Virus record (IMG/VR): IMGVR_UViG_3300037502_000670
Location: 1 to 58,760 of that record
Reading direction: 5' to 3' (one strand)
Origin: a virus
DNA: 58,760 nt
A model generated the notes under the pieces. That model saw only the letters and a program-made list of their open reading frames with translations. It was not told the DNA's origin and ran no database searches. Positions 1 to 58,760 of this stretch are shown here, one piece after another. A program made the position numbers and the translations under genes. The first letter of the stretch is position 1. Every line of letters begins with the position of its first letter.

Positions 1-127
1 GGCGAAGCCCTTGATGCTGCCGAGAGCAAATTGCTCCGTGAAGCTGCCGGTATCACGGTCGCTGCCCGTAAGGAACTGTTCGACAAGATCGGCACTGTTA
101 CCGTGGACAAGGCGGGACGCGCCACTG
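1..127. repeat. Terminal 127-bp direct repeat (left copy)
   Basis: These 127 bases are identical to 58634-58760. The repeat lies inside one open reading frame whose frame is kept when the two copies are merged. An exact 127-base overlap is what a k=127 de Bruijn assembler leaves on a circular contig, so this most likely marks circularity (circular or circularly permuted genome) rather than a biological terminal repeat. Confidence 0.93.
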
Positions 128-3100
128 TCTATACTGCGGATGATGCGGCCAAGGCTCTTCTTGGTCCGGCGGCTGCCCGCGCTGCTGCGGGTGGTGCTAC
201 TCAGGCTCAGGTTGGTGGCGCTGCTCTTGCCACGGGTCTGCAGAACTACGCTACTGGCGTAGCCGATCTGTTTGGTGAGAGCGTCGAGGGTGGTCAGCCT
301 GACCGGTTGATGGCTGCCCTTGGTGCCGTGCCTTATGCTGCTGCCGAGACGATCCCTGAATATCTTGCTGCTCTTCGTCTGTTCAAGGGTCTGGGTCTAA
401 AGGCCGCCCAGACTGGTGCAAGGGGTGGTCGTGCTGGCACGATTGCCACGAATGTCGGCATCGGCGCAGGTGCCGGTGCGGTCCTTGAGGGTGCAACTGA
501 AACCTTCCAAGAAGCCCTTGGCCTTGGCATGAACGCCGCTGTCGATGTCGATAGCCCCGAAGGTATCTCGCGTCTGCTCAATGCGTTTGCTGCCGGTGCC
601 GCCATCGGCGGCTTCATCGGTGGCGCGTCCAGCCTCAACACGGGCAAGGCCACTGATCTTCTGTCCGGCGGCACCAAGCCTGCCGAGCAGGGTGGCCAGA
701 CGCTTACCGGTGAAGTGATCCCGCCCGGTGGCCCGCGTCCTGTACCTACACCTGATGGTTCTGTCCCGCGCCTTGCTGCACCCACTGCGGAAGCACTTCC
801 GCCGCCTGCAGTTGGCATACCCGGTGGTATGGCCCCCGAGACAGCAGTGTCTCCCACCGTACCTCCGACACAGCCCAGTATGTTGTCGGCTCCCAGTCTT
901 CAGCTTCCGGCCCCGCCTGCTCCTGCGCAGGCTGCGCCCGCTGCGGCTGCGCCTCCTGTCATCCCCATGGGCGGACCGGCCACTGGTTCTGCGCTCCAGC
1001 AAGCCGCAGAGGGCACGCTAACTGGCGGTATTCCGACCGGACCCCTTGCCAATCGTCTCCTGCAGCAGCAGGCTGCAGCCCGCGAACAGGCCCGTCAGGC
1101 CCAGCTTCAGGCAACCAGTGGTTCTGCACTGGCGCGTATCGGTCGTGGTGAGGCTGTCGGTATGACACCGCCCGCCGCTGCTCCGCAGCAGCTTGAACTG
1201 CCGCTACCCGCTGGCAGGCAGAGACTTACTCGTGGAAAGAGAGGAGAGCCCAGTGCCGCTCAAGTCAGGCAAGTCGCAGAAAGTGATCAGCAGCAATATC
1301 CGCAAGATCGTACGCGAGTGGGAGGGCGACGGGTCAATCGGGTCGTCCCGACCGAAGTCCAAGCGGAAGGCCGTCCAGCAGGCGGTCGCAATCGCCTTGT
1401 CCAAGGCGCGCCCCCGGCCCAAGTCCAAGAAGCCCAGCAGCAGCCGAGGGCAGAGGTAACTGTTACCAAGACGAAGCGCGATCTGAAGCGCGGCGTCACT
1501 GTCGTTACCCTGTCCGATGGCCGCGAGGTTTCCATCTCCAAGGAGAAGGGCGGCGGTTCGTTCTTTGAGGGATGGTATCTTGAGGGTGTCGGCGGTCGTC
1601 CGTCCGAGCAGATGTCGCGTGGGTATCTGGGCACTACCCTTGAGGAAGCCAAGGCTGAGATTGCCAAGCGCGCAAGCGAAGGGCGACTGGAACAGCCTGC
1701 TGCACAGGCCCCGGCTCCCGCACCGGAACCGGCGGCACCGCCGAAGAAAGAACGCCAGCGCATTCCGAAGCTAAGCCTCAAGCCGGAAGAACCGAGCCCA
1801 AAAGCCGCAGGGGTCGCAGCCGCCCCCGCGCAAAAGGCTGAACCCTCCACCGCCCTGACGGTGGTGTCTGAGAACGAGCACTTCATCGAGCCTGAGGTCG
1901 AGGCAAAGATGAAGCGTGAGCAGGCCGAGCTTGCCGAGACCGAACGTCTTGCTACGCAGGACGATGCTGGTGAAGTCAATGACCTGATCGTGGCGCTCAA
2001 CACGCTGGACCCGGCGGATGTTGACTATCGTGATGCACTGTCGGCTCTGCTTGGTTTTGCCAAGGATAGCTCTGTCAACAAGGACGTGCGCAAGCGAGCG
2101 CAGGATTACCTTGAGAACGAGGTAGAACCCGAGGCCGTTAAGCTGGCTGAACGCTCCACGATGGAGCCTGTCTCACAGGCGGAACTCGACCGCAGCACTA
2201 TCGTTACCGCCATGGAGCAGTTCAACAACGGTGAGATCACCCTCACCCAGAAGATCGTCGGCGTCCTCGTATCGGCGTGGAAGCGCATCAAGCCGCTGAA
2301 CCTGACCTATGGCGACCAACCGCTGGCTGACTTCATCAAGGGCGGACCGCAGTTCTTCAACATCGAGAAGGGCAAGGTCGTCCCCAAGGGGCAGGGCCGC
2401 TACTCCACGACCATGTGGGATGTGGCAGACAAGCCGATGAATGTCGGCGCGATCAAGCTCAAGATCGGGAAGTTTGTTTCTGGCTTTGCATCCAAGCCCC
2501 AAGTCTACGTGTTCCGCAATCAGGCTGACCTCAAGGCGTCTGCCCCCAAGCTCTATGCCCGTGCTGCCGCTGGTCGCCCCGGCGACTTCGATACGGTAAA
2601 CGCTGCGGGCTACTCGCTTGGCAACGAAGTCATCATCTTCTCCGACCGTATCGGCAGCGACCAGCATCTGGCTTTCGTGCTGGCTCACGAAACGCTGGGC
2701 CACTTCGGTCTGCGTGCTCTCATGGGCGGCAGCGACTTCGACCGGGTGATGACCAAGCTCTATGACACGGACCCCCGTCTCAAGGCAGCAGTCGATGCTG
2801 CTATGGCAGTTCGCGGTCTGGGCAAGGCCGAGGCCGTCGAGGAGTATCTTTCAGACTATGCTGCCCAGCTTCACACCTCGCTGGTGCGCCGCATCTGGAA
2901 GTCCCTCAAGGGTGTTCTCAACCGGGTCGGTATCCAGTTTGGCGACGAGGCCACTCGCTACCTGCTCAGTCAGGCCAAGCGTTACGTCAAGACCGGCGAG
3001 CGCACTGGCGCGTTCAACACGTCTTCCGTTCTGCACCGCATGTGGGGTGTCGAGACTGGGCAGGTTGGCCGCTTCTCCGTGGTTGATGTCGCCAATGAGA

Positions 3101-6100
3101 ACGAGCGGCTGGCGGACTTCATCCGCCACACGAATGCTGTACCGCGCGACCTCAAGTCGGCAGGCAAGGTGCTGGGTGACGCAGCAACATCTTGGGACAA
3201 GTTCAAGGAGAAGGTGTTCAGCCTCGCCAACTATCAGGCGCTGCGGAACCCCGGCCTCTATGCGTTCGAGAAGCTGCTGGACGAAACCCGCCAGCGCGAG
3301 CAGTACGTGTACAACAAGTACAACGCCAAGCTGGAAAGCCTGCTCTACAAGTCCGAGGACCACCGCAACCGTGTCAGCCGGATGCTTCTGGGCGCGCGCA
3401 CCGTGGCGGTGTACCGCCTGCTGGAAAAGCCGCTTACGCTGGCTGAGCGCAACAAGGCGCTGTTCTCTCTGGATAATGACGGCAACCTGATTGCCGATGT
3501 CCGCGCCGTCGATGAGTTCATCAATCGCGGTATGCTGACGTTCGAGGAGATGCGCGATGGTGTCGAGTACACCCGCGAGATCATGTCTCCCGATGGCACC
3601 ATGGAGCGCCGCACCGAGAAGTTCCCCGGCTTTGCCGACCTGACGCAGGAGCAGTATGACGATTACGTGCTGTCGCGCCGGACCGTTGGCGAGGTTGAGA
3701 TGGAGCTTCTGGAAGCCAAGTATGCCAACATGCTCCACACCGAGGGTGTGTCCAAGAAGGCGATCCGCAAGCTGGTCAAGAACGGCAAGCTGGATGGTGA
3801 TGCCGAGAAGCTCGTAGACAAGACGCTCAACAAGTACAAAGAAATCTACGTGTCCGGCTACACGGTCGATGCCCGTGGTAATATCGCTCCGGGCCGCGAA
3901 GAGATCGACCGCGCCGATGAGTTCCTTGCGATGGTTAATCGCGCGCTGATCAGCGCCGATGCCAAGAACGACCCGGATGTCCGCGCCTTCTTCGATAACC
4001 AGTCGGACGCCGATGACTTCATGGTCAGCCTTGAGGATTTCCGCAGCAAGCGGAAGGTGCCGGACGGCGAGTTGACCTTCCTGTTCCAGAACGAGATCAA
4101 GCGCATCATCCTCGATGACGTGAGCCTTGGTGTCGAAGAAGAACGCGCCAAGCGTACCATGGCTGGCGGCTACGTCCCGGTCATCCGCGACAAGGCTTTC
4201 GAGATGCGGCTGCAGGCTTATGACGAGAACGGCAATCCGGTCCGTCTGCATGAGAACCACCGGGCACTGCTGAACTACAGCCAGTTCGACAACGCCAGTC
4301 AGGCAAGCAACGCTGCCGACATCCTCAACGCCGAGCTTGACGGCCAGACCATGGACGTTCTGGTTCAGCAGGATGACGGCAGCTACAAGCAGCAGACCGT
4401 GACAGTCCGCGCCGAGTTCGGTGAGGCGCTTTCGCAGGTGTCGGCTGACCCGGCACTGAACCTTGATGAGTTCATGCACGGCCTGCGGCTGTTCAAGATC
4501 AATCTGACACCTGACAAGATGTCTCTCGTCATTCGTACCCTGACCGAGGCAGGCGATCAGCTTCGTAAGCGCATGGAGTTCAGCAATACTCCGGGCTACG
4601 ACAAGGACAGCGGCGTGTTCGCCATGGCACGACATATCCAAATGCGTGCTGCCACCATCGCCAAAACGATCACTCGCCCGCGTATGCGCGACCTCATGGA
4701 CCGCAACAACAGCGAGAGCATGGACCTGTGGACCGGCGACCTTGGCGGGGTATTCTCCACCTACAACCGCTGGAACGCTGCGACTACCCCCGAGGAGAAG
4801 CAGCACTATCGCCACCAGCTTGACCACAAGCTGTTCATGTTTGCTGAAACATATCCCGGCGCGAAAGGCTGGGATGGATCGAAGGCAGGCTACGACCGGC
4901 TCAAGGCCGAGGGCAAGCTGCAGGAGTACAACTACAACCGGTTCTACAACTCAGCCCAGAGCACGCTGGACTTCCTCGACAACAACCGCTTCGTCACCGA
5001 GAGCAACTTCGGTGTGGGTCGTGTCGCGTCCGGCCTGCGGGCAGCAACCAGTATCTTCCAGCTTGGTGGCTCCATCGCGCAGGGCGTGATGAACATGGTG
5101 TCGCCTTACACCAACTGGCTACCGTATATGGCGAGCTACAACTCCCGCAACGGTTTCGGCGGCGGCTTCGGTGTCGGTCAGGTGATGGCTGCCTATCAGG
5201 TGGCGCTGAACCAAGTGGGTCTGCCCGGTATCGCGGGCACCAAGTTCAATACCGCTGAGTATTACGAAGCCCTGCTGAACGACCCGGCGGCGCTTGCCAA
5301 ATCCAACCTCACCCAAGAGGAAGCGGCCTTCCTCGCACTGGAAATCCGCGAAGGTAAACTTATCCCTGCTCAGTCGAACGCCCTGCTGGGCACTGCTCGT
5401 ACTGGGATTACCAACCGCTGGCTGCTGCGCGGCGTCGATGCGTTCATGCTGCCGTTCAACCGGACGGAACAGGCGTCTCGCCGTGCTGCCGGTCTCGCGG
5501 CTTTCCGTCTGGCAATGAAGCGCAACGGCGGTGATGTTGCCGCTGCCCGTGACTTCGCCATCCAGTCGCTCGACCTGACGCTGGGTGAATACTCCGTGCT
5601 GAACCGTCCGCCCGTGTGGCGCGATGGCATCCAGTCGTTCCTCTACATGTACAAGGTATATCCGACGACGACCATCCAGCTTCTGCGCCGCCTCGACAAG
5701 AAGGGCCAGATCATCATGCTGGGCACCTTGTGGCTATTCGCTGGTGTGACCGGCTTCCCCTTCGCAGAAGATATTGAAGACTTGGTTGACACCATTGCGC
5801 AGGCACTTGGGTTGCAGATGGGCAGTGTCCGGGCTGAGTTCGTAAAGATACTGGAGGGCCTTGCACCGGGCGTTTCGCCCTACGTGCTGAAGGGTGCCGT
5901 GAACACTGCCCTTGGTATCCCGGCTGACGTGGCTTCGCGGTTCAGCCAAGGTGACTTTATCCCCGGCTCCGGTCTGCTGCTGGCTGGTTCCACCATCGGT
6001 GAGGAAGTGAAGGACATCCTTGGACCCATGCCAGCCATGGTTCTTGGCGCAGCGACCTTCACCCGCGATATCGCGGCGGCTCCGTTCTCCGAGGGCCAGA

Positions 6101-6588
6101 CGTTTGTGGATGCGCTGCGGGCTTCGCCCGTTACGCTGGGCCGCATGTTTGGTGACACTTATGCCTACATGGCAACTGGTGCCATCGTTGACCGCCGTGG
6201 CTACGTGGTATCACCTGACATGACCATCGGCACGCTTGCCGCCCGTCTCATGGGCTTCTACCCCAAGGCAGCAGCCGAGCAGTATGACGCCATTCGTATC
6301 GCCAAGCGAGTGAACAACTACCAGAAAGAAATTGTGGCGGGCTACCGCACCGCTTGGGTACAGGCCATGCTCACTGGCAACCGGGCCTATGCCCGCCAGA
6401 TCGAACAGTCAGTGATCGAGTGGAACCGCGCAGCCAAGGGCACGCAGCTTGAGATTTCCAACTTCGTGAAGAATTCCCAGCGGGCTCTGAAGGAAGCACG
6501 GCGCAGCGCGGTCGAGCGTACGCTCAAGTCCACGAGTAAAGCAGGACGCGAGGAAGCGTCCCGCCTCATGGATCAGATGATCGAGTAG
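1..6588 (+). CDS. Giant internal virion protein (C-terminal 2,195 residues)
   Basis: The open frame enters from position 1 and continues the gene that starts at 57824; merged over the 127-bp overlap the protein has 2,465 residues. Numbering from the merged start: an Ala/Gly-rich part with hydrophobic stretches in the first 450 residues, a Pro/Gln/Ala linker at about 504-704, a zincin-like site HETLGH at 1166-1171 with a downstream EE pair at 1217-1218 as possible third ligand, a region around 1663 resembling the conserved stretch of PLxRFG-type giant phage proteins (here PVIRDK), and a hydrophobic segment near 2172-2192. Proteins of this size with scattered large-polyvalent-protein domains are virion-associated and usually thought to be ejected into the host. 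The stop TAG at 6586-6588 abuts the stop of the convergent primase gene. Size, position after the transglycosylase gene and composition support a virion role; protease activity is inferred from the motif only. Confidence 0.8.
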   Translation, partial: GEALDAAESKLLREAAGITVAARKELFDKIGTVTVDKAGRATVYTADDAAKALLGPAAARAAAGGATQAQVGGAALATGLQNYATGVADLFGESVEGGQPDRLMAALGAVPYAAAETIPEYLAALRLFKGLGLKAAQTGARGGRAGTIATNVGIGAGAGAVLEGATETFQEALGLGMNAAVDVDSPEGISRLLNAFAAGAAIGGFIGGASSLNTGKATDLLSGGTKPAEQGGQTLTGEVIPPGGPRPVPTPDGSVPRLAAPTAEALPPPAVGIPGGMAPETAVSPTVPPTQPSMLSAPSLQLPAPPAPAQAAPAAAAPPVIPMGGPATGSALQQAAEGTLTGGIPTGPLANRLLQQQAAAREQARQAQLQATSGSALARIGRGEAVGMTPPAAAPQQLELPLPAGRQRLTRGKRGEPSAAQVRQVAESDQQQYPQDRTRVGGRRVNRVVPTEVQAEGRPAGGRNRLVQGAPPAQVQEAQQQPRAEVTVTKTKRDLKRGVTVVTLSDGREVSISKEKGGGSFFEGWYLEGVGGRPSEQMSRGYLGTTLEEAKAEIAKRASEGRLEQPAAQAPAPAPEPAAPPKKERQRIPKLSLKPEEPSPKAAGVAAAPAQKAEPSTALTVVSENEHFIEPEVEAKMKREQAELAETERLATQDDAGEVNDLIVALNTLDPADVDYRDALSALLGFAKDSSVNKDVRKRAQDYLENEVEPEAVKLAERSTMEPVSQAELDRSTIVTAMEQFNNGEITLTQKIVGVLVSAWKRIKPLNLTYGDQPLADFIKGGPQFFNIEKGKVVPKGQGRYSTTMWDVADKPMNVGAIKLKIGKFVSGFASKPQVYVFRNQADLKASAPKLYARAAAGRPGDFDTVNAAGYSLGNEVIIFSDRIGSDQHLAFVLAHETLGHFGLRALMGGSDFDRVMTKLYDTDPRLKAAVDAAMAVRGLGKAEAVEEYLSDYAAQLHTSLVRRIWKSLKGVLNRVGIQFGDEATRYLLSQAKRYVKTGERTGAFNTSSVLHRMWGVETGQVGRFSVVDVANENERLADFIRHTNAVPRDLKSAGKVLGDAATSWDKFKEKVFSLANYQALRNPGLYAFEKLLDETRQREQYVYNKYNAKLESLLYKSEDHRNRVSRMLLGARTVAVYRLLEKPLTLAERNKALFSLDNDGNLIADVRAVDEFINRGMLTFEEMRDGVEYTREIMSPDGTMERRTEKFPGFADLTQEQYDDYVLSRRTVGEVEMELLEAKYANMLHTEGVSKKAIRKLVKNGKLDGDAEKLVDKTLNKYKEIYVSGYTVDARGNIAPGREEIDRADEFLAMVNRALISADAKNDPDVRAFFDNQSDADDFMVSLEDFRSKRKVPDGELTFLFQNEIKRIILDDVSLGVEEERAKRTMAGGYVPVIRDKAFEMRLQAYDENGNPVRLHENHRALLNYSQFDNASQASNAADILNAELDGQTMDVLVQQDDGSYKQQTVTVRAEFGEALSQVSADPALNLDEFMHGLRLFKINLTPDKMSLVIRTLTEAGDQLRKRMEFSNTPGYDKDSGVFAMARHIQMRAATIAKTITRPRMRDLMDRNNSESMDLWTGDLGGVFSTYNRWNAATTPEEKQHYRHQLDHKLFMFAETYPGAKGWDGSKAGYDRLKAEGKLQEYNYNRFYNSAQSTLDFLDNNRFVTESNFGVGRVASGLRAATSIFQLGGSIAQGVMNMVSPYTNWLPYMASYNSRNGFGGGFGVGQVMAAYQVALNQVGLPGIAGTKFNTAEYYEALLNDPAALAKSNLTQEEAAFLALEIREGKLIPAQSNALLGTARTGITNRWLLRGVDAFMLPFNRTEQASRRAAGLAAFRLAMKRNGGDVAAARDFAIQSLDLTLGEYSVLNRPPVWRDGIQSFLYMYKVYPTTTIQLLRRLDKKGQIIMLGTLWLFAGVTGFPFAEDIEDLVDTIAQALGLQMGSVRAEFVKILEGLAPGVSPYVLKGAVNTALGIPADVASRFSQGDFIPGSGLLLAGSTIGEEVKDILGPMPAMVLGAATFTRDIAAAPFSEGQTFVDALRASPVTLGRMFGDTYAYMATGAIVDRRGYVVSPDMTIGTLAARLMGFYPKAAAEQYDAIRIAKRVNNYQKEIVAGYRTAWVQAMLTGNRAYARQIEQSVIEWNRAAKGTQLEISNFVKNSQRALKEARRSAVERTLKSTSKAGREEASRLMDQMIE

Positions 6589-9429
6589 TCAGACCACGAC
6601 CTGTAACTGGCCGAATGCCATGTTGTCCACGTTGTCATCGGCATCGTTGAGGATGCCCTGCAAGCGGTCGTGGATCAGCGACACGCCGAACACATAGGTC
6701 TGGCCGATCTTCACAGGCGTATCTTTACCCATGCTGTACTTGCCTGACTTCGGTGTAGCGTCCACGCCTTCCTTCTCAAAGTCCTTAGTGATCTGGTTGT
6801 AGTCACCACGGTTGGCTGTGACCCACTGCTTGAAATGTATCTTGTCCACCATGATGGTGCCGTGGGTAAAGTTACCACCGGATGTATTGCGATACACGTC
6901 GATCCTGATACGGATGCCGCTGCGCGGTAGCCGGGTGTAATCGAATGTCGGCTTCTGCCCCGTGGTGTGCATGACCGTCAGCGAGGCTGCGGCATTGTCG
7001 TTCATGTAAGCGGACAGTACGTCGAAGCAGTCCATCTTCACGGTCGTCATGGACGAGCGGATAGCACCAAGCTGGTTCAGTACGTAGAGCGTACCCTTGG
7101 TATAGTCATACTGGATCAGCCCCAGTTCATACGCCAGCTTGTTGGCGAAGTCGGCAAGGATAATGGCGTTCTCCCAGAAGCGTTCCTGTCCGGAGAAGTC
7201 GGCGTTGTACTTCTTCTTGAACTCCACGATGTGCTCCGCGATCATGGCCCGCAGACCAGTCTCGCCTATTGACACAAGATGTTTCAGGAAGACCTCACCC
7301 ACTGCACCGTGGTGCTCCATGGCGAAGTTGTAGATCATGCGCCCCGCATCGGTCGAACGGGTGAACAGCGGATGGGGGTGCATGTTGATCTCAAGGATAC
7401 GCGCCATCTGCGCGTCAGTATCCATACCGGATGTGAACAGCTTCGATGCCAGTGAGCGGTTGGCGCTGGTGGTGCAGGGCGTAGCCCACGTCCGGGCTTC
7501 CTTCTCCTCAGATGTCTTGGTGAGGCGGGCCTTGTCGCGGCCCTGAGAAACCCAGTAACAGAAGTCACCGACCTCCTTGTCCGGCATCATGGTGGCTTCA
7601 TCAATCGTCACCGGCAAGTTATTGTACAGACCGAAACGAGAGAACACCGCGTTCTGTGTGAACTTGGCTGAGAAATGCAGCTTGGCTGGGTCACCATAGA
7701 TCGACTGCTGCAGCACCTGTGCCAGCGTCTTGCCAGCGCCTGTCGGCCCGCAGAGATTGATCACCAGACCCTTGAGCCCGGTGAACTGGTAGAGCGGTGC
7801 GGAGAAGCCGACACCCAGCACAAACATATGGACAGGCATGTTAGCCTTCTGCAGTAGCGATGTGAACTGCGCCCACTCATCCACGGTGCCCTTCGTGCTG
7901 TACAGGTTCTCAGTCACGCGCTGTGACTGGGATGCCATCGTGATGTGCTCAGTCTGGACTACCCCATTGGTATCCGTCTTGAGTATCTTGTCGCCCAGTA
8001 CGAACGAGGTATTGTTTTCCTTCCACCCCATGGTGGAGTACAGGTTCGTGACAGAACGTATCTGCCGTAGGCTGTCCATATATGAGCGTAGCATCTGCTG
8101 GAATGCCCCTGTCTGGTTCTTGTTTATGAGGACGATACCTCTGTCGCCCATCGCTGTCGGAAACTCGCGGCTGCCATCTGCGAGATAGGCTTGGCGGAAT
8201 GCCAACTCTGTCCAGCCCACATGCGGGCGCTTCCAGTGGTAGCGAACTGTCTCGTAGCCAAGCGTCTCATCGTAGCCATAGCCAACGGGGTATATGTCGA
8301 ACTTGCACACGTCGATGTCGGTGCCGTCCACTGTGTACTTGATGCCATCTGCCGTGCGCTTGTAGGGCTTGGGTATCGGAACCGTGAACGCTTCCTGATC
8401 CGGCGCGTCTTCCGCTACCTGCACTTCCTCGTACTGAAGCCCAAGCCTAGCGGGGCTGCCGATCTTTCCGTGGAACCTGCACTTCTTGCAGCCGTCCGGT
8501 CTCTCGCTCTCAAACTTACTGCACGTTGTCGGACCCGTGGCTGACGATCTCCAGTGGTTAAGCTTCTTCAGTGTCGCCGCTTCGTCGTAGCCGGGGTGCC
8601 CCTTGCTCCACTCGACTGCTACTTCTTCCGGCTTGTCGCAGAACGCTGCGATACCAATGAGCCCGTACCAGAACGGCTCTGTCACATCGGCTTGGTTGTT
8701 CACGCCCCACGAAATCTGCTGGCACTTCGCAACCAGTGTCGTTGCATTCGCCGGGGGATATTCTTGTTTGACTGCGAGGTTGTCGAGCAGTGTGGTCGTG
8801 CGCTTGGGTGCGGTAACTGTAACTGCAGCAGGAACATATCTATGAAGGATTGCCGACAGGTCTGCAGGAGCAACTTGGTCTGCGTTGAGCAGCACCTTTA
8901 CTTCGTTACCACCCTTGTGGTTAATCGTACCGGGTGCTCTGAGAACACGAGCACTATCCGTCACCACGGTCGGATCGACCTTGAACCCGTGTGTACGTGC
9001 TGCTTCCTTGAGCCCAGCGGCCAGTGGCTTCCATGCCACGGGGGCAAGCTCTTCGGTCAATACCCAGTACACATGCAGACCATTGCCGCTATGCACGATC
9101 ATCGGCTTCGGCAACTGCGTCTCGGAAATGAATGCGCCTAGCGCCTTGAGCCCCTGTTTCCAGTCGAGGTATGGCTTGTCTGGGCCGCAGTCCACGTCGA
9201 GATAGATTGCTTTGGTAAGCACCACGCTATCTTGTGTGCGTGTGTTCCCGCCGAACGATGACACGGCATAGTACGTGTTGTGCCCCTGCCCGCTCATCTG
9301 CTGCAGATAGCCAGCCAGCCCGTCGATATCATTGAAGAAACGCTGACGCGGATACTCGCCCATCATCGTGAAACAACAATACATTCCACTGGACGGTAGT
9401 ACATGCCGTAAGAAGTCCGGCGTATTCAT
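6589..9429 (-). CDS. Primase-helicase: archaeo-eukaryotic primase domain fused to P-loop helicase
   Basis: 946 residues. The N-terminal domain carries the three AEP (prim-pol) signatures: LDVD with D78 and D80, SGNGLH ending at H119, and RVLRAPG at 161-167. A putative zinc cluster follows (C302, C313, C316, H319). The C-terminal half has a Walker A GPTGAGKT at 560-567 and Walker B LPVTIDE at 604-610, in the style of DUF927/superfamily-3-like phage helicases. It should prime DNA synthesis and unwind at the fork, partnering the PolA gene at 15205-17076. It is the last gene of the early arm; its stop touches the stop of the giant virion gene on the other strand. Start ATG 9429 is preceded by GGGAGA. 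No other primase or DnaB-type helicase was found, so this is probably the only replicative one. Confidence 0.88.
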   Translation of the reverse strand: MNTPDFLRHVLPSSGMYCCFTMMGEYPRQRFFNDIDGLAGYLQQMSGQGHNTYYAVSSFGGNTRTQDSVVLTKAIYLDVDCGPDKPYLDWKQGLKALGAFISETQLPKPMIVHSGNGLHVYWVLTEELAPVAWKPLAAGLKEAARTHGFKVDPTVVTDSARVLRAPGTINHKGGNEVKVLLNADQVAPADLSAILHRYVPAAVTVTAPKRTTTLLDNLAVKQEYPPANATTLVAKCQQISWGVNNQADVTEPFWYGLIGIAAFCDKPEEVAVEWSKGHPGYDEAATLKKLNHWRSSATGPTTCSKFESERPDGCKKCRFHGKIGSPARLGLQYEEVQVAEDAPDQEAFTVPIPKPYKRTADGIKYTVDGTDIDVCKFDIYPVGYGYDETLGYETVRYHWKRPHVGWTELAFRQAYLADGSREFPTAMGDRGIVLINKNQTGAFQQMLRSYMDSLRQIRSVTNLYSTMGWKENNTSFVLGDKILKTDTNGVVQTEHITMASQSQRVTENLYSTKGTVDEWAQFTSLLQKANMPVHMFVLGVGFSAPLYQFTGLKGLVINLCGPTGAGKTLAQVLQQSIYGDPAKLHFSAKFTQNAVFSRFGLYNNLPVTIDEATMMPDKEVGDFCYWVSQGRDKARLTKTSEEKEARTWATPCTTSANRSLASKLFTSGMDTDAQMARILEINMHPHPLFTRSTDAGRMIYNFAMEHHGAVGEVFLKHLVSIGETGLRAMIAEHIVEFKKKYNADFSGQERFWENAIILADFANKLAYELGLIQYDYTKGTLYVLNQLGAIRSSMTTVKMDCFDVLSAYMNDNAAASLTVMHTTGQKPTFDYTRLPRSGIRIRIDVYRNTSGGNFTHGTIMVDKIHFKQWVTANRGDYNQITKDFEKEGVDATPKSGKYSMGKDTPVKIGQTYVFGVSLIHDRLQGILNDADDNVDNMAFGQLQVVV

Positions 9430-9440
9430 AGGGTCGTCTC

Positions 9441-9485
9441 CCGTTGGTGCTATCGGAACGAAAGGGGGAGCCGCGACACTCCCCC
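9441..9485 (-). promoter_or_regulatory. Hairpin plus CCAACGGGAG ribosome-binding element before the primase gene
   Basis: On the minus strand a 7-bp stem (GGGGGAG / CTCCCCC, 9464-9485, loop 8) is followed by TTTCGTT and then by CCAACGGGAG. This is the weakest member of a recurrent hairpin-then-CCAACAGGAG arrangement seen at several early gene boundaries. It may act as a partial terminator or as a 5' end stabiliser; the sequence does not decide. Confidence 0.5.
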
Positions 9486-9497
9486 AACCGTGTGATG

Positions 9498-9797
9498 CTA
9501 CTGCTCCTGACTGAGCAATTCAATAAGTCGCTGCACTCGATCCGGTTGTTCCATCTCCAGTACGTCTGGAGTGGGCCACCCCTGCTCTGTCAGCAATGCC
9601 AGCATCTGTTTTAACTTCAGCTTTACACGGGCCATGTTGGACATACGGGGCTGCTTGCCCCGTACCCATGCGTAATACGTAACCCGTGAAACGCCAAGCA
9701 CCCTCGCCATGTCGGACACTGACAGCAACATATGTCTGCGCAGTACCTCAACCTTGGCGAAGTCTACAGGCTTCGGTGCGTTACTCGTCGTCAGCAT
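9498..9797 (-). CDS. Helix-turn-helix DNA-binding protein (Cro/XRE-like)
   Basis: 99 residues from ATG 9797 (a GTG at 9806 is an alternative). The central part reads as a helix-turn-helix: leucine-serine-valine-serine entry, DMARVLGVSRVTYYAW, then a second basic helix. Such small HTH proteins control early transcription or replication. The gene overlaps the 3' end of the ssDNA-binding protein gene by 17 bp and precedes the primase-helicase gene, so it is probably co-transcribed with replication genes. It is one of two HTH proteins that could bind the TGTAAA(G/C) heptamers of the origin region; this link is inference. Confidence 0.75.
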   Translation of the reverse strand: MLTTSNAPKPVDFAKVEVLRRHMLLSVSDMARVLGVSRVTYYAWVRGKQPRMSNMARVKLKLKQMLALLTEQGWPTPDVLEMEQPDRVQRLIELLSQEQ

Positions 9798-10755
9798 TGG
9801 TTTCACCGATCAGAGCCGCGATCTCGTCAGCGATGTTGCTGGTGGGTGCAGCCACCTTGGGAGCAGCCTTCGGCTTGGGAGCCGGGGCCGGAGCCGCTTC
9901 AGCGGCGGGAGCAGCCGCAGCAAACCCACGCTTCTTGGCAGCAGGGGCAGGAGCCGGGGCTTCCTCTTCCTCCTCCACGACGGGAGCCGGGGCGGGAGCC
10001 GCCTTCACAAGCTGGGGCTTGGGTGCAGCGATTGCAACGGGAGCGGGCGCAGCAACTTCTTCCCCTGTGATGGCCTTGACTTCGGACGAGCCGAACAGGC
10101 TATCGACCGCTTCCATGGTGGGCTCATCGAGGAAGCCACCGAAACCGAACAGCAGCTTGGGGAAGGACGCATCGGTATCGAACGAGATACGGGTCTTGAC
10201 GATTTCCGGTGCGATACCACGCATCGACAGTTCCTTCTGGTACTGGTTCAGCCCCTTCAGCGCAGCGGGCGTTACCTGCAGCAGGTAGATCGGGCCGGAC
10301 GGATCATCGGCAGCCACCACAGCGAGGCGCTTCTGGTCGGCGCAAGCCTTGATCTTCTGGCCCATCGGCGTGACCTTGGAGCCCCACGCATTGTGCGGGC
10401 AGGTGGCGCAGAGATCATTCTGCGGGTCAGTGCTGTCGGCGCTGGGGCGCACACCATCCAGCGAAAAGCAATCCGGCGCAGCCGGTTCAGCATCCGGCGT
10501 CCACTGCTTGGCATACCAAGTCTTGGACAGGCGGGGATTGGCACCGACGATCACCACGTCGAGGTGGGTATTCGGCAGTACGGTCTCAGCATCGCCGTCC
10601 TTGATACGGAAGCGGGCACCCTTCAGCGAGATACGCGGAATGGCTTCGCCACCACCGATACCACCGGCCATGGACTGTGCCAGTGCGGAGGGCTGGCCGA
10701 CACGCTTGGCGAGGTGAGCCGGAACCTGAATGTTGGTCGGGATAAGATTGCTCAT
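9781..10755 (-). CDS. Phage single-stranded DNA-binding protein (DUF2815-like position and style)
   Basis: 324 residues. The first 200 residues form a soluble domain with a CATCPHNAWGS-type Cys/His stretch; a long Ala/Pro/Glu-rich low-complexity tail follows, ending in an acidic tip (NADDE), the layout of phage SSBs whose acidic tip recruits partners. It sits among SNF2 helicase, VRR-NUC and PolA genes, the place where DUF2815-type SSBs are found in other phages. ATG 10755 follows ACAGGAGAACAAC. The ssDNA-binding call rests on layout and context, not on a recognised fold signature. Confidence 0.65.
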   Translation of the reverse strand: MSNLIPTNIQVPAHLAKRVGQPSALAQSMAGGIGGGEAIPRISLKGARFRIKDGDAETVLPNTHLDVVIVGANPRLSKTWYAKQWTPDAEPAAPDCFSLDGVRPSADSTDPQNDLCATCPHNAWGSKVTPMGQKIKACADQKRLAVVAADDPSGPIYLLQVTPAALKGLNQYQKELSMRGIAPEIVKTRISFDTDASFPKLLFGFGGFLDEPTMEAVDSLFGSSEVKAITGEEVAAPAPVAIAAPKPQLVKAAPAPAPVVEEEEEAPAPAPAAKKRGFAAAAPAAEAAPAPAPKPKAAPKVAAPTSNIADEIAALIGETNADDE

Positions 10756-10776
10756 GTTGTTCTCCTGTAATGAGCG

Positions 10777-11067
10777 TTAGTACTTGTTGGTCTTCACAGT
10801 GTAGTCAGTGCCAGCGATCTTGCTGAAGGCACGGTGGGCAACGATCTTCTCAGCCATGTCCCTCTCGTCGGTGCAATAGATCAACCGGACACCGCTGCCG
10901 AGGGTCAAAGAATTGGACTGTCGCCCTGACACACGCAGCAGATACCCGTTGTCGATGCGGTAGGCGACCAGTGCCATCTCCGAACCTTCAAGAACATCAT
11001 GCGCCATGGGGCGCGGTGCTTCTGGGTCAAGGTCAATACCCAGCCACTTGCGTATTGCTCGTTTCAT
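10777..11067 (-). CDS. Small unknown protein
   Basis: 96 residues, not recognised. Begins with a basic helix (MKRAIRKWLG), then a mixed alpha/beta body with no visible catalytic motif. ATG 11067 is preceded by a strong AAAGGAGGAG, and the stop codon of the upstream gene is adjacent (11068), so the two are translationally linked. Located between an SSB-like gene and a SNF2 helicase, which suggests a replication accessory role without proving it. Confidence 0.75.
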   Translation of the reverse strand: MKRAIRKWLGIDLDPEAPRPMAHDVLEGSEMALVAYRIDNGYLLRVSGRQSNSLTLGSGVRLIYCTDERDMAEKIVAHRAFSKIAGTDYTVKTNKY

Positions 11068-11466
11068 TTACTCCTCCTTTGCTGTTGGCTTACGCACGTT
11101 CACTTCAATGCGGGTGCCGTAGTTCACACCCGGTGGCACTGATTTCATCTGGTCGATATATCCACGCACGGCAGTCTTGCTGACGCGCTTCTCGAACATA
11201 TCGAAAGCATCGTTCTGCTTCACGAAGTTGAGCATCGCATCCCAATCCGCCACTGAAGCAAAGTCCACCGTGGTAAGAAACGCTGTGCCGTGCTTTGTCT
11301 TGAACGAGGTGACGCCATTGGCATCAGCCTGTTCCTTGATCCAGCTTTCTAGCTTGTCCATCTTGGCAGTGATCTCACCAGCCTTGGCTTCCGCTTCGGC
11401 TTTGATCTGCCCCTTCTTCTCACGCAGCTTCACATATGCTGCGATAGCATCATCTATGGTAACCAT
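11068..11466 (-). CDS. Conserved phage protein of unknown function, helical N-terminus
   Basis: 132 residues from ATG 11466, chosen because GCCAACAGGAGAAGGAACT lies directly upstream; an earlier in-frame start at 11487 would place this ribosome-binding site inside the gene. The N-terminal 50 residues are Lys/Glu/Ala-rich and likely a long helix; the rest contains WIKEQA and VSKTAVRGYI stretches that I associate with a widespread small phage family found beside SSB and SNF2 genes. No function is known to me. A Gam-like DNA-end protector is possible from the helical start, with low confidence. Confidence 0.75.
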   Translation of the reverse strand: MVTIDDAIAAYVKLREKKGQIKAEAEAKAGEITAKMDKLESWIKEQADANGVTSFKTKHGTAFLTTVDFASVADWDAMLNFVKQNDAFDMFEKRVSKTAVRGYIDQMKSVPPGVNYGTRIEVNVRKPTAKEE

Positions 11467-11489
11467 AGTTCCTTCTCCTGTTGGCAAAC

Positions 11490-13046
11490 TTATTTATTCA
11501 TTTCTTGCTGGATCAGATCGAGCAGGAGACCCTGCATCTTCTGCTTACCAGCAAGTCTATCGAACACCTTCTTTTCTAGCAGGGTGCTTTGAATGTGGAC
11601 CACGTTTGATACGTGGCGCTTCCCGATACGCTCCACACGTCCATTGGCCTGTGTGTACTGCTCATTGCTTGCAATGGGTCCATACCAAATGACGGTGGAT
11701 GCTGCAGTAAGCGTGAGGCCGTGAGCCATTGTAGCAGGGTGAGCGATGAGTACTTTAGGATCAGCGGCGTGCTGGAAGTTATAGAATATCTGGTCACGAG
11801 CTGATGACGATACCGCGCCATTGACCGTAGCCACAGTCCATTGTTTCGACAGTTCGCGTTCGAGCATTTTGAGCGTGCCCGTGAGCGGCACAAACACGAT
11901 GACTTTACCCCCAGCTTCCTCAATGACTTCTTTAACTGCTGCCACGCGGGGTCCACAGTCGAGTTCAATGTGATTACCGTCTTCGCCATAGGCTACTCCG
12001 CAAGCGATCTGGATCAGCTTCATCATCTTCACGGCTTCGTTGACCGCCGTGATGGTGCCATCGGCACCGCCTGTCTCCGTGATGAGATGCTTCAGCATCT
12101 GCTTGTAATGATGCTCTTGGTCCTTGGTCAGTGGTACCTCACGGGTCTGCAGCACGGTATCAGGCAGATCGAAACACTCATCGCGGGTGAACCTGACTGA
12201 CGGCTGCAGGATATGCTTGACGATCTCTGGTGCATCAGGACGAGCAATGTATTTATACATGCTGATCTTCATCATGACCTGATCTCTGAACGCAGTGTAT
12301 GTCTTCGTGCAGAACGGACTGTCGATCAGCTTCGCCAGAGCCCACGCATCGGTGGGTTCATTCGGTGTCGGCGTGCCTGTCATCAGCCACAGGCGCATCT
12401 TGGGTTCCTTCTCCAGCCACTTGCGGAACGACTTGAACCGCTTGGTCGTGGGGTTCCGCAGCACCGCCGCTTCATCCACGATGATGAGGTCGAACATGCC
12501 ATGCGCTTCCGGCGCGATGATGGGGAAGCCATCATGGTTGATGACGTAGAAGTCTGCGTTCTGGCGCAGCAGTTTCTTTCTGCGCTCGGCTGTGCCGTGC
12601 AGCACCACTGCCCTGCGATGGGTCAGGTTCATGTAGACAGCGTCACCCCAGACGCGCTCCAGTGTGGAGAGCGGCGACATGATGAGCACCTTGCTCACGG
12701 CACCTGTCTCGATCAGGTAGTCTGCCGCCCACAGGGCGCTCTGGGTTTTGCCAGTGCCGATCTCGTTGAGTACCAGTCCCTTGCGGTTGACCGTGAGGAA
12801 GGCAGCCGTGTCCTGTTGGTGCTGGTATGGCTTGAACCGACCCGGCCAGTCGTAGTGGTAGAGGATGGGCGAGGGTGCGCCGATACCCAGATTGTTAAGG
12901 GCCTCGACTTCCTCGACCTTGTGGGGTGTGACCACCACCTCCTGCCCACGTATGTTTACACGCTGCGCCGTGGGGATGCTGGCAAGCACCCGCTCCGGGT
13001 TGTTAAGTTTGAGAGCCAGCGCCTTGGCGGATGGAAGCACCAGCAT
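11490..13046 (-). CDS. SNF2-family DNA helicase/translocase
   Basis: 518 residues with the superfamily 2 SNF2 set: motif I NEIGTGKT (94-101), motif II DEAA (191-194), motif III LMTGTP (221-226), and C-terminal motifs V/VI around HGLTLTAA and QANGRVERIGK. Length matches the compact phage SNF2 proteins of PolA-type replication modules. It likely moves along double-stranded DNA during replication, recombination or protein removal. ATG 13046 overlaps the TGA of the VRR-NUC gene (TGATG), so the nuclease and helicase are coupled in translation and may work together. Confidence 0.92.
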   Translation of the reverse strand: MLVLPSAKALALKLNNPERVLASIPTAQRVNIRGQEVVVTPHKVEEVEALNNLGIGAPSPILYHYDWPGRFKPYQHQQDTAAFLTVNRKGLVLNEIGTGKTQSALWAADYLIETGAVSKVLIMSPLSTLERVWGDAVYMNLTHRRAVVLHGTAERRKKLLRQNADFYVINHDGFPIIAPEAHGMFDLIIVDEAAVLRNPTTKRFKSFRKWLEKEPKMRLWLMTGTPTPNEPTDAWALAKLIDSPFCTKTYTAFRDQVMMKISMYKYIARPDAPEIVKHILQPSVRFTRDECFDLPDTVLQTREVPLTKDQEHHYKQMLKHLITETGGADGTITAVNEAVKMMKLIQIACGVAYGEDGNHIELDCGPRVAAVKEVIEEAGGKVIVFVPLTGTLKMLERELSKQWTVATVNGAVSSSARDQIFYNFQHAADPKVLIAHPATMAHGLTLTAASTVIWYGPIASNEQYTQANGRVERIGKRHVSNVVHIQSTLLEKKVFDRLAGKQKMQGLLLDLIQQEMNK

Positions 13047-13351
13047 CAGGCCACCATTACCTTGAGTGCGTTACGCAGGACGGACAGGCTCTCCTCGCTG
13101 TCCACCACAAAGCAGGACGCGCCAGCGGCCATCATCTCCTTCATGGTCTTCTCCTGTAAAGCGGTGACGCCGCGCTTGGCACCCGGCGCTTTCACTTCGA
13201 TACCAACCATGCGCCCGTCCACACAGGCGATCCGATCAGGGATACCAGACCGGCCATAGATGCCCGACTGAGGGGCAAAGAACCACACACCTGCTTCCTT
13301 CAGCACCGCGTCCACCTTTTTCTTCATCTTTGCTTCGGGGGTACTCACCAT
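13046..13351 (-). CDS. VRR-NUC domain nuclease
   Basis: 101 residues forming a single VRR-NUC domain. The PD-(D/E)XK core is visible: SGIPDR with D39, GIEVKAPG with E52 and K54, and Q66 in the following helix. Stand-alone phage VRR-NUC proteins are structure-specific nucleases thought to resolve branched DNA. The gene is followed directly by the SNF2 helicase gene (one-base overlap). A perfect TTGACA (13376-13371 on the minus strand) lies upstream with a poor -10 (TATGGT, 18-bp spacing) over the start codon, a possible weak internal promoter. Confidence 0.9.
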   Translation of the reverse strand: MVSTPEAKMKKKVDAVLKEAGVWFFAPQSGIYGRSGIPDRIACVDGRMVGIEVKAPGAKRGVTALQEKTMKEMMAAGASCFVVDSEESLSVLRNALKVMVA

Positions 13352-13372
13352 AGCATATCCTTTACAGTTCTG

Positions 13373-14047
13373 TCAAGTAGCAAAGTCGCACAGGTGCCGC
13401 GCCGGGCAAAATTTACACAGGCCGCTGGGTTTGGCGGGCCAGTCGTCGCTATGTAAACTTCTTTCTATGCGACTGACCTTGTTTAACAGGTTGCTCCACA
13501 GTTCACCGACATTGTTCCGGTTGTAGGTATTCCGGTCGATGGCTTGGTCCTTCAGCCAGATGAACCCACTGCTCACCTCGTCCACGTCCTTGTGGTGAGC
13601 GAAGACCTGTAAAGCGAACAGTTCCAACTGGTCGAAGTCCGGGCGGCGCTTGCCTGTCTTCCAGTCCAGCACGATAGCCCGCTTGCCCTTGAGCACCAGC
13701 ACGTCCAGCTTCGACCGCATCCACGCATCATCCGCCCACCAGCCAGTGGGCTTCAGCTTGCGGTTCAGCGTCATCTCCTGCTCGACCATGAGCGTACCGC
13801 TGCCAGCGGAACGCAGGACAGCATCGACCAGTGGGGCGTAGGTCGCCGCCTCGGGCGGCAAGTCCTTGTCGTCACGCAGCCGCTCCTCCAGCATCTTGTG
13901 CAGCCGCTCCCCATAGAGGGTAGCCTCGCCGCCGGGATCAGTGACCTGCTTGGCGATGCGCTGGTGGTAATATCTTTTAGGGCAATTGTCGTACATCTTG
14001 ATCGAAGAGTACGAGTGCGTCAGCACAACCTCTTTGGTGTCAGTCAC
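13373..14047 (-). CDS. Cas4-like PD-(D/E)XK exonuclease with iron-sulfur cysteines
   Basis: 224 residues. Cas4/AddB-type cysteines are present: C22 near the N-terminus and C211, C214, C220 at the C-terminus, which would hold a [4Fe-4S] cluster. The nuclease core shows D115, then LDWKTGKR with D128 and K130, and Q140. Family members are 5' to 3' or mixed-polarity ssDNA exonucleases used in replication-coupled recombination; in PolA-type phage modules this place is taken by DUF2800/Cas4-like proteins. GTG start 14047 is preceded by GAGGTGAGAA and overlaps the TGA of the 40-residue gene upstream. Confidence 0.87.
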   Translation of the reverse strand: MTDTKEVVLTHSYSSIKMYDNCPKRYYHQRIAKQVTDPGGEATLYGERLHKMLEERLRDDKDLPPEAATYAPLVDAVLRSAGSGTLMVEQEMTLNRKLKPTGWWADDAWMRSKLDVLVLKGKRAIVLDWKTGKRRPDFDQLELFALQVFAHHKDVDEVSSGFIWLKDQAIDRNTYNRNNVGELWSNLLNKVSRIERSLHSDDWPAKPSGLCKFCPARHLCDFAT

Positions 14048-14166
14048 TTCTCACCTCTCAGTGCGCGGACCAGATTGACCATGCGTTCCCACTCCTCGCT
14101 CTCGCGGAGAGCATCCAACTTGGCGGCTTTGCCCCATTCCTTCAGCATAAGTTTCAGCTTCTTCAT
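14044..14166 (-). CDS. Micro-protein, 40 residues, basic and helical
   Basis: MKKLKLMLKEWGKAAKLD begins a highly charged, probably fully helical peptide. It is bounded by 4-base overlaps on both sides (ATGA at 14163-14166 with the previous gene, GTGA at 14044-14047 with the Cas4-like gene), which is strong evidence that it is translated. Function unknown. Confidence 0.65.
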   Translation of the reverse strand: MKKLKLMLKEWGKAAKLDALRESEEWERMVNLVRALRGEK

Positions 14167-14468
14167 TTGCAGCGATACCTCTTGTTTCCATTCTTCGTAT
14201 ACCACACGGGGGTCTTGGAGCCGCAGCGGTGCGATACTTTCTTTGTCGGTTTCTTATACGGGTTCTTCTGCTTCGCCTCGGCTTCCATCAACTTGTCCAC
14301 AGTCGGTGGCACCCTCGCCTGTTCCTTTGACATGGGCGGCAGCTTGTGCGGATCGAACGGACACTTGTAGACAACTGTCTCCTGCACATCAGGACGATGA
14401 TCCATCTCGCTGACACATGGCTGCGACATGAGGATGCTGATCACATAGCTTGCTGATAGAAACGACAT
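14163..14468 (-). CDS. Unknown protein with hydrophobic N-terminus and Cys pairs
   Basis: 101 residues from ATG 14468, which forms TGATG with the stop of the deaminase gene. The first about 17 residues are hydrophobic (MSFLSASYVISILMSQPC) and could be a signal peptide or membrane anchor; the Cys at 18 is not in a good lipobox. The rest is basic, Lys/Pro-rich and ends in CK. Four to five cysteines could form disulfides or bind metal. It may act at the envelope; not recognised. Confidence 0.65.
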   Translation of the reverse strand: MSFLSASYVISILMSQPCVSEMDHRPDVQETVVYKCPFDPHKLPPMSKEQARVPPTVDKLMEAEAKQKNPYKKPTKKVSHRCGSKTPVWYTKNGNKRYRCK

Positions 14469-14908
14469 CACGCATCCTCCATCGCTACGAGTGCCAGCAC
14501 ACCGGCTTCGCGGAACATCTGCTTGGCAACAGTGAACTCCTCCTCTGGCATACTGGTCGTGCCGTTGCCGACATAGACCGTGACGATACCAGCTTGGATC
14601 AACGTCCTTGCACAGCGGGCACACGGCATGTGTGTGACATAGGCAGTGCCACCTCTGAGGCGGGCACCGACCCGTGCTGCTTGGGCAACCGCGTTCTCCT
14701 CGGCATGGCTTGTCCAAAGATATTTGGCTGGGCGTTCCATCCGCTCGGGCAGATCATCCACACCGGACGGGATACCGTTGTAGCCCGTGGATACCACGAC
14801 CTTATCCTCGCTGACGATGACGCACCCCACCTTGGTGCTCGGGTCTTTCGACCGTGATGCCACGACCACGGCCATCTCCATGAAGTAATCCTGCCATGAC
14901 TTTCTCAT
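14468..14908 (-). CDS. dCMP deaminase
   Basis: 146 residues with the zinc site of cytidine/deoxycytidylate deaminases: HAE at 68-70 (zinc ligand H68, catalytic E70) and PCARC with C96 and C99. It converts dCMP to dUMP, feeding thymidylate synthesis and balancing pools for phage DNA replication. No thymidylate synthase was seen nearby, so the host enzyme is probably used. ATG 14908 overlaps the TGA of the zinc-ribbon gene; the stop overlaps the next start. Confidence 0.93.
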   Translation of the reverse strand: MRKSWQDYFMEMAVVVASRSKDPSTKVGCVIVSEDKVVVSTGYNGIPSGVDDLPERMERPAKYLWTSHAEENAVAQAARVGARLRGGTAYVTHMPCARCARTLIQAGIVTVYVGNGTTSMPEEEFTVAKQMFREAGVLALVAMEDA

Positions 14909-15051
14909 TTGCTTTGGTCTTCCTCATCGGTGTGCCACTCGGCATGTGTCGATCTACACTGTAGGCACTTGTATGTTGTCGATGTACGCTTCGGTCCCTT
15001 GCGAAAGCGTATGACCTTCAGTTCGCCACCACACTTGTCGCACTTGGTCAT
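14905..15051 (-). CDS. Zinc-ribbon micro-protein, 48 residues
   Basis: MTKCDKCGG at the start and YKCLQC about 22 residues later give two CxxC knuckles of a zinc ribbon. Both ends use 4-base ATGA overlaps with neighbours, and AGAAGGA lies upstream of ATG 15051. Zinc ribbons of this size often bind nucleic acid or RNA polymerase, so a role in transcription control is possible but unproven. Confidence 0.7.
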   Translation of the reverse strand: MTKCDKCGGELKVIRFRKGPKRTSTTYKCLQCRSTHAEWHTDEEDQSK

Positions 15052-15221
15052 GTGTCGTGGTCCTTCTCATCTGTAAGGCAGAGTTCACGCAGCACTTCCA
15101 CCATCCGCGACGGGGGCCACGACACCTCGTCAGTCACCGGATCACGCTTGATGTGATGAGCATCCGCCATGCGCTGTGCGTCAGGCGGTGGTCCCTTGGT
15201 ATCGCTATTTACAATCCGCAT
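15048..15221 (-). CDS. Small unknown protein, 57 residues
   Basis: Translation from ATG 15221, preceded by GGGAGTGA, gives MRIVNSDTKGPPPDAQRMAD and a helical C-terminus. It overlaps the 3' end of the polymerase gene by 17 bp and ends in an ATGA overlap with the zinc-ribbon gene. Not recognised. Confidence 0.65.
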   Translation of the reverse strand: MRIVNSDTKGPPPDAQRMADAHHIKRDPVTDEVSWPPSRMVEVLRELCLTDEKDHDT

Positions 15222-17076
15222 AGTTCACTCCCATGTTGGCTTCACAATTCACAGGTAAGTCCGGTGCCCACACCGGAGGCGTACGCATCACGTCCTCCAC
15301 GAATGCCTTGGCTTCCTCTGCCTCGGCTTCATCCACCATGCACACCACCTCGTCGTGTACCTGCAACACGACCTTGTAACGCTGACCAATGCGAACCATC
15401 TGGTCGCACACGACGATACGAGCGAGAGCTTGGACGATGTTCTCCGTCATCTTGCCCCCGTAGATATATGTCCAGCCGTCGAACTCCTCGCCTGTCAGCT
15501 TGGCCTTGGTTGCGGCCAGCATGGCGCGGCTATCACCGACGAACTTGAACCCCTCCAACGTACGGTTCAGCAACGGGTAATGCAGTCGTAGACCATTAGG
15601 CAGACCAACATGGTCCTGCCCGAACGTGACACCCGGCCTGATCTCACCGCTCTCACCCATGACCATGCGCCCCAGTGCCCAGCCACATCGGTCCCATAGC
15701 GCCTGTATCATGGGATACTTGCTGCGGTAGACACCAACGATGGACTTGGCTTCTTCCTCGGTGAGATCGACCTTCATGCCGCCAGCGCCTAGTGACAGTG
15801 TAGTCTGGAACTTGATCCACCCCATGCCATAACCAAGCCCAAGCACAGCGGTCTTGCCAACGTGACGCTCCAGCTTCTCGGCCTTGGTAATCTTGCGACC
15901 ATACACATCAGTGGCAAACTCACAGTATACATCGCGTCCCTCGCGGAACGAATGCAACAGGCTTGCCTGTCCTGCCAGCCACGCCACGATGCGGGCTTCG
16001 ATCTGAGCACTGTCACATGCCAGAAGAAGTTTCCCTGCGGGAGCACACAGCGCACGGCGAAGCGTGCCGCCACGAGGCAGGTTCTGAAGGTTCATCTTGT
16101 CGCCACCAGAGAAGCGCCCGGTGTGAGCACCGTAGTAGTTGAGCATGATTGGCAGAGGCCCGCGCTCTGCCACCCCCATAAGCGCAGCGGTTCGCGTTTC
16201 CTCCAATGTGGATTTCACGCCAAGGCGGGCACCGACTATCGCTTGCACTCGGGTATCAGGATGTTCCAGTAACTTGGTAAACGCTGCGTCTGTCTTGCTA
16301 AAGGCAAAGGTTGAATTGCCAGTAGTCTTGCTGGTCTTCTTGGGTGGCTCGACACCCAGTGCGCTCAGTACATTTGCCAGCTTGTCGTTGCTCATCAGCT
16401 TGGACTTGATCTCTTCCTCGGTATCGCCAAGCCACGACAGTTCTTCCATGAGCAAGGACTTCTTGTTAACCACGTCAGTGTGGTGCTGAAGCAGCAACAT
16501 CTTGTCGAGCGTGATGGTCGGCTCTGTGTACATCCTGATAGTCTGGTCGATCAGCAGCAACTCGTTGGTGGGAAACTTGCCCTTGAGCTTCTGGAAAAGC
16601 TGGTAGGTCAGGTCCACATCGTTCAAACAGTACGCACCGTAGCGGTTCATCTCGTCGGCTGTGAAGTCAGCACGCCGCTTGCCAAGAGCATGGATCACTT
16701 CCTCGCCCTTCTCACCCAGCTTGTAGTAGCTGGCGAGTTTCTTCAGCGAACCGCCCACAGTTATGTTGTGCCATGGGCGTGCCATCGACAGCGTGTCGAG
16801 CCATAGCCTCGGCTTGATACCGAAATGCCACGACAGGATAGCGCCATCGAACACGGTGTTATGGCAGAGGATAGCCCGCTTGCTGTAGTCCAGCGACTTG
16901 AGAAACCGTCCGGGGTCACTGCCACTGTACCAGTCAGCAGGCTGGTCGTTCACCTTCACGCCCACACCGATCACTTCAAAGCGAGGATCACGGATATAGG
17001 CTTCGGTCGTCATCTTCGACAGGGAGAACTCCTTGTCGTAATAAGTTTCTAGGTCTATCGTTACAATGTCCATCAT
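15205..17076 (-). CDS. Family A DNA polymerase with 3'-5' exonuclease
   Basis: 623 residues from ATG 17076, chosen because it forms an ATGA overlap with the 37-residue gene before it; an upstream in-frame start at 17148 would add a non-homologous stretch. Exonuclease motifs: DLE (D8, E10), HNTVFD (N73, D77), YCLND (Y149, D153). Polymerase motifs: A, DSAQIEAR (D355, E360, R362); B, RHVGKTAVLGLGYG (R404, K408, Y416); C, HDE (574-576). This is a proofreading replicative polymerase without a 5' nuclease domain. It partners the primase-helicase at 6589-9429. Confidence 0.94.
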   Translation of the reverse strand: MMDIVTIDLETYYDKEFSLSKMTTEAYIRDPRFEVIGVGVKVNDQPADWYSGSDPGRFLKSLDYSKRAILCHNTVFDGAILSWHFGIKPRLWLDTLSMARPWHNITVGGSLKKLASYYKLGEKGEEVIHALGKRRADFTADEMNRYGAYCLNDVDLTYQLFQKLKGKFPTNELLLIDQTIRMYTEPTITLDKMLLLQHHTDVVNKKSLLMEELSWLGDTEEEIKSKLMSNDKLANVLSALGVEPPKKTSKTTGNSTFAFSKTDAAFTKLLEHPDTRVQAIVGARLGVKSTLEETRTAALMGVAERGPLPIMLNYYGAHTGRFSGGDKMNLQNLPRGGTLRRALCAPAGKLLLACDSAQIEARIVAWLAGQASLLHSFREGRDVYCEFATDVYGRKITKAEKLERHVGKTAVLGLGYGMGWIKFQTTLSLGAGGMKVDLTEEEAKSIVGVYRSKYPMIQALWDRCGWALGRMVMGESGEIRPGVTFGQDHVGLPNGLRLHYPLLNRTLEGFKFVGDSRAMLAATKAKLTGEEFDGWTYIYGGKMTENIVQALARIVVCDQMVRIGQRYKVVLQVHDEVVCMVDEAEAEEAKAFVEDVMRTPPVWAPDLPVNCEANMGVNYADCK

Positions 17077-17186
17077 AGAAACACCCACATTGCAAATGCG
17101 CCAATCCCCATGCCAAGCAGCAGAAACGTGCCAGCAAAGAACAGGCACAACCAGAACAACTCTTTGTCAGATAATGATGGTACCAT
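17073..17186 (-). CDS. Single-pass membrane micro-protein, 37 residues
   Basis: Starts MVPSLSDKELF, then one long hydrophobic helix rich in Leu/Phe/Gly reaching the C-terminus. ATG 17186 has ACAGGAGAG about 10 bases upstream; both ends overlap neighbours (TGATG and ATGA). Likely an inner-membrane peptide expressed early; function unknown. Confidence 0.65.
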   Translation of the reverse strand: MVPSLSDKELFWLCLFFAGTFLLLGMGIGAFAMWVFL

Positions 17187-17347
17187 CAGGGTTTCTCTCC
17201 TGTAATAATGCGATACCTGTGCCGCAGCATTTGATAATCCATTCTAACGTCGGACAGTTTCCAAGACATAACCACATAGACAACGCCACCAGCCGTCCAA
17301 CCGGCAGATATGCAGTACCAGAGTACTTCCCAGATTGAGAACGTCAT
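17186..17347 (-). CDS. Membrane micro-protein, 53 residues
   Basis: Begins MTFSIWEVLWYCISAGW, one hydrophobic helix to about residue 28, then a basic cytoplasmic-type tail (WKLSDVRMDYQMLRHRYR). GAGGA precedes ATG 17347. Second of three consecutive overlapping membrane micro-genes; function unknown. Confidence 0.65.
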   Translation of the reverse strand: MTFSIWEVLWYCISAGWTAGGVVYVVMSWKLSDVRMDYQMLRHRYRIITGEKP

Positions 17348-17451
17348 GTATCCTCATCCCGATCTTTGCCAAGGTGTGGCAGTGGAACAATAGTTAAACA
17401 GATCACAAGCCACAGAAATATACTTACGAGCAGTGCAATATCTTCACTCAT
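17344..17451 (-). CDS. Membrane micro-protein, 35 residues
   Basis: MSEDIALLVSIFLWLVICL forms one transmembrane helix followed by a short charged tail. GGGAGGA sits 3 bases before ATG 17451. Ends in an ATGA overlap with the next membrane micro-gene. Function unknown. Confidence 0.65.
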   Translation of the reverse strand: MSEDIALLVSIFLWLVICLTIVPLPHLGKDRDEDT

Positions 17452-17654
17452 GCGTCCTCCCGCATTGCACGTTTCAGATCAGCCAGCAGCCATGTCGGCC
17501 AGAAGCTACTCCGTGGTGAGACAGAGGCGGTGATGGACGCAGTGCGTCCACCCCGCTCGACTGTGATGTGAAAGTGTTTGGCCTGTGTTACATCGAGAAC
17601 CTTGTAGCCCGCATCTTCACAGACTTTAAGGACTTGTCGTCTGGTTATTGCCAC
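17448..17654 (-). CDS. Small HicA-like/dsRBD-fold candidate, 68 residues
   Basis: GTG 17654 is chosen because GGGGGTTGG precedes it and the reading overlaps the upstream gene by only 29 bp; a start at 17780 would overlap 155 bp. The pattern of an N-terminal helix, KHFHITVERGG beta hairpin and a C-terminal basic helix (LLADLKRAMRE) recalls small HicA-like phage proteins that bind RNA, but I cannot confirm the catalytic histidine. Ends with an ATGA overlap. Confidence 0.6.
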   Translation of the reverse strand: MAITRRQVLKVCEDAGYKVLDVTQAKHFHITVERGGRTASITASVSPRSSFWPTWLLADLKRAMREDA

Positions 17655-17895
17655 GACCAACCCCCATACGTTTCTGTGCGGCATACGCCACGTCGAATTG
17701 TTCAAGCAAAGCAGGATGATTAACCTGTAGAAAGGTTCGCATCGCCGCGTACTCTGCCTGAAGCTTAATAAGATCAGCAACGCTCTGCGCTTGGGGACTA
17801 CCCTTCAACGCATTTGACAAAGGTTCATAGTAAGCAGGGTCTGCTGTCCACCCCGGACTGATCCCAGTGGTATTGGCGTAGATGTTAGGTGCCAT
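17626..17895 (-). CDS. Small unknown protein, 89 residues
   Basis: From ATG 17895 (AAGGA about 11 bases upstream; ATG 17907 is the alternative) the protein begins MAPNIYANTTGISPGW and is helical in the second half. It overlaps the 3' end of the DUF5664-like gene by 11 bp. Not recognised; no motif seen. Confidence 0.6.
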   Translation of the reverse strand: MAPNIYANTTGISPGWTADPAYYEPLSNALKGSPQAQSVADLIKLQAEYAAMRTFLQVNHPALLEQFDVAYAAQKRMGVGRGNNQTTSP

Positions 17896-18370
17896 AGGGT
17901 CTGTCATCCTTGCCAGTGGAGCGACCATAGTACTCAAGCAGGAACAGGATGCAGCACCCGGCATGGGCCAGATGAGACAGGCCCGTCTCAGGATCACGAT
18001 CCTCACCACGCCACCATGCCCACATGTGGCGCATCAAGGCAGAGAAGGGACGCGACCATGCCATGCCCTTCTCCCAGTTGCGGTCGCCATACTTGGCAGC
18101 ACCGAACTCAAGGACCAGCACGATCTGCCTTAACGCATCCGGCGGCAGCAGATGCCACGGTGCCTTGTCAGTATCATCCTTGCGTCCCTCCATGGGAGGA
18201 AACAACAGCGGCGACTTGTTACGCTTGCCAATAAGTTTCTTGGCGATGTACTGTGTCACGCCTGTGTTCTTGGCTACGTTGTATGCTGAAGCTTCTGGAA
18301 AGGTTGCGATATAATCTTCGGCAACCTTAATTCGTGACGTATCACGCTCCCATGCAGTTGTACGTTTCAT
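17885..18370 (-). CDS. HTH fused to dATP/dGTP diphosphohydrolase-like domain (DUF5664)
   Basis: 161 residues from ATG 18370, which has GAGGAAGAA upstream and an ATGA overlap with the preceding gene. Residues about 15-45 look like a helix-turn-helix (SAYNVAKNTGVTQYIAKKLI). The rest matches the DUF5664 pattern I know from phages: KAPWHLLPPDAL, AAKYGDRNWEKG, LMRHMWAWWRGE, DPETGLSHLAHA, with acidic and His residues suited to metal-dependent hydrolysis of deoxynucleotides. It would lower or shape dATP/dGTP pools. The added DNA-binding-like helix pair is unusual. Confidence 0.75.
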   Translation of the reverse strand: MKRTTAWERDTSRIKVAEDYIATFPEASAYNVAKNTGVTQYIAKKLIGKRNKSPLLFPPMEGRKDDTDKAPWHLLPPDALRQIVLVLEFGAAKYGDRNWEKGMAWSRPFSALMRHMWAWWRGEDRDPETGLSHLAHAGCCILFLLEYYGRSTGKDDRPYGT

Positions 18371-18585
18371 TTCTTCCTCGCTGAGATGGGTTGCTCCAAC
18401 AGGTGAGGCATGGGCTCGTGGTACACCACACGATGGCCCTGCACTTCCCATGGATTGTACTGGCCCTGCTTCTGCCGTCGCTTGTAGTGGTCGACCCCCA
18501 TGCGGACCATGAGTGCGAGACAACCACCGACAATGGCCGACAGGCCCATGAGTGTGTAGATATAAAGCTGAACGTCACTGCTCAT
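18367..18585 (-). CDS. Small membrane protein, 72 residues
   Basis: One hydrophobic helix at about residues 8-27 (YIYTLMGLSAIVGGCLALMV) followed by a basic, polar tail. GGAGG precedes ATG 18585, and the stop overlaps the next start (ATGA). Not recognised. Confidence 0.7.
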   Translation of the reverse strand: MSSDVQLYIYTLMGLSAIVGGCLALMVRMGVDHYKRRQKQGQYNPWEVQGHRVVYHEPMPHLLEQPISARKK

Positions 18586-18817
18586 CGAAAACCTCCTCGT
18601 TCTTCACGGGCACCTCCGGTGCGGCATAACCGACAGTGGCACCGATCATAGTCTCCAGTGCGCGGCGACGAGCGTTGAACTCCTCGGTGATCTGCGCCTT
18701 GCGCTCGTTAATGCGGGCAATGTCTTCATCAAGACGTGCCAAGATATTGGCAAGGCACTGGTCGGACATGCTGATCTCATGCTCGACACCATTCACGATG
18801 GACAATAGGCTAGTCAT
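18575..18817 (-). CDS. Coiled-coil-like small protein, 80 residues
   Basis: Start ATG 18817 is preceded by GGAGAAAGACGA and overlaps the stop of the HTH gene. Residues 20-60 are strongly charged and helical (ILARLDEDIARINERKAQIT), fitting a short coiled coil; the C-terminus is acidic. Function unknown. Confidence 0.7.
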   Translation of the reverse strand: MTSLLSIVNGVEHEISMSDQCLANILARLDEDIARINERKAQITEEFNARRRALETMIGATVGYAAPEVPVKNEEVFDEQ

Positions 18818-19059
18818 TCGTCTTTCTCCTTCACTGTTAGCTTGTAACCAAGTGCATTTATAACGGCTTCTAATTCCATAATGCGGGGGGAGCGAACTCC
18901 CACCCGCCACTTGCGCATGGCACTGGACGAGACACCCGAACGCTTGGCAACATCCTCCTGCGAGGCGAGTTGCTTGTTCATCTGTTTCCACATCCAGCGC
19001 ACCAGAGGGTGTACTGCCATCCCCTTACGGGGCTCTTTCTGCTTCTGATAATTCCTCAT
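18814..19059 (-). CDS. XRE/Cro-type helix-turn-helix regulator
   Basis: 81 residues. The HTH is clear: ASQEDVAKRSGVSSSAMRKW with the turn at SGVS, followed by a scaffold helix (MELEAVINALGYKL). Proteins of this size bind operators as dimers. It is the more typical of the two HTH proteins here and the better candidate to bind the TGTAAA(G/C) heptamers at the origin and late promoters (inference). No strong Shine-Dalgarno is visible before ATG 19059; ATG 19020 is an alternative start that would still keep the HTH. Confidence 0.85.
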   Translation of the reverse strand: MRNYQKQKEPRKGMAVHPLVRWMWKQMNKQLASQEDVAKRSGVSSSAMRKWRVGVRSPRIMELEAVINALGYKLTVKEKDE

Positions 19060-19095
19060 GACAGGGACGAGCGTACCTGAGATGAATGTCCCTGT

Positions 19096-19911
19096 CTAGT
19101 CCTTGATGGTGATGACACCAGCGTTGAGCCGCAGCTTGCGGCTGTTGGACTTGACCGTGTTCTCGAACACAGCAACCACGGCTTCGCCATAGGACGAGTA
19201 CTTCTGCACCGTCCATCGACTGGTGCAATGCGTCAGCAAGCGGGCTGTCTCGACCGACACCTCGCCGGACATGATAGCCTCGGTCAGTTCCTTCAGGTCG
19301 TCATCGCTGAAGTAGGTGTGGTAGCGCGGCTCGTCGTTCCTGTAGGCGTCAAGCGCACCGACACGGGCCATAGCCCGCAGCCTGAGCCGGAAGGATTTCA
19401 ATCCAGCCAGCCATTGCTTGCGTCTATCCTCGTTGACCTTGGGTGTCATGTCCTTGGGGTTGATAATCTCACCCGTCTTGAGGTTCAGGATCAGCCCTTG
19501 GAAATACTCCTGCGCTTCCTTACGCATCGCAAGGTACGCCTTGTAGCGGGCATCATACTCTGCGGTGGTGTACCCACCGTAGCTAGGTAACTTAGTCCAC
19601 GCGCTTTCATGTACGACTTTGTACCTGCCGGTATCGAAGTTCTGGAAATCTACTGGCAAGAGCTTAATCATGTTCATCGCAAGCGAATTGCCAGCAGCCC
19701 ACACCTGTCTGGTCGTAGCAACAAACTCCAGTGTGTCGTCCGGGTGCAGCTTCGCCAGCTTGAGGCTGTGACAATTGATTTCGATATGGTCATCCCGCAG
19801 GAACAGCCGGAAGGCTGACGTGTACTTGCGTCCACTGAGGTGGGGGCTTCTGCCCCCACTGACGAAATCGTACATCTCAGCATAGCTTTTGAACGGATGC
19901 TTCCAACCCAT
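19096..19911 (-). CDS. Unknown phage protein, 271 residues
   Basis: Not recognised. A mixed alpha/beta protein without Walker, zinc or nuclease motifs that I can see; it has an aromatic-rich N-terminal half (MGWKHPFKSYAEMYDF) and a C-terminal half with WTVQKYSSYGEAV. AAGGAGG lies 4 bases before ATG 19911. It follows the AAA/VWA module, from which it is separated by two small genes, so it may belong to the same functional group. Confidence 0.8.
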   Translation of the reverse strand: MGWKHPFKSYAEMYDFVSGGRSPHLSGRKYTSAFRLFLRDDHIEINCHSLKLAKLHPDDTLEFVATTRQVWAAGNSLAMNMIKLLPVDFQNFDTGRYKVVHESAWTKLPSYGGYTTAEYDARYKAYLAMRKEAQEYFQGLILNLKTGEIINPKDMTPKVNEDRRKQWLAGLKSFRLRLRAMARVGALDAYRNDEPRYHTYFSDDDLKELTEAIMSGEVSVETARLLTHCTSRWTVQKYSSYGEAVVAVFENTVKSNSRKLRLNAGVITIKD

Positions 19912-19921
19912 GGTGTCCTCC

Positions 19922-20560
19922 TTATCGGGTGATCTTGGCGATGGTGACGGCAGCAGTCAGGGACGTAAGGTCCACATCCAGTTCCGCCGCAGCAGCGGGC
20001 TTGGCACGCTCCACCACCTTGCGGTGGCGTTCACGAAACGTCTCAGGCACCAAGTCCCACAGCGGAGGCCATGCCTTGAGAGCAGGGGCCAGTGTCGAGT
20101 GTGCTTCGACCACGGCTTTCACACCGGATACGAACTCATCGCGCTGTTTCTCGAACGCCTTGATGTTCTGGTGCCATGCGATGATCTGGTCGATATACTG
20201 CTGGTACTTGGTACCCTCGCTCGGCAGCTTGATCGTGATGCCATACATGCTGTCGAGAAGCACACCGTCATCCAGCTTGATGCGGCTTTCCACCTTGGGG
20301 TACGGTGTCCTGCTCTCATAGGTCGCTTCGATATACCCACCGACACAGGGTGCCTTGATCTCCACGCGGGTGGTCCACCGGAAGAAATCTCTCGGCAACA
20401 TGTTTACGGATGGCATGAACTGGGCATAGGCCAGATCACACACCTCCTCTGCTATAGGCGGCAACGCCTTGAACGCATCTTGGATGCGCTTGCTGAACAA
20501 CGCCTTGGCATTGTCAGTTATGGCGTTTTTGAGTTCATCTGAGAAACGTACGACAGCCAT
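19922..20560 (-). CDS. Unknown phage protein, possibly Nmad5-like
   Basis: 212 residues. The N-terminal helix, the KYQQYIDQIIAWHQNIKAFE helix and the following stretch with ALKAWPPLWDLVPE resemble from memory the Nmad5 (nucleotide-modification-associated) family, whose function is unproven. No catalytic motif is visible. ATG 20560 follows CCAACACAGGAG, a variant of the recurrent early ribosome-binding element. The family name is tentative. Confidence 0.65.
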   Translation of the reverse strand: MAVVRFSDELKNAITDNAKALFSKRIQDAFKALPPIAEEVCDLAYAQFMPSVNMLPRDFFRWTTRVEIKAPCVGGYIEATYESRTPYPKVESRIKLDDGVLLDSMYGITIKLPSEGTKYQQYIDQIIAWHQNIKAFEKQRDEFVSGVKAVVEAHSTLAPALKAWPPLWDLVPETFRERHRKVVERAKPAAAAELDVDLTSLTAAVTIAKITR

Positions 20561-20564
20561 AAAC

Positions 20565-20753
20565 TTATACTCCTGTGTTGGTCTGGATTGTAAATCTGTT
20601 ATTCTTGAAGCTCACACTGGCCTTGCCCAGTGCGATGTTCTGCAGAGCCACCGTCATGCAATGCACATCACGATCACGCTTTCGCAGTTTCAGTTCCAAG
20701 GCTATTGCCCACAGGCATAGCCCTGTGATAATCGCGTATTCCATGGGGAGCAT
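20565..20753 (-). CDS. Small membrane protein, 62 residues
   Basis: ATG 20753 is preceded by CCAACAGGAGAGG, so longer readings are unlikely. Residues 4-20 form one hydrophobic helix (MEYAIITGLCLWAIALEL), followed by a basic, beta-rich tail. Located between the metallopeptidase-like and Nmad5-like genes; function unknown. Confidence 0.7.
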   Translation of the reverse strand: MLPMEYAIITGLCLWAIALELKLRKRDRDVHCMTVALQNIALGKASVSFKNNRFTIQTNTGV

Positions 20754-20776
20754 TCGCAGCCTCTCCTGTTGGTGCT

Positions 20777-20802
20777 GGGCGGGGGTCTGACTACCCCCGC
20801 CC
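20777..20802 (-). promoter_or_regulatory. Strong intergenic hairpin before the 62-residue gene
   Basis: A perfect 10-bp GC-rich stem (GGGCGGGGGT / ACCCCCGCCC) with a 6-base loop lies between the stop of the metallopeptidase-like gene and the CACCAACAGGAGAGG element of the next gene. No T-run follows on the minus strand, so it is more likely an RNA processing or stability element than a simple terminator. Confidence 0.6.
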
Positions 20803-20808
20803 GTTTTG

Positions 20809-21960
20809 TTACATGCGGACAACTTCACCCCACGGGGCCTTGTCCGCACCATTGGTCACCCACAGCACAGGATGCTCCGGTGCAGGACCAAAGTCATCGC
20901 AGTACAGGTCGGTGAGGAACACGGTCGCCACCGGGTTGATGTTATGTTCCGTCATGTAGCGGAACACCGGGCTGAACGCCGTACCACCGCCGCCATGGGG
21001 AGCAATGGTTGCATCATCGCCACGCTCAAACTTATCGTAGTGACACACGGTGCTGTCGAAGTAGATCACATGAGCCTTGACCGGACACATGTCCTCCCAG
21101 ATTGCACGGAACTCGGCAGCGAACTCGTTCAACTCCTTCTCGCCCACTGAACCGGAGCAGTCGATGGCAACAGCCACCTCACCCAGCACCTCACCGCTGA
21201 TGGATGGCAGGTACATTCCCATGGCAGCCATACGCCTGTTGGGCTTGGCCCATGACCGGGTGTCGTTCTTCTGGCGCTGCACGAACTTACGCAGCACTTC
21301 ACGCCAGTCCACCTTGGGCTGGAGCGTTTGCGACACAAGCCGTTCCATGCCAGCGGAGAGCTTGCCCATCATCTTGGCAGCTTGCGCTGCCTGAGCCACC
21401 CGAACGCGCATCTCGGCCTGTTCCTGCGCTACTTCAGCGGGTGAACCCTCGGCTTCCACCACGTCATCGCCCGTACCGGGAATGGGGTTACCACCGGACT
21501 GACCACCGCCTTGACCGCCACTACCATTGCCTTCCGGAGGTTCCGGCAAGATGTCATAGATACCATCCGTGGTGCCCTTGCCAGCGTCGTATGTCGCCTT
21601 GTTGAGCAAGCCACCGGGAATAAATTTCCCGATCTTCTCGTCGGTGAGAAGCTGGTTGATGACGTAATCGCCAGCCATGTTCCACTTCTTGTGGTTGCGA
21701 CCCTTCACGCGGTAGTTGTGCTCGAACATGGGATGGAACACCTCATGCGCCATGAGAAACTTAAGCTGCTCGTCGTCCAGTTCCTCGCAGAACTTGGGGT
21801 TGAACTCGATCCACTTGCCATTGGTGGCAGCGGTGGGAAAGCGTTCGCTCACCCGCAATTCGAGGTTCAGTGCCAGCGTGCCGATAAACGGCTGTTCAAG
21901 GACCAGTGCGGTCCTTGCCTTGGCAAGGCGCTTTTCGAGGGGCATTGTGTTGTGTTTCAT
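20809..21960 (-). CDS. Metallopeptidase-like plus von Willebrand A-like protein (DUF2201 type)
   Basis: 383 residues from ATG 21960 (AGGAAAACGAA upstream, ATGA overlap with the gene before). The N-terminal part has HEVFH at 72-76 with following H81, the zincin-like helix of DUF2201/YwmD-type proteins. A Gly/Pro-rich linker covers about 140-175. The C-terminal VWA-like domain starts at about 260 with the MIDAS motif DCSGS (267-271) and a threonine-bearing GGGGTAFSP later. Such proteins are encoded next to MoxR-type AAA ATPases, here at 23890-24945, and probably form a complex that remodels protein or metal centres. Protease activity is not established for the family. Confidence 0.85.
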   Translation of the reverse strand: MKHNTMPLEKRLAKARTALVLEQPFIGTLALNLELRVSERFPTAATNGKWIEFNPKFCEELDDEQLKFLMAHEVFHPMFEHNYRVKGRNHKKWNMAGDYVINQLLTDEKIGKFIPGGLLNKATYDAGKGTTDGIYDILPEPPEGNGSGGQGGGQSGGNPIPGTGDDVVEAEGSPAEVAQEQAEMRVRVAQAAQAAKMMGKLSAGMERLVSQTLQPKVDWREVLRKFVQRQKNDTRSWAKPNRRMAAMGMYLPSISGEVLGEVAVAIDCSGSVGEKELNEFAAEFRAIWEDMCPVKAHVIYFDSTVCHYDKFERGDDATIAPHGGGGTAFSPVFRYMTEHNINPVATVFLTDLYCDDFGPAPEHPVLWVTNGADKAPWGEVVRM

Positions 21961-22181
21961 TTCGTTTTCCTCGCGTTGATTAGAGTATTCACGTCGTACT
22001 GAAACTGCTGCCAGTTTGCTTTCTGTTCGCGTACTTCCATGTCGGAATAGGATTTCCACCGCATGGCAAGCACTTGCCCATTAGAAGCGTGTCCTCCATC
22101 CACCCAATAACCTAACTCAGGCAAACCCATTACTCGCAACTGAGCGAGTAGCGTTGTCACATTCTCCTTTCTGTACCTCAT
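21957..22181 (-). CDS. Small unknown protein, paralogue of its neighbour (74 residues)
   Basis: Shares the pattern LLAQLRVMGLPELGYWVDGG with AQLRVLGVEFPLFYAGG of the next gene (22178-22384), so the two arose by duplication. Linked by 4-base ATGA overlaps on both sides. No known family; likely works with the AAA/VWA module it sits in. Confidence 0.7.
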   Translation of the reverse strand: MRYRKENVTTLLAQLRVMGLPELGYWVDGGHASNGQVLAMRWKSYSDMEVREQKANWQQFQYDVNTLINARKTK

Positions 22182-22384
22182 TCGTTAGTTCCTCCATTGT
22201 GGTCTATGTAGTCGGCAAGCGCAGGCCACCAGTAACGTAACTCACTTGGTGGCAATGTCCAAAACGGTGTCGCTTCATTGCTGCCCCCTGCGTAGAACAG
22301 CGGGAACTCAACACCCAGCACCCGTAACTGTGCCAAGATGAGCCTAGCTTTCTTCAGGCCGGGGTATTGTCGTGGGATATCCAT
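22178..22384 (-). CDS. Small unknown protein, paralogue of its neighbour (68 residues)
   Basis: ATG 22384 overlaps the stop of the DUF3150-like gene (ATGA). The AQLRVxG...GG core matches the neighbouring 74-residue protein; the C-terminal half is tryptophan-rich (ELRYWWPALADYI). Function unknown. Confidence 0.7.
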   Translation of the reverse strand: MDIPRQYPGLKKARLILAQLRVLGVEFPLFYAGGSNEATPFWTLPPSELRYWWPALADYIDHNGGTNE

Positions 22385-23232
22385 CACTGCCCCATGAACA
22401 CAGCCATGCGGTCCATGATTTCCTTGGCCTTGGCAGCGGTGTCACGCCGCAGGTCAGGGTCATTACGCAGTGCATCGGGGTGATACGAGATCAGCTTGCT
22501 CTCCACCTCACGGCGCATCTGCTCCAGTGTCGGATCATCAGCGAAGTTAAGCCGGGGAAGCAACTCACAGAGTTCACGGGCGTTCTCCAGCATTGTGTCA
22601 CGGAACACCGCGCTGGGATTGGCAAGACGCTCCTCAATATGTTTCACCTTGTCGTAGAGACGCTGCCATACGTCCTTCATTGCGGAAGCACTTGCTTCCT
22701 GCACCCGGCGCTCCACGTCCTGTTGGATACGCGATAGCTCCTCACTGGCAATGCTGACACGGAAGTCATTGGACGGAACCGGGAACACCGCGAGGTCCAT
22801 CTTGAACTTGCGGTCGATATTGTCAGGGTGCGGATAGTCGTTGGCGTCGAACAACGGGCCAAGGGTGCGCTTGGCATCGTTAATGTAGCTTTCGTAGTTC
22901 ATGGTGAACTGTGTCACCAGCCATTGCCATTCGGACTTCTTCTTGCGGAAGCTGGTCATAAACTCGAGATAGTTGGACGTGGGCAGCAACTGCGTGCCTT
23001 CGATGCCCCACGGCAACGTGTTGTCGTAGAACTCACCACGGATTTGATTGGCCTTGCGGTGGACCAGATCAAGCTGGTCATTCATGGGCAGCAAGGACTT
23101 GTTATACCGACCGACAATGGCATCCACGCCATTGCTGTCAGCCACCTCCTTGGTGGCCCGCTTGTCGAACTTACGGGCTGTCCACTGGCTGATGTTCAAC
23201 TGCACCAGCAATGCTCTGTCGTTGAGGTTCAT
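22384..23232 (-). CDS. DUF3150-like phage protein
   Basis: 282 residues from ATG 23232 (ACAGGAGAGAAGTG upstream, ATGA overlap). Mostly helical, with LNDRALLVQLNISQWTARKF at the start and a long charged helix near 170-215 (SRIQQDVERRVQEASASAM). The opening and helical layout recall DUF3150 proteins, which in phages lie beside a MoxR-type ATPase and a VWA/metallopeptidase protein exactly as here. Biochemical role unknown; probably a structural partner of the ATPase. Confidence 0.7.
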   Translation of the reverse strand: MNLNDRALLVQLNISQWTARKFDKRATKEVADSNGVDAIVGRYNKSLLPMNDQLDLVHRKANQIRGEFYDNTLPWGIEGTQLLPTSNYLEFMTSFRKKKSEWQWLVTQFTMNYESYINDAKRTLGPLFDANDYPHPDNIDRKFKMDLAVFPVPSNDFRVSIASEELSRIQQDVERRVQEASASAMKDVWQRLYDKVKHIEERLANPSAVFRDTMLENARELCELLPRLNFADDPTLEQMRREVESKLISYHPDALRNDPDLRRDTAAKAKEIMDRMAVFMGQ

Positions 23233-23426
23233 CACTTCTCTCCTGTGGTTATACGTTGGTATGCACGATATGCGGTAAACAACTCCTCACCCACCCCCTC
23301 ACGGAGAATGGTTGTCAGGTCTTTGTAGGGCCACTCTGCGGCATGGGCGAACATCGCCCGCTGTATCATTTCGCGCTTGTCCCGATGAAAGCGCATCAGC
23401 CACTCGTAGAATGATGGACGGATCAC
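23232..23426 (-). CDS. Small unknown protein, 64 residues
   Basis: GTG 23426 follows ACAGGAGCGCCGCAA and overlaps the previous stop (GTGA), which argues against the longer reading from 23477. Opening SFYEWLMRFHRDK recalls YozE/SAM-like small helical proteins, without certainty. Function unknown. Confidence 0.65.
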   Translation of the reverse strand: MIRPSFYEWLMRFHRDKREMIQRAMFAHAAEWPYKDLTTILREGVGEELFTAYRAYQRITTGEK

Positions 23427-23602
23427 TTGCGGCGCTCCTGTAACGTAGCGGCCTTGTAGGCCAGCCACTTGAACCAAAGACCGGGTTCTTCCTTCTGAAT
23501 GCGCGTTACAATTTTTGTGTTCACCTTTGTTGGTGACTTGCGCGTTATACCCTGCTCACGCAGGAACTTGGCAAACAACACCGCCTCACCGAACTCCATC
23601 AT
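23423..23602 (-). CDS. Small unknown protein, 59 residues
   Basis: ATG 23602 overlaps the previous stop (ATGA) with AGGGG upstream. Basic, helical; MMEFGEAVLFAKFLREQG at the start. Not recognised. Confidence 0.65.
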   Translation of the reverse strand: MMEFGEAVLFAKFLREQGITRKSPTKVNTKIVTRIQKEEPGLWFKWLAYKAATLQERRK

Positions 23603-23805
23603 ATCCACCCCTGTAACCGGGCATAAGCCCTCGCTATTTTGAACACGGCAGGATAGTGGCGCTGCACGAAATGCTGGAAGGATATGTGCATACTGGTGTT
23701 ATCGTGGAGGTGCGCTTCGTATTCGGTGTAGATAATATCAAGCAAGGCACCACCCTGCGTTGCCCTTATGGCCCGCCCCACTGCAAAATAGTGTTTCTTG
23801 TCCAT
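23599..23805 (-). CDS. Small unknown protein, 68 residues
   Basis: AGGAGTGGGCG precedes ATG 23805. Helical, His/Tyr-rich (FQHFVQRHYPAVFKIARAYA). First of three tiny overlapping genes between the AAA ATPase and the DUF3150-like gene; their presence inside this module suggests accessory roles for the ATPase complex. Confidence 0.65.
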   Translation of the reverse strand: MDKKHYFAVGRAIRATQGGALLDIIYTEYEAHLHDNTSMHISFQHFVQRHYPAVFKIARAYARLQGWI

Positions 23806-23889
23806 CGCCCACTCCTATCGGCAATGCTGCGATGCAGCACTATCGGCAGGAGTGGTGGGGCTATAGCCCCACCACGTTAGCCCTACGGG
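23806..23889 (-). promoter_or_regulatory. Three-hairpin RNA element after the AAA ATPase gene
   Basis: Reading the minus strand after the ATPase stop: stem TTAGCCC/GGGCTAA (23877-23893, loop 3), then a perfect 24-base palindrome GTGGTGGGGCTA/TAGCCCCACCAC (23852-23875), then GCTGC/GCAGC flanked by two copies of TATCGGCA and by an ACTCCT/AGGAGT inverted pair that contains the AGGAG of the next gene. If the outer pair forms, it hides that ribosome-binding site. No T-run follows. Confidence 0.6.
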
Positions 23890-24945
23890 CTAAAAGAGAA
23901 CATCCTGATGTGCCACAGCCCACTTGGAAAACGCCGCACTGGATGCCAGTGACGGATCACGCCGCGTTGCAAGGCTGATAGCAAGCACACTGAACTCAGG
24001 CGGCATACGCTCCACATAGGTGCAAACCCGGTCGAAGTTGCCAGTGGTTGCCTTGCTGGCGAGAGCACCGGACAGCGCATAGAGGGTGGAGGGTTCCGTG
24101 GGCACCTCGGAACCAGTGGGGTTGAGCAGGATTGCATCGGGGTTAGGCAGCTTGCGCCAGATACGCAGGAAGCCCGTGAACTCAGCCGCAGGGCCTTCAC
24201 CCACGGCACCGCTGAACGTCTCGTACTCGGCCTCTGGCGGCACGTTACCGACCATGGCACCGACACCCTCCACCCATGACCGGGGAGTGGGGTTCTTGTC
24301 ACGCTGGGGGTCGAAATCGTGCAGCATGGCGGGCTTGAACCGGATGAAGCTGATAAGCTCCGGCTGGACGTTATGGTCAATCGCCCACTTGGTCCAGTCA
24401 TCAAGGTGCGTCTCGTACTCGTATGTCGTCTCGCGGTCGCTGAGATGGCTCAGCACCTTGTTGGCACCAGCCCGGTCCTTCTGGCGATTGCCGGTGGATA
24501 CGACCATCCAGCCTTCCTTCATCCGCACACCGTGGAGGTTACGTGCCTGCTGGACGTTGGCGAGGACTTTCTGCAACTCTGCACCGCACTGGTTGCGGTC
24601 ATCGAAGCAGATGAACCCCCGTTCCGGCAGGTCATCCCTGTACTCGGCAGGGAACCAGTCCGGCACCTTGTACCCAAACGTATTGCTCTCCGTGTTCAGC
24701 ATGTCAGGGATGCCGAAATCCTCCACCACCATGGTGGGCATGTGCTTCTCGACATAGCCGAACTCGTTATCCCCGAACACCTGACAGGAGCCGACATAGT
24801 GGTATGCCGTGGTCCCAGCCAGATCAGCCGCCGTATCGCGGACGAGGCTCGTTTTACCGCCACCGGGCGCACCTTCGATGATGACACTACGCTTGTTGCT
24901 GTTGTAGATGGCCTTGAGCGTAGCCTTGAGCAGTTCTGGACGCAT
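23890..24945 (-). CDS. MoxR-type AAA ATPase
   Basis: 351 residues. Walker A GAPGGGKT at 25-32; Walker B-like FICFDD at 111-116; a STGNRQKDRAG sensor-1 region follows the second third. The short, single AAA domain and the neighbouring VWA/metallopeptidase-like gene match MoxR-type chaperone pairs. It probably powers remodelling of a partner complex; in phages the target is unknown. ATG 24945 is preceded by CCAACAGGAAA. The leader holds two hairpins (24983-25016). Confidence 0.85.
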   Translation of the reverse strand: MRPELLKATLKAIYNSNKRSVIIEGAPGGGKTSLVRDTAADLAGTTAYHYVGSCQVFGDNEFGYVEKHMPTMVVEDFGIPDMLNTESNTFGYKVPDWFPAEYRDDLPERGFICFDDRNQCGAELQKVLANVQQARNLHGVRMKEGWMVVSTGNRQKDRAGANKVLSHLSDRETTYEYETHLDDWTKWAIDHNVQPELISFIRFKPAMLHDFDPQRDKNPTPRSWVEGVGAMVGNVPPEAEYETFSGAVGEGPAAEFTGFLRIWRKLPNPDAILLNPTGSEVPTEPSTLYALSGALASKATTGNFDRVCTYVERMPPEFSVLAISLATRRDPSLASSAAFSKWAVAHQDVLF

Positions 24946-24982
24946 TCTATGTGTTTCCTGTTGGTTGTTGTGGTCTCATCAG

Positions 24983-25016
24983 GCGGTGCATGACACCGCG
25001 ACCGCCGCTAGGCGGT
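24983..25016 (-). promoter_or_regulatory. Tandem hairpins in the leader of the AAA ATPase gene
   Basis: Two adjacent 6-bp stems, GCGGTG/CACCGC (24983-24999) and ACCGCC/GGCGGT (25001-25016, loop GCTA), lie 38-71 bases before ATG 24945 and upstream of the CCAACAGG element at 24957-24964. Possible attenuator or processing site. Confidence 0.5.
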
Positions 25017-25032
25017 TTCGACCTTATGTTTG

Positions 25033-25311
25033 CTACACCGGAGCCACTGGTGTGTCGTCATCCTCATCGCTGTCAGCCCAGTCATCCTCGCTGAAATCAA
25101 AGTCACCGGGATATGCCAGCACTGGTTGCTCCAGTGCCGCCTTGAGGCGATCCACCGTGGTGGTGAGCGATCCGATATCCTCCCCAGTGAGGAAGGGTTC
25201 GCCATGGGCGTAGGGCTTGCCTTGCTTGTTGTAGAACACCTCCACCAGTGACAGGGTGAGTTCGAGCGTTTCATCATCCACAGTGCGGATAACTCGGTGG
25301 TTCCAGTACAT
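25033..25311 (-). CDS. Small acidic unknown protein, 92 residues
   Basis: Starts MYWNHRVIRTVDDETLELTL and has a beta-rich first half. The C-terminus is strongly acidic (DFSEDDWADSDEDDD), as in proteins that mimic DNA or bind basic partners. GAGG precedes ATG 25311. Not recognised; it leads directly into the AAA ATPase gene. Confidence 0.75.
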   Translation of the reverse strand: MYWNHRVIRTVDDETLELTLSLVEVFYNKQGKPYAHGEPFLTGEDIGSLTTTVDRLKAALEQPVLAYPGDFDFSEDDWADSDEDDDTPVAPV

Positions 25312-25366
25312 GTTAGCCTCGTTTGACTAGTTATGAGTGGGATATGTCAGACACATACAAACATCT

Positions 25367-25732
25367 TTATGCAGCGATCTCGTTCCCTGCCAAGCGCCAT
25401 ACTACCAACTGCTCGTAGCCAACGGCAACGAGGGTCTTCATCGCTGTGCATGACAGCTTGGTGGGTATGATGTGGAAGGGATGTGCCTTGCTGTAGTGCT
25501 TGGATGTCGTGGTGCCGTACTTGTCCTCGTTGGCGAACCAGCGGTGAGTGGTGGGCTCATAGACGAACAGTGGCCAGTGCTGGCCATAGCTAAACACGGC
25601 GTAGACGCCGCTATCGCACCAGTAACCGAACAGTTGCTTGTTGCTCGTATGGAAGGGAACCCTACGCTCCACGAAGGTGCGGCAGGACTGGACAGTGGTC
25701 TCATGGGCGGTTACGCCGTTAATCTTACCCAT
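25367..25732 (-). CDS. Unknown protein, 121 residues
   Basis: ATG 25732 is chosen for the GGAGGAAGTCAACA directly upstream. Aromatic and beta-rich (FGYWCDSGVYAVFSYGQHWP; VYEPTTHRWFANEDKY), likely a small globular beta fold. No family recognised. Confidence 0.75.
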   Translation of the reverse strand: MGKINGVTAHETTVQSCRTFVERRVPFHTSNKQLFGYWCDSGVYAVFSYGQHWPLFVYEPTTHRWFANEDKYGTTTSKHYSKAHPFHIIPTKLSCTAMKTLVAVGYEQLVVWRLAGNEIAA

Positions 25733-25892
25733 TGTTGACTTCCTCCATATCATCCAGATGTTGTTCGATCAGCTTGATAACCGTATCAAGCACCATGATC
25801 CTGTTAAGACCATCCATGTTGTCCACCTCACGGATGGTACGAACCAGCAGCTTAAGCATAGCCCGGTCAGCGGGCACTTCTGTCCTAACCAT
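25725..25892 (-). CDS. Small helical unknown protein, 55 residues
   Basis: MVRTEVPADRAMLKLLVRTI begins an all-helical peptide. AGGAGG lies 12 bases before ATG 25892, which also overlaps the stop of the zinc-ribbon gene (TAATG). Its own 3' end overlaps the next gene by 8 bp. Function unknown. Confidence 0.65.
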   Translation of the reverse strand: MVRTEVPADRAMLKLLVRTIREVDNMDGLNRIMVLDTVIKLIEQHLDDMEEVNNG

Positions 25893-26092
25893 TACTTTAC
25901 ATTGCCTCCTTTGTTGTTAATGCCAAGAAGCTCTTGGCGGCTGGTGATGACTGTATAGTTGCTCTTGTGCATAGGCACTACGGTAAACTTAACACCCTTA
26001 GCGTGATGAGCACCACAGGTGATACACGTATCGGAGATACGCGCTCTTGCTATGGGCAGTATAGGAAGTTTACAAACCTTACAGTTTAGCAT
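25892..26092 (-). CDS. Zinc-ribbon protein, first gene of the early operon
   Basis: 66 residues from ATG 26092 (AAGGAACTATAC upstream). CKVC near residue 4 and CITC near residue 24 form a two-knuckle zinc ribbon, followed by GAHHAKG. As the first gene after the early promoter it may act on host transcription or translation; this is inference from position and fold. Confidence 0.75.
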   Translation of the reverse strand: MLNCKVCKLPILPIARARISDTCITCGAHHAKGVKFTVVPMHKSNYTVITSRQELLGINNKGGNVK

Positions 26093-26130
26093 GTATAGTT
26101 CCTTATGGACGTAGTTTGGGCCGGGCCTCC

Positions 26131-26160
26131 ATTGTGCCACGGGGCGGGGCGGCTTGTCAA
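26131..26160 (-). promoter_or_regulatory. Early minus-strand sigma-70-like promoter
   Basis: Minus strand: -35 TTGACA (26160-26155), 18-base GC-rich spacer, -10 CACAAT (26136-26131). Predicted start near 26124 leaves a leader of about 32 bases with AAGGAAC before ATG 26092. It would drive the whole leftward early arm. The -35 is perfect; the -10 matches four of six. Confidence 0.6.
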
Positions 26161-26177
26161 AGCGGCGGCCTTAAGAT

Positions 26178-26678
26178 GTGTAAGGTTTGTATAGTTTGAT
26201 AGTGGTGAAGGTGTAAGGTTTGTAAAGTTGTTAAGGCAAGGCGTGTAAAGTAGCAAAAATGATTTGTAAAGTAGCAAAAAATGGAGGCGGGTATCTGAGT
26301 ATTAGAGATAGTGAATATAGGAACAAAACCAATGGGTTAGTGTGTAAAGAAAGGCAGGTATCTAAACTATCTAAGTTTTTGGAGGTAATGTGGTGCTAAA
26401 AAATTTTTTGGACGAATGTCCCAGTTAAGTTGTAAAGCAGTGTCGTTCTACATTTGTTCCAAGAATTATTTTGCGGTGTCGTGTAACCCAAAAACCCTTA
26501 TTATTTAGATTTTCTGTCTAATATAATATATATATATAGGAGCCAACCCCTTGGTTTTACTGCGTTTCCTTGGTGTAAAGTGTAAACTTCTAGGAATAAT
26601 GTCGGTTAAGTTTCGTTTTGCTAGTTTACATTGTCTAGATACTTAACAAGTTTACACAGCTAGATGCCCAAGTTTACA
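26178..26678. other. Candidate replication origin: heptamer array, iterons and AT tract
   Basis: No gene is seen here. Direct repeats: GTGTAAGGTTTGTA at 26178-26191 and 26211-26224 (33-base period); TGTAAAGTAGCAAAAA at 26244-26259 and 26265-26280 (21-base period). TGTAAAG also at 26221, 26343, 26431 and 26574, then TGTAAAC at 26581; beyond about 26600 the motif continues on the other strand (GTTTACA at 26624, 26650, 26672). A run of almost pure A/T lies at 26499-26538. Repeats plus AT-rich unwinding tract at the start of the early operon is the classic layout of an iteron origin, also of a regulator-binding array. Confidence 0.65.
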
Positions 26679-26817
26679 GTGTTAAGTCGTGTTAACGCGC
26701 GCATAATGCGACCTATAGGCCCCCGACGTATGGTCGAGCGATAGCGAGACCGAACCGCGCAGCAACTAGAGGCTTCGACGTTTAGAGGCGGTCAGTGCCC
26801 GCTGGTTCGCAGACAAC
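26679..26817. other. Noncoding stretch between origin array and terminator
   Basis: No gene, no clear promoter. It contains GTGTTAAC and GCGCGC near 26690-26703 and a weak inverted pair GGTC...GACC around 26733-26752. Composition shifts from AT-rich to GC-rich across it. Confidence 0.4.
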
Positions 26818-26848
26818 AAAAAAGGGTGGGGGCTCACGCCCTCCACCC
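26818..26848 (-). terminator. Rho-independent terminator of the 26834-27453 gene group
   Basis: Minus strand: GGGTGG-A-GGGC stem (26848-26838), loop GTGA, GCCCCCACCC (26833-26824), then six T (26823-26818). One bulged A in a 10-bp GC-rich stem. The stop codon of the 22-residue gene forms the loop. It separates this small operon from the origin region. Confidence 0.85.
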
Positions 26849-26902
26849 GTAGATGATAACCAGTCCGATAGCGACGAAGAGTAGATAGAATGCAAGTGTC
26901 AT
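26834..26902 (-). CDS. Membrane micro-peptide, 22 residues
   Basis: MTLAFYLLFVAIGLVIIYGW plus two residues: one transmembrane helix. CAACAGGAGTGGAACAC lies upstream of ATG 26902, the same strong ribosome-binding element as real neighbouring genes. The stop lies in the terminator loop. Size makes it uncertain, but the signal context is good. Confidence 0.55.
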   Translation of the reverse strand: MTLAFYLLFVAIGLVIIYGWRA

Positions 26903-26924
26903 GTGTTCCACTCCTGTTGAGGTA

Positions 26925-26946
26925 GAGGGGCGGTTTCCCGCCCCTC
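26925..26946 (-). promoter_or_regulatory. Hairpin before the 22-residue gene
   Basis: Perfect 9-bp stem GAGGGGCGG/CCGCCCCTC closed, on the minus strand, by a GAAA tetraloop, between the stop of the 57-residue gene and the CAACAGGAG element of the next. No T-run. Part of the recurrent hairpin-plus-ribosome-binding pattern. Confidence 0.6.
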
Positions 26947-26950
26947 CCGT

Positions 26951-27124
26951 TTAGCCCTTGATCTCGTGGATGATCCGCCCGAGTTCGTCCTTTATAACGA
27001 TGGGGAACGGCGGCTTCGCTTGCCTCGCGGCGAGCGTGCTTGCCTTATCCAAGGCCCGTGTCCACGAGTGGACTAGGGCAGAGGTTTCCCGACCATTGGC
27101 GGCATAATAGGTCACGAAGTACAT
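26951..27124 (-). CDS. Small unknown protein, 57 residues
   Basis: MYFVTYYAANGRETSALVHS and a basic helical middle, then PIVIKDELGRIIHEIKG. CCAACAGGAGAATTGCCT precedes ATG 27124. Looks like a small alpha/beta fold; not recognised. Confidence 0.7.
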   Translation of the reverse strand: MYFVTYYAANGRETSALVHSWTRALDKASTLAARQAKPPFPIVIKDELGRIIHEIKG

Positions 27125-27151
27125 AGGCAATTCTCCTGTTGGGTTGATTGT

Positions 27152-27175
27152 GGGAGGGGTCCGGAGACCCCTCCC
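27152..27175 (-). promoter_or_regulatory. Hairpin with UCCG loop before the 57-residue gene
   Basis: Perfect 10-bp stem GGGAGGGGTC/GACCCCTCCC; on the minus strand the loop is TCCG closed by C-G, a stable UNCG-type tetraloop. It is followed by ACAATCAACCCAACAGGAG and the next gene. Same arrangement as at 20777 and 26925. Confidence 0.6.
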
Positions 27176-27183
27176 GTTCCTGC

Positions 27184-27453
27184 TTACTTCAGCTTGAACA
27201 CGTTCTTGGCTGCAGCCTTGGGCTTTTCTGCGGGGACCGCCGCGACACTCAACCTACCAAAGCGGTAGCCGAATGCGAGGGTATGTCCCTCAGGGATCAT
27301 CGAGGATGCCTGCTTGCGCACGCCTTCCTCAAAGGCTTCCCTGATCTTAGCCGTCTTGCTCTGCGCGTCCTTGAGGGTGGCATAGAGCTTCTGGTTTTCA
27401 GCAGAGAGGTCCGAAACTTCGATCTGCATCCAAGCGAGCTTGTCGTTAGACAT
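27184..27453 (-). CDS. Small unknown protein with coiled-coil segment, 89 residues
   Basis: ATG 27453 (a GTG at 27462 is possible; neither has a strong Shine-Dalgarno). Residues 10-45 are helical and charged, fitting a coiled coil; the C-terminus is a short Lys/Ala tail (PKAAAKNVFKLK) after a beta segment. First gene of a three-gene group. Function unknown. Confidence 0.7.
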   Translation of the reverse strand: MSNDKLAWMQIEVSDLSAENQKLYATLKDAQSKTAKIREAFEEGVRKQASSMIPEGHTLAFGYRFGRLSVAAVPAEKPKAAAKNVFKLK

Positions 27454-27757
27454 GGTGTTCACACTTTCAATCAGCAGGGGCCTTGGTAGACCCGGCCCCC
27501 TTAGGGGTCATCTAGGCGTCACCGCTTCGACACCTTCAATATGGCAGGAACGTCCCAGAATGTCAAAAAGCCCGGTTTTCGCGGGCGTTTGCGCCGCGCG
27601 CCCTCGGGCATTGCGCGTGCATCCGCGCCGCATGGGGGGAGGGGTAGGGGGGCCACATGGATTGGCTTGCGATAGGCCCCGTCCATTTGTAGGCAAACGC
27701 TCAATCCAAGACCCCAAAAACCAATACTTTACATAATTGTATAGTTTACTCGCCCCG
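27454..27757. other. Divergent intergenic region between early and late arms
   Basis: No gene seen. Contents: GGGGCC/GGCCCC inverted pair near 27478-27501 downstream of which the minus-strand gene group starts; a GC-rich middle; and CTTTACA (27728-27734) and AGTTTAC (27743-27749), copies of the origin heptamer on the bottom strand, just before the terminase promoter. A convincing minus-strand promoter was not found. Confidence 0.5.
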
Positions 27758-27786
27758 TTGACACCTAGCCCGACCGCAGACATAAT
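27758..27786 (+). promoter_or_regulatory. Late sigma-70-like promoter for the packaging genes
   Basis: TTGACA (27758-27763), 17-base spacer, CATAAT (27781-27786). The -10 ends only 8 bases before the ATG at 27795, so transcription should begin at 27793 or 27795 and give a leaderless or nearly leaderless message. Two heptamer copies lie 10-30 bases upstream. Confidence 0.75.
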
Positions 27787-27794
27787 CCCACGAC

Positions 27795-28286
27795 ATGGAC
27801 CTGAGCCCATTCAACTATACCAAGTGGTCGGACCGTCTGGCATTCGACATGGCCCTGCTTCTGGAGGGCAGTGGCGAGGAGATGAGCGAGATGCTGAGCC
27901 GTCACCGGATCAGCACGGACGAGATTGCCGCCTTCAGCAAAGACCCGGTTTTCCTCAAGAAAGTGGAGCATTACCGGGAAGAAGTGCGTGAGAAGGGGCT
28001 TACTTTCCGGATGAAGGCCCGAGCACAGGCAGAAGAACTTCTTGTCACGTCTTGGACCCTTATTCACTCCCCCGATGTCTCAGCCGCAGTCAAAGCCGAC
28101 CTGATAAAGCAGACGGTCAAGTGGGGCGGGCTGGAGCCCAAGAACGACATCGACGCATCTGCCTCTGGTGGCGGCGTGCGGATCACCATCAACCTCAATC
28201 AGCCCGTGGAAACCGAGACCTACGAGTACGACCAGAACGTGATCGAGCACGATGGCGATGAGGTCCAAGACGATGAACTTGCCTGA
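27795..28286 (+). CDS. Terminase small subunit (probable)
   Basis: 163 residues. Position directly before the large terminase group, size, helical composition and a probable N-terminal HTH region (LSRHRISTDEIAAFSKDPVF) followed by a long central helix and an acidic C-terminal tail fit TerS, which binds packaging-site DNA and feeds it to TerL. There is no Shine-Dalgarno before ATG 27795, matching a leaderless message; an internal ATG at 27882 with GAGGAG before it would give a shorter form. No family signature is diagnostic, so the call rests on place and layout. Confidence 0.72.
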   Translation: MDLSPFNYTKWSDRLAFDMALLLEGSGEEMSEMLSRHRISTDEIAAFSKDPVFLKKVEHYREEVREKGLTFRMKARAQAEELLVTSWTLIHSPDVSAAVKADLIKQTVKWGGLEPKNDIDASASGGGVRITINLNQPVETETYEYDQNVIEHDGDEVQDDELA

Positions 28287-28479
28287 TACCGTACTCGACG
28301 CCTTTGGCGAAGACCCTGAGACGGGCCGATACTCGGCACGGATATATTCAGCGACTGCCGCCCGCGAGATCGAGCGCACCCTTGCCGAGGCAGGGATCAG
28401 CTACCAGACCCGGATCGTCCGTTCCCGCAAGCGCGGGATTTACTACCAGATCATTCTGCTGGAGGGTACAGATGCCTAA
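28273..28479 (+). CDS. Small unknown protein, 68 residues
   Basis: ATG 28273 (GAGG 9 bases upstream) overlaps the terminase small subunit by 14 bp; the longer reading from 28252 is less likely. MNLPDTVLDAFGEDPETGRY then an alpha/beta body with REIERTLAEAG. Not recognised. Confidence 0.65.
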   Translation: MNLPDTVLDAFGEDPETGRYSARIYSATAAREIERTLAEAGISYQTRIVRSRKRGIYYQIILLEGTDA

Positions 28480-28663
28480 GCGCCCGATCCCGGTCTATCA
28501 CATTGCACCCAAGGACGACCTGTACCTCCATGTGTTCGACGCGACTGGCTCCTGCTGGTGCGACCCGGAGGTGGAGATCGACTGCGACGACGACAAGATT
28601 ATCACCCATCACGCTTACGACCAGCGTGAGGATTACGAGGACGGGCTGCGCAAGCCCCACTGA
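28472..28663 (+). CDS. Small acidic unknown protein, 63 residues
   Basis: GGAGGG lies 5 bases before ATG 28472, which overlaps the previous gene by 8 bp. Begins MPKRPIPVYHIAPKDDLY; middle very acidic (CDPEVEIDCDDDK). Found between the terminase subunits; function unknown. Confidence 0.65.
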   Translation: MPKRPIPVYHIAPKDDLYLHVFDATGSCWCDPEVEIDCDDDKIITHHAYDQREDYEDGLRKPH

Positions 28664-28666
28664 TAC

Positions 28667-30058
28667 ATGGCACTTGAGATAGACTATACGCCTCCGAAGA
28701 CGGGCAAGCTGTTCATGGAGTGCGATGCAAGGATGCGCGTGCTCATGGGCCCGGTGGGCTCCGGCAAGTCGGTCACCTGCTCGTTCGAGATCATCCGCCG
28801 GGCGTCCATGCAAAAGCCAGACGCATCTGGCCGCAGGCGCAGCCGCTGGGCCATCGTGCGTGAAACCGCACGGCAGTTGCAGGATACGACGATAAAGACG
28901 TTCCTCGACTGGTTCCCGCCGGGGCCGTGCGGGCAGTTCATGCGCACGACGAAGACCTACTTTTTCAAGGTCGGGGATGTCGAGGCAGAGATCATGTTCC
29001 GCGCATTGGATGACGCGGATGACGTGGCGAACCTGAACTCGCTGGAGTTGACAGGCGCGTGGTTCAACGAGTGCCGGGATATTGACCCGGCGATTGTCGA
29101 TGCGATGTCAAAGCGTATCGGTCGTTTTCCCAGTGCCAAGGATGGCGGGCCGTCGTGGTTTGGGATGTGGGGGGATACCAACCCGCCGACCATGGATACG
29201 TGGTGGTACTACCAGCTTGAGCATCTGGACCCCACGGACGGGGTGAGCCTCAACGACAATGGCTGGGAAGTGTTCAAGCAGCCGTCTGGTCGCAGTATTT
29301 ACGCCGAGAATATCGAGAACCTGCCGGAAGGGTACTATGACACACAGGGCCGATCCGAAGAATATATCCGTGTGTACATTGACGGCGAATATGGCCTTAG
29401 CCTCGCTGGTATGCCTGTCTACAAGTATTTCCGGCCTGACTACCATATGGCTGGCGAACGTCTCAGGGCTTTCACTGGCGGTACTCGGCCTGTCGTCGTC
29501 GGTATGGACTTGGGGCTTACCCCCGCAGCAGTCATCGGACAGCAGGACCCGCGCGGACGCGCGCTGATAATGGCCGAGTGCGTCAGCTACGACATGGGTA
29601 TCCAGCGATTTGTCCGGACGATGCTCAAGCCGTTGCTGTATGAGCGGTTTTCGGGATGCCCCGTGCTCGTAGTGGTTGACCCGGCAGGTACGGCGAGGGC
29701 GCAGACGGACGAGCGCAGCGCGGTTGACATCGTGAAAGCCGAGGGGTTGCGGGTCATTCCGGCGCGGACGAACGCCATCAGTGCGCGTATCTCGGCAGTG
29801 GATGACTACCTCATGCGGCAGGTCGATGGCGACCCGGCATTCATCGTGGACCCGTCATGCACACACCTCAAGGCGGCGATGATGGGTGGGTACCGGTACA
29901 AGCCAACAGGTGACAACGCCATCGACAAGAACAAGCACTCGCACGTTGCTGAAGCCCTGCAATATCTTTGTCTGCATTTGAGCAATGCCAGCGGCGATTT
30001 CATGTACCAGACGCTCAAGCGCGACATTCGCCCGGTTGTCTCTGCAGGATGGACTTGA
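28667..30058 (+). CDS. Terminase large subunit (ATPase-nuclease)
   Basis: 463 residues. Walker A GPVGSGKS at 28-35; a Walker B-type strand ending GAWFNE with E135 as catalytic carboxylate; nuclease acidic residues in GMDLGL (D281) and VVVDPAGTA (D338), with a C-terminal HVAEALQY stretch. It pumps DNA into the procapsid and cuts concatemers. A strong terminator follows at 30148-30176. The compact size is close to terminases of P22-like and related podoviruses. Confidence 0.93.
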   Translation: MALEIDYTPPKTGKLFMECDARMRVLMGPVGSGKSVTCSFEIIRRASMQKPDASGRRRSRWAIVRETARQLQDTTIKTFLDWFPPGPCGQFMRTTKTYFFKVGDVEAEIMFRALDDADDVANLNSLELTGAWFNECRDIDPAIVDAMSKRIGRFPSAKDGGPSWFGMWGDTNPPTMDTWWYYQLEHLDPTDGVSLNDNGWEVFKQPSGRSIYAENIENLPEGYYDTQGRSEEYIRVYIDGEYGLSLAGMPVYKYFRPDYHMAGERLRAFTGGTRPVVVGMDLGLTPAAVIGQQDPRGRALIMAECVSYDMGIQRFVRTMLKPLLYERFSGCPVLVVVDPAGTARAQTDERSAVDIVKAEGLRVIPARTNAISARISAVDDYLMRQVDGDPAFIVDPSCTHLKAAMMGGYRYKPTGDNAIDKNKHSHVAEALQYLCLHLSNASGDFMYQTLKRDIRPVVSAGWT

Positions 30059-30088
30059 CTTGCGGCGGGCGGTGTAGCATTCTCGTCC

Positions 30089-30176
30089 TGCCGGGGGGTT
30101 ATGTCCACCCATCCCTCGGCACACACCTCCTCCCCTGTTGGAACTTGCCCCGGTAGCCGCCGCTACCGGGGTTTTT
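30089..30176 (+). ncRNA. Candidate small structured RNA after the large terminase gene
   Basis: Plus strand: a first stem-loop TGCCGGGGG...CCCTCGGCA (30090-30122), a single-stranded pyrimidine stretch CCTCCTCCCCTGTTGG (30126-30141), then a perfect terminator hairpin. The stretch contains CCTGTTGG, the exact complement of the CCAACAGG in the ribosome-binding elements of four early genes. A possible promoter TTGACT-N17-CATTCT lies at 30055-30083. Alternatively it is the processed 3' end of the terminase message. The opposite reading, an inverted copy of the early hairpin-plus-binding-site element, is also possible. Confidence 0.4.
30148..30176 (+). terminator. Rho-independent terminator after the terminase gene
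   Basis: Perfect 10-bp stem CCCCGGTAGC/GCTACCGGGG, loop CGCC, then TTTTT (30172-30176). It ends the packaging transcript, so genes from 30247 need read-through or a further promoter; only weak candidates are visible between 30177 and 30246. Confidence 0.93.
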
Positions 30177-30246
30177 ATGCTGTTGCATAGCGCGCGCAGT
30201 TGGTGTACCGTGGGGCAGACTGACCATAACCACAAGGGTTTAGCCG

Positions 30247-30600
30247 ATGGCGACCGTCTCTCCTGCATTCAGTTTTGTTCAGGCGCAGTCTGCCAAGGTG
30301 CCTCGGACCGTGTGGAGCGGTATCGTCACGGGCGATACGATTGAGCCGTTCATCGTCGTGGCGCAGGCGGCTGTGGCCGGGTGTGTGCAGATCGGCGGTA
30401 CGTTCGGTGGTGCCACGGTTGGCTTGCAAGCGTCGAACGACGGCGTGACTTACTTCGACATCAAGGATTTGGGCGGTACGGTCGTCAGTGCCTCGTCGGC
30501 GGCGCTGTTCGAGTTCACGACGGCTGCGGTCTATCTGCGACCGATTGTGACGGGTGGTTCGGCCAATGCCATTACCGTGACCTTGGTGATGCGAGGCTGA
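30247..30600 (+). CDS. Beta-rich structural protein, 117 residues
   Basis: Small-residue and beta-rich, with the common phage pattern of an ASNDGVTYFDIKD turn followed by a short strand pair. Such proteins accompany fibre genes and may be virion decoration or fibre adaptor proteins. Weak AAGGG before ATG 30247. Function inferred from composition and place. Confidence 0.65.
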   Translation: MATVSPAFSFVQAQSAKVPRTVWSGIVTGDTIEPFIVVAQAAVAGCVQIGGTFGGATVGLQASNDGVTYFDIKDLGGTVVSASSAALFEFTTAAVYLRPIVTGGSANAITVTLVMRG

Positions 30601-30601
30601 C

Positions 30602-30727
30602 GTGCTGAACATCGTCCTGATCATGCGGCGGGTACGGAGGCAGACATCGGCTCTGCTGAACAACCTGCTGTCTGAGGACGGTGACGACCTGCTGCAAGAA
30701 GACGGCACGTATATCCTGCTGGAGTAG
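30602..30727 (+). CDS. Micro-protein, 41 residues, Leu/Asp-rich repeats
   Basis: GTG 30602 with GAGG upstream and two bases after the previous stop. C-terminal half repeats the pattern LLSEDGDDLL / LLQEDGTYILLE, a short beta-turn repeat I know from small proteins in phage tail-fibre regions. Function unknown. Confidence 0.6.
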   Translation: MLNIVLIMRRVRRQTSALLNNLLSEDGDDLLQEDGTYILLE

Positions 30728-30729
30728 CG

Positions 30730-31503
30730 ATGGGTGTTCTGCTTAAAAATAACACCTCTAGCCTGCTGGTCGGTTCGGTCAGTGCGGGTACTACGTCCGT
30801 CGTGGTGACGACTGGCGCTGGCGCTGGCTTTCCTGCCGTTGGCGTGGGTGATTATTTCTATGCAACGCTTGTCAGTCCCACGGGGCTTTACGAGATTGTT
30901 AAGTGTACGGCACGGGTCAATGACGTGCTGACCATCGTGCGGGCGCAGGAAGGCACTGTTGCCATTCCGTTCCCAGACGGCAGCCGGATCGACCTGCGGG
31001 TCACTGCCCAGTCCGTGATTGACGCCATTGCCGACCGTGTGGCACTAAAAGATCAGGCATCCGAGATCAGCTTCGCCCCCACTGGCACCATCAGCGCGAC
31101 CAACGTGCAGGACGCCATTGTCGAGATTTCCTCAGCTTCCGAGATCAGTTTTACACCTACGGGGTCAATATCCTCCACCAACGTGCAGAACGCCATTGTC
31201 GAGGTGGCGAATGAGCACGACGACGCTGCCGAGATCAGCATCGCTGATGCAGGAGGGTATTATACCGGGACGAACGTTGAGGCTGCGCTGCAGGAACTTC
31301 GCGCGGTCAGTCTGAATACTTTTACCGGTAACGGCTCCACGGTGAACTTTACCATATCTGCAACTTATGGATTGGAAAACCTTACAAGCGTGCATATCAA
31401 TGGTGTGTATCAGCATAAGGCGACATACTCGCTGTCCGGCACGACCCTGACGTTTTCTGAAGCACCGCCTGTCAACTCGATCATCGAAGTCCTTGTGAGG
31501 TAA
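30730..31503 (+). CDS. Fibre-like protein with shared virion-anchor domain
   Basis: 257 residues. Residues 1-95 are paralogous to the N-termini of the tailspikes at 33926 and 36122 (LLxNN, GxYxYATxxxPxGxxEIVK, VRxQEGT), so this part very likely docks onto the tail. Three repeats follow: EISFAPTGTISATNVQDAIV, EISFTPTGSISSTNVQNAIV and EISIADAGGYYTGTNVEAAL. The C-terminal 60 residues form a beta-rich tip. A short fibre or an adaptor to which other spikes bind. Confidence 0.75.
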   Translation: MGVLLKNNTSSLLVGSVSAGTTSVVVTTGAGAGFPAVGVGDYFYATLVSPTGLYEIVKCTARVNDVLTIVRAQEGTVAIPFPDGSRIDLRVTAQSVIDAIADRVALKDQASEISFAPTGTISATNVQDAIVEISSASEISFTPTGSISSTNVQNAIVEVANEHDDAAEISIADAGGYYTGTNVEAALQELRAVSLNTFTGNGSTVNFTISATYGLENLTSVHINGVYQHKATYSLSGTTLTFSEAPPVNSIIEVLVR

Positions 31504-31504
31504 C

Positions 31505-31684
31505 ATGAAGGGCAAGAACTGGATTGCTGGTGCCATCAAGAAGCCGGGGGCTCTGCGCTCCCAGCTCGGCACGCCCAAGGGCAAGAACATCCCGGCCAAG
31601 ACACTGGCTGCGGCAGCCAAGAAGCCCGGCAAGATGGGCCAGCGGGCCCGCCTCGCACAGACCCTGAAGGGCTTTAACAAGTGA
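31505..31684 (+). CDS. Small basic phage protein, 59 residues
   Basis: Lys/Ala-rich with KKPGALRSQLG and KKPGKMGQRARLA, a pattern I recall from a widespread uncharacterised phage family. Strong positive charge suggests nucleic acid or capsid-lumen contact. ATG 31505 has GTGAGG upstream; its stop overlaps the next GTG. Confidence 0.7.
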   Translation: MKGKNWIAGAIKKPGALRSQLGTPKGKNIPAKTLAAAAKKPGKMGQRARLAQTLKGFNK

Positions 31685-31914
31685 AAAACCCGCAGCAATC
31701 GCTCAAGGACTGGACGGCGCAGAAATGGCGCACGCGGTCCGGCAAGCCGTCAGCCAAGACGGGTGAGCGATATCTGCCGGAGGCGGCTATCAAGGCACTG
31801 TCTCCGGCTGAGTATGCAGCTACAACTCGGGCCAAGCGTTCCGGCAAGGCCAAGGGCAAGCAATTCGTGCCTCAACCGGCGTCCATCGCCAAGAAAACCT
31901 CGAAATATCGCTAG
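31681..31914 (+). CDS. DUF5872-like small basic protein, 77 residues
   Basis: Begins at GTG 31681 overlapping the previous stop (GTGA). The stretches SLKDWTAQKWRTRSGKPS, GERYLPEAAIKALS, EYAATTRAKR and KKTSKYR match the uncharacterised family I know as DUF5872, common in large environmental phages. Function unknown. Confidence 0.75.
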   Translation: MKNPQQSLKDWTAQKWRTRSGKPSAKTGERYLPEAAIKALSPAEYAATTRAKRSGKAKGKQFVPQPASIAKKTSKYR

Positions 31915-31922
31915 GAGCCATC

Positions 31923-32669
31923 ATGGCTGATAATATCACAAGACTGCCAAACAAGAGCCCGGCTAGGTCCACCACGATGGTTTCTAAGGGGCGCACGAAC
32001 ATTATTCCTGAGCCTAAAGCCGGGCAGTTGTATCGGCTGCCTACACAGACCACGCCTGCAAACAAGAACGTGCCGCGCGTTACGCGCGAAAATGCTATTC
32101 GTGCGAAGTACCCCCAGACGAACAAGATAAATTCTGGCAAAGCTGCCTATGGGCCGAAGCCCTCTGCCGGGCCTTCGATGGGCTCGCGGATTGCTGGTAC
32201 TGTTGCACGCGGTATGCTGCGGGCTGCCGGTCCGGTCGGCGCTATGGCTGGTATGATAGGCTCTGCTGGGCCCGGTTCTGACAAACCGCCAAAATATGGA
32301 ATGTCTCTTCGGGAACGATCTGCCAAAAATAGCGCCACGAAGGTAAGCGGCGGTAAAATGTCCGTGATCGGTGGTCGCGGCGTTACCGCTTTTGGTGGTT
32401 CGCCAAAGCCGCCGAAATCAACTGGCGGTAAGATGGCCGTGCCCGGTGGACGCGGCGTCACTGCAATTACATTCGGCGGTTCGTCCAAGGACCAGTCGCG
32501 TGTACCGACTTCTCGCAGCGGTGGCTTCATGGGCCCCAGCAAGACTACTAGCAAAACAACCAGCAAGCCTTCCGGCGGTATGAGGTCGGGTCCGGGCGCA
32601 ACTGGCGGCTCCAAGACAGCCGGACGGTCTACCTCTTCAAAGTCCAACCTCGGAACTAGCCGCTTCTAA
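31923..32669 (+). CDS. Low-complexity basic protein, 248 residues
   Basis: AGGAG precedes ATG 31923. Rich in Gly, Ser, Lys, Pro and Thr with repeats of GGKM-V-GGRGVTA and TSK; one short hydrophobic patch near residues 80-105 (AGTVARGMLRAAGPVGAMAG). Likely disordered and possibly a virion component; not recognised. Confidence 0.65.
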   Translation: MADNITRLPNKSPARSTTMVSKGRTNIIPEPKAGQLYRLPTQTTPANKNVPRVTRENAIRAKYPQTNKINSGKAAYGPKPSAGPSMGSRIAGTVARGMLRAAGPVGAMAGMIGSAGPGSDKPPKYGMSLRERSAKNSATKVSGGKMSVIGGRGVTAFGGSPKPPKSTGGKMAVPGGRGVTAITFGGSSKDQSRVPTSRSGGFMGPSKTTSKTTSKPSGGMRSGPGATGGSKTAGRSTSSKSNLGTSRF

Positions 32670-32683
32670 GAAAGGAACATATC

Positions 32684-32785
32684 ATGGCCAAGAAGCCGAT
32701 GCCGAAGTTTACCCCCTGCTCCAAGTGCCCGTCTCCGGCCCGATGTAAGGCCATGGGCAAGTGTCTGGCGAAGGGCAAGAAGTAA
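32684..32785 (+). CDS. Cys-rich micro-protein, 33 residues
   Basis: MAKKPMPKFTPCSKCPSPAR then CKAMGKC: four cysteines (12, 15, 21, 27) in a basic peptide, suited to one zinc ion. AAAGGAAC precedes ATG 32684. Similar tiny Cys peptides occur beside DUF5872-like genes in environmental phages. Function unknown. Confidence 0.65.
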   Translation: MAKKPMPKFTPCSKCPSPARCKAMGKCLAKGKK

Positions 32786-32786
32786 C

Positions 32787-33596
32787 ATGCCCCCCGGCGG
32801 CACAACCGGTAAGTCTTCTTCCAAGACGGGAGCCCGTGGTCCCACGGGTCCGAAGGGAGAGGCACGCACATCCCCCGCTGGTTCTGGCGGGGGCAAGCCC
32901 GGTTCTGTGTCGCGGACTAGCTCAGGTGCCCGTGGGCCTACGGGTCCGAAGGGACAGGCGCGTACATCTCCCGCTGGTGGTAAGGCCGGGTCTACATCCC
33001 GCGCTCCGACACGGGAGAAGTCGTCGTTCGAGCGGTTTCAGGAACGCTATCCCGGCGGGCTGAGAAGTATGCCTGTCGTGAGCATTCCGCCTCCTACACC
33101 CGGTGGTTTTGGCCCTGCTGGTAGTGCTATCAGCGGTGCTGTGACACGTGTGAGGGATGTTGCTGGCAGGCTTCTGGGTGCTGAAAGGCGGGCTGCAGAG
33201 GCGCTGAAGCAGCGTGAAGCAATTGAGCGGATGGCACCCATGCTTGAGCGGATGAAGCAGTCTGAGGCTATTCGCCTTGGCAAGCCGTCCATTCCGGGTA
33301 AGCTGCCTGACACGATGCCGTCTCCGTCGTTTCGCCAGATGGCAGAGGCCAGCAAGCCCGTTCGAGGGGCCAGCACGTGGAGAGCTATTAACAGGCGCAT
33401 CAATGACGTGACCGACAGCTTCGGCTACGGCACGGGCAAGATGGCCAGAGCCAAGACAGCGGCTACCATCGGCGGGCTTCAGGAAAGCAGCAGGGCTGCT
33501 GCAGAACGTGCCCTTTTCGGTGATCAAAAAAGCATGTATAAGAACGGTGGGCTCGTGACCAAAAAGGGTCGCGTTCCCCCGAAAGGTTGCAAGTAA
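32787..33596 (+). CDS. Low-complexity protein with duplicated collagen-like segment, 269 residues
   Basis: Two copies of GARGPTGPKG-ARTSPAG (DNA 32829-32884 and 32924-32978) give a short collagen-like character, followed by basic disordered sequence, a helical part at about 120-160 and a C-terminus NGGLVTKKGRVPPKGCK. Overlaps the next gene by one base. Possibly a virion or fibre-associated protein; not recognised. Confidence 0.65.
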   Translation: MPPGGTTGKSSSKTGARGPTGPKGEARTSPAGSGGGKPGSVSRTSSGARGPTGPKGQARTSPAGGKAGSTSRAPTREKSSFERFQERYPGGLRSMPVVSIPPPTPGGFGPAGSAISGAVTRVRDVAGRLLGAERRAAEALKQREAIERMAPMLERMKQSEAIRLGKPSIPGKLPDTMPSPSFRQMAEASKPVRGASTWRAINRRINDVTDSFGYGTGKMARAKTAATIGGLQESSRAAAERALFGDQKSMYKNGGLVTKKGRVPPKGCK

Positions 33597-33925
33597 TGGC
33601 CAAGACCCCGGCATGGCAGCGCAAGGAAGGCAAGAACCCCAAGGGCGGGCTGAACGCCAAGGGACGTGCATCAGCTAGGGCGCAGGGTATGAACCTCAAG
33701 GCACCCGTCAAGGGCACGCCTGCGGGGCCTGAGCAGATGCGGCGCAAGGGGTCGTTCCTGACCCGCATGGGTAATTCGCCGGGCCCTGAGCGTGATGCTA
33801 AGGGTAATCCGACACGACTGCTCTTGAGCTTGCAGGCATGGGGTGCTTCGTCCAAGGCAGATGCCAAGAGCAAAGGGCGGGCGCTGCTCGACCGTTACGC
33901 CGCCAAGAAGCAGGGCTCAAAATAA
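33596..33925 (+). CDS. DUF6321-like protein, 109 residues
   Basis: Starts at ATG 33596 inside TAATG with AAAGG upstream. PAWQRKEGKNPKGGLNAKGR, RRKGSFLTRMGN, KGNPTRLLLSLQAWGASSKA match the uncharacterised DUF6321 family that I associate with environmental phage genomes. Strongly basic; may bind DNA. Function unknown. Confidence 0.75.
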   Translation: MAKTPAWQRKEGKNPKGGLNAKGRASARAQGMNLKAPVKGTPAGPEQMRRKGSFLTRMGNSPGPERDAKGNPTRLLLSLQAWGASSKADAKSKGRALLDRYAAKKQGSK

Positions 33926-36118
33926 ATGACCGTATTGCTGACCAATAATGTCTCGACCACACTGGCAGCGTCCATCGCTGCCGGTGATGCTACGTTCAAT
34001 GTGGTTGACGGCAACCGGTTCCCCAGCCCGACGACTGGTCAGTACGCTTATGCCACGATCATCGCGCCCAACGGCGCGGTTGAGATTGTCAAGATCACGT
34101 CCCGCATCGGCAACGCGCTCGGTGTCGTGCGCGGTCAGGACGGCACATCGGCTCAAGTCTTCCCGGCAGGCTCCCGTGTGGAGCTTCGCGTCACGGCTGG
34201 GTCCATTCTTGATGCTGTCGCGGACGGCGTAGCCGAGTTTGATGCTGATATCGCCGCTCTCGACCTGCGGCTCGATACGGCAGAGGCTGAACTCATCTCG
34301 CTCGACGGTCGTCTCGACACGGCTGAGAGTGATATCACGGCCCTTGAGGGCCGCATGACCACGGCAGAGGGCGATATTACGTCCCTTGAAGGCCGCATGA
34401 CCACGGCAGAGGGCGACATCGTTGCCCTTGAAAATTTTGACACAGCACTGGCTACCTCGACGGGCTCAACTTCGGTAGGTTTTTTGCAGGCTGGCACGAG
34501 CGCCACGTTGCGTACGGTACAGTCCAAGCTCCGTGATTTTGTCAGTGTGAAGGATTTCGGTGCAGTTGGTGACAACAGTGCTGATGACACGACCAAAATT
34601 CAGGCTGCTCTTACGTACGCTCTATCCTCCGGAAAAAGCCTGTATATCCCTTCCGGTACGTATATTGTAAGTTCTTTATCTGGCGCTGGTGCCCTTAACA
34701 TTACCGCTGGTATCCAGATTTTTGGTGATGGGAACAGCTCCGTCCTAAAACTCAAAGCTGGTTCCACCGGGGTCGTGGTTTATGCCTATAATGCTAGTGC
34801 ATATTCCGGTTTGCATTTGCGTGATTTTGTTGTCGATGGGAACAGTGTTACGACAGCACAGCTTGATGCAGGCCTTATTCAGATTTTGAATGCGTCTGAC
34901 TTTGTTGTCGATAATGTAACAGTGAAGAATGGTACGCGCGCCAGCGGTTCGGCAGGTATTAATGGTATTGCGGTAGCAGATACGGCGAGTAATGCTACAA
35001 ATGGCATTATCCAGAACTGCCTTGTTGAGAACTGCTCTAAAGCACTTATTAACTGGACTACCAATGCACGTAATGGGCTTATTCAAAATTGTGTACTACG
35101 TAGTGCATCTGGCAATGGGCTTGCTCCCGGCTTGCAAATTAATGGCGGGCAAAATGTAAAGGTTATTGCCAACCATATTTATGGTAATCAGGGTAGCGGA
35201 GTTCTGATTGCGACAGATGGTGCCGGTGTAGCACCGCAGTTTCCTATTATTATTGGCAATCATATTTATGGAAACGGTATCGGCACATCAGAAGGTGCCG
35301 GTATTAAATTGGCTCGTGCCTTTGGTTCTGCATTTGGCCGTGTCATTATAGCTAATAATCATATCTATGAAAATGGCGTTAATGTAAACGATAGCGGTAT
35401 TGTGTTAGTCGATGACGCAAACGTGATTATTCAGGGTAATTACGTATATAAAAATAAACTAGCAGCTATCGCAATTGGCGGAACAACTAGTTCGTTTCGT
35501 GATGTGTTCATAAGCGGAAATGTGTTTGAAGATAACAATCAAGCAAACATATCGTCTGTTGGTGCCATTTATTCCGTGGGCACAATCTCCAATGTCGTAA
35601 TTAAAAATAATCGTTTCGTCGATACGCAAACGCCTTCCACGACCCATTATCCGATTTACACTGCATCTGGTACATTTACTAACTGGCGGGTATCTGGCAA
35701 CACATTCATTAATTACCGCAATCCGCAGATCGTATTTTTTGATACGACAACACCGGCTGTTTGGTCAGCGTCTGCATTTACGATTACCGGTACTTTACAG
35801 ACTACTACTGCATCAGCTATCTATGTTGCGATTGTGCCAGTCGCTGATAACACTGCGTGTGTTTTACGTATTAGTTCTTTGGCGGTCCAGAGCGGTGGAA
35901 GTAATCGCGCATACTATGACAAAGAAAACGCTATGTATCGCGCTGGCGGTGCACTTACTGCACTTGGCGCGGTTGTGACTTATTACGAGCAAGAAAGTGA
36001 CGCGACTTGGGGCGGCGCTGGTCCAACGCAGACATCTAATTTTGCGTTGGCAAGTATTGCTGGGAAAGCCGCAACAACCATCGACTGGTCTTACACGTAT
36101 CGTATGGAATGGAAATAA
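33926..36118 (+). CDS. Tailspike 1, pectate-lyase-like beta-helix
   Basis: 730 residues. Domain order: anchor domain (1-95, shared with 30730 and 36122 proteins), four 14-residue coiled-coil units (about 111-166), a linker ATSTG-SVGFLQAGT, then VSVKDFGAVGDNSADDTTKIQAAL, the start of pectate-lyase-superfamily tailspikes, a long right-handed beta-helix with repeating NxIYG turns, and a beta-rich C-terminal tip. Such trimers bind and usually cleave capsule or O-antigen. The helix part has a much lower GC content than the anchor, pointing to exchange of the receptor-binding part. Confidence 0.88.
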   Translation: MTVLLTNNVSTTLAASIAAGDATFNVVDGNRFPSPTTGQYAYATIIAPNGAVEIVKITSRIGNALGVVRGQDGTSAQVFPAGSRVELRVTAGSILDAVADGVAEFDADIAALDLRLDTAEAELISLDGRLDTAESDITALEGRMTTAEGDITSLEGRMTTAEGDIVALENFDTALATSTGSTSVGFLQAGTSATLRTVQSKLRDFVSVKDFGAVGDNSADDTTKIQAALTYALSSGKSLYIPSGTYIVSSLSGAGALNITAGIQIFGDGNSSVLKLKAGSTGVVVYAYNASAYSGLHLRDFVVDGNSVTTAQLDAGLIQILNASDFVVDNVTVKNGTRASGSAGINGIAVADTASNATNGIIQNCLVENCSKALINWTTNARNGLIQNCVLRSASGNGLAPGLQINGGQNVKVIANHIYGNQGSGVLIATDGAGVAPQFPIIIGNHIYGNGIGTSEGAGIKLARAFGSAFGRVIIANNHIYENGVNVNDSGIVLVDDANVIIQGNYVYKNKLAAIAIGGTTSSFRDVFISGNVFEDNNQANISSVGAIYSVGTISNVVIKNNRFVDTQTPSTTHYPIYTASGTFTNWRVSGNTFINYRNPQIVFFDTTTPAVWSASAFTITGTLQTTTASAIYVAIVPVADNTACVLRISSLAVQSGGSNRAYYDKENAMYRAGGALTALGAVVTYYEQESDATWGGAGPTQTSNFALASIAGKAATTIDWSYTYRMEWK
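34256..34423 (+). repeat. Four tandem 42-bp units in the tailspike neck
   Basis: Units at 34256, 34298, 34340 and 34382 encode 14-residue (two-heptad) repeats of the type ALEGRMTTAEGDIT. The last two units are almost identical in DNA, the first two diverged. A related unit occurs in tailspike 2 at 36473-36514. Copy number sets the length of a trimeric coiled-coil neck. Confidence 0.85.
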
Positions 36119-36121
36119 CCA

Positions 36122-37939
36122 GTGACCGTACTTCTCGCCAATAACGTCTCGTCCGCTCTGGCAGCTCCGATCACGGCGTCTGCGACGAGCATGACCGTTA
36201 CCAACGGCAGCCGGTTCCCCGTGCTGACGCCCGGCCAGTACTTCTACGCGACCATCATCGCTACCAACGGCATTGTCGAAATCGTTAAGGTCAACACCCG
36301 CAACGGCAATGCGATGTCCATCACCCGTGCGCAGGATGGTACGAACGCTCAAGCGTTCGCGTCAGGGGCCCGCGTCGAGATGCGGATCAACGCGGCAAGC
36401 GTGAGAGACACGGCTACCGATACTGTAGCCCCCATAGATGCTCGTCTGACAACCGCCGAGGGTGACATTACGGCCCTTGAGGGCCGTATGACGACTGCCG
36501 AGGGTGATATTACGGCTCTTGAAAACTTTGATACGGCGCTGGCCACCTCGACGGGTTCGGCTTCGGTAGGCTTCTTGCAGGCAGGTTCTGGTGCTTCGTT
36601 GCGCACGGTGCAGTCGAAACTGCGCGATGTGGTCAGTGTCAAAGATTTTGGCGCGGCAGGTAACGGCATATCTGACGACACCGCCGCTTTTGCCGCCGCT
36701 TTGGCGACAGGTAAAGGCGTTTACATTCCGCCCGGTACCTACCTTATTACATCGTCTTTGACCGTCTCAACGTCTGGGCAAAGTATTTTTGGCTGCGGGT
36801 TTGGACAATCAATTGTTCAGCGCGGTAACGATAATTCTTTCATTATGTTTAATGTGACCGCGCCTTGGGGCGTCGAGTTCCTAAACTTTAAAATTCAAGA
36901 GGCAGGTTTAAGCAGCACAAATACAGGTAGCTACATACAGTGTTCTGTAGGCGGCGGTACCGACGTTCTAATTCAAGGAATGTGGTTTTGGTACGGTTGG
37001 CAGCATGTGCGCTGTATGCAAGGTACCAGCAACATCACGTTTAGCAATTCGGTATTTGAAGCCGCGCGTAAAGGCGCCATCTATTCAATTTCTTCCGTAC
37101 GTAACAAAATTATCGGTTGCACGTTTTGGAAGAATAGTGCTGACAGCAGTAATCCGTCTGACCGCGGATACGCTATTAACTTTACCAAAGACGGCGCGTA
37201 TAGTTTTGGGTCTGATAACTGGAACATTGTCGGCAATTATTTTGCAGAAAATGTTTACGGCCCATTTTTGCTTGCCGATACATCTGAAGGTTTGCAGATC
37301 ACAGGAAATTTTTTTGAAATTGCGTCGCAAGTCGATAACGGACAAAAGTCTGATATTGAGTTGTCTAACTGCACGTTAATTTCCATCACGGGCAACACTT
37401 CAAACAGCATTGTCAATAGCTATTTGCCGGGCGGCCGGGGTAGCAAGTATGTCGTGGATCTTTCTGGCGGCGGCAACACCGAAATTGTAATTGGGTCTAA
37501 CGAGTTTGAAGCTGGCGTTTCCGGTACGGTGAATGACCCGTCCCGTGTTGCCGACCCAATTGGAAGCTATTCCATATCTTGGTCTATGCCTGTTCAGGTA
37601 AACAGTTCTGGCACAGGCGTAGTTATGAGTTCGCAGTTGGGCCAGGTAACACGCGTTGGTAAGACAATTCACTTGTCGGCTCAGACTGTTCTTACGAACA
37701 AAGGTGCCAGCGTCGGCGCAGTTCGGCTGGGGCCTTTGCCATACACGCCTTCGGCAACAGGTCTATCGTTTGGTAGCGGGTATCTGACAAATACATCGGG
37801 CATCACCACTCCGATATATTTCTTCTTCAATTCTGATGGTTACGTTTATCCGCTGCACGCAGTGGCAACAAACGTTTTAAACACAAACATCGCAAACAAC
37901 ACTGCCGTTTATTTTTCCGGCACATACCAAATCGCGTGA
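36122..37939 (+). CDS. Tailspike 2, pectate-lyase-like beta-helix
   Basis: 605 residues from GTG 36122. Same plan as tailspike 1: anchor domain, two 14-residue coiled-coil units, ATSTGSASVGFLQAG linker, VSVKDFGAAGNGISDDTAAF helix start, then a different beta-helix and tip. The shared N-terminal third is also similar at DNA level, so one copy arose from the other by duplication followed by replacement of the enzymatic part. Confidence 0.87.
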   Translation: MTVLLANNVSSALAAPITASATSMTVTNGSRFPVLTPGQYFYATIIATNGIVEIVKVNTRNGNAMSITRAQDGTNAQAFASGARVEMRINAASVRDTATDTVAPIDARLTTAEGDITALEGRMTTAEGDITALENFDTALATSTGSASVGFLQAGSGASLRTVQSKLRDVVSVKDFGAAGNGISDDTAAFAAALATGKGVYIPPGTYLITSSLTVSTSGQSIFGCGFGQSIVQRGNDNSFIMFNVTAPWGVEFLNFKIQEAGLSSTNTGSYIQCSVGGGTDVLIQGMWFWYGWQHVRCMQGTSNITFSNSVFEAARKGAIYSISSVRNKIIGCTFWKNSADSSNPSDRGYAINFTKDGAYSFGSDNWNIVGNYFAENVYGPFLLADTSEGLQITGNFFEIASQVDNGQKSDIELSNCTLISITGNTSNSIVNSYLPGGRGSKYVVDLSGGGNTEIVIGSNEFEAGVSGTVNDPSRVADPIGSYSISWSMPVQVNSSGTGVVMSSQLGQVTRVGKTIHLSAQTVLTNKGASVGAVRLGPLPYTPSATGLSFGSGYLTNTSGITTPIYFFFNSDGYVYPLHAVATNVLNTNIANNTAVYFSGTYQIA

Positions 37940-37949
37940 GGATTGAACC

Positions 37950-38915
37950 ATGGCAGACAAAAAAATATCCGCTTTATCTTCCGCTACGACGCCGCTTGCG
38001 GGGTCGGAAGTTTTGCCGATTGTTCAGTCTGGGACTACCGTAAAGGTATCTGTTGACAACCTTACGGCTGGTAAAGACACCAGCATGAAAAACTTGACCT
38101 ACACCGGAACGCTGACCGGATCGACCGGCATTGCAAACATCGGTTCAGGGCAAGTCTATAAAGACGCCAACGGCAATGTCATGCTGGGCAATACGGCCCA
38201 GATTGCGTCTAGCAAATTTTTGGTGCTTAACAACGAGACGACAGCCAATCACGTTATTCTGGCGTCTACGCGTGCGTATACAGACTTGCCATTTGCACGC
38301 GTTCAGTTCGCACACAAGTACGATACCGGCGGCACTTACGTGCAGTTCGCCACCGTTCAGGGCGGCAAAGAAAACGCTAACAACGCCGACACCGCTGGAT
38401 ATTTGTCTTTCAGCACGTTCCAGAACGGCGGTTCTTTAGCTGAACGGATGCGGATTAGTTCGACCGGAAACATAACCGCCAGTACCGGCAACCTTGTTAT
38501 GGGCACCGCCGACAAGGGTATCGACTTCTCGGCTAACAGCAGCGCCGCAGGCATGACCAGCGAGTTGCTGAACGACTACGAGGAAGGCACGTGGACCCCG
38601 GTAGCTACTGCGCGTAGCGGGTCTATTACGTCTTATACTTCTTCCGGCACCTACACCAAAATTGGCGACCGCGTTTTTTACTCCCTTCAGATAACGCTTA
38701 CCGATAACGGAACAGGCACAGTTCTAATAGATGTGTCTCTGCCGTTTGTCGTCGGCGCGGTTAGCGGAGGCGCGGGCCAAAATGTAAATACCGCTTTTGG
38801 GCTGTCTGGAAGTTCTGGTGTTGGCTTGGCTAATTTGGCGTTAAGCCGTTCAGATGGCGCGTACCCCGGCGTAACCGGCAACACATTGCGTGTATTTGGT
38901 AACTTTAGAGTTTAA
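37950..38915 (+). CDS. Tail fibre protein, 321 residues
   Basis: MADKKISALSSATTPLAGSE is the common opening of a fibre family in environmental phages; a Gly/Ser/Asn-rich shaft follows, then a conserved join (AGMTSELLNDYEEGTWTPVA) to a beta-sandwich tip of about 100 residues. No beta-helix. GAGGA precedes ATG 37950. Likely a third receptor-binding protein. Confidence 0.8.
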   Translation: MADKKISALSSATTPLAGSEVLPIVQSGTTVKVSVDNLTAGKDTSMKNLTYTGTLTGSTGIANIGSGQVYKDANGNVMLGNTAQIASSKFLVLNNETTANHVILASTRAYTDLPFARVQFAHKYDTGGTYVQFATVQGGKENANNADTAGYLSFSTFQNGGSLAERMRISSTGNITASTGNLVMGTADKGIDFSANSSAAGMTSELLNDYEEGTWTPVATARSGSITSYTSSGTYTKIGDRVFYSLQITLTDNGTGTVLIDVSLPFVVGAVSGGAGQNVNTAFGLSGSSGVGLANLALSRSDGAYPGVTGNTLRVFGNFRV

Positions 38916-38926
38916 GGACAGCAACA

Positions 38927-40372
38927 ATGGCTTTGACCAAAGTTACATACTCCCTGATTGACGGCGCCCCAATCAATGTGCGCGATTTGGGCGCGGTAGG
39001 GGACGGCGTAGCTGATGATACGGCGGCCATTCAAGCAGCCCTGACTTTGGCTCAAACTACGGCTACGCCTATCTACGTTCCAACAGGAACCTACCGCATT
39101 ACGTCCGGCCTTGTGTACAGCGATACAGCCTATGGAAAAGGGTTGCAGTTGTACGGTGACGGTATGTATGAGTCCATCATAAAGGTAGATGCCAATAACC
39201 AAGTTATATTCACCATTAACCGTACAGGCGGCGGTGGCGGTGAAAACTACACCTCGCACGGAAACATATCAAATATTGGATTAGCGCAGTTTGCCGGACG
39301 TACTGGCGTTACGGGTATGCGTATCTCAAACTGTTGGTACTATACGTTTGAAAATATCAACGCCTCCAACTTGTCTAATGAAGGTTTTGAAACATACGCG
39401 ACTGTACCCGGCGGCGATACGGATATTGTTGCACTTTGCCTTTTCAAAGGGTTGCGGGGCAAATCAAACGGTAATAACGGCTTTAAGGTAAACGCTGCGT
39501 CTGCTTCTGTTGGCCTGTCTCAGTCTAGATTTGAGTTCTGCGACTTTTCCGGGAACGCCGCTAACGGAATGCTGTTGCAAAACTTTGACGGCGTTGAACT
39601 GTTCAAGTGCCTTATGACGGTAAACGGTACGGGCGTAACCGGCGATGGCATTTCAGTGCAGTATAACGGCATCACTAACCGTAACCTAGTGCTGCGCGGC
39701 TGTGAAATTGGTAACGGCAATAAGCGTGCGGGGCTTCGTTTAGATACTATTGTCGGCGTCTTGAGCGAACAGAACCGCTGGATACAGAATGACGGCGAAG
39801 CGGGTTTGTACGCTATTGAATTTGCGTCAACCAGCCTGTTTGTTCGCAATTTCACAGATAAAAATTCGTATATCCTTGTAGGCCTCGCAATTACCGGCGT
39901 GACAGCCTATTATGGCGGTAGCGTTCCCCTTCAAAATGTCCGTATTGAAAATCCGTACTGGGCCGCTTTTACCACACCAGCTAACACTAAATATTCGTTT
40001 GCCAGCCCGCAAAATTTGGTAATTGTTGAGAATGAGGTTAGCAAGGGCGCGGCGCTTGGGTACATTCGCGTAGAAGACCAAGCAACATACGCGCCTGATG
40101 CGTTTGACTATAAACACCACGTCATCATTCTCCGGACTATCTCGTCTATGACGGTCAGCGCGCCGTTAAATCCGTCTGCCGGTCGCGAAATTGACGTTGT
40201 TATTTGGAACGTGTCCGGCGGCGCTATAACCGTAACTTTTAACGCGGTTTTTAAGGTTGGCGGGTATAGCAACCCGGCATCCGGCTTTAGATCGACCGCA
40301 CGTTTCGTTTACGATGAACTAAGTTCTGTATGGGTACAGGTTGGCGCTTGGGCGACCAACGTCCCAACTTAA
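38927..40372 (+). CDS. Tailspike 3, pectate-lyase-like beta-helix without anchor domain
   Basis: 481 residues. Starts almost directly with the helix entry (NVRDLGAVGDGVADDTAAIQ) and lacks the 95-residue anchor of spikes 1 and 2, so it must attach differently, perhaps to another spike or to the 257-residue adaptor. Beta-helix to about residue 400, then a small C-terminal beta domain. AAGGA precedes ATG 38927. Confidence 0.83.
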   Translation: MALTKVTYSLIDGAPINVRDLGAVGDGVADDTAAIQAALTLAQTTATPIYVPTGTYRITSGLVYSDTAYGKGLQLYGDGMYESIIKVDANNQVIFTINRTGGGGGENYTSHGNISNIGLAQFAGRTGVTGMRISNCWYYTFENINASNLSNEGFETYATVPGGDTDIVALCLFKGLRGKSNGNNGFKVNAASASVGLSQSRFEFCDFSGNAANGMLLQNFDGVELFKCLMTVNGTGVTGDGISVQYNGITNRNLVLRGCEIGNGNKRAGLRLDTIVGVLSEQNRWIQNDGEAGLYAIEFASTSLFVRNFTDKNSYILVGLAITGVTAYYGGSVPLQNVRIENPYWAAFTTPANTKYSFASPQNLVIVENEVSKGAALGYIRVEDQATYAPDAFDYKHHVIILRTISSMTVSAPLNPSAGREIDVVIWNVSGGAITVTFNAVFKVGGYSNPASGFRSTARFVYDELSSVWVQVGAWATNVPT

Positions 40373-40396
40373 TTTTTGCCTACTCAGGAGATCAAA

Positions 40397-40642
40397 ATGG
40401 CACTCGAAAAAGTAACGGTCGTGGACTTGATCGAAGTCACGGAAAACGGCTGCGTGCAGGTCCGTACCAAGACGGCGATCATGGAAGACGGCCAGCAGAT
40501 CAGCGGCACGTATCATCGCCACGTCATTGCGCCGGGCGACGACTACGCCAGCGAAGACCCGCGTGTGCAGGCTATCTGTGCTGCTACGCATACACCTGAA
40601 GTGATTGCTGCCTATCAGGCGTCTCTCCAGCCGCCTGCCTGA
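40397..40642 (+). CDS. Conserved small phage protein, 81 residues
   Basis: CAGGAG lies 6 bases before ATG 40397. MALEKVTVVDLIEVTENGCV, YHRHVIAPGDDYASEDPRVQ and HTPEVIAAYQ form a pattern frequent after fibre genes in phages; function unknown, possibly a fibre-associated or chaperone protein. Confidence 0.75.
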   Translation: MALEKVTVVDLIEVTENGCVQVRTKTAIMEDGQQISGTYHRHVIAPGDDYASEDPRVQAICAATHTPEVIAAYQASLQPPA

Positions 40643-40675
40643 CGTAACTGTTGTGCCTTTGTGAGGGTTGAAATC

Positions 40676-40945
40676 GTGGCTGAAGAAGCATGGCATCTCG
40701 ACAAGAAGGTCCCGGTTGGCATCATTGCTGCACTGGGACTGCAGACACTTGGGTTTATCTACGTCGGTACCGCATGGAAGACCGAAGTGGATTTCAGGAT
40801 CAACAGCCTTGAGCGTCTGAACGAGGAGCGCAAGTCTCAGGAAGGCCGGATCATCACGATGGAACAACAGCTTAGGTATATCACCGACTCCTTGAAGCGG
40901 ATCGAAGCCAAGCTGGAAGGCACAGCAAGCAATGGCCAGAACTAA
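40676..40945 (+). CDS. Membrane protein with coiled coil, possible spanin-like (89 residues)
   Basis: GTG 40676 is chosen for the GAGG nine bases upstream. One hydrophobic helix (VPVGIIAALGLQTLGFIYVG) followed by a charged helical segment (LNEERKSQEGRIITMEQQLR) of about 45 residues. This topology, next to the endolysin gene, fits an inner-membrane spanin or a holin regulator; no outer-membrane lipoprotein partner was found. Confidence 0.6.
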   Translation: MAEEAWHLDKKVPVGIIAALGLQTLGFIYVGTAWKTEVDFRINSLERLNEERKSQEGRIITMEQQLRYITDSLKRIEAKLEGTASNGQN

Positions 40946-41366
40946 GACCAACTGGATTGTGTTGCATTGTAGCGCCACTCGTGGCTCGCAGAACTTCACG
41001 GCTGCCGATATCCGGCGCTGGCATCTCGACAAGGGATGGAAGGATATCGGCTATCACTTCGTGATCCGCCGTGACGGCACAGTCGAGACTGGCCGGGATG
41101 TCAACGCCATCGGCTCCCACGTTCAGGGGCATAATGCCGACAGCATCGGCGTCTGCTTGGTCGGCGGCATTGACGACAAGACGTGGAAGCCTGCCGATAA
41201 CTTTACCACTGCCCAGTGGCGCTCCTTGAGAACGCTTGTCGAACGCTTGGTAAAGACGTATCCTAAGGCCAAAGTGCTTGGGCACAGAGATTTTCCGGGG
41301 GTCAACAAGGCGTGTCCTTGTTTCTCGGCAAAAGTCTGGGCGAAGAAAAACAAGTTCCCAGTGTAA
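40932..41366 (+). CDS. Endolysin: T7-type N-acetylmuramoyl-L-alanine amidase
   Basis: 144 residues, one Amidase_2 domain. Zinc ligands H12 (in LHCSAT), H118 (GHRD) and C128 (KACPCF), with Y41 and K126 in the places of the T7 lysozyme catalytic pair. It cuts the bond between muramic acid and the stem peptide. No signal peptide, so it needs a holin; two small membrane genes follow. Overlaps the previous gene by 14 bp. Confidence 0.95.
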   Translation: MARTKTNWIVLHCSATRGSQNFTAADIRRWHLDKGWKDIGYHFVIRRDGTVETGRDVNAIGSHVQGHNADSIGVCLVGGIDDKTWKPADNFTTAQWRSLRTLVERLVKTYPKAKVLGHRDFPGVNKACPCFSAKVWAKKNKFPV

Positions 41367-41381
41367 CGAAAGGACAACCTT

Positions 41382-41555
41382 ATGTTTACCAGTATTGACA
41401 AGGCACTGACCGCCGCCGTCATGGGCATTCTGTTCATCATCCAGACCTACACGGGCGTCAGCCTCGGCTGGCTTACGCCTGACACCGTGGCGACGATCAT
41501 CGGTTTGCTGACCCCCGTTCTGGTCTGGGCCATTCCGAACAAGAAGCCTGCCTGA
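41382..41555 (+). CDS. Holin-like protein with two membrane helices, 57 residues
   Basis: GAAAGGA precedes ATG 41382. Helix 1 at about 7-24 (KALTAAVMGILFIIQTY), helix 2 at about 34-51, short Lys-rich tail (NKKPA). This is class II holin topology directly after the endolysin gene. Its TGA overlaps the next ATG. Confidence 0.75.
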   Translation: MFTSIDKALTAAVMGILFIIQTYTGVSLGWLTPDTVATIIGLLTPVLVWAIPNKKPA

Positions 41556-41800
41556 TGACGTGGCAGGAAACTGTTGCAACCGTAGTGATACTCCTCGGCC
41601 TCGGTGCCGGGGCGTATCTGGTTGCGCAGCGGCCTGCCTTCTGGATGGAATTTGGATCACGTCTGTTTGCAAATTTATGGCCAGCAGTATGGAAATATGT
41701 TTCCAGACGTATGTCACCAGAAAATGAACAACGGATGCGTGACTGTTACAGGCGCGGCGGCGAGTGGGATAACTTTCGCAAGAAATGCAGGTATAAATAA
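41555..41800 (+). CDS. Small single-pass membrane protein of the lysis cassette, 81 residues
   Basis: Begins MTWQETVATVVILLGLGAGAY, one membrane helix, then a basic amphipathic tail (WKYVSRRMSPENEQRMRDCY). Translationally coupled to the holin-like gene (TGATG). May be a holin partner; not recognised. Confidence 0.7.
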   Translation: MTWQETVATVVILLGLGAGAYLVAQRPAFWMEFGSRLFANLWPAVWKYVSRRMSPENEQRMRDCYRRGGEWDNFRKKCRYK

Positions 41801-43858
41801 ATGGCCGGACTTACACTTCTCCGCGTTGTGAGCGGCGACGAACTTGCAAGGCAGGAACGTGCCCAGCTTCAGGCCGAGATGGAAGCGCGCCAGCAGAACC
41901 CGGTTATTTTGGGTCTGGCTGCGCATCTGCGCACCTGCTGGGACGCCGCCCGCATGGCGAAAGACCCCATCAACGACATCATGCTCAAGGCCCTGCGCCA
42001 GCGAAACGGCGAGTATGAGCCTGAGAAGCTGAACGCCATCCGCGCGCAGGGTGGCTCAGAAGTTTACATGATGCTCACCGAGATCAAGTGCCGCGCGGCT
42101 GAAAGCTGGCTGCGTGATATCCTGATGGATAACGGCACGCCCCCGTGGGACATGCAGCCTACTCCCGAGCCAGACCTGTCGCCTGTCCAGATGGATGAGT
42201 TGAAGCAGGCATTTGCCGAACAGGTGATGATCACCATCCAGCAGACCGGACAGGCTCCGACACGTACCCAGATGCTGGAACTGAAAGAAGTCGTCGCCCA
42301 GCAGTTCCGGTTCAAGGTGTTGCAGGCGGCGCAGAACCGCGCTGACAAGATGAAAATTCGCATCGAGGACCAGCTTGCGCAGGGCGGTTGGGCGGACGCG
42401 TTCAACGAGTTTCTGACCGATCTGGTGACATTCCCCTGCGCTTTCCTCAAGGGCCCGATTGTCCGCCGCCAGCGGTTTTTGAAGTGGACAACCACTCCCA
42501 ATGGCCGCACCTCCGTGGAGCAGGGCGAGCGTATCGCGCCCGAGTTCGAGCGTGTCAGCCCGTTCAATATCTACCCCGAGCCGGGCATTACCCGGATCAA
42601 CGATGGCTATTTGTTCGAGCACCACGAGCTTCCCCGGCAGGCGCTGGCCGATCTGATCGGCGTTCCGGGCTATGATGACCAAGCTATCCGTCAGGCACTG
42701 GAGAATGGTCCCGAAGCATCGTTCGTGTTCGAGCCGACCGAGTACGCGCGTGAGGAGGAAGAACGCAAGTTCTACACTGAAATGCGCCCGACCGATGTGT
42801 TCGATGCGCTTGAGTTCTGGGGTAAGGTGTCCGGCAAGATGCTCCGCGAGTGGGGTATGACGGAAGCCGAAGTGCCTGACGATGCCAAGGAGTATGACGC
42901 GAACGTCTGGATGGTCGGCACGCTGGTGATCAAGGCCGTGCTGAACTATGACCCGCTGGGCGAGAAGCCCTACGCCAAGACTTCATTCATCAAGACGCCC
43001 GGTTCGTTCTGGGGTCGCGCCATTCCGGAGATCATCGAAGACCTGCAGAATATCTGCAACGCGGCTGCCCGCGCACTGGTTAACAACATGGGCATCGCGT
43101 CTGGTCCGCAGGTCGAGGTGAACCTCGAACGCATCCCGCCGAACGAAGACATCACCCAGATGCACCCGTGGAAAATCTGGCAGGTTCTCAATGACCCGCT
43201 GGGTAGTTCCGCACCCGCTGTCCGGTTCAACCAGCCGAACGACAACTCGGCAACCCTGATGGCCGTCTATGAGCGGTTCAGCCGTCTGGCTGATGATCAC
43301 TCGGGTATTCCCTCGTACATCTATGGAGACACTGATGTTCAGGGCGCTGGCCGTACCGCGTCCGGTCTGTCCATGTTGATGGGCTCCGCTGGCAAGGGTA
43401 TCCGTCAGGTCGTCATGCACATCGACCATGATGTCGTGAAGCCGATTATCCAGCGTCAGTTTGTTTACAACATGCGCTACGACGAGGATGAGAGCATCAA
43501 GGGTGACGCGCAGGTGGTGCCGCGCGGTGCTGTCAATCTTGCCGTTAAGGAAACTACAAACGTCCGCCGCGTCGAGTTCCTGAACGCTACTGCCAATGAG
43601 ATTGACATGGGGATCATGGGTCCGGATGGCCGCGCTGCCATCCTCCGCGAGATTGCCAAGGGGCTGCAGATGCCGGTCGATGAAATCGTGCCTTCGCGCG
43701 AAAACTTGGCAACCAAGAAGCGGGCCATGGAGCAGCAGGCTGCGATTACCATGCAGGCCCAGCCTCCGGGTCAGCCCCCGGCGGCGCAGAATATGGACGT
43801 GGGCGGCACGCCAGCGGGCGGGCTTAATGTGGTCGCTAACCAGCAGACAGGTCGCTAA
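41801..43858 (+). CDS. Portal protein
   Basis: 685 residues, the size of P22-like portals. Recognisable portal features: an N-terminal helical part, the crown-to-wing stretch with SPFNIYPEPGITRINDGYLF, an FWGRAIPEIIEDLQNICNAA helix before the stem and a long C-terminal helical and Gln/Pro-rich tail. Twelve copies would form the DNA entry ring and the seat for terminase and neck. Precedes scaffold and capsid genes. Stop overlaps the next ATG. Confidence 0.9.
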   Translation: MAGLTLLRVVSGDELARQERAQLQAEMEARQQNPVILGLAAHLRTCWDAARMAKDPINDIMLKALRQRNGEYEPEKLNAIRAQGGSEVYMMLTEIKCRAAESWLRDILMDNGTPPWDMQPTPEPDLSPVQMDELKQAFAEQVMITIQQTGQAPTRTQMLELKEVVAQQFRFKVLQAAQNRADKMKIRIEDQLAQGGWADAFNEFLTDLVTFPCAFLKGPIVRRQRFLKWTTTPNGRTSVEQGERIAPEFERVSPFNIYPEPGITRINDGYLFEHHELPRQALADLIGVPGYDDQAIRQALENGPEASFVFEPTEYAREEEERKFYTEMRPTDVFDALEFWGKVSGKMLREWGMTEAEVPDDAKEYDANVWMVGTLVIKAVLNYDPLGEKPYAKTSFIKTPGSFWGRAIPEIIEDLQNICNAAARALVNNMGIASGPQVEVNLERIPPNEDITQMHPWKIWQVLNDPLGSSAPAVRFNQPNDNSATLMAVYERFSRLADDHSGIPSYIYGDTDVQGAGRTASGLSMLMGSAGKGIRQVVMHIDHDVVKPIIQRQFVYNMRYDEDESIKGDAQVVPRGAVNLAVKETTNVRRVEFLNATANEIDMGIMGPDGRAAILREIAKGLQMPVDEIVPSRENLATKKRAMEQQAAITMQAQPPGQPPAAQNMDVGGTPAGGLNVVANQQTGR

Positions 43859-44085
43859 TGATCCGTCCGGACCCAGATATCGTCGCACGCTTCGCTCATA
43901 TTGCAACGCACAATCGAGAGGTTGTGCAGTGGCTGAATGACTGGAGACAACATGAACTGGAGCAGTTACCGAACATAGCACCAAATGTTGTAGCTGTCGC
44001 ACAAGGCAGATGCCAAGTATTGACAGAGTTGTGTAAACTTGTTAATAATTCCCGTGATTTCGTCGCACAATCGAATAAACGATAG
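43858..44085 (+). CDS. Small unknown protein, 75 residues
   Basis: Starts in the TAATG shared with the portal gene. Helical, His/Gln/Val-rich (HNREVVQWLNDWRQHELEQL). Its 3' end carries the capsid promoter (44020-44049). Function unknown. Confidence 0.7.
   Translation: MIRPDPDIVARFAHIATHNREVVQWLNDWRQHELEQLPNIAPNVVAVAQGRCQVLTELCKLVNNSRDFVAQSNKR
44020..44049 (+). promoter_or_regulatory. Capsid-gene promoter with embedded heptamer
   Basis: TTGACA (44020-44025), 18-base spacer, AATAAT (44044-44049), start expected near 44056, before the scaffold gene at 44125. The spacer holds GTGTAAACTT, the origin-type heptamer, between -35 and -10, where a bound protein would block or modify RNA polymerase. 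Confidence 0.7.
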
Positions 44086-44124
44086 CGACCAACACTAGCA
44101 CGCATACCGAGAGGAGCGTTTGTA

Positions 44125-45126
44125 ATGGCCCTACCCGAGCAGATCAGAAAGCAGACCGAGGCTATCAGTAAGTTGTACGCCGAGATGCACGCCGACGAAC
44201 AGCCGCCTGCCGACCAGCAGGAAGGCGCGGGCGCGCCTGACGCCACGACTGAAGAAGCCAACGGTGCCAATAAGACTGCACCTGAAGCCGCGTCTAACGA
44301 GCAAGGACGACCGGCTACCACCGCAGACGACACTGCTGAACAGCGTTATCGCACCCTTCAGGGTATGTATAATGCCGACACTGCCCGGCTTCGGGCGGAT
44401 AAGCAGGAACTCACCGCACGGGTTGAACAGCTTGAAAAGCTGCTTTCGTCCCTTTCGACACAATCTGCACAGGCAGCGCCTGTCCAGTCTAAGCTAATCA
44501 CCGACAAAGATATTGAGGAGTATGGAGACTCTATTGAGGTCATGCGCCGCGTGACCAAGGAAGAGACATCATACTACCAGCAGAAGATCAACGAACTGGA
44601 GAATACGATCCGTAATCTCCAGACGAGCGTTGTTCCTCGTGTCGAGCAGGTCGCGCAGCGACAGGCTCAGTCGGTCGAGCAGGCATTCTGGGCTGATCTG
44701 TCAGCGGTTGTTCCGGATTGGCGCGAAATCAACCAGAGCAAGGACTTTCACTCTTGGCTCCTTGAGGTCGATCCGCTGACGGGTGTTACCCGCCAGTCTC
44801 ACCTTGAGAACGCCCAGCGTAGTCTGGATGCTCGTCGTGTTGCTGCGTTCTTTTCTGCATGGCAGGGGAATACGGGCCACCGCATTGCTCAAGAACCTCG
44901 GGACGTTGCAAAGTCTCAGCTAGAGAAACAAGTCGCCCCCGGACGTAGCCGCAATGCTGCTGCACCCGTTGGTGATAAGCCCAAAACGTATTCGCCTTCG
45001 GAGATTTCAAAGTTCTTCGATGACGTACGCAAGGGTGTTTACAAAGGCCGTGAGACCGAGCGCGACCGTATTGAACGCGATATCTTCGCCGCACAGCGCG
45101 AAAATCGCATTGTCGCTAATGGTTAA
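44125..45126 (+). CDS. Scaffolding protein
   Basis: 333 residues: acidic, Ala/Glu/Gln-rich, disordered N-terminal quarter (about 20-75), then long coiled coils (about 75-180), and a basic C-terminal helix set (YKGRETERDRIERDIF), the classic layout in which the C-terminus holds the coat protein. Sits between portal and capsid genes. GAGAGGAGCG precedes ATG 44125. The cluster of acidic residues and absence of enzymatic motifs support the call. Confidence 0.85.
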   Translation: MALPEQIRKQTEAISKLYAEMHADEQPPADQQEGAGAPDATTEEANGANKTAPEAASNEQGRPATTADDTAEQRYRTLQGMYNADTARLRADKQELTARVEQLEKLLSSLSTQSAQAAPVQSKLITDKDIEEYGDSIEVMRRVTKEETSYYQQKINELENTIRNLQTSVVPRVEQVAQRQAQSVEQAFWADLSAVVPDWREINQSKDFHSWLLEVDPLTGVTRQSHLENAQRSLDARRVAAFFSAWQGNTGHRIAQEPRDVAKSQLEKQVAPGRSRNAAAPVGDKPKTYSPSEISKFFDDVRKGVYKGRETERDRIERDIFAAQRENRIVANG

Positions 45127-45139
45127 ACGGAGCACATAA

Positions 45140-46063
45140 ATGGCGTTTCCTGTCGCACCCGGACGCCCGAATTATTCCGGCAACTTCATTCCGGAAATCT
45201 GGTCGGGCAAGCTCATCGAGAACTTCTACGATGCCACTGTTCTCGCGGCTATTTCTAACACGGACTACGAAGGCGAAATCAAGGGTCAGGGCGATACGGT
45301 CAACATCCGTACGCAGCCCAACATCACGATCCGCGATTACGTCAAGGGTCAGAACCTTGTCGTGGAGAACCCCGACAAGCCGAAGCTGCAGCTTCTCATC
45401 GACAAGGGCGAGTACTTCGCTTGCGTCGAAGACGACATTGATAAGGTGCAGTCGGACATCAACCTCATGGACATGTGGTCCAAGGATGCGTCCGAGCAGA
45501 TGAAGATCAAGATCGACCAGCGCGTTCTGACTGACATCCTGCCCGACATCTCTGCCCAGAACAAGGGTGCGACCGCCGGTCGTATCTCTGCCGCGTTCAA
45601 CCTCGGCACCTCCGTGTCTCCTCTCACTGTCACCAAGGATGGTGCTGGTGCGACGACCCCGGTGACCGATCTGATCGTTGACATCGGCACTGTGCTCGAT
45701 GAGAGCAACTGCCCTGAGAGCGGTCGCTTCCTCGTGATCCCGGCTCGTATGGCCGGTCTCATCAAGAAGTCCGAACTCAAGGACGCTTCGCTGGCTGGTG
45801 ACAACCAGTCCATCATGCGTAATGGCCGTCTCGGCATGATCGACCGTTTCACGGTCTATGTCAGCCATAACCTCAACGTGTCTTCCGGCAAGTTCAGCAT
45901 CATCGCTGGCACCAAGATGGGCCTCACCTTCGCATCGCAGATGACGGAGATGGAGAGCATCCGTGCGGAAAGCACCTTCGGTGACATCATTCGCGGTCTT
46001 CAGGTTTACGGCTATAAGGTCGTCAAGCCGGAAGCTCTTGCGATGGCTGTCGTGCAGTTCTAA
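45140..46063 (+). CDS. Major capsid protein (HK97 fold, P22-coat-like group)
   Basis: 307 residues. Opening FIPEIWSGKLIENFYDATVL is typical of coat proteins of this podovirus/siphovirus group, with the long E-loop strand pair around residues 45-75, the spine helix after DMWSKDASEQM and a P-domain ending in VVKPEALAMAVV. Place after scaffold and GC-rich, strongly biased codons fit a highly expressed gene. Confidence 0.9.
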   Translation: MAFPVAPGRPNYSGNFIPEIWSGKLIENFYDATVLAAISNTDYEGEIKGQGDTVNIRTQPNITIRDYVKGQNLVVENPDKPKLQLLIDKGEYFACVEDDIDKVQSDINLMDMWSKDASEQMKIKIDQRVLTDILPDISAQNKGATAGRISAAFNLGTSVSPLTVTKDGAGATTPVTDLIVDIGTVLDESNCPESGRFLVIPARMAGLIKKSELKDASLAGDNQSIMRNGRLGMIDRFTVYVSHNLNVSSGKFSIIAGTKMGLTFASQMTEMESIRAESTFGDIIRGLQVYGYKVVKPEALAMAVVQF

Positions 46064-46076
46064 GGAGACCTGATCA

Positions 46077-46547
46077 ATGGTTGCATATACTGACAGCCTC
46101 GGCATTAATAAGGGTTCTGTCGCCCTTGCCTCCTCGTACACCAACCACTTCAATGTGATGGAGTACACCATCGACTTCGCAAGGATTGCTGCCGCTCGTA
46201 CGGCTGCTGGCGCTACCGCGCTGGCTGCTACCGATACGCTCGTGCTGGCCACTCTTCCGAAGGGCACCCACATCGTCGGCGGCATGGTTAAGCTGCTGAA
46301 GGCGGAAGGTGCCGCTGCCACCATCGACCTCGGTATCACGGGCTCGCTCACGCTGTTCGCCAATGACTTTGACTGCAACACCACGGTGGGCACCATTGTC
46401 GCTGGTACGACGGCTGCGGCTCTGACCGCTGATACTGCAGTGGTTATGACTGTCAACTCGAACAGCATGGACGTGGCCAAGGTGCTTCTGTCCATCATCG
46501 TGATTGATGTCATGGCCAACCCCGGTTCGATCCCCAACGTAACGTAA
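46077..46547 (+). CDS. Capsid decoration-like protein, 156 residues
   Basis: Small-residue, beta-rich protein right after the capsid gene (GGAGACC upstream). MVAYTDSLGINKGSVALASS and a C-terminal VLLSIIVIDVM strand. Such genes usually encode decoration or head-stabilising proteins. Function inferred from place and composition. Confidence 0.7.
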   Translation: MVAYTDSLGINKGSVALASSYTNHFNVMEYTIDFARIAAARTAAGATALAATDTLVLATLPKGTHIVGGMVKLLKAEGAAATIDLGITGSLTLFANDFDCNTTVGTIVAGTTAAALTADTAVVMTVNSNSMDVAKVLLSIIVIDVMANPGSIPNVT

Positions 46548-46551
46548 TGGC

Positions 46552-46567
46552 GGGGGCGTAAGCCCCC
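46552..46567 (+). terminator. Short hairpin after the decoration gene (attenuator candidate)
   Basis: Stem GGGGGC/GCCCCC, loop GTAA, followed by TCCTTTC. T content is low, so at most partial termination; it may set the ratio of capsid to downstream proteins. Confidence 0.5.
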
Positions 46568-46588
46568 TCCTTTCATAGGAGAGAACTC

Positions 46589-47155
46589 ATGGGTGTTTAC
46601 ACCGGTATTGCACAAGACAACCCTACTCTTAATGGGGGTACGGCTTACAGCCTGAACCTCGTTACGCCGTCCATCGGTGGTGTTGCTCTTGCTGCCACGG
46701 CTGCTGAAATCAATGCTGCTGCCGATACGTCGGCTCGGCTTGTATCGGCTGCCGACGCCACTCTGGCTGTTACGGTTGCGGCGCACGATCAGAAGATCGT
46801 CGTTCTGAACCGTGCTGCTGGTGTTACGGTTACGCTTCCGGCTGCTACTGGAACTGGCGCAGTTTTCCGATTTACCACGGGTACGACTGTCACGTCGAAT
46901 AATAACATCATCAAGGTGGCCGATAACACCGACGTGATGTCTGGTTCGATTTATGTGACTGATCAGGCTGCTGGTACGGGTACTGAGTTTAGCACGGTTG
47001 CGGCTAGCGATACGATCACGATGAATGGCACCACTTCTGGCGGCATCGCTGGTGGTATCCTAACCCTGATCGACGTTGCGGCCAACCTGTATGCGGTGCA
47101 TGGTAACATCATCGGTACGGGTGTTGAAGTTACACCGTTCAGCGCGACTGTCTAA
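46589..47155 (+). CDS. Beta-rich virion protein, 188 residues
   Basis: Thr/Ala/Gly/Asn-rich with long beta stretches (IVVLNRAAGVTVTLPAATGT), typical of head-fibre or decoration proteins in this place. GGAGAGAAC precedes ATG 46589. No enzymatic motif. Confidence 0.7.
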   Translation: MGVYTGIAQDNPTLNGGTAYSLNLVTPSIGGVALAATAAEINAAADTSARLVSAADATLAVTVAAHDQKIVVLNRAAGVTVTLPAATGTGAVFRFTTGTTVTSNNNIIKVADNTDVMSGSIYVTDQAAGTGTEFSTVAASDTITMNGTTSGGIAGGILTLIDVAANLYAVHGNIIGTGVEVTPFSATV

Positions 47156-47157
47156 TA

Positions 47158-47179
47158 GTAGGGGGCCCCGGCCCCCTAC
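47158..47179 (+). terminator. GC-rich hairpin terminator/attenuator after the head genes
   Basis: GTAGGGGGCC and GGCCCCCTAC form a 22-base palindrome (47158-47179; effective 9-bp stem with 4-base loop) followed by CTTCTTATTC. Lies 3 bases after the stop. The T-rich but broken tract suggests partial termination between head and fibre/neck genes. Confidence 0.7.
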
Positions 47180-47200
47180 CTTCTTATTCAAGAGGGACAT

Positions 47201-48256
47201 ATGCCGACATCACTTACAGGCTCCAAGGTACGCGATACGTACGGGCAGCTTCTGCATCTTGATGGCGGTGTAGCCGCTAGCGAAAAGCCGGTCAGGACTG
47301 GCGACGGCGTTGCCACTGCGCTGAACGTCGGCAATGCGTCCGTCTCTGTTGGCAATGTCCGGCTTACCGGCAACTCCATTTCTCCTGTCGTGCCTGCCAG
47401 CGGGCTGGCTATTTCGTCTCCGACGATCACGGGTGGCAGCATTACCGGCATTACCGATCTTGCTGTTGCAGACGGTGGAACCGGTTCATCGACTGCCGTT
47501 GGTGCGCGGACCAATCTCGGCCTTTCCATCGGTACGGATGTTCAGGCGTTCGATGCTACGCTTCAATCCTTGTCGGCTCTCGGCACGGCTGCCGACCGTT
47601 ATGCTTATACGACTGGTGTCGATACGTGGGCTGAAGGAACGATTACCGCTGCTGGTCGCGCTATTCTCGATGACGCTGATGCTGCAGCGCAGCGTACGAC
47701 CCTTGGCCTCGGAACCATTGCCACGCAGGCAGCAAACAACGTAGCCATCACTGGCGGCACCATGTCATTTGGTGTTCTGTCTGGCCGCGCGTTTGGTATG
47801 TTCTCGGATGTCACGGATCAGACCGGCAATGTCAGCACGCCAACTGCTGTTAAGTTTGGTACTGACGAGATCACGGGCAACGGTATTTCTATCGTCACAG
47901 ACGGTACGAACCTGACCCGGATTACTTTTGCTGCCGCCGGTACATATATGGTTGCGCCAAACTTGCAACTTTATAACTCTGATAACTCTGACCACGATGT
48001 TACTATTTGGCTTCGTAAGAACGGAACCGACGTTGTGCGGTCTGCTACGCGGGTTACAGTGCCTAAATCTACCGATGGTGGTAGCACATTCTTCCAGATC
48101 GTGTTTTATGATACGGTCACTGCTGGCCAGTACATCGAGGTGATGTGGCTCCCTGAAAACGTAGCGGTTACGATTGACCACACGGCTGCCGCCGCTGGTC
48201 CGCCTGCAGTGCCTGCCATTCCGTCCGCCATCGTGGTGGCCGAGAGAATTGCATAA
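47201..48256 (+). CDS. Head-fibre-like protein with C-terminal jelly-roll-like domain, 351 residues
   Basis: N-terminal 25 residues polar, then fibre shaft repeats (DLAVADGGTGSSTAVGARTN and a second weaker copy ending RTTLGLG), then from about residue 205 a beta-sandwich with GTYMVAPNLQLYNSDNSDHD and FFQIVFYDTVTAGQYIEVMW, the pattern of C1q/TNF-like tips. Encoded among head genes, so a capsid fibre is more likely than a tail fibre. Confidence 0.75.
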   Translation: MPTSLTGSKVRDTYGQLLHLDGGVAASEKPVRTGDGVATALNVGNASVSVGNVRLTGNSISPVVPASGLAISSPTITGGSITGITDLAVADGGTGSSTAVGARTNLGLSIGTDVQAFDATLQSLSALGTAADRYAYTTGVDTWAEGTITAAGRAILDDADAAAQRTTLGLGTIATQAANNVAITGGTMSFGVLSGRAFGMFSDVTDQTGNVSTPTAVKFGTDEITGNGISIVTDGTNLTRITFAAAGTYMVAPNLQLYNSDNSDHDVTIWLRKNGTDVVRSATRVTVPKSTDGGSTFFQIVFYDTVTAGQYIEVMWLPENVAVTIDHTAAAAGPPAVPAIPSAIVVAERIA

Positions 48257-48279
48257 CAAGCCATTATAGGAGAGACATC

Positions 48280-48906
48280 ATGGCTAGTATTACTAATAAA
48301 ACTGGTAAGGGCGACCTCCAGATGAGCGAGCAGAAAAAGAACCGCTTGTCTGGTGGTTTTGACTACGGCACCATTAGATACAGCAAGCCGATTGGTCCTG
48401 TTAACCAGCCCAAAAAGACCGCAGAGATCGACATCCGTGGTTACCTCGGTGATGAGCGTACCGGTATTCGCAAGACTGGCGTTGGTATGCGCAAGTCAGT
48501 TGCTCAGCGCATGGAAGAGTATAGCCAGAAGCAGTTGGCTAAAATTAAGTCCAAGGCTCCTGCCGCTGCCAAGCCGAAGGCTCCCGCCCGTAAGCCTACC
48601 CAGATCAATGTTCCCGGTGGCGGTCTCCGCACCGCTAAGTCTTCTGGTGGCGTGATGTCTGCCTCGCAGGCTCGTTCCATGGCACCGGGCAACTACAGCA
48701 AGGGCAAGGTCTCGATGGGTGGCAAGACCTACACGGGCTTTACCGTGTCGTCGCGTACCGACAGCAAGGGCCGCACTACCAAAAGCGTCGGCAACTGGAC
48801 CTCTACGCCTAACGCCGGTCGTTCGTTTGGTAAGAACGATGTGGCTGGCCCGACTAAAAATGCCGCTGGTAAGAATGCTTCGTCCATGACGGGTAAGAAG
48901 AAATGA
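48280..48906 (+). CDS. Basic low-complexity protein, 208 residues
   Basis: AGGAGAG precedes ATG 48280. Lys/Ala/Pro-rich centre (KSKAPAAAKPKAPARKPTQ) and a Gly/Ser/Lys C-terminus; resembles in composition the protein at 31923. Possibly a capsid-lumen or DNA-associated virion protein. Not recognised. Confidence 0.68.
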   Translation: MASITNKTGKGDLQMSEQKKNRLSGGFDYGTIRYSKPIGPVNQPKKTAEIDIRGYLGDERTGIRKTGVGMRKSVAQRMEEYSQKQLAKIKSKAPAAAKPKAPARKPTQINVPGGGLRTAKSSGGVMSASQARSMAPGNYSKGKVSMGGKTYTGFTVSSRTDSKGRTTKSVGNWTSTPNAGRSFGKNDVAGPTKNAAGKNASSMTGKKK

Positions 48907-49178
48907 AGATTTGGCTCCAGCACGTTGAGGACGGATCGCTATACGACTGGCATGAACTCCTCGCCAAACATCCAAAGCTCCGTGTAGTCTCGGACGAAGA
49001 ACTGTTCCCTGAGAAGTATGCCCCGCCGCAGATCATCGCCAAGATGGAAGAGATCAAGGCCAAGCATACGGAACAGCTTGGGCTTTTCACGGATATGATC
49101 CCTGAAGAGCCTGCCCCCGTGGCTAACGAAGAACTGAACACTGAAGTTACCGTCCGCACGAGGAAGCGTCACAAGTGA
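48903..49178 (+). CDS. Small unknown protein, 91 residues
   Basis: ATG 48903 overlaps the previous stop (ATGA). Begins MKIWLQHVEDGSLYDWHELL; middle acidic helical, C-terminus basic. Lies directly before the neck genes; its stop overlaps the next GTG. Function unknown. Confidence 0.7.
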   Translation: MKIWLQHVEDGSLYDWHELLAKHPKLRVVSDEELFPEKYAPPQIIAKMEEIKAKHTEQLGLFTDMIPEEPAPVANEELNTEVTVRTRKRHK

Positions 49179-49840
49179 CACCTTCTGATATCATAGTCGA
49201 GTGCCGTCGATTGCTGAATGACACGCTTGTACCGTATCGTTACAGCGATACGATGCTACTCGGCTATGTTAATCAGACGCTCAAGCGCACGGCAGTTCTT
49301 CGTCCTGACCTGTTTGGTGAAACTGGCGACATTACCGTAGTTGCCAACAATGCCCTGCAGTCTCTCCCTGCAGATGCACATCGCCTGATCGACATCTTTC
49401 AGGTCAAGAACGGTGATACGGTAACGGAAGTTGATCGGGAAACCATGTCGCGTAACCATCCTTCGTGGATGTCTGATGCCGCTGGTACTCCGGTCAACTT
49501 CATGCGCCATGTGCGTAATCCCACCAAGTTCTTTCTGTACCCAAGGCCGTCCGCAAACGTCACCCTTGTCGGTGAGTATGCCAAGACGCCTATCGACTAT
49601 ACGATCAACCAGACCATTGACCAGCCGCCGACAAGTTTCTTCGGAGCCTTGGTTGATGGGGTGCTGTTCCTCGCATCGTCGGTCGATGACGAGCATGTGA
49701 ACTCTGGCCGCGCCAAGTTGTTCCTCGATAGCTTTACCCAGCAGCTTGGTGTTTCCCTGCAGAACCGCGCGCTCAATGACAGCAAGATGGCTGGGCTCAC
49801 TGCAGCCCCGCCTGTCGCGCAGCTTGGTGAGGTGTACTGA
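49175..49840 (+). CDS. Head-to-tail adaptor-like protein (resembles DUF6682)
   Basis: 221 residues from GTG 49175 (GTGA overlap). The opening SDIIVECRRLLNDTLVPYRY followed by SDTMLLGYVNQTLKR is the helical hairpin of phage connector proteins, and the family resembles DUF6682 from memory. With the next gene it occupies the place of the T7 tail tubular protein A / P22 gp4-type adaptor. Stop overlaps the next start. Confidence 0.75.
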   Translation: MTPSDIIVECRRLLNDTLVPYRYSDTMLLGYVNQTLKRTAVLRPDLFGETGDITVVANNALQSLPADAHRLIDIFQVKNGDTVTEVDRETMSRNHPSWMSDAAGTPVNFMRHVRNPTKFFLYPRPSANVTLVGEYAKTPIDYTINQTIDQPPTSFFGALVDGVLFLASSVDDEHVNSGRAKLFLDSFTQQLGVSLQNRALNDSKMAGLTAAPPVAQLGEVY

Positions 49841-50610
49841 TGTCTACCCGCCTGTTCACGTCTCTGCTGCCCAAGATCATGCCGTCCGTACCGGGCGCGC
49901 CGCAGCCGCTTATCCTGCAGTATATTCGTGACGTGGCTATCCGGGCCTGCGAGACTTCCCTTGCATGGCGTTACGTGCAGCCTACGTTCGATATCCAGCC
50001 GGGGTCATACATCAACTACTTCAACAAGCCGCAGGACACCGAAGTCCATGTCTTGTTCCGGGCTACGTGCAACGGCAATATCCTTCGTCGCGCCACGCTG
50101 GAAGACGCCATCGACATGTATCCGGAGTGGGCTGACCAGTTCAACGGGCTGAGTGCCGATGAGATTTGGGCCCTGACGCCGACGACGAGTATCAACGAAG
50201 ACGAATACAATGACGTGCAGTTCAACGGTACGAACACCGTAACCCTGCCGACCGAAGCCACTGAGAATGGCGGTGAACCCCGCGTCATTACCCAGATCAG
50301 CCCAGACCAATATGTTGTCCTGCCTATGCCGGGCACCGATAGTATTTATACGATCCGGATGTTTTATGCCCTGAAGCCGACCCGCACTGCTGCAGGCATG
50401 GACGACGTGGTGATGAACGAACTTGAGGATGTCATCGTCCATGGTGCGCTGCAGCAGCTTCTGGTAATGCCGAAGGTCGTGTGGAACGACAACACGCTGG
50501 CTTCCTACCATGCCCGACAGTATCTGGCCCGCATCAACGAACGCCGTGCCCGGTTCAATCTCAATAACAGCCGCAGCAGCATGACTGCACGCGGCCACGG
50601 GTTTGCATAA
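49840..50610 (+). CDS. Neck/tail adaptor protein, 256 residues
   Basis: Starts with a helical segment (FTSLLPKIMPSVPGAPQPLI), contains a beta-rich middle and ends in a helical arm (YHARQYLARINERRARFNLN). This is the layout of the adaptor between connector and nozzle in podoviruses, and it precedes the nozzle gene by 3 bases. Family not named. Confidence 0.72.
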   Translation: MSTRLFTSLLPKIMPSVPGAPQPLILQYIRDVAIRACETSLAWRYVQPTFDIQPGSYINYFNKPQDTEVHVLFRATCNGNILRRATLEDAIDMYPEWADQFNGLSADEIWALTPTTSINEDEYNDVQFNGTNTVTLPTEATENGGEPRVITQISPDQYVVLPMPGTDSIYTIRMFYALKPTRTAAGMDDVVMNELEDVIVHGALQQLLVMPKVVWNDNTLASYHARQYLARINERRARFNLNNSRSSMTARGHGFA

Positions 50611-50613
50611 CGA

Positions 50614-53265
50614 ATGGTCGCTATCAAGATCACCCGGTTCATCGGTACTGCTCCTCGCAACAGCCCGGAGCTTTTGGCCGATACGGCAGCGCAGATTGCC
50701 CGCAACGGGAAACTGTACTCGGGTGATCTCATTCCGTATCCGGAGCCTGTATCGGTAGCCAACAGCAATCGCACCGGCACGGTGCGAACCATTTATGGTC
50801 TGCGTGATAGCACTGCTGGTACCGGCTCACCGATCAAGTGGCTGTCGTTCAGTTCGTTTGTCTCCATCGCCACGCCGTCTACCGACGAGCTTGAAGAACG
50901 CCGGTTCTACTACACGGGCGATGGCAAGCCTAAGGTTAGCAACTACTCTCTGGCTACCAGCGGCAGCCCGTCCGGCCCCTACCCCGTGGATTATTACGAC
51001 CTCGGGCTTCCGCTTCCGACGACCAAGCCTACCATCACACTGGTTCCGTTCTCACCGGCTACGGTCGTCAGCTACGCGCGTGACAGCGCCAATACTGTAA
51101 CGCTCAAGACAGTCACGCCGCATGGCCTGAAGACCGGTGCTGTCGCTTCGATCAGCGGCTTTTCCAACCGCGATGGTACGTACACCCGGTCGGGCACGAC
51201 GATTACTGTCACGATCTCGAACCACGGCCTTACGACCGGTGCCAGTATCTTTCTGGAGTTTTCGTCCGGCAACGCTACGACTAACACCTATACGGTAAAT
51301 GTAACCGGCGTAAATACATTTACCTGTACCGACACGGCATCGGGCGCAACCAGTGGTGCGGTCAAGTGGGACATCCGCGACCTTAACACAATTGCGTCTG
51401 TTTCGGTTATCGACAGCACGACGATTTCGTACTTCTCGTTTGGTCCTGCGATTGCCACGACGACTGTTATTCGCGCTGGTACCTACACACAGGTCGCCAG
51501 TGCTACGGCTACCATCACACTGAGTTCGCATGGTCTGGCCTCCGGTGAGTTCGTCTATCTTGAGTTTACATCCGGCACGGCTACGTCCGGTACTTACAGC
51601 GTTACGGTCACTGGTACCAATACGTTTACGGTTATTCTGCCTGTTTCAGCCACTACGAGCGGCAGCGTGAATGTGTACCTTGTCATTGGCAAGGTTGATC
51701 TTGGTGATCAGGTTCAGGGCCGGTCATATCTTTATACGTGGTACACGCCATGGCGTGAGGAGAGCATCGGCTCAGAGCCGACCGATCCCGTGTACATGCG
51801 CGAAGGCCAGACGACCACGATTACCAATCTGCCAACGGCAGCACCCGCTGGTAAGAACAATGTCCGTGGTATCAGGCTCTATCGTACGCTGACCTCGACG
51901 GCTGGCAGCGGGTTCTTCCTGCTGAAGACCCTGTGGTTCCCTGCGGCGATGACGCAGATCAGCCGGACCAGCAACGTCGTTCGTGTAACTATGAGCGATT
52001 ACCATAACCTCATCGTGGGCGACCGGCTCAAGGTAGTGTGCAATACCATTCCGGCACTGAGCCTTACGGGTGCCATCGTAACGCGCATCGTCAGTGGCAA
52101 GGTCTTTGAGTACGCATTGGCTGGTGGCAACGTGGCCACGACAAGCGTGACCGGTACGGTCTATTACGATATTGCCGAGCGCAAGACCGATCCCGCTCGC
52201 TACTGGGGTGATGGCGGTGTCTACACATTTACTGATGACTACAGCTATCTGAGCCTGACGAGTGCGCTGACCTCCACGGAATACGAAGCCCCGCCTGAGG
52301 GAATGCAGGGTATTACTGCACTGCACAACGAGATGATGGCTGGCTTCGTCGGCAACGACCTGTATTTCTGTGAGCCGGGTCAGTACCATGCTTGGCCCAG
52401 CCAATATCGCATCTCGTTCGAGTACGACATCGTGGCGCTGTCCTCCATCGGCGGCATCCTGCTGGTGCTTACGAGAGGGTACCCCTACATCGTTGAGGGT
52501 AACTATCCGGCGACAATGGTCGCACAGAAACTTGCTGTCATGTACCCATGCGTCAGCGCGCCGTCTGTCGTCGCTACCGGTTTCGGTATCGTGTGGGCTA
52601 CGCACGATGGTCTCGCCGTTTACGGTGCTGGCGGCAGCCAGCTTCTGACCAAGGTCGTCCACTCCAGCGATACGTGGAATGCCGACGTTAACCCAGAAGA
52701 GATCGTCGGCGCGGTCTACAAGGAAAACTATATCGGCTCGACGGCAACGGCGGCACTTACCCTAGAGTCAATTGAGGCCGAAGGTGGTGCGGGCCTATCG
52801 TTCGTTGACCTTGATTTCCAGTACAGCGCCTCGTGGTACGACAACGAGACCAACTCTCTTTACACGGCTGTCGGCACGACCGGCGACATCTACCAGTGGG
52901 ATAACCCCAGCCCGCAGACCATGACGATGCGCTGGAAGTCCAAGGTGTTTACCACGGATGCGCCGATGAACCTTGGCGCTGCCCGCATTATTGCTGATTA
53001 TGACCCGTCCGGTGTCAGCCCGATCTGGGAAACTATCGACACGAACTGGGAAAACTATAACCAGCAGTGGGATGCCGGGCGGGCCATTACGTTCAATCTC
53101 TACATTAACAAGCAGCTTATCTTTACAACGACCCGCAACGACAGCAGCATCTTCCGCCTGCCTGTGGGTTACAAGAGCGATACGTTTGAGGTAGAAATTT
53201 ACAGTGCTGTACGCGTTCGCGCACTTCACATTGCAGAAACACCAACCGGATTGGCGACCGTATAA
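50614..53265 (+). CDS. Tail nozzle protein (tail tubular protein B-like) with inserted repeats
   Basis: 883 residues. The N-terminus (VAIKITRFIGTAPRNSPELL) and the long C-terminal half with GITALHNEMMAGFVGNDLYF and a beta-propeller-like series recall nozzle proteins of podoviruses. Between about 170 and 350 lie two copies of an HGL..G..IFLEFSSGNATT-type beta module (DNA near 51181-51360 and 51481-51670), and a related third stretch near 450-520. The inserts probably decorate the outside of the nozzle. Stop overlaps the next ATG by one base. Confidence 0.82.
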   Translation: MVAIKITRFIGTAPRNSPELLADTAAQIARNGKLYSGDLIPYPEPVSVANSNRTGTVRTIYGLRDSTAGTGSPIKWLSFSSFVSIATPSTDELEERRFYYTGDGKPKVSNYSLATSGSPSGPYPVDYYDLGLPLPTTKPTITLVPFSPATVVSYARDSANTVTLKTVTPHGLKTGAVASISGFSNRDGTYTRSGTTITVTISNHGLTTGASIFLEFSSGNATTNTYTVNVTGVNTFTCTDTASGATSGAVKWDIRDLNTIASVSVIDSTTISYFSFGPAIATTTVIRAGTYTQVASATATITLSSHGLASGEFVYLEFTSGTATSGTYSVTVTGTNTFTVILPVSATTSGSVNVYLVIGKVDLGDQVQGRSYLYTWYTPWREESIGSEPTDPVYMREGQTTTITNLPTAAPAGKNNVRGIRLYRTLTSTAGSGFFLLKTLWFPAAMTQISRTSNVVRVTMSDYHNLIVGDRLKVVCNTIPALSLTGAIVTRIVSGKVFEYALAGGNVATTSVTGTVYYDIAERKTDPARYWGDGGVYTFTDDYSYLSLTSALTSTEYEAPPEGMQGITALHNEMMAGFVGNDLYFCEPGQYHAWPSQYRISFEYDIVALSSIGGILLVLTRGYPYIVEGNYPATMVAQKLAVMYPCVSAPSVVATGFGIVWATHDGLAVYGAGGSQLLTKVVHSSDTWNADVNPEEIVGAVYKENYIGSTATAALTLESIEAEGGAGLSFVDLDFQYSASWYDNETNSLYTAVGTTGDIYQWDNPSPQTMTMRWKSKVFTTDAPMNLGAARIIADYDPSGVSPIWETIDTNWENYNQQWDAGRAITFNLYINKQLIFTTTRNDSSIFRLPVGYKSDTFEVEIYSAVRVRALHIAETPTGLATV

Positions 53266-53612
53266 TGGCTAGGTTTTCAGGTATTCCAGCAGTCCCTGCC
53301 GGTGATGTTGAACCGCAGGTTGCTCGTGTTCTTTACGCGCTGAAAGAAAATGTCGAGCTTCTGACAAACCAGCGGGGCGAGCCCGATGGTGCCAGCGTAG
53401 CACTTCTGTCTGGGTCGATTACCACGACACAGGCGGCGACCACGTTCTCCGGACTGACTGCCAGAGGGGTGGGCGCAACTGTCAGCGGAGTGGATGTTCC
53501 ACTCCTGTCCGACTACGTAAAGGCGTTGCAAGATATACAGACACTAGCGTATGATGTTGCTGTGTTGCGATCTACAGTTAATACCCTCATTGCTCAGTTG
53601 AGGACCCGCTGA
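53265..53612 (+). CDS. Small virion-associated protein, 115 residues
   Basis: Polar, with an N-terminal proline-rich loop (FSGIPAVPAGDVEPQV), a helix, and a C-terminal helix (VLRSTVNTLIAQL). Between nozzle and internal virion genes; overlaps both neighbours by one base. Function unknown. Confidence 0.68.
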   Translation: MARFSGIPAVPAGDVEPQVARVLYALKENVELLTNQRGEPDGASVALLSGSITTTQAATTFSGLTARGVGATVSGVDVPLLSDYVKALQDIQTLAYDVAVLRSTVNTLIAQLRTR

Positions 53613-54448
53613 TGAATAGTTACGTACCTCCTGCGCTGACCGGCTTGCTCAACATGAGCACAATGATGACGCCGACGACCAACATGTCGGCTACCATGTC
53701 GTCTGACCAGCTTCCCTCATATCAGGCCGGTGGCATGATTGGCCCCGGTGGAGAGCCTGTTCGTCCGAATATCCCCGGCCTGCCCGGCCTTTCTGGTCCC
53801 TCGCAGGGCGGTCTTGGTCCGCAGCAGATGGAATTGGAGGCACGCCGCTTTGTCCAGCAGAACCCCCAGCAGGTCGCTGAAATCCGCACCGCCGTCGAAG
53901 AGGCGCTTGCGGAAGGGGACATTACAATGGATCAGGTCCAACTCCTTACCAATATGGCGAAAGTGGCTCTCCAAAACCCGGAGATGTATCCGGCCCTGAA
54001 GCAGTCAATTGTCTCCCGTGGTATCCTTGAGGACGACGAACTGCCGCCTGAGTTCGATCAGGGCACGATGTTCATCCTGCTACTTATCGGCCAGATCATG
54101 CAAGCCCCGGCGACTGCGCCGGGTGTAGCTACCGGGGGCGGGGCTGGTGCCGCCGCCCCGTCCGGCTCTGCTCCCGGTAGCGCCCAGCCCATGATGTCCA
54201 TGAAGAAAGGTGGTCCGATCCCCATGAAGGAGGAGATGGACGACGACATGGAGGAAGAAGATGATGACATGGAAGAAGGCGGCAGTATGGGGGGTAAGCA
54301 TCGTATGGGTCGTAAAATGGGCAACGATGGCGGCGTTGTGATTTTGGCCCACGAAGGTGAGTACGTAATCCCCGCTGATATTGTCCGTGCCAAGGGCACT
54401 GAGTTCTTCGACAAGCTCATTCAGAGCTACAAGAAGACTGAAAAGTAA
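53612..54448 (+). CDS. Virion protein with acidic-Met tract and GEYVIPADIV motif, 278 residues
   Basis: Methionine/threonine-rich start, helical middle (EIRTAVEEALAEGDITMDQV), one hydrophobic segment (TMFILLLIGQIM), a Gly/Ala/Pro linker, a repeated acidic-Met tract (MEEEDDDMEEGG) and a C-terminal VILAHEGEYVIPADIVRAKG module frequent in podovirus internal virion or tape-like proteins. Likely ejected with the DNA. Confidence 0.7.
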   Translation: MNSYVPPALTGLLNMSTMMTPTTNMSATMSSDQLPSYQAGGMIGPGGEPVRPNIPGLPGLSGPSQGGLGPQQMELEARRFVQQNPQQVAEIRTAVEEALAEGDITMDQVQLLTNMAKVALQNPEMYPALKQSIVSRGILEDDELPPEFDQGTMFILLLIGQIMQAPATAPGVATGGGAGAAAPSGSAPGSAQPMMSMKKGGPIPMKEEMDDDMEEEDDDMEEGGSMGGKHRMGRKMGNDGGVVILAHEGEYVIPADIVRAKGTEFFDKLIQSYKKTEK

Positions 54449-54462
54449 GGTAGGATACCGCC

Positions 54463-55497
54463 ATGGGTCTCTGGAAATCAATCAAGCGCGCAGCCCGTAG
54501 CGTAGGCAAGTTCGTTAAAAAGAACTGGAAAGCCATCGTCGGTGTGGCCGCTGCCGTTGCTATTCCGTTCGTGGCACCGATCATCGGTGGTGCTCTTGCG
54601 GGTAGCGCCTTCCTGTCCAGTGTGGCCCCAAGTGTAGCAGGGTTTCTAGGTACAGCGGGCGGTAGTGCCCTTATCGGTGCTGGTCTCGGCGCTGGCGCTG
54701 CCGGTATCACCGGGCAGAACCCCCTTCTCGGCGCAGCCCTTGGCGGTCTCGGCGGCTATGCTGGCGCTGGTGGTCTGAGCGGTATGTTTGGCGGTATCGG
54801 TGGCGGCGCTGCCGCTCCCACGGCTCCTCTCGGCGCTGGTGCATTTGCTCCCGCAACCGGCGGCATTATCGACATCGGTGCTGCTACCGGTATCAATGCA
54901 GCCACTGGTCTGGCTGCTCCCGCCGCTGCTGCCGCCACGGGCGGTTTGTCCGGCACGCTCAGTTCCATCGCTGGCAAACTGGCGACTGATCCGAAGGCTA
55001 TCGGCGCTCTTGGCCAGCTTGCCATGACCATGTTCAACAAGGACATGGGTGAACTTACTGACGAAGAGCGGGCGCAGCTTGAGGAAGTCGCGGCACAGGC
55101 CGGTACGAACCGGGCTCTGTTCGAGCAGCAGGTCATGGAAGCCCGCCGCCTTATCAATATGGGCACGCCTAATCCCGAACAGGCATATGCCAACGCCCGC
55201 TTCGCCGTTGACCAACAGCTTCAGGAAGCTCGTCGCGGTATGCCAGCGGGGCTGCAGGAGGCAGCCGAACGCAAGGCGGCAATCGCCGGTACTCAGGTCG
55301 GTCTGCAAAACGTGGCTGCTGATTATGCACAGGCCGCGCAGACCCGCGCCGCTGGCCTTCAGGCGCTCCCGACCGAAGCGCCCACTGGTTATGCCCAGCT
55401 TGCCATGCCGACTTACAACTCTCTGTACGAACGCCGCAACGCTCTTGCTGAACAGCAGAACAAGGCTCTTGGAAACTTGTTTGGCGCTCTCGCCTAA
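54463..55497 (+). CDS. Glycine/alanine-rich internal virion protein, 344 residues
   Basis: Basic amphipathic start (MGLWKSIKRAARSVGKFVKK), then about 150 residues of Gly/Ala/Val-rich hydrophobic sequence suited to membrane insertion, then a helical Gln/Ala-rich C-terminal third. This fits ejection proteins that form the DNA channel in the inner membrane. AGGAT precedes ATG 54463. Confidence 0.75.
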   Translation: MGLWKSIKRAARSVGKFVKKNWKAIVGVAAAVAIPFVAPIIGGALAGSAFLSSVAPSVAGFLGTAGGSALIGAGLGAGAAGITGQNPLLGAALGGLGGYAGAGGLSGMFGGIGGGAAAPTAPLGAGAFAPATGGIIDIGAATGINAATGLAAPAAAAATGGLSGTLSSIAGKLATDPKAIGALGQLAMTMFNKDMGELTDEERAQLEEVAAQAGTNRALFEQQVMEARRLINMGTPNPEQAYANARFAVDQQLQEARRGMPAGLQEAAERKAAIAGTQVGLQNVAADYAQAAQTRAAGLQALPTEAPTGYAQLAMPTYNSLYERRNALAEQQNKALGNLFGALA

Positions 55498-55507
55498 GGG
55501 GACTTAA

Positions 55508-57814
55508 ATGGCCGCACCGCAACAGTATTCCGGCAGGGGTTTTATCCTTGGCGGCGTGACCGACGAAACTCCAGACTGGCTAGGTTCATACACTGAAGGC
55601 GTCGAGGGCGCGCAGCGTATGCGCGAAAACGAACTGCGCCAGCAGGAAGCGCGCCAGCGCATGGCTGAGAACGCTGCTGCGGAGCAGCGCCGTGCGGCTA
55701 CATTTGCCAATGAGCAGGCTGACCGCGCTCGTCTTGAACAGGCATGGGCCGGACAGGGCGGTTTGCCCGGACTGCAGACCCCGGAAGGTCCAGCACTTGG
55801 TCCGATGGAGCCGATGAATATCCCGGCTCCGCGTGCGCCGTCTGCCCAGTATGCGGAAGAACTTGCCCCTGTTACGCCCCGTGGTGCGGGCGCGATCACG
55901 CGTGATGAGTACATTAAACTGTTGCCTGAGTGGGCCCGGCTTGAGCAGGCCGAGGGCCTGCCGAACAATTATCTTGAAGCGATCTCCATGCTGGAAAGCT
56001 CCGGTGGCGTAAACACCGGCACAGGCCAGTTCACGGGTATCTTCCAGATCGGACCTGAAGTCGCCAAGGACTTCGGTGTTACGCCCGAGCAGCTTCGTGA
56101 TCCGCGTGTCAATGCTCAGGTGGCAGCCAAGCTGGCTGGCCGTAATGCAAGACTACTTCGTGCGCGTTTGAACCGTGAGCCGCAGCCGTGGGAGCTCTAT
56201 CTGGCGCACCAGCAGGGCGCTGGCGGGGCTGCTTCGCTGTTGCAGAACCCCAACGGTAATGTGGTTGACGTGCTGGCTGGAGCTTATGGCGGCGACCGCG
56301 CGCGGGCGCAGCAGGCTGTGATCCAGAACGGCGGCGATCCCAATATGACCGCTGGCGAGTTCGCCCAGCTTTGGGCGCAGAAGTTCAGTGGTGCGTTGCC
56401 GCAGCCTTTCACTGGTGGTCCCGGCCTTCAGGTTGAGGGTGAAGCGCCTCCGTCCATGGTAGCGACACCGAGCCCCACGGCTAGCCCGCTGCGTAACGAC
56501 ATCAATGAGTTCCTTGCCAAGCGCAATCGCAGGGACGTTTATTTTGGTATCATTGACCAGTTGCGGGAAAGCCCGCTTCGGGGCGTGTATGATTACCTGT
56601 TCAGCGATCAGGCTACGGCTGAACGCAACGCGGCGCAGTCTGCCGTCCGTGCAGAGGCGCTTCAGTGGTATCAGTCTGATGCGGCTGGTGCGTTTTTCGA
56701 TGCTAATCCTGCGGCGCTTGTCGAAGCGCAGCGCGACCCGATTGCTTTCTATCAGCAAAACAGCGGTGCTGTAGCCGGTGCGGCTGCGGAACCTACGGGT
56801 AAGACTGATCTCCCCGCTGGTGTCATGGAGCCTGCGGCTCCTGCTCCGACCGTACCTACCGCACCTCTTCCTACTCCCGGCGTGCAGACCCAGCCTGTTA
56901 CGGATCAGCAGGCTCTTGCGGCTGCTCAGGGTATCGCGGCTGACATCGTGCCGTCCGTTACTGCCGAGGACTTTGCTGGTATTTCCGCGCCGGGTCAGGG
57001 CACCATGACCCAGCAGATCATGCGGACGCCGCGCGGTCAGGTTCCCGTGCTGCCCGATAGCGGGCTCTATATCGCTGAGCCTGCCAAGATCAACGCCGAC
57101 ATGAACGAACTTATGGTGGCGCGTCAGTCGCTGGAGCGTCGCTACAATGATGCTCTCCGGTTCCGTGACCGTGAGACGATGGCTGCCATTGAAGACAAGG
57201 TGGTGCAGATCGACGCTGGTATCCGGCTGATGCAGAACATGCAGTCGATTGCCGCCCTGCAGGGTGGTGACGTGACCCAGATTTCGCAGACGCTTTCTCG
57301 TCTTACCAACGGCCAGACCCGCATCCAGCCGCGTTCTGATGGCACGTTCAATATCTACCAGAATGGCCAGATGGCTTATGAGGCCGTGCCGCAGGAAGCA
57401 CTTATCGCTTCTCTGCGGTCGATGTTCGACACACAGTATCAGGCTCAGGTTGCAGCCCGCGCCACTGCCGCTGCCGAAATGGAGAAGGAAATCCTCAAGG
57501 GCGACATCGAGACGAGGCGCGAGGTCGTCAAGCGCCAAGCGGATATGTACAAGGAACTGGCGATCAAGAACGCCGAGCAGCAGTACAACTCCGACCCGGC
57601 CAATGCGGAATACTCTGCCACGACCCAGACCATGGCGGATGGCAATCCGGTTCTGATCCTGACGCCCAAGCGCGGCGGGCTCCCACCGCAAATCTGGATG
57701 CTTGAGCCTGACATTGGTGTCGATGGTCAGCCCATTATGGGGCCGGACGGCGCTCCTAAACTTAACTGGAAGCAGCAGTCTACCAGTGGTATTAGTGCCG
57801 TACCGGTACAATAA
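55508..57814 (+). CDS. Internal virion protein with lytic transglycosylase domain
   Basis: 768 residues. N-terminal 80 residues helical (NELRQQEARQRMAENAAAEQ); SLT-type transglycosylase domain at about 145-260 with candidate catalytic E163 in MLESSG, then GIFQIGPEVAKDFGV and WELYLAHQQGAGGAASLL; Pro/Ala-rich linkers; a helical segment at about 510-580; and a C-terminal domain of unknown fold. It opens peptidoglycan during DNA entry, as T7 gp16 does. GGGGAC precedes ATG 55508. Confidence 0.88.
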   Translation: MAAPQQYSGRGFILGGVTDETPDWLGSYTEGVEGAQRMRENELRQQEARQRMAENAAAEQRRAATFANEQADRARLEQAWAGQGGLPGLQTPEGPALGPMEPMNIPAPRAPSAQYAEELAPVTPRGAGAITRDEYIKLLPEWARLEQAEGLPNNYLEAISMLESSGGVNTGTGQFTGIFQIGPEVAKDFGVTPEQLRDPRVNAQVAAKLAGRNARLLRARLNREPQPWELYLAHQQGAGGAASLLQNPNGNVVDVLAGAYGGDRARAQQAVIQNGGDPNMTAGEFAQLWAQKFSGALPQPFTGGPGLQVEGEAPPSMVATPSPTASPLRNDINEFLAKRNRRDVYFGIIDQLRESPLRGVYDYLFSDQATAERNAAQSAVRAEALQWYQSDAAGAFFDANPAALVEAQRDPIAFYQQNSGAVAGAAAEPTGKTDLPAGVMEPAAPAPTVPTAPLPTPGVQTQPVTDQQALAAAQGIAADIVPSVTAEDFAGISAPGQGTMTQQIMRTPRGQVPVLPDSGLYIAEPAKINADMNELMVARQSLERRYNDALRFRDRETMAAIEDKVVQIDAGIRLMQNMQSIAALQGGDVTQISQTLSRLTNGQTRIQPRSDGTFNIYQNGQMAYEAVPQEALIASLRSMFDTQYQAQVAARATAAAEMEKEILKGDIETRREVVKRQADMYKELAIKNAEQQYNSDPANAEYSATTQTMADGNPVLILTPKRGGLPPQIWMLEPDIGVDGQPIMGPDGAPKLNWKQQSTSGISAVPVQ

Positions 57815-57823
57815 GAGGACGAC

Positions 57824-58760
57824 ATGGTTGGATTGAAGGAACTCGACCAGTTTGACTATGGCGTCCAGTACCAGCGCGGTCAGCCGAGCACTACACAGGT
57901 ATCAGGTCTTGCCGGGCTAGCTTCGCCTGCTTCTCTGAACATTGCTGGTGCTACGCAGAACACCCTCGCGGACATGCGCCGTCTTGGTGAGATGCCGGTG
58001 GTCAAGCCGCCCCCGCCTCCTTCTGAGCAGGCCAGTAAGCCTGTGCTGGCAATCAGTCGTTCGACCGGTAAAATCTGGGCCAATGGCAAGCTGTTTACGA
58101 CTGACGACGCACAGGGTGCGATTGAGAGCGAGCAGTTTGTTGGCGGTGCGCCTGTCCCTGCGCCTGCTGTTGAAGCCAGCGACTGGGAACCCCTGTCGAT
58201 GGAAGCCTACTCGCAGCATCTCGCCAAGATCAAGAACCCCAGCCTGACGACACTGGCTGCCAAGGGTTTCGGTACCGGTATCGACACATCACAGATGCTG
58301 GCAGGCTACGGCCTGCAGTTCCTTGGTGCCACGGAGACTGGTCAGGGTATCGTCCGTCAGCAGCTTGAGGACATTCGCAAGAACGCTCCGTATCAGCGTA
58401 GCCTTGAGGACATCCCCGAGCGCGGCGTGCTGGAGTGGTTCGTTTCCAACCTTGCTCAGCAGGGGCCTAACCTGATCGAAAGCGCAGTGACTGCTGCGAT
58501 TGGTGCTGGCGCTGGTGCGCTGGCCGGTGGTGGTGCTAACCCGTTCACGGCTGCTGGTGGTGCCATTACCTCTATGGTCGGCAAGCAGGCGTTCAAGCAG
58601 GCTGTTCTGGCTGCGGCCAAGAAGTATACCGCAGGCGAAGCCCTTGATGCTGCCGAGAGCAAATTGCTCCGTGAAGCTGCCGGTATCACGGTCGCTGCCC
58701 GTAAGGAACTGTTCGACAAGATCGGCACTGTTACCGTGGACAAGGCGGGACGCGCCACTG
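57824..58760 (+). CDS. Giant internal virion protein (N-terminal part, continues at position 1)
   Basis: ATG 57824 (AAGAGG upstream) begins MVGLKELDQFDYGVQYQRGQ. The frame is open to 58760 and, after merging the 127-bp overlap, continues unbroken to 6588, giving 2,465 residues. This part has a proline run near residue 60, an amphipathic region, and a Gly/Ala-rich hydrophobic segment near 220-250 (AVTAAIGAGAGALAGGGANP). See the entry at 1-6588 for the rest. Confidence 0.85.
   Translation, partial: MVGLKELDQFDYGVQYQRGQPSTTQVSGLAGLASPASLNIAGATQNTLADMRRLGEMPVVKPPPPPSEQASKPVLAISRSTGKIWANGKLFTTDDAQGAIESEQFVGGAPVPAPAVEASDWEPLSMEAYSQHLAKIKNPSLTTLAAKGFGTGIDTSQMLAGYGLQFLGATETGQGIVRQQLEDIRKNAPYQRSLEDIPERGVLEWFVSNLAQQGPNLIESAVTAAIGAGAGALAGGGANPFTAAGGAITSMVGKQAFKQAVLAAAKKYTAGEALDAAESKLLREAAGITVAARKELFDKIGTVTVDKAGRAT
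58634..58760. repeat. Terminal 127-bp direct repeat (right copy)
   Basis: Exact copy of 1-127, within the giant virion gene. Removing one copy gives a 58,633-bp circle. Confidence 0.93.

Follow-up and report, generated by a model that had tools for sequence, protein, structure and literature searches.

Does the DNA behind the terminase large subunit gene (terL) of an uncultured phage encode a small RNA, and is that RNA directed against the phage's own early genes? The question was raised by a sequence-only reading of a 58,760-base IMG/VR virus record (the window, i.e., the whole stretch of DNA analyzed here), which had claimed at this locus a small RNA complementary to a ribosome-binding element that recurs before early genes. 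In the window, the minus strand from ~27.5 kb down to 6.6 kb holds the early genes (i.e., primase/helicase, helicase, DNA polymerase A [PolA], exonuclease-like, and nucleotide metabolism genes), and the plus strand holds the terminase and structural genes. We used terL (28667 to 30058, plus strand; PHROG 2, E value of 8.5e-28; Pfam Terminase_3) as the anchor of comparison. Gene starts were taken from our own gene caller, which favors starts with a Shine-Dalgarno (SD) sequence equally across all genomes. A promoter scan detected sigma-70-like promoters facing both directions at the divide between early and late genes (TTGACA-17-CATATT, 27566 to 27538, minus strand; TTGACA-17-CATAAT, 27758 to 27786, plus strand), and putative promoters of this type precede terS-terL. 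An ATPase (PHROG 1297; 23890 to 24945, minus strand) and a metallopeptidase-like/VWA protein (DUF2201; 20809 to 21960, minus strand) sit among the early genes and form a MoxR-VWA-like pair. Between early gene blocks, positions 26151 to 26750 are AT-rich (62% A+T), contain several TTTACA repeats, and represent a candidate replication origin.

The proposed small RNA (~84 to 88 nt; 30089 to 30176, plus strand) was delimited by folding and a terminator scan and has 97 homologous contexts. It consists of a 5' hairpin (30089 to 30121) with 11 pairs (30089 to 30099 with 30111 to 30121; loop, 30100 to 30110), a C/U-rich linker (30122 to 30146) that is largely unpaired according to the unpaired probabilities, and an intrinsic terminator (30147 to 30176) with an 11-bp stem (30147 to 30172) and T5 (30172 to 30176). 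The fold and the terminator scan thus bear out the stem-loop, open pyrimidine stretch, and terminator with five T that had been described from the letters. The linker holds one copy of the anti-SD sequence CCUCCUCCC (30126 to 30134), followed by the seed CCTGTTGG, which had been correctly placed at 30134 to 30141; the CCTCC noted earlier also lies in the linker. What fails is the claimed unbroken extension of the pairing into AGGAG, because the RNA has two extra C relative to the perfect partner CTCCTGTTGG and CCUCC meets AGGAG only across a bulge. The folding energy z-score was −2.45 (30059 to 30176). In the window, Rfam 15 gave no match at the gathering score, and a tRNA scan returned nothing. 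A small open reading frame inside the RNA was rejected as a candidate (a sense SD-plus-ATG frame occurs in 1 of 97 relatives).

The window contains 11 copies of the complement of the seed, CCAACAGG, versus 2.30 expected, a count reached by none of 100 shuffles; the shorter CAACAGG alone was not significantly enriched there (14 versus 8.8 expected). All four minus-strand copies that had been reported just upstream of starts are indeed so placed. These copies are located in the leader of an early gene encoding 132 amino acids (aa) (11477 to 11484; gene, 11466 to 11068; the strongest conserved target family), before the ATG at 20753 of a small early gene (20765 to 20772; motif search), in the leader of the ATPase gene noted above (24957 to 24964; gene, 24945 to 23890; motif search), and in the leader of another early gene (27135 to 27142; gene, 27124 to 26951; motif search and duplex prediction). 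The near match CAACAGG (26913 to 26919) was likewise confirmed just before a small early ORF starting at 26901 (predicted duplex, −16.6), and the one at 9441 to 9447, in the leader of the primase/helicase gene (9429 to 6589; predicted duplex, −17.1), is present as the one-base variant CCAACGG. The earlier reading had overlooked three partial copies on this strand, namely CCAACAGC (CCAACAG plus GGAGGAG) in the leader preceding early gene 11067 to 10777 (11082 to 11088; the best predicted duplex, −22.7), CCAACA in the leader preceding early gene 15221 to 15048 (15234 to 15239; −20.1), and one at 20581 to 20576, as well as three further minus-strand copies of CCAACAGG (12819, 21242, and 22726) that fall inside genes. 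Across the window, the mean linker pairing was −13.3 kcal/mol for early leaders versus −10.3 kcal/mol for late leaders (P = 0.004), and early leaders made up 15 of the 18 best predicted duplexes. The predicted pairing spans the SD sequence, often as far as the start codon, and the predicted target genes lie 3 to 20 kb from the RNA locus; complementarity of the seed to ribosome-binding sites of genes encoded elsewhere is a mark of trans-acting sRNAs. In several early leaders (minus-strand positions 27142, 26919, 20772, and 9447), the CAACAGG binding site is immediately preceded by a strong hairpin that is rich in G+C and lacks a T run; the hairpin before gene 27124 to 26951 has a folding energy of −31 kcal/mol.

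A TerL search retrieved 80 relatives at 80 to 90% identity, and further relatives were reached via other seeds. A similar unit (i.e., a C/U-rich core plus a terminator) was found behind terL in 97 of 104 distinct contexts, and a pattern for its commonest form matched the site behind terL in 33 of 35 distinct IMG/VR contexts. Two relatives (G008 and G009) lack the unit right behind terL and carry it further downstream, past intervening sequence; another relative (G012) is without the element. In the early region of G008 (the contig behind L039), about eight early leaders have the same GCCCGCGCCGCTT element, and seven leaders have TCTGGGAGAG-type binding sites. Across this fast-changing family, the recurrent features are a promoter-like site, an unpaired anti-SD core, and a terminator that is usually followed by a new promoter. 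CTCC was present in 91 of 97 units (53.7 in shuffles; 8 of 97 on the reverse strand), and CACCTCC occurred 32 times in these units versus 0.6 expected, with no occurrence on the reverse strand. The core is often UUGUCACCUCC, and its part in common with the 16S rRNA 3' end is UCACCUCC, a sequence identical to that end and present in most of the family. The claim that the motif is the complement of CCAACAGG holds in the window, but the part that is constant across the family is the anti-SD UCACCUCC, and the flanking bases are specific to each phage. The linker core is kept in L001 to L005 while flanks and stems vary. Consensus folding of the whole family aligned the terminator stem alone, with no single rigid consensus structure, because stems and lengths vary freely. 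A DNA search of cultured phages gave no match; the TerL proteins of cultured relatives are at most 43% identical, and in the five with an inspected downstream region (Rollin, RHph_TM3_14A, Hodr, VA-RY-3, and BcepC6B) a gene is annotated directly or shortly after terL. Close TerL proteins in bacterial genomes were limited to two contigs (L290 and L291), in an actinobacterium metagenome-assembled genome (MAG) and a Paraglaciecola MAG, which are probably phage contigs of doubtful binning.

The strong enrichment of the anti-SD core and its identity to the 16S rRNA 3' end in most of the family would also be expected if the virus used the RNA as a decoy 16S rRNA tail that captures strong SD sequences generally, mainly to shut off host translation, with the match to early leaders as a side effect. 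Since any anti-SD sequence pairs with any SD sequence, the decisive test is lineage specificity. We compared the pairing of each phage's core with its own early leaders and with those of other lineages by a double-centered permutation, leaving out G008, G009, G012, and G022 (the last had too few early genes). In the nine discovery lineages with hand-set cores, pairing was stronger with own than with foreign early leaders (P = 0.0006), and late leaders showed no own preference (P = 0.81). The preference was found again with automatically set cores, for which eight terminator stems were placed by eye (P = 0.002), and in 18 further lineages (P = 0.006; own better in 15 of 18). For all 27 lineages, own pairing was better in 22 (P = 0.00015; the permutation P values are approximate, as the lineages are related but were treated as exchangeable), and late leaders were at chance (own-negative in 13 of 27 lineages). 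The observed value of −0.14 was not approached by shuffled cores (0.001 ± 0.045) or by pseudo-cores (0.023 ± 0.054), i.e., anti-SD-like segments elsewhere in the same genomes, away from gene starts. The core showed no own match with early leaders in G037, G040, and G041.

Particular leaders were seen to change together with the core. CAACAG was present in 11 of 84 early leaders and 0 of 83 late leaders in the window's CCTGTTGG lineage, versus 10 of 879 and 4 of 855 elsewhere; in phages whose core is UUGUCACC, GTGACA was present in 18 of 294 early and 0 of 272 late leaders; and AGGTGAC was found in nine early leaders and no late leader of phages with the TTGTCACC core. The clearest cases are at orthologous genes (ortholog-family permutation: an early gene of 132 to 148 aa adjoining the helicase gene, P < 0.0001; helicase, P = 0.0007; PolA, P = 0.0022). 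The leader of the 132- to 148-aa gene pairs at −20.8 kcal/mol with its own core versus −12.1 kcal/mol with foreign cores. This leader and the RNA core switch together from GCCAACAGGAG and CCUGUUGG in the window to AGACAAGG and CUUGUCUCC in G002 and G005, AGGUGACA and UUGUCACCU in G003, G004, and G011, and GGUGAUGACAA and UUGUCAU in G019. In G028, where the core CACCCUC replaces CACCUCC, the PolA leader is GAGGGUGAC. Because all hosts have an identical 16S tail, a general decoy cannot explain lineage-specific covariation with a phage's own early leaders, with none at late leaders, or the confinement of AGGTGAC to matching early leaders, and we regard it as unlikely. The sequence-only reading had named compensatory change in related phages as a check on its claim; the covariation of seed and leader over 27 lineages supplies it, and the comparison supports a terminated unit with a matching linker.

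The position of the unit suggests two other readings. Lambda 6S RNA, the pR' leader, is a short terminated RNA located just before the late genes, and complementarity to early leaders is not part of that system. The element, in which a promoter, a short RNA, and a terminator likewise directly precede late genes, could be such a late-operon leader, with antitermination into the structural genes. However, at the position equivalent to a window site that may serve the downstream late genes as a promoter of their own (TTGCAT-17-TACCGT, 30183 to 30211, plus strand; read from the sequence), relatives carry a second strong promoter-like site right after the terminator (TTGACA-17-TATAAC or similar), and neither anti-SD enrichment nor covariation with early leaders is predicted by this reading, which we consider improbable. 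In relatives such as L022, L067, and L030, the spacer of this strong late promoter (TTGACA-17-TATAAC or similar) holds a conserved TGTATACTTG with the palindrome GTATAC, possibly a regulator site.

It is very improbable, in our estimation, that the element is the ordinary 3' end of the terL transcript, i.e., a C-rich, possibly Rho-loading stretch plus a terminator with complementarity due to chance or composition. The element does sit between terL and the next gene, and the window's own promoter is weak: the promoter-like TTGACT-17-CATTCT (30055 to 30083, plus strand; read from the sequence), which overlaps the terL stop codon TGA (30056 to 30058), matches the consensus at 8 of 12 positions, so that the promoter scan missed it, and is weaker than the promoters of relatives. 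However, the shuffled-core and pseudo-core controls lack the pairing effect, and in G008 and G009 the unit is retained away from terL, which the mere end of a terL transcript would not require. The spacing of the promoter-like site is repeated in L001 to L005. In 76 of 88 relatives, the terL stop codon would supply an extended −10 element (TGA-TAnnnT, e.g., TGA-TATGAT), and TTG is present at the −35 place in 52 of 88; the −35 element of relatives lies in terL coding sequence, so coding constraint is absent only from the −10 element. The first hairpin (ACTGC..GCAGT) of the largest group begins exactly at the expected transcription start. It is possible that the window RNA is processed out of terL mRNA rather than made from its own promoter.

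The earlier rival reading, that the element is an inverted copy of the early hairpin-plus-binding-site module working now or formerly on the minus strand, has the least chance of all: its reverse complement does read hairpin-CCAACAGGGGAGGAGG and the antisense frame is open in the window, but L004 has no open frame after it, CTCC lies on the other strand in 8 of 97 relatives, only 12 of 97 could accommodate an antisense SD-plus-ATG frame of 20 codons, no conserved minus-strand protein or leader was found at the element in relatives, and the family shows a homologous position with changing sequence.

The small RNA reading combines traits of several known systems. The alphaproteobacterial alpha-r14 or "cuckoo" sRNAs (e.g., NfeR1 of Sinorhizobium), which have three hairpins each bearing CCUCCUCCC, share the exposed anti-SD CCUCCUCCC within an otherwise variable small RNA (PMC10746234). 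Here, in contrast, the RNA is phage encoded, has one linker copy between hairpins, is tuned to its own early leaders, and matches no curated family model (Rfam 15, window); other relatives have other cores. Like PreS of lambda, which targets host dnaN, and VpdS of VP882, which works with Hfq on phage and host mRNAs, it would be a short RNA encoded by a phage and directed in trans at mRNAs during infection (PMC12197685), but its predicted targets are many early replication genes of its own phage, and the pairing coevolves. The c4 RNA (P1/P7) and the antisense sar RNA (P22) pair with phage mRNA and block translation, c4 around the ribosome-binding site (PMC12197685); each controls one gene, ant, whereas several targets are predicted here. 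Cis-antisense RNAs (OOP and sar) are encoded opposite their target, in contrast to targets 3 to 20 kb away. Phage trans-acting sRNAs, translation-blocking phage RNAs, and bacterial anti-SD sRNAs are known; the open-access literature searched yielded neither a phage sRNA of the anti-SD type directed at early genes nor a phage family in which an anti-SD RNA coevolves with many early leaders of the same phage.

The sequences themselves show how the element is built, that it belongs to a family, where it usually lies, and that it has coevolved with early and not late leaders; transcription of the RNA, repression by pairing, and its timing are inferred. The element is probably a phage-encoded sRNA that acts in trans to keep ribosomes from entering early replication mRNAs. 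The protected 5' hairpin and the terminator hairpin would keep the C/U-rich linker open, and the linker, with an anti-SD core like the 16S rRNA 3' tail plus a few phage-specific bases, would pair with ribosome-binding sites before the phage's own early genes on the minus strand (i.e., the 132-aa gene beside the helicase gene, helicase, DNA polymerase A, primase, and others). Because the predicted pairing covers the SD sequence and often the start codon, a block of ribosome binding is, by established sRNA biology, the most likely effect. With ribosomes kept off early mRNAs, synthesis of early replication proteins would drop while the packaging and structural program takes over. The promoters resemble host sigma-70 sites, so the RNA may be made early rather than late, damping early genes from the start, and because the core mimics 16S rRNA, host mRNAs may also be hit, as equal or main targets.

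Early shut-off in lytic phages is usually ascribed to transcription factors, polymerases, or nucleases. We give an even chance to the broader reading that a widespread family of uncultured phages encodes a mimic of the 16S tail, retuned in each lineage, as an RNA switch that ends translation of replication genes. The phage group numbers hundreds of members from the environment, and our searches found no close relative in culture; if the reading is true, an anti-SD RNA coevolving with many early leaders would provide this group with an early-to-late switch at the RNA level.
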